A program made the position numbers and the translations under genes. The notes under the pieces are model-generated. The model did no database searches. It had not been told where the DNA came from and saw only the letters and a program-made list of their open reading frames with translations. A DNA stretch of 11,694 bases. Source: Acidimicrobiales bacterium. GTDB taxonomy: Bacteria; Actinomycetota; Acidimicrobiia; Acidimicrobiales; Poriferisodalaceae. Location: the NCBI GenBank assembly GCA_020439485.1, contig JAGQSP010000257.1:1-11694 (forward strand), read 5' to 3'. This document shows positions 1-11,694 of this stretch, piece by piece. How positions within the stretch are numbered: position 1 is the stretch's first letter; every line of letters starts with the position of its first letter.

Positions 1-131
1 ACCAACGGCGTCTGGGCCGCGGCCGGCCTGGCCATTTCGGTGACGCTGGGGACCAGCCCCAGAACGGCGACCAACGTCAGCCCGGCAATCAGCAGTTTGC
101 TGAGGCGATCGGCGACTTTGCGTGAATTCAT
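1..131 (-). CDS. secreted protein of unknown function, N-terminal fragment
   Basis: Only the first 43 codons lie in the window; the gene runs off the left edge. Read leftward from the ATG at 131-129, the product has a classical signal peptide: a basic start (MNSRKVADR), a hydrophobic core of about 17 residues (LLIAGLTLVAVLGLVP) and an AAA-type region near residue 37, where signal peptidase I could cut. The mature part is not visible, so no function can be given. There is no strong ribosome binding site before the ATG. The gene lies downstream of, and in the same direction as, another secreted-protein gene. The 200-bp gap with hairpins between them suggests its own leader rather than a tight operon. 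Confidence 0.6.
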   Translation of the reverse strand, partial: MNSRKVADRLSKLLIAGLTLVAVLGLVPSVTEMARPAAAQTPL

Positions 132-174
132 CTGTCGGATTTCGTTAGGGCCGAATGGGCGTTCGGCGTGTGCG

Positions 175-234
175 GTGAGTCGTTGCCGCTCGACTCACGG
201 ATGCCTTGGCGCCACTTAAAGTGGGGGAGACGCC
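175..234 (-). promoter_or_regulatory. tandem hairpins in the leader of the secreted-protein gene
   Basis: Two perfect inverted repeats stand side by side, 9 bp apart. The first (175-198) has 8-bp arms GTGAGTCG/CGACTCAC around an 8-nt loop. The second (208-234) has an inner 6-bp stem CCACTT/AAGTGG around one base (212-224) and an outer 4-bp stem GGCG/CGCC, with a 6-nt unpaired stretch (TCTCCC on the minus strand) on one side. A third hairpin with 5-bp arms CCACC/GGTGG lies at 264-279. None is followed by a T-run, so they do not look like intrinsic terminators. The position, between a stop codon at 332 and a start at 131, suits a structured 5' leader or operators. I recognise no known riboswitch. 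Confidence 0.4.
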
Positions 235-331
235 CTTTGTGGCCTAGCCGCGACCACGATTCGCCACCGACTGTGGTGGATTGTGCTGGAACATTAGTAG
301 TTCGTGGAAGCTCGTGCAATGCCTTGGTGCA

Positions 332-2215
332 TCAGTGGCTTCCACCCTTGACCGTGGCGCATTCGATCTCGTGAGTTGTGGAGTCGTGATATCTGACGAC
401 GTAGTCGTCGCTCATGGCGCCGCTGGGGTCGAGGTGACCAAAGCCCTGCACCGTCGCCAGCCAGACACCGTTCTTGCGAACCATGTATTCGCTGGCCTCG
501 GCCTGAGGGGCCCACTGGATCGACGCACCGTCAGAGGACACCGAAACCACGCACACGTTGGGCTCTGGCTGTGGTGTTGGTTCGGGCTCGGGTGTGGGCT
601 CGGGCTCGGCGCCGTCGCAGATGATGTCGTGCGGGCCGTTCTGCCAGAACCGCACGACATATTCGGAATCGATCTCGCTACCAGCGATGGCGTGACTGGT
701 CGTGGCGACCGAGACCACCCAGGCGTCGTCGCGGCGCAGGTGGTAGTTGATTTCGCCCTCGACCGAGTCCCAGGCGAGCATCACCCCATCGGCAGTGGGC
801 GAGACTTCGCACGCGTAGGCAGTCTCTATCACCGGTGCGGGCTGTGGCTGGGGTTCTGGCTGCGGCTGCGGTTGGGGCTGGGGTTCTGGCTGCGGATCGG
901 GCAGCTCGACCACCATCTGGCCGCGGAAGTAGGCCAGGGCTCCGGTCCGCACTCCACCTGCCGTCATCCCGTCGAAGCCCATCAACAGCCCGCCATCGGA
1001 GGTCACCGTCAGCTCGCGGGCACCGGTGAACGATGTGTTGCCCGGGTTCCAGGTCAGCGGGGTTCCGTCTTCGATGCTCAGCGCTGCCATCTTGGTGCGC
1101 CATGCGTCGCCGCGGTTTTCGACATTGGTGCAGAAGTCCCAGCCATGCTTGGGGCTCATCACCTCATAGGGCCTGGGGCCACCCTCGATCTTACAGAAGT
1201 GGCCCGTGACGTACACCGCAGATTCGTCGATGGCGATACCAAACGACGAGTCGCCCATGAAGTGTGTCCACTTGGGCATGACGCGTTGCTCGGTCAGGGG
1301 TATCAGAACCGCATAGTCGGTCACGGTCGTCTTGCCGAACGAGAATCCGACGTACTTGCCGTCCTCGCTGATGGCGGCGTCGGTGATTGCATCGATCGGG
1401 AATGGGATTGCCGACCTGTGGGCGGTTAGGCGAGGGCTGGCTGGGCTGGAGATGTCGACGACCGCGCTGGGCCCGGTGGCGATGCCGCCGATCGAGGTCC
1501 ACTTGCCGGCTACGACCAGCCGACCGGTCGCCGGGAACACCTTCAACTCCCTGATGGTTCCGGGGAGCGCAGACGAGAAGTCGAGGTCAAACCCTGCGTC
1601 GATGGCCCCGCTGTCGGCGTCGAGCCGTGCGAGATGGGCGATTTCCTGCCCGTTGATCGAGGTGAAGTCGCCGCCGACGTAGAGGTCGTCGCCGGTCAGG
1701 GCGACGTCGGTGATCTTGCCCCACACCGAACGGACCTCGAAGTCGGCGTCGATCGTGCAGTTGGCGAGGTCGATCTTGGCCACCTTGCTCTGTGCGTATT
1801 CGGTTTGGCCATCCGACACACGGGTGAACCTCCCTACCGCAAAGACGGTGTTTGGCGACTGCCCACGGGTGAAGTTCAAGACCTCGTCGTTGAAGGAAAT
1901 GTCGGGGCAGGCCAGCCGGTTCGTCCGTAGATCGACGGCCATGAAGTAGGGATGGTCGATGACCGTTCCGGGTGCGGTCTCGATGCGCAGGAAGTCTCCG
2001 CCGCCCAGCAGGAAGTCGTCGACGATCTTGGCCGCATAGACCTGGAATTCGTCTTCGTGCAAGATCACGGGAAGACCCGACACCGGGACGTCGGTGGCGA
2101 CGGTCACCTGCTCGGCTGCCGACGCCGGGCCTGCGGCGACGCTCAGGCCGGTCAGGCTCAGCAGGGCCGCGAGGACACAGGCGCTGACCCGCGCGGCACG
2201 TGTTGATCTGTTCAC
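332..2215 (-). CDS. secreted beta-propeller-like protein with two C-terminal Cys-paired modules
   Basis: This is a 627-aa exported protein of unknown function. I chose the GTG at 2215: it gives a signal peptide (MNRSTRAAR, then a hydrophobic core ending in AGPASAAE near residues 31-35) and has GGGAG five bases upstream. The longer frame to an ATG at 2272 would run through a likely promoter. Residues 36-435 contain blade-like units with YVGGDFTSING (about 179-189), LDADSGAIDAGF (198-209) and YVTGHFCKIEGG (335-346). These resemble the delta-60/PQQ-like propeller repeats of large secreted actinobacterial proteins. A PQPEP-rich linker (439-461) and a second one (537-552) separate two modules of about 70 residues, each starting and ending near a cysteine (C469/C533; C555/C619), which probably form disulfides. 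The modules have a fibronectin-III-like beta pattern (ending YVVRFWQN and YVVRYHDS). There is no membrane anchor or LPXTG motif, so release or loose wall attachment is likely. Confidence 0.7.
   Translation of the reverse strand: MNRSTRAARVSACVLAALLSLTGLSVAAGPASAAEQVTVATDVPVSGLPVILHEDEFQVYAAKIVDDFLLGGGDFLRIETAPGTVIDHPYFMAVDLRTNRLACPDISFNDEVLNFTRGQSPNTVFAVGRFTRVSDGQTEYAQSKVAKIDLANCTIDADFEVRSVWGKITDVALTGDDLYVGGDFTSINGQEIAHLARLDADSGAIDAGFDLDFSSALPGTIRELKVFPATGRLVVAGKWTSIGGIATGPSAVVDISSPASPRLTAHRSAIPFPIDAITDAAISEDGKYVGFSFGKTTVTDYAVLIPLTEQRVMPKWTHFMGDSSFGIAIDESAVYVTGHFCKIEGGPRPYEVMSPKHGWDFCTNVENRGDAWRTKMAALSIEDGTPLTWNPGNTSFTGARELTVTSDGGLLMGFDGMTAGGVRTGALAYFRGQMVVELPDPQPEPQPQPQPQPEPQPQPAPVIETAYACEVSPTADGVMLAWDSVEGEINYHLRRDDAWVVSVATTSHAIAGSEIDSEYVVRFWQNGPHDIICDGAEPEPTPEPEPTPQPEPNVCVVSVSSDGASIQWAPQAEASEYMVRKNGVWLATVQGFGHLDPSGAMSDDYVVRYHDSTTHEIECATVKGGSH
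560..607 (-). repeat. Pro-Glu/Thr linker repeat (second)
   Basis: These 48 bp encode a 16-residue stalk of PEP and PTP units between the two C-terminal modules. It is the same kind of spacer as at 833-901 but has more Glu and Thr, so it is probably not a recent copy of it. Confidence 0.65.
833..901 (-). repeat. Pro-Gln/Glu dipeptide linker repeat (first)
   Basis: These 69 bp encode 23 residues of alternating Pro with Gln or Glu between the propeller part and the first Cys-bracketed module. At DNA level, GGCTG(T/C)GG-type and GGGGTTCT blocks recur. Such linkers hold exported domains apart as an extended stalk. The stretch is prone to slippage, so its length may vary between strains. Confidence 0.7.
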
Positions 2216-2261
2216 CGTCACTCCCAATCGTCCGGCGGACCTCCCGGTCGGGCCGGGTGAA

Positions 2262-2291
2262 CAGATAATCACTTAGAGTGACAGACGTCAA
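2262..2291 (-). promoter_or_regulatory. candidate sigma-70-type promoter for the secreted propeller gene
   Basis: On the minus strand TTGACG (2291-2286) is followed after 18 bp by TATCTG (2267-2262). A GATTAT overlap gives a 15-bp alternative spacing. Transcription would start around 2255, leaving a leader of about 40 nt before the GTG at 2215 and its GGGAG. The AT-rich patch stands out in GC-rich surroundings. It overlaps the upstream ATG at 2272, which argues against that ATG as the start. Confidence 0.4.
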
Positions 2292-2358
2292 AGAAAACTA
2301 CTCAAGTCGACACGTACTGTGGCCGATGGGTCGAGTCGTTTGTGTCAAGACGCCGTGA

Positions 2359-2778
2359 TCAGCGGATCAGAGACCGCGGTCTGTCGGAGAATCGCGACGC
2401 GGCCACCCCGCCCAACAGTCCGAGCGTGGTGCCGAAGGCGAACATTGCGGCGACGATGACGAGGTCGAACTCGGCGTCGCCCAGGGCGGCCAGAGTCATC
2501 CGAACCAGGGTCAACACGGCCACCGGCGGAACCGCCGACAGGGCACCGTGCAAAGCCGGGGTTTCGGGGCGCATCGACCCCGACACGGCGCCGCCGGCGA
2601 AGAACACGGCGAAGATCGCGAACATGATCACAACCTGCCAACCCGAATCGTCGTCGATGAGCCGGCCGGCGACAGCCGCCAGTGGCACCGACAGCACCGT
2701 GACCAGCAGAGCACCCCGATAGATCGCCTCGGTGTCGACCTCGTAGCCGCGAATGCGGTGGCTGGCTCCAAGACTCAT
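2359..2778 (-). CDS. small membrane protein with four transmembrane helices
   Basis: This 139-aa protein has four clear hydrophobic segments at about residues 20-38, 47-66, 77-98 and 106-127. The loops are short, and the C-terminus is basic (RFSDRPRSLIR), as expected for a cytoplasmic tail under the positive-inside rule. I see no catalytic or transporter signature and do not recognise the family. It starts 18 bp after the stop of the GlpD-like gene and reads the same way, so the two are probably co-transcribed, and it may be a membrane partner of that flavoprotein; this is inference. The ribosome binding site is weak. The start is set by the ATG, which directly precedes a basic N-terminus. 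Confidence 0.7.
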   Translation of the reverse strand: MSLGASHRIRGYEVDTEAIYRGALLVTVLSVPLAAVAGRLIDDDSGWQVVIMFAIFAVFFAGGAVSGSMRPETPALHGALSAVPPVAVLTLVRMTLAALGDAEFDLVIVAAMFAFGTTLGLLGGVAASRFSDRPRSLIR

Positions 2779-2796
2779 GGGCGCAAAGCTATCGAC

Positions 2797-4353
2797 TCAG
2801 CGGCGGTGTTCGGTGAGCCAGGGTCGGCTCATGGCGACGAACTGGTCCAGTCTCGATCGTTTCGTCTGCTCATCCCAACCGAGCTCGGCGGCGAGCAGGT
2901 CGGCCACCTGAGGAGCCAGATCGGCGGCCTGGGCGGCATCCAGCAGGCCGACGCGCCAGCGGCGGCTCAGCACGTCGTCGATCGAGCACGCCATCTCATA
3001 GCGCGCCGCGTAGACGACCTCGCCCAGGATGTAGGTCGAGTCCGGCCGCGCCGCCACCGCCAGGTCCGGGTGTGATCGCATGATCGCCTGCACCACCCTG
3101 CTCTCGGTTCCGTAGCGGTGCCACAGTCGCGGAATACTCAACCCTCCCACGTCGTCGCGGCTGCCCGAGCCGATCAGCTCGATCCGCTTGGTTCTGCTTG
3201 GGCGGATGCTGACCTCGTGCCCCAACTGAGTGACGGCGATGTCGACCGCGTCGGCTGCTAGACGCCGAGACTCGGTGAGGTCGTCGGTGTGGGCGGTTAT
3301 CACGCCGTCGTCGGACACCAGTGCCGAGACCCGTCCACCCGGCCTTATCAACATGCGTTTGCGCGGCGGCGGGCCGAACCATGCGCCGGTCACGTCGGTG
3401 CTGTCGAGGTCGTGGTCGACCCAGCTGCGGGCGGCGACAAGGGCCTCGGTGATCTGCTCGCGGCTGGGTGCCGGCGGCTGCGCCTCGGTCGATTCGCCGA
3501 AGTCGCCTGCGATGCCGAGCATGACGTGATCCAGCCAGGGAACTATCGACAGCTGTGGCGACAGGTAGGCCGAATCGGCTACGAGCCGGTCGCCCTCGAC
3601 CGCCAGGTAGAGCCGGGTCGTCGACGGGTTTGGCTGCGGCCGCGGGCTAGGCCTGGCATCGATGATGGTCCTGGCCGCCACCGAGACCCGATCGACGACG
3701 ATGGCAGCCGTCGCGTCTCGAAGGGCCACTTCGGCGCCCACGGCGTGCCCCGATGCATCGTGTCTGACGCGCTCGACCGAGGCCCGGTTCGTGCAGCGGG
3801 TACCGAAGATGATGGCTGCCGTGCGGGCCATCGCGAGGGTCAGGCGGGCGTCGTCTACCACCGCTCCCGTGTGGATGGAGGTGTTGCTCGAAGCTTCGGG
3901 GCGCAGGGACGGGATGCGGTCGAGTACCGCGTCGCGGTCGATCTGCCATTCGTCGCTCGGTCGCCGCCGGCTCAGGCTGAATCTGGCGGCGATGCGGCCG
4001 GTGCGCTGGTGGCGAGGCGAGCGTCTGCCCGGCTCGATCACCGGCACGTTCCACAGCAGGAACGAGGCGTTGTTTCGCAGTATTGCAAGCTCGGACAGGC
4101 GCTCGGCTGGGGCCACCCGCCCTGCTGTCAGCTCTGTGGTTCCGCACACGAGCTTGGACGTCATGGAAGAGCTGCCGGCGGCGAAGTCGTCGGCCTCGAC
4201 CAGGGCCGTGGCCAGGCCCCTCGATGCCGCGTCCAGCGCAGAGGCGGCACCGAACAGCCCACCGCCGATCACCAACACGTCGAAGGTCTCGTCGGCCAGG
4301 CGCTCGATCGAACGTCGACGGTCGAAGGCATCAGTCAGCACGCGCAGGAGCAT
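2797..4353 (-). CDS. GlpD-like FAD-dependent oxidoreductase with degenerate active-site motifs
   Basis: This 518-aa protein has the overall plan of aerobic glycerol-3-phosphate dehydrogenase (GlpD). A Rossmann FAD-binding motif VIGGGLFGAASALDAASRGL lies at residues 28-47, with the ribose-binding acid E53. VDDARLTLAMARTAA (167-181), DVTGAWFG (320-327) and the C-terminal GlpD domain motif EVVYAARYEMACSIDDVLSRR (445-465) are also present. Against the family, the SKLVHGG-RYL segment reads SKLVCGTTEL (66-75), the PWxGxxxxGTTD segment reads PWLDHVMLGIAGD (272-284), and GGKLTTYRRMA reads TDDLTESRRLA (356-366). Several residues that contact FAD or glycerol phosphate in characterised GlpD are therefore changed. 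It may be a paralogue with another substrate, or inactive. Typical family members have 500-580 aa, and no frameshift is seen. I chose the ATG at 4353 because FAD-binding homology begins about 25 residues later; no clear ribosome binding site is present. Confidence 0.7.
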   Translation of the reverse strand: MLLRVLTDAFDRRRSIERLADETFDVLVIGGGLFGAASALDAASRGLATALVEADDFAAGSSSMTSKLVCGTTELTAGRVAPAERLSELAILRNNASFLLWNVPVIEPGRRSPRHQRTGRIAARFSLSRRRPSDEWQIDRDAVLDRIPSLRPEASSNTSIHTGAVVDDARLTLAMARTAAIIFGTRCTNRASVERVRHDASGHAVGAEVALRDATAAIVVDRVSVAARTIIDARPSPRPQPNPSTTRLYLAVEGDRLVADSAYLSPQLSIVPWLDHVMLGIAGDFGESTEAQPPAPSREQITEALVAARSWVDHDLDSTDVTGAWFGPPPRKRMLIRPGGRVSALVSDDGVITAHTDDLTESRRLAADAVDIAVTQLGHEVSIRPSRTKRIELIGSGSRDDVGGLSIPRLWHRYGTESRVVQAIMRSHPDLAVAARPDSTYILGEVVYAARYEMACSIDDVLSRRWRVGLLDAAQAADLAPQVADLLAAELGWDEQTKRSRLDQFVAMSRPWLTEHRR

Positions 4354-4485
4354 AAACAACGCGTGCGACGAGTGTTCGACGGTTGGCCAACGAGATCCAG
4401 TTTGTCGTTGGGCTGGACATTCGGCTCGTGGCGCGGGAGACTCAATCGTTGCTGGCACCTCCGTCCCCCCAGGAGCGCGACCAAC
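4354..4485. promoter_or_regulatory. divergent control region between the GlpD-like and whiB-like genes
   Basis: This 132-bp gap separates two divergent genes and should hold both promoters. A perfect 10-bp palindrome GTTGGCCAAC lies at 4382-4391, a possible operator. Towards the whiB-like gene, TGGACA (4414-4419) and GAGACT (4437-4442) are 17 bp apart, a weak actinobacterial promoter candidate. AGGAG at 4471-4475 is the likely ribosome binding site for the GTG at 4486, with a slightly long 10-nt spacing. No convincing promoter is visible towards the GlpD-like gene. Confidence 0.35.
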
Positions 4486-4749
4486 GTGAATCCACAGTGG
4501 CAGAGCCACGCCGCGTGCCAAGGTCTCGCGGCCGACATCTTCTATCCCACAACCGACGATGAGTCTCTCGAGGCCAAGTCCGTTTGCGGCGAGTGCCCGG
4601 TGCAGACCGAGTGCCTCGAGCACGCGCTCTCGGCCCGCGAGAAAGATGGCGTCTGGGGTGGGGCAACAGAGCGAGAACGCAGGCGGATCATTCGCCAACG
4701 CCGTCGAGCGGCGGCGAAACAACGCGCCCTGTCGGTGGTGTCGGCCTAA
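4486..4749 (+). CDS. WhiB-family iron-sulfur transcriptional regulator
   Basis: The 87-aa product has the full WhiB signature. Four cysteines (C11, C34, C37, C43, in the pattern C-x22-C-x2-C-x5-C) ligate a [4Fe-4S] cluster. The turn motif GVWGG is at residues 55-59, and a basic tail (ERERRRIIRQRRRAAAKQR) suits DNA contact. WhiB proteins act in the cytoplasm with the principal sigma factor and sense redox state or NO. The length is typical for the small WhiB1/WhiB2-like members. I chose the GTG at 4486 because the N-terminus (MNPQWQSHAAC) then matches the family and AGGAG lies upstream. Neighbouring codons upstream are open in the same frame but show no homology. The subtype cannot be fixed from the sequence. 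It is divergent from the GlpD-like gene and lies 72 bp before trpD. Confidence 0.93.
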   Translation: MNPQWQSHAACQGLAADIFYPTTDDESLEAKSVCGECPVQTECLEHALSAREKDGVWGGATERERRRIIRQRRRAAAKQRALSVVSA

Positions 4750-4821
4750 CCTTGGCCCCGTTCAGAGGTCGCCGCTCGGCTCGTCGCTGATCGGCGCGAC
4801 CCTAAAGAGCAGAGGCAGGCG

Positions 4822-5877
4822 ATGACAGACATCGGTGACCACGGCGGGTGGCCCGCCATCTTGACCGAGCTGACGCAAGGTCGCGATCTCTCATCGCAGG
4901 CCGCCCGCGCTGCGCTGGGCACCGTTCTGGAGGGCGATGCCACCGACGCCCAGTTGGCCGCCTTCATCGTCGCCTTGAGAATGAAGGGCGAAAGCGTCGC
5001 CGAGATCTCGGGCATGGTCGACGCGATGTTGGACAACGCCGCGCCGCTCGAGCTGCCCGAAGGTGTCATCGACATCGTTGGCACCGGCGGATCGGCCATG
5101 AGGCGACGAGCTGCGCTGAGCGTTTCGACCATGTCGTGTTTCGTTGCTTCGGCGGCCGGCGCATCGGTGGCCAAACACGGCAACGTCGGCGCGTCTTCGA
5201 CCAGCGGCTCGTTCGACACACTGTCGGCTTTGGGCGTGACGACCGGGCTCGATGGCCCGGGTGTGCGGCTCTGTGTCGAGGAGGCCGGGCTCGGCTTCGT
5301 GTACGCCAAGGCCTTTCATCCGGCCATGCGCTTTGCCGGGCCGGTTCGTTCGCAGCTGGCCATTCCCACCGTGTTCAACCTGCTGGGGCCGCTTTCTCAC
5401 CCTGGCAGGGTGCTGCGTCAGCTGATCGGTGTCAGCGATGCCGCCATGCAAGATCGCGTCGCAGCGACGTTTGCGGCGAGGGGATCGAGGCATTCGTGGG
5501 TTGTGCATGGCAGCGGGCTCGACGAGTTGACGCTGACGGGCCCCACCCGCATCGTCGAGGTTCGCGACGGCGAACTGTCAGGCGATTTTGTCATCGAGCC
5601 CAGCGATTTCTCGCTGGAGACGGTGACCGAGGAGGCCATAGCCGGCGGAGGCCCGCAAGACAACGCCCGGATCGCCCTGGAGATCTTTGCCGGTACCGAC
5701 ACCGGTGCCAGGCGCGACATAGTGGCCCTGAACTCCGGCGCAGCCCTGGTGGTGGCCGGTCTGGCGGCCGATCTGGCCGAGGGCATCGGCTTGGCGATGG
5801 ACACGCTCTCGTCGGGTGCGGTGCTGGACAAGCTCGAGGCTGTGAAGGCCGTGTCGGCCCGCGCCGGTGGCGCCTGA
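4822..5877 (+). CDS. trpD: anthranilate phosphoribosyltransferase (tryptophan biosynthesis)
   Basis: This 351-aa enzyme transfers the phosphoribosyl group of PRPP to anthranilate, the second step of the tryptophan branch. The N-terminal helical domain (about 10-75) is followed by DIVGTGG (84-90), KHGN (118-121), SSTSGSFDTLSALG (125-138), HPAMRFAGPVRSQL (166-179), FNLLGPLSHPGR (185-196) and the metal-site DE (D234, E235, in GLDELT), ending with NSGAALVVAG (304-313). The PRPP loop is unusual: GTGG is followed by S91 and an Arg-rich stretch where most TrpD have GTGGD, and V122 follows KHGN where Arg is common. AGAGG lies six bases before the ATG. No other trp genes are nearby, so it is a detached trp gene. 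It converges on the exonuclease fusion gene with 18 bp between the stops. Confidence 0.95.
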   Translation: MTDIGDHGGWPAILTELTQGRDLSSQAARAALGTVLEGDATDAQLAAFIVALRMKGESVAEISGMVDAMLDNAAPLELPEGVIDIVGTGGSAMRRRAALSVSTMSCFVASAAGASVAKHGNVGASSTSGSFDTLSALGVTTGLDGPGVRLCVEEAGLGFVYAKAFHPAMRFAGPVRSQLAIPTVFNLLGPLSHPGRVLRQLIGVSDAAMQDRVAATFAARGSRHSWVVHGSGLDELTLTGPTRIVEVRDGELSGDFVIEPSDFSLETVTEEAIAGGGPQDNARIALEIFAGTDTGARRDIVALNSGAALVVAGLAADLAEGIGLAMDTLSSGAVLDKLEAVKAVSARAGGA

Positions 5878-5895
5878 TCTGGCCGGTGACGTGCC

Positions 5896-7698
5896 TCAGG
5901 TGTCGCGCTTGGTACCCACACCCTTGGCTGCTGCGAACCGCGGCAGCGAGATGGTCGCCGAGCTCCACTGACCCTCTACCTGCAGCAGGCGAAGGTCGGC
6001 TGCGTTCGAGTCGAGCCACGACGCAACACAGATGATCTCGTCGGCTGCCGAACCGTCGAGTACCGGACCGAATGGCCCAGCGGGCTCGGGCCCGGGTGCG
6101 CCGATGTCTGTAGGTGAAAACAGGGGCACGTCGCCGTCGGTGCTCCAGGTGTTGACCAGGCGCCCGGCAACGATCTCTGCGCCGCCGCGGCCGGGCTGCT
6201 CGACCACCAGGCGGCCGGCGCGCTGCATACGAGCGAACAGGTGTGAGCGCCTGAGGATGGCCGCCAGCGCGGCAGCTCGGTCGCGGGTCTCTGCCGCTTC
6301 TTCGAAGCGTTCGGCCAGCGCCAGAGCATGCATACGATCGGCCAGCCGACCGAGTAGGCGCTCGGGGTGCTGGGTCAACTCGGTGGTTACCTGGGCCGTG
6401 ATCTGTGCGTATTGGTTTAGGGGTGTGAAGCCGGTGCACGGGCATGCGCTGGCGCCCAGTTGTGCGGTGGCACAAGGGCCGGATTCAGATCGCGAAGATG
6501 GTCTGCTGGTGCAGCGCCTGAGGCTGGTGACCGAGTGGATGGCGTCGATGGCGGCTGTGGCCGCGCGCCGCGACCTGACCGGCCCCAGGTAGAGGGCACC
6601 GTCGCTCTTGGGTCGCGTCACGACCGACAGCCGGGGAAACTGCTCGTTCAACGTCAACTTGAGGTAGACGTACTTGGAAGGTGACTTTCCGACACGGTTG
6701 AACCGCGGTGAGTGTTGCTGGATGAGGCGTATCTCGGTGACCTCGGGTTCGAGAGGACCTGGGCATTCGATGTGGGAGATGTGGTCGGTCTCGCGAAGCA
6801 GTTGGGCGACCTTTCGCCTGCGGTCGCTGGAGAAGTACGACCGCACGCGCGATCTCAGGTTGGTGGCCTTGCCTACATAGAGAATGCGGCCGTCGCGATC
6901 GTGGAACATGTACACGCCGGGGCGGCGCGGAAGGCCGTCTGTGAGCGCCAGCTTGTGGACCTGGGGGTGGGTGTCTATGCCCGGCAGATTGAGCAGATCG
7001 TCGAGACCCAGAACGCCGAAGAAGGCCGCTCGCTCGAACAAGAAGTGCAACAGGTCGGCGGTGGCCATGGCGTCGTCGAGGGCTCTGTGGGTGGGCCGGT
7101 GGTCGAGCCTGAGGCGATCGGCAAGGGTGCCCAGTTTCATGTTGGGTACCTCGTCGACCAGCAGCCGCCTGGCGATCGCAAGCGTGTCTACGACGTGGTT
7201 GCCCAGACGCTGACGCCCCGATCGCTCGAGGGCCGAGTTGATGAACGCCAGGTCGAAGCCGACGTTGTGGCCCACGACCACCGAGTCGCCGATGAACTCG
7301 AGCAAGCTGGGCAGGACCGACTCGATCCGTGGAGCCCGCAGCACCATGGCCTGGGTGATGCCGGTGAGCACGGTTATCTCGGCAGGGATCCGGATGCCGG
7401 GGTTGACCATGGTCTGGAAGGTCCCCAGCGCCTCTCCGCCGCAGACCTTGACGGCGCCGATCTCGGTGATGCGGTCGTCGTTGCGGTTGCCGCCCGTGGT
7501 CTCGAGGTCGATCACGCAGAACGTCACCTGGTGCAGGGGCACGCCCAAATCGTCGAACGAGCGCTGCGAACCGGGGGAGTGGGTGCGAGGTGATGCGCGG
7601 TGGGTCACTACACGTTCGGCCGCCGGCCGGCCGAACAGCACCTGGTCGAAGGATGACTGGTCGAAGGATGGTTGATTGAAGAGCGTCCCTGAGTCCAC
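5896..7698 (-). CDS. DnaQ-like 3'-5' exonuclease fused to UvrC-type GIY-YIG endonuclease
   Basis: This 600-aa protein is of the Mycobacterium Rv2191 type, probably acting in DNA repair. The DEDDh exonuclease domain (about 58-225) has Exo I D64-L-E66 in VIDLETTGG, Exo II D149 in GHNVGFD, and Exo III H204 and D209 in HRALDD. A GIY-YIG nuclease domain follows (about 255-340): PGVYMF, then ILYVGKATNLRSRVRSYF (272-289, with the catalytic-type Arg), and EVTEIRLIQQHSPRFNR. A cysteine region (C396, C409, C419, C421) precedes a UVR-like helical motif (about 452-477) and a C-terminal part of unknown role. The UvrC C-terminal RNase H-like domain is absent, so it resembles Cho more than full UvrC. I chose the GTG at 7698 because AGGG lies 8 nt upstream and a pentad-repeat N-terminus stays in frame. 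The GTG at 7608 (570 aa) is the alternative, since homology starts at QRSFDDLG. Confidence 0.88.
   Translation of the reverse strand: MDSGTLFNQPSFDQSSFDQVLFGRPAAERVVTHRASPRTHSPGSQRSFDDLGVPLHQVTFCVIDLETTGGNRNDDRITEIGAVKVCGGEALGTFQTMVNPGIRIPAEITVLTGITQAMVLRAPRIESVLPSLLEFIGDSVVVGHNVGFDLAFINSALERSGRQRLGNHVVDTLAIARRLLVDEVPNMKLGTLADRLRLDHRPTHRALDDAMATADLLHFLFERAAFFGVLGLDDLLNLPGIDTHPQVHKLALTDGLPRRPGVYMFHDRDGRILYVGKATNLRSRVRSYFSSDRRRKVAQLLRETDHISHIECPGPLEPEVTEIRLIQQHSPRFNRVGKSPSKYVYLKLTLNEQFPRLSVVTRPKSDGALYLGPVRSRRAATAAIDAIHSVTSLRRCTSRPSSRSESGPCATAQLGASACPCTGFTPLNQYAQITAQVTTELTQHPERLLGRLADRMHALALAERFEEAAETRDRAAALAAILRRSHLFARMQRAGRLVVEQPGRGGAEIVAGRLVNTWSTDGDVPLFSPTDIGAPGPEPAGPFGPVLDGSAADEIICVASWLDSNAADLRLLQVEGQWSSATISLPRFAAAKGVGTKRDT
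7614..7636 (-). repeat. perfect 9-bp inverted repeat near the start of the exonuclease fusion gene
   Basis: GTTCGGCCG and CGGCCGAAC are separated by 5 bp (CCGGC). With the downstream start (7608) this would be a hairpin or operator just before the start codon; with the upstream start (7698) it lies inside codons for LFGRPAAER. It is far longer than neighbouring chance palindromes, although GC-rich DNA raises the background. Confidence 0.5.
7641..7670 (-). repeat. 15-bp tandem repeat encoding xSFDQ pentads
   Basis: Two copies of a 15-bp unit, identical at 14 positions (CTGGTCGAAGGATG on the plus strand), lie end to end, with a looser third copy at 7671-7685 and a pentad-like fourth unit (VLFGR) on the other side. 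Read as protein they give TLFNQ, PSFDQ, SSFDQ and VLFGR. Keeping Phe in the third place while other codons differ favours translation of this stretch and so the start at 7698. Alternatively, the units could be regulator-binding iterons. Confidence 0.6.
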
Positions 7699-7731
7699 GG
7701 CATCGACCCTAAGGAGGGGGTGGGACGGCGT

Positions 7732-7749
7732 ACCTCGACCCCTCGAGGT
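7732..7749. promoter_or_regulatory. operator-like inverted repeat between divergent nuclease genes
   Basis: ACCTCGA and TCGAGGT form perfect 7-bp arms around CCCC. The repeat sits in the 87-bp gap between the divergent exonuclease fusion and NYN genes. Its right arm touches the -35 candidate of the NYN gene, a position suited to a repressor acting on one or both genes. The binding protein is unknown. Confidence 0.4.
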
Positions 7750-7777
7750 TGGCGAACCAGTACGGGGGTGCGACACT
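7749..7777 (+). promoter_or_regulatory. candidate promoter for a leaderless NYN transcript
   Basis: TTGGCG (7749-7754) and GACACT (7772-7777) are 17 bp apart. The -10 candidate ends 8 bp before the ATG at 7786, so transcription would begin at or just before the start codon. This would explain why that ATG has no ribosome binding site. Leaderless messages are common in Actinobacteria. The -10 match is weak. Confidence 0.3.
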
Positions 7778-7785
7778 CGGGTCTG

Positions 7786-9225
7786 ATGGATGCCGACGCT
7801 GATGCAAGCGCTACCGCCGACCTGGGTCGCGAACTCAGGGACGAGCTGAGGCCCGCGATCGAGAGCGCATTCCACGTCGCCCGCTCGTGCGCTCGCAACA
7901 CCAAGTCGAGCATCGAGGTGCCAGCCGCCATCCGCCCTTTCCTGACCTTCGCGAAGCTTCCTCCCAGAGCACTCGACATCGGTCGCGAGGCCGTCGACGC
8001 CGATGAGGCGTTCAGGAAACACGTCGTATCGCTGACCGAAGAACACGAGGTCGGCGAGCTGGGCTGGCTGTGGCTGGACCGCCCCGATGGTTGGGCGCAG
8101 AGGTTGGCCGACGCCGAAGGCGACGCGATCGATCGCAGGCGCAGCGCCGATGCCGAGCTGAGGGCCAAGGCCCTCGAGCGCCAGGTGCAGCGCCTGGAAC
8201 TGGATCACCAGAACGCCAAGGAGGCATTGGTCGCGGTAGAGGAGGCCAGAGACCAACTCGACCGCTCGCTGGCCCATGCCCGGGCCGAACTCGAGCGGAT
8301 TCAGGCCGAGCACGACCATGCGGTCAACGAGCGCGACGAACTGCGGGACCGGGTGACCAAGCTCGATCGCCGGGCGACCAGGGCCGAGAAGGGCCTGGGC
8401 GAGGAGCGGGCCAAGGTAAGACAGCTCCAAGTCGAGCTCGATCAGGCCGTCGCCTCGGCCGGACAGGCGATAGACGCCGCGATGTCGATGGGGCTCGACG
8501 ACCTCGACACCACTGCCATGTCGGCCGAGGCTCCACCCGACATCGTCGACGTGCCAACCCCGGCGCGCGACGACGGTTCCGACACACTCGGGGCCGCCGA
8601 CGCCATCGCCGCTGCCGCCGACCTGACAGCGTCTTTGGCAGACGCCCTGCGCCGGGCGGCCGCCCACCTGAGACCCGACGCCGCCACCCCGGACGTCGCC
8701 ATCCCCGACGGTGCCGCCCAGGACGACGCAGCAGCGGGTCGGGCAGTGGTGGAAGGCCCGGTCCGGCCGCCACGGCCCAAACGGACCCCCTTGCGGATGG
8801 CCAGAGGGGTGCCTGACGACTCGGTCGATGGTGTGGCGGATCTGATCGAGGTTCCCGGCATCAGGGTGGTCGTCGATGGCTACAACGTGGCAAAAACCGG
8901 CTGGCCCGACCTCGATCTGGCTTTGCAGCGCCAACGTCTGTTGACAGGCATCGCTTCCAAACTGGTCGCCACCAACGTCGTCGTCGACGTCGTGTTCGAC
9001 GGAGCAGACGTGGTGGCCAGGCCATCGACCAACTCGCGGAACCTGCGGGTGACCTGGTCGCCGCCCGGCGTCGTCGCCGACGACGTGATCATCGAAATGG
9101 TTGAAGGGATCGCGGCCGCTACCCCTGTGCTGGTGGTGTCGAGCGATCACGAGGTGCAATACCGCGCCGCCCGATTGGGCGCGAACATCGCCGGCAGCCC
9201 GGCCTTCTTCCTCTGGATGCGCTGA
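7786..9225 (+). CDS. coiled-coil protein with C-terminal YacP-like NYN ribonuclease domain
   Basis: This 479-aa protein has three parts. Residues 10-100 form a helical N-terminal region with an actinobacterial-type FR..V (FRKHV, 76-80) and GWLWLDRPDGW (93-103). A long charged coiled coil spans about 108-225. A low-complexity, Ala/Asp/Pro-rich linker (245-340) leads to a NYN (PIN-like) domain (about 355-479). The domain keeps its acidic metal-site pattern: VVVDGYNVAK (361-370, D364), VVFDGAD (402-408, D405), ADDVIIEMV (431-439, D432/D433) and VSSDHEV (451-457, D454). NYN proteins of the YacP/Rae1 group cleave RNA, Rae1 on the ribosome in Bacillus subtilis; that activity here is inference. The ATG at 7786 was chosen over a GTG at 7720 because an AAGGAGG lies only two bases before that GTG. 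The gene is divergent from the exonuclease fusion. Confidence 0.85.
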   Translation: MDADADASATADLGRELRDELRPAIESAFHVARSCARNTKSSIEVPAAIRPFLTFAKLPPRALDIGREAVDADEAFRKHVVSLTEEHEVGELGWLWLDRPDGWAQRLADAEGDAIDRRRSADAELRAKALERQVQRLELDHQNAKEALVAVEEARDQLDRSLAHARAELERIQAEHDHAVNERDELRDRVTKLDRRATRAEKGLGEERAKVRQLQVELDQAVASAGQAIDAAMSMGLDDLDTTAMSAEAPPDIVDVPTPARDDGSDTLGAADAIAAAADLTASLADALRRAAAHLRPDAATPDVAIPDGAAQDDAAAGRAVVEGPVRPPRPKRTPLRMARGVPDDSVDGVADLIEVPGIRVVVDGYNVAKTGWPDLDLALQRQRLLTGIASKLVATNVVVDVVFDGADVVARPSTNSRNLRVTWSPPGVVADDVIIEMVEGIAAATPVLVVSSDHEVQYRAARLGANIAGSPAFFLWMR

Positions 9226-9250
9226 CGCCTGCGAGGCCTTTGGCCACTTG

Positions 9251-9264
9251 CGAACAGGTGTTCG
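9251..9264. promoter_or_regulatory. LexA-binding SOS box
   Basis: CGAACAGGTGTTCG matches the Gram-positive SOS box consensus CGAAC-RNRY-GTTCG at every position and has 6-bp arms around GG. It lies within a possible promoter: TTGCGA (9248-9253) and CAGGAT (9271-9276) are 17 bp apart, and an extended TGCTAT-type -10 at 9282-9287 is an alternative. The next genes downstream are the tetra-cysteine gene, queG and the mannosyltransferase. No leftward gene starts near it. Confidence 0.6.
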
Positions 9265-9301
9265 ATGCGGCAGGATTGCTCTGCTATCCCAGCACGGCTG
9301 T

Positions 9302-9377
9302 GCCATCTCAGGATGGCTGTCCCACCCCCGTCGTACCGTCCGCGAGTAGCCGAAACAACCGGGTCGATCAGTCGACC
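9302..9377 (+). promoter_or_regulatory. leader with two hairpins sharing a TCAG loop
   Basis: Two perfect 6-bp hairpins with the same 4-nt loop TCAG lie in the leader: GCCATC/GATGGC (9302-9317) and GGTCGA/TCGACC (9362-9377). The second ends seven bases before the AGGAGG ribosome binding site of the tetra-cysteine gene. No T-run follows either of them, so they do not look like terminators. They may be protein-binding RNA hairpins or chance structures. Confidence 0.35.
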
Positions 9378-9384
9378 GCAGCCC

Positions 9385-9390
9385 AGGAGG
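9385..9390 (+). promoter_or_regulatory. ribosome binding site of the tetra-cysteine gene
   Basis: A perfect AGGAGG lies 8 nt before the ATG at 9399. It is the strongest ribosome binding site in the window and fixes this start against an in-frame ATG at 9240 that would read through the SOS box. Confidence 0.8.
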
Positions 9391-9398
9391 CCGCAGAC

Positions 9399-9629
9399 AT
9401 GTCAGTCGGTTCGAGCCGAGACCAACCCCGCCGTCACCTAGCCCTCGTCATCGACTGCGACATCTGTGTGGCGCGCCGCACAGATGCCTGCCAAGACTGC
9501 ATGGTCACGTACCTGGTACGCGACGACCACGACGAGGCGGTGGTGATCGATCTCGCCGAAGCGCGGGCGCTGAAGGCGCTCGGCGCCGGGGGATTGGTGC
9601 CCAAGCTCAGGCACCGTGCCGAGGTCTGA
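9399..9629 (+). CDS. small tetra-cysteine protein of unknown function
   Basis: This 76-aa product has a CxxC-x6-CxxC motif (C20, C23, C31, C34; DCDICVARRTDACQDC), which suits one zinc ion or an Fe-S cluster. A short acidic strand-rich part (VVIDLAEARALKALGAGG, about 51-68) and a basic end (LVPKLRHRAEV) follow. I recall similar small actinobacterial proteins ending GAGLVPPLRHR-like, none with a known function; this is memory, not a search. The start is fixed by AGGAGG. The next gene, queG, begins 13 bp after the stop (or overlaps it if queG uses the GTG at 9616), so translation may be coupled. Upstream lies the SOS box. A role as partner or metal carrier for the iron-sulfur enzyme QueG is speculation. 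Confidence 0.75.
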   Translation: MSVGSSRDQPRRHLALVIDCDICVARRTDACQDCMVTYLVRDDHDEAVVIDLAEARALKALGAGGLVPKLRHRAEV

Positions 9630-9642
9630 GCACAATGGTCAT

Positions 9643-10764
9643 GTGCCCACCCTCGAATTCGCCCACCTAGCCGACCTGGCCTCGGCCTCGGGCATCGATG
9701 CCTTCGGCGCCACCGATGCGTCCGAGTTCACCGATGCCCGGCAGGTCATCGAGCAGCGCAAGGCCAGGGGTCTGCACGGGGGCATGTGGTTCACCTACGG
9801 CAGACCGGAGCGTTCGTCCGATCCATCTCGCATATTGCCCGGTGCGAAGACGATTCTGGTCGGCGCTCTTGCCTACTACCGGCCACAGCCACCGTCGCCG
9901 ACCGAGGCCAAGGCGCCCGCGCTAGTCGGACGGTTCGTGTGGCAGCCGTTCTACGACGAGCTGGCCGCGCGCCTCGAGGTCGTCGCGTCGCACCTGCGCG
10001 CCGCAGGCGCCCGGGCCGTGGTGGTGCTCGACGACAACCGGCTGATAGACCGCGCTGCGGCTCATCGAGCGGGCCTGGGGTGGTTCGGCAAGAACACGAT
10101 GTTGTTGCTGGACGGTGCGGGCAGCTGGTTCGTGCTGGGATCGATAGTCACCGATGCCGAGGTCGACGTCACAGCCAGCACGGTCCCAGACGGGTGCGGA
10201 ACCTGCGTGCGGTGCCAGATCGCATGCCCCACGGGCGCCCTCGACACCGCGGGCGAGCTCGACGCCAGACGGTGCCTGGCGTGGCTGCTCCAGGCCGATG
10301 GAGTGTTTCCGGCCGAACACCGGGTTGCCCTGGGTGCGCGCATCTACGGCTGTGACGACTGCCAGGAGGTCTGCCCGCCGAACGTGCGCTTCGTCCGCAG
10401 CCGCGACGACTCGGCGCAGGCCACCCCACAGCAGGCCTGGTCAGATGCGGTCCACATGCTCAACAGCACAGACGATCAGCTGTTGGACAGTCATGGCGCC
10501 TGGTACATACCCAGGCGCCGTCCCGAGTACCTGCGGCGCAACGCGTTGGTGGTGCTGGCCAACGTCGCCGACCCTCAAGACCCTGATATCGCAGACGTCA
10601 TCGAGCGCTGCCTGTCGAGCGATCAGGCGCTGGTGGTCGCCCACGCCGTATGGGCGGCGAAGCGTCTGGGGCTCGATCGGCTGGTCGATTGCATCGCCGC
10701 CGAGGTCGCGTCCGACCCGATTGTGCAAGCCGAACTCGCTCGACACGTCGACGCGCGCCGCTAG
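9643..10764 (+). CDS. queG: epoxyqueuosine reductase
   Basis: This 373-aa enzyme carries out the last step of queuosine synthesis, reducing epoxyqueuosine in tRNA (anticodons GUN) with cobalamin and two [4Fe-4S] clusters. The N-terminal cobalamin-binding part includes GRFVWQPFYDEL (about 96-107), a family Asp near 130 and HRAGLGWFGKNTMLL (141-155). The ferredoxin-like part has CGTCVRCQIACPTGAL (185-200; C185, C188, C191, C195), C211, and CDDCQEVCP (C237, C240, C244). The C-terminus holds the HEAT-like YLRRNALVVLANV (296-308) found in long QueG. I chose the GTG at 9643 because homology begins there and the preceding codons are poor in third-position GC. A GTG at 9616 would add nine residues and overlap the upstream gene. 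The ribosome binding site is weak, suggesting coupling. No other queuosine genes are in the window. Confidence 0.93.
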   Translation: MPTLEFAHLADLASASGIDAFGATDASEFTDARQVIEQRKARGLHGGMWFTYGRPERSSDPSRILPGAKTILVGALAYYRPQPPSPTEAKAPALVGRFVWQPFYDELAARLEVVASHLRAAGARAVVVLDDNRLIDRAAAHRAGLGWFGKNTMLLLDGAGSWFVLGSIVTDAEVDVTASTVPDGCGTCVRCQIACPTGALDTAGELDARRCLAWLLQADGVFPAEHRVALGARIYGCDDCQEVCPPNVRFVRSRDDSAQATPQQAWSDAVHMLNSTDDQLLDSHGAWYIPRRRPEYLRRNALVVLANVADPQDPDIADVIERCLSSDQALVVAHAVWAAKRLGLDRLVDCIAAEVASDPIVQAELARHVDARR

Positions 10765-10774
10765 GGTCCATCCG

Positions 10775-11694
10775 GTGGTTCGCCATCTTCTGGTCACCAA
10801 CGACTTCCCGCCCAAGGTCGGCGGGATCCAGGCATATCTGTGGGAGCTGTGGCGCCGTCTGCCGGCAGACGAGGTCACGGTTCTGACAACCCCCTACGAA
10901 GGGGCTGCCGAATTCGACGCTCAGCAGGCCTTCCGTGTCGACCGGGCCCGAGAGCCTGTGCTGCTGCCTCGTCCGGGCATGGCCGGGCGAATCGACCGTT
11001 TGGCCGACGAGGTGGGTGCCGAGTTGGTGGTGATCGACCCTGCTCTGCCCCTGGGTTGGGTAGGGCCATCGCTGCGCCATCCCTATGCCGTGGTGCTCCA
11101 CGGTGCCGAGGTGGCCGTGCCTGGCCGGCTGCCCATCAGCTCGCAGGCCCTGGCCCGCGTTGTCCGCCACGCTCGGTTCGTCATCGGGGCGGGCCAATAT
11201 GCGGTGGCTGAGGCCGAACGCAGCGCCGGCCGTCGGCTGGCTTCGCTGCATGTACCGCCCGGCGTAGACACCGATCGCTTCTCGCCTCTCGACGAATCCC
11301 AACGCGTGGCTGCGCGCCGCCGGTTTGGCGTCGAGCCCAACGCCCCCCTGATCGTGGGGGTCAGTCGTCTCGTGCCCCGCAAGGGATTCGACGTGTTGAT
11401 CGAGGCCGCCGCTCAATTGGAGCCGCGCCACCCGGGGCTCCGAGTCCTGATCGGAGGCGCTGGTCGCGATCGCAAGCGCCTCGAGAAGCGGGCCGCCGCG
11501 TCGGGGGCCCCGGTCGAGTTCCTCGGCCGTTTCGACGAGGCCGACAAGCCCGCGGTGTACGGCATGGCCGACGTGTCGGCGATGCTGTGTCGGGTCAGGT
11601 GGGGTGGCCTCGAACAAGAGGGCTTCGGAATCGTGTTTCTCGAAGCGGCGGCGGCCGGAGTGCCGCAGGTGGCGGGCCAAAGCGGCGGCGCAGC
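10775..11694 (+). CDS. GT4 glycosyltransferase, PimB-like mannosyltransferase (3' end cut)
   Basis: The first 306 residues are in the window and the gene runs off the right edge. It resembles actinobacterial PimB (Rv2188c), the GDP-mannose-dependent enzyme that adds the second mannose to phosphatidylinositol mannosides at the inner face of the membrane. Supporting motifs are VTNDFPPKVGGIQAYL (7-22), the glycine-rich acceptor loop, HGAEV (109-113), VPPGVD (160-165), GVSRLVPRKGFDVLIEA (195-211, with R198 and K203 for the nucleotide sugar) and the EX7E motif E282-GFGIVFL-E290. The GTG at 10775 has AGGG eight bases upstream, overlapping the queG stop 10 bp before, so the two genes are probably co-transcribed. 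The family is sure; the exact acceptor is not, as GT4 members are similar to each other. Confidence 0.85.
   Translation, partial: MVRHLLVTNDFPPKVGGIQAYLWELWRRLPADEVTVLTTPYEGAAEFDAQQAFRVDRAREPVLLPRPGMAGRIDRLADEVGAELVVIDPALPLGWVGPSLRHPYAVVLHGAEVAVPGRLPISSQALARVVRHARFVIGAGQYAVAEAERSAGRRLASLHVPPGVDTDRFSPLDESQRVAARRRFGVEPNAPLIVGVSRLVPRKGFDVLIEAAAQLEPRHPGLRVLIGGAGRDRKRLEKRAAASGAPVEFLGRFDEADKPAVYGMADVSAMLCRVRWGGLEQEGFGIVFLEAAAAGVPQVAGQSGGA

Follow-up and report, generated by a model that had tools for sequence, protein, structure and literature searches.

In mycobacteria, the RecA-NDp promoter has the consensus tTGTCRgtg-8 nt-TannnT, which can be written as TGTC-N12-TAnnnT (PMC5656591). It is recognized by PafBC (PMC6789036), whose activator is single-stranded DNA (PMC11804915), and several mycobacterial genes are described as having an SOS box in addition to RecA-NDp (PMC8223512). 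A comparable arrangement was found in the window analyzed here, that is, the whole 11,694-nt stretch of contig JAGQSP010000257.1 from an Acidimicrobiales bacterium of the family Poriferisodalaceae, in which an exact SOS box and, downstream of it, a second element (motif M) precede a row of three genes encoding a small four-Cys protein, QueG and a glycosyltransferase. The row probably belongs to a DNA-damage regulon and would be subject to a recA-like double control, with M as the main element and the LexA box as an addition. This assignment draws on what can be seen in the sequence, namely both elements, their sharing with recA, the conservation of M in the order, and a PafBC-type gene pair.

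The first gene of the row (9399–9629, plus strand), recognized as an open reading frame and by a family search of the order, encodes a protein of 76 residues with two C-x2-C pairs (IDCDIC ... CQDC). The four cysteines are invariant in the family and suggest a putative metal site. No Pfam or NCBIfam family matched the protein above its cut-off, and the match to DUF6767 is sub-threshold only (E 0.02; 15.1 bits, cut-off 27); the four-Cys family itself gave 257 matches at E ≤0.001, and 185 of the 298 order genomes contain a member. The second gene is queG, encoding epoxyqueuosine reductase (9643–10764, plus strand; TIGR00276, 225.4 bits against 200, profile positions 3–336 of 337). Its reading frame is open from 9616, and the likely start is the GTG at 9643, 13 nt past the stop codon of the four-Cys gene. 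The third gene, for a GT4-type glycosyltransferase matched by PF00534 and other profiles (10775–11694, plus strand, cut by the window end), begins 10 nt past the queG stop codon. The gene content given in the sequence-only reading is thus borne out by the C-x2-C pairs and the TIGR00276 and PF00534 matches, and the short intergenic spacing suggests that the three genes may form one operon.

The SOS box CGAACAGGTGTTCG (9251–9264, no strand assigned) is the sole exact CGAACNNNNGTTCG inside the window and fits the Gram-positive LexA consensus exactly, as had been claimed. Its 5′ neighbor is an NYN-domain gene, the stop codon of which lies 25 nt before the box. On the other side, exactly 134 nt separate the box from the ATG of the four-Cys gene (9399), which is preceded by AGGAGG, in agreement with the earlier description of a gene with a perfect ribosome binding site at that distance. 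The promoter-like setting that was also ascribed to the box is weak: a sigma-70 consensus scan of 9200–9420 on both strands found no promoter, and the possible weak promoter over the box (9248–9276, plus strand), consisting of TTGCGA (9248–9253), 17 nt and CAGGAT (9271–9276), was picked out by eye at a place where the consensus scan gave no match, and is only a suggestion. The idea that the box governs a short transcript in the gap, rather than the row, is highly improbable; although 134 nt would leave room for such a transcript, Rfam gave no match in 9200–9650 and the promoter scan was empty on either strand. Near-matches to the box are common in the window, where 19 sites with up to two mismatches were counted against 8.9 expected; a chance match had also been considered in the sequence-only reading.

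In the window's assembly (3.9 Mb in 777 contigs, 77% complete), exact CGAACNNNNGTTCG occurs 25 times, against 2 for the reversed pattern; because about 10 of the 25 fall inside probable coding ORFs according to hand labels, the true chance background is higher than 2. Exact boxes lie upstream of recA, imuA′ (NF058630), the gene for error-prone DnaE (dnaE2) and dnaG, before ruvC, a gene recognized by eye from the beginning of its protein sequence, and before four DUF222/HNH-like genes, two of which pass the DUF222 cut-off. The box in the genome's own recA promoter, the inspection of which had been proposed as a check, is of the same type as that at the row, and an exact box precedes recA in all 30 family loci and, among the 29 of 30 order loci that were long enough, in 24. 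The TIGR00498 profile found no match to lexA in the 77%-complete assembly, and a PF01726 match on contig C52, considered as the genome's own lexA, was read instead as a different winged-helix protein. Eight relatives have a lexA match, and the gene could be placed in six of them; a box with at most one mismatch lies upstream in five of the six, exact in three, and one has no box upstream. With a matrix made from the boxes that precede recA and lexA in relatives, the window core ranks second of 256 and the window site is tied for first among the 25 exact sites, with the window's same 14-mer included in the training set. As judged from its enrichment in the genome and its position before recA and before the lexA genes of relatives, the box type is the genuine LexA-type site of this lineage.

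Several other occurrences of the box were recorded. Two exact boxes, 24 nt apart, lie upstream of a gene for an AlkB-type 2OG-Fe(II) oxygenase (L028:710–747). Exact boxes also occur 27 nt before dnaG (L001:1501) and 73 nt before a formate-dehydrogenase-like gene recognized by eye (L031:2818), and a 14-mer identical to that of the window lies just past an apparent tRNA 3′ end (L019:5486–5499).

The conservation of the box in orthologous rows, another check suggested in the sequence-only reading, was not found. In the one same-genus genome compared (G001, loci L033/L148, with L068 apparently representing identical DNA), the gene row is kept and the four-Cys protein is 79% identical, and the intergenic stretch contains no box at up to one mismatch. 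The 230 nt preceding the four-Cys gene were compared at 51 distinct loci, and an exact box is present there in two, the window and L299. The latter was not accepted as an independent second case of a box together with M, as the four-Cys and nuclease genes at L299 diverge from either side of the box, which is more likely to control the nuclease gene. Boxes at about −370, with one mismatch (L164, L174 and L175) or exact (L204), are far upstream of M and were left out of the count. This non-conservation argues against a main role of the SOS box in controlling the row; the box appears to be lineage-specific here, and its own effect is uncertain.

A somewhat less probable explanation, which nevertheless deserves weight, is that the row is under M alone and that the SOS box, matching by chance or as a relic, has no function here. 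The lack of the box in the same-genus genome and its near absence in orthologous rows would agree with this, as would the empty promoter scan around it and the existence of chance matches, which is illustrated by the exact sites (about 10 of 25) within coding ORFs. The box at the row is, however, intergenic, none of the 25 exact sites scores higher, and it lies upstream of M as it does at recA; these features speak against such a reading.

Outside the box, the alignment of the window with G001 contains a conserved element, TGTCCCACCCCCGTCGTACCGT (9318–9339) in the window against TGTCCTACCCCTCGCGTACCTT. This motif M, TGTCCCACC-N7-TACCGT (9318–9339, plus strand, with TAnnnT at 9334–9339), found in the alignment and by pattern and matrix scans, begins 53 nt downstream of the SOS box and is taken as a putative recA-type promoter. 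A second copy, CGTCCCACC-N7-TAGGGT (7706–7727, minus strand), was found by pattern scan before a gene for a DEDDh exonuclease/GIY-YIG (UvrC-like) protein (5899–7680, minus strand; NF005907, 559.8 bits over 454). In the window's genus this nuclease gene lies behind M; in the 13 family loci elsewhere in which its start is covered (L161, L163 and L166–L176), the gene is preceded by an SOS box, which is exact in 11 of the loci and has one mismatch in 2, and in another family (L034) an exact SOS box lies about 70 nt before the gene. M and the SOS box seem to swap as damage controls at the nuclease gene.

In the window's own genome, GTCCYACC-N7-TAnnnT occurs 14 times and its reversed counterpart twice. 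The 14 sites precede recA, the nuclease gene, this row, a polymerase-A gene, eight DUF222/HNH-like genes assigned mostly by resemblance (three were run against Pfam, two being over a cut-off) and two further putative genes. The site at recA (C529:4286–4307 of genome G000) lies 99 nt before the recA match, and the order of elements there is SOS box, M and gene, which is the same layout as that of the row. In the recA region of M. tuberculosis, the SOS box likewise lies upstream of the RecA-NDp element. Across 39 family genomes, the TGTCCYACC form of M was found 66 times, distributed over 18 of the genomes, and its reversed form 5 times, and in eight small family genomes the single strict match to M is the one before this row. 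Thirty family M loci were sampled, of which 9 precede a four-Cys gene, 3 recA, 7 a DUF222-like gene (one of the seven was run against Pfam), 1 the nuclease gene and 2 genes for SbcD-like phosphoesterases, and 8 have no gene assigned. Both SbcD-like proteins exceed the Pfam metallophosphatase cut-off; one was run against NCBIfam, where SbcD stayed below the cut-off. The DUF222/HNH-type genes are multicopy, and some follow an SOS box (L020, L025, L026 and L029) and others motif M (L180, L182, L188, L190 and others).

The relationship between the M sites of recA and those of the four-Cys gene was examined with two matrices. Matrix A, trained on the M sites of four-Cys genes only, was applied upstream of recA and reached a score of at least 12 in all 30 family loci and in 20 of the 29 order loci, the other nine order loci remaining below 12, against 0.42% of 1180 shuffles; at a score of at least 15, the counts were 13 of 30 and 19 of 29, against 0.08% of the shuffles. 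In the family, 17 of the 30 recA sites are a GGTC/AGTC variant with scores of 12.2–13.9, barely above the threshold of 12. Upstream of recA at L223–L236, L239, L242 and L243, M takes the form GGTC/AGTC[CT]GACC, and a one-mismatch SOS box lies 23 nt upstream of the exact one. Matrix B was made from 26 hand-chosen recA sites, with recA loci lacking a clear M and a few near-duplicates left out, and was applied upstream of the four-Cys gene at 51 loci, a set that leaves out four four-Cys genes missed by the search pattern. Scores of at least 15, 12 and 8 were found at 30, 36 and 48 of these loci, against 0.04, 0.27 and 1.45% of the shuffles (n = 2550), respectively; 15 of the 51 loci are below 12 and three below 8, and several carry something other than TAnnnT. 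The locus of Aquihabitans sp. G128 (L073) gave −1.8. Because the loci are related, the counts of M sites are not independent trials, and the specificity of M is a stronger argument. When 80 queG loci were scanned with matrix B on both strands (1,282,040 strand-bases), 12 sites scored at least 15, of which 11 lie before four-Cys genes (7 recognized by pattern and 4 by hand) and 1 before the nuclease gene; ten of the four-Cys genes scored in these loci have no site at this level.

The first gene of the row appears to be the one to which M belongs. In 16 of 25 order loci, queG lies downstream of the four-Cys gene in the same orientation and at a distance of no more than 182 nt. A nuclease gene, not queG, follows the four-Cys gene at L301, and at L302 queG is divergent from the four-Cys gene and M is weak (10.0). 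In six family genomes of genera g4 and g5, queG is present and the four-Cys family is unmatched, and upstream of queG the motif pattern has no match at the loci of these two genera. As M can be retained at the four-Cys gene when the neighbor changes, its true target is more likely to be this gene, and queG would be a frequent passenger that is co-induced.

Within M, TGTC and TAnnnT are 12 nt apart, which is the spacing of RecA-NDp. The RGTG that follows TGTC in RecA-NDp was looked for as well; CCAC occupies this place in the window, and mostly NYAC across the order, so that M is not filed as a member of RecA-NDp. Intermediate forms, TGTCACAGG, TGTCACTGG and TGTCAGACC, are found at the place of M before some recA genes of the order. 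Two genes for WYL proteins also lie in tandem on contig C241 of the genome. The second encodes a PafC-type protein with HTH_PafC (75.2 bits over 32), WYL and WCX that resembles PafBC of known structure (E 5.3e-41); the first, for a WYL-WCX protein, is truncated where the contig begins. Such a tandem pair was found in 9 of 10 family genomes searched. It is likely that M works like a RecA-NDp promoter, on which PafBC would act.

Alternatively, M might be read by another regulator or sigma factor that is not specific to damage, and be merely common to recA and the row. This is unlikely. The deviating RGTG half and the 8 of 30 sampled family sites that have no assigned gene downstream could be accounted for in this way, but M is rare, as the scan of the queG loci indicates (12 sites in 1,282,040 strand-bases), and its named targets are recA, the nuclease, SbcD-like, polymerase-A and DUF222/HNH genes and the four-Cys gene. 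The intermediate forms that take this position upstream of other recA genes and the presence of PafBC-type genes also argue for a damage-related promoter.

Under the double control preferred here, the response would start with the appearance of single-stranded DNA and the activation of PafBC. PafBC would then promote transcription from M (9318–9339), a variant RecA-NDp-type start that would provide the main and conserved control, and the exact LexA box upstream of M would contribute an added SOS control in this lineage. The four-Cys gene would be induced, and queG and the glycosyltransferase gene would be co-transcribed with it. We infer the action of PafBC on M, the binding of LexA to the box and the induction of the genes by damage. 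The DNA-damage control of a small Cys protein and queG that the sequence-only reading had considered is likely, mainly through M, which also precedes recA; the SOS box on which that reading was founded is not conserved, and LexA would be a lineage-specific addition.

A more tentative proposal is that the four-Cys protein could be a DNA-damage-response factor that is conserved across much of the order, expressed from a TGTCNYACC-type PafBC promoter, by which queG may have been brought under damage control. If this is true, the queuosine modification of tRNA would be tied to damage, and decoding may be retuned during repair; the row would offer a concrete case of a tRNA-modification gene that is perhaps tied to DNA damage. 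Apart from this proposal, a conserved unnamed protein emerges as a likely member of the DNA-damage response in a large, mostly uncultured actinobacterial order, and M provides a testable promoter code for the non-SOS damage response of this order. The SOS box alone would mislead here, as the conserved control is probably the second element, M.

A literature search found no paper linking PafBC and queuosine, and no paper joining PafBC with Acidimicrobiales-type names. In Acinetobacter, queH is reported to be repressed in two mutants after mitomycin C (PMC10808703). Compared with the Gram-positive LexA/SOS regulon, the locus has in common the exact CGAACNNNNGTTCG, which is overrepresented in the genome and employed at the genome's own recA, but differs in that the box is not conserved at the row and has no clear overlapping promoter. 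QueG is a full-length match to TIGR00276 over the curated cut-off and differs in being encoded second in a row behind a putative damage-type promoter. The closest likeness is to the double control described for mycobacterial recA, uvrA and uvrC, with which the locus shares an SOS box and TGTC-N12-TAnnnT before the gene, in a genome that encodes PafBC-type proteins. The upstream element is TGTCRGTG in the mycobacterial RecA-NDp as described and TGTCNYACC-like here, and the mycobacterial targets are known repair genes, whereas the predicted target at this locus is an unnamed four-Cys protein accompanied by queG.
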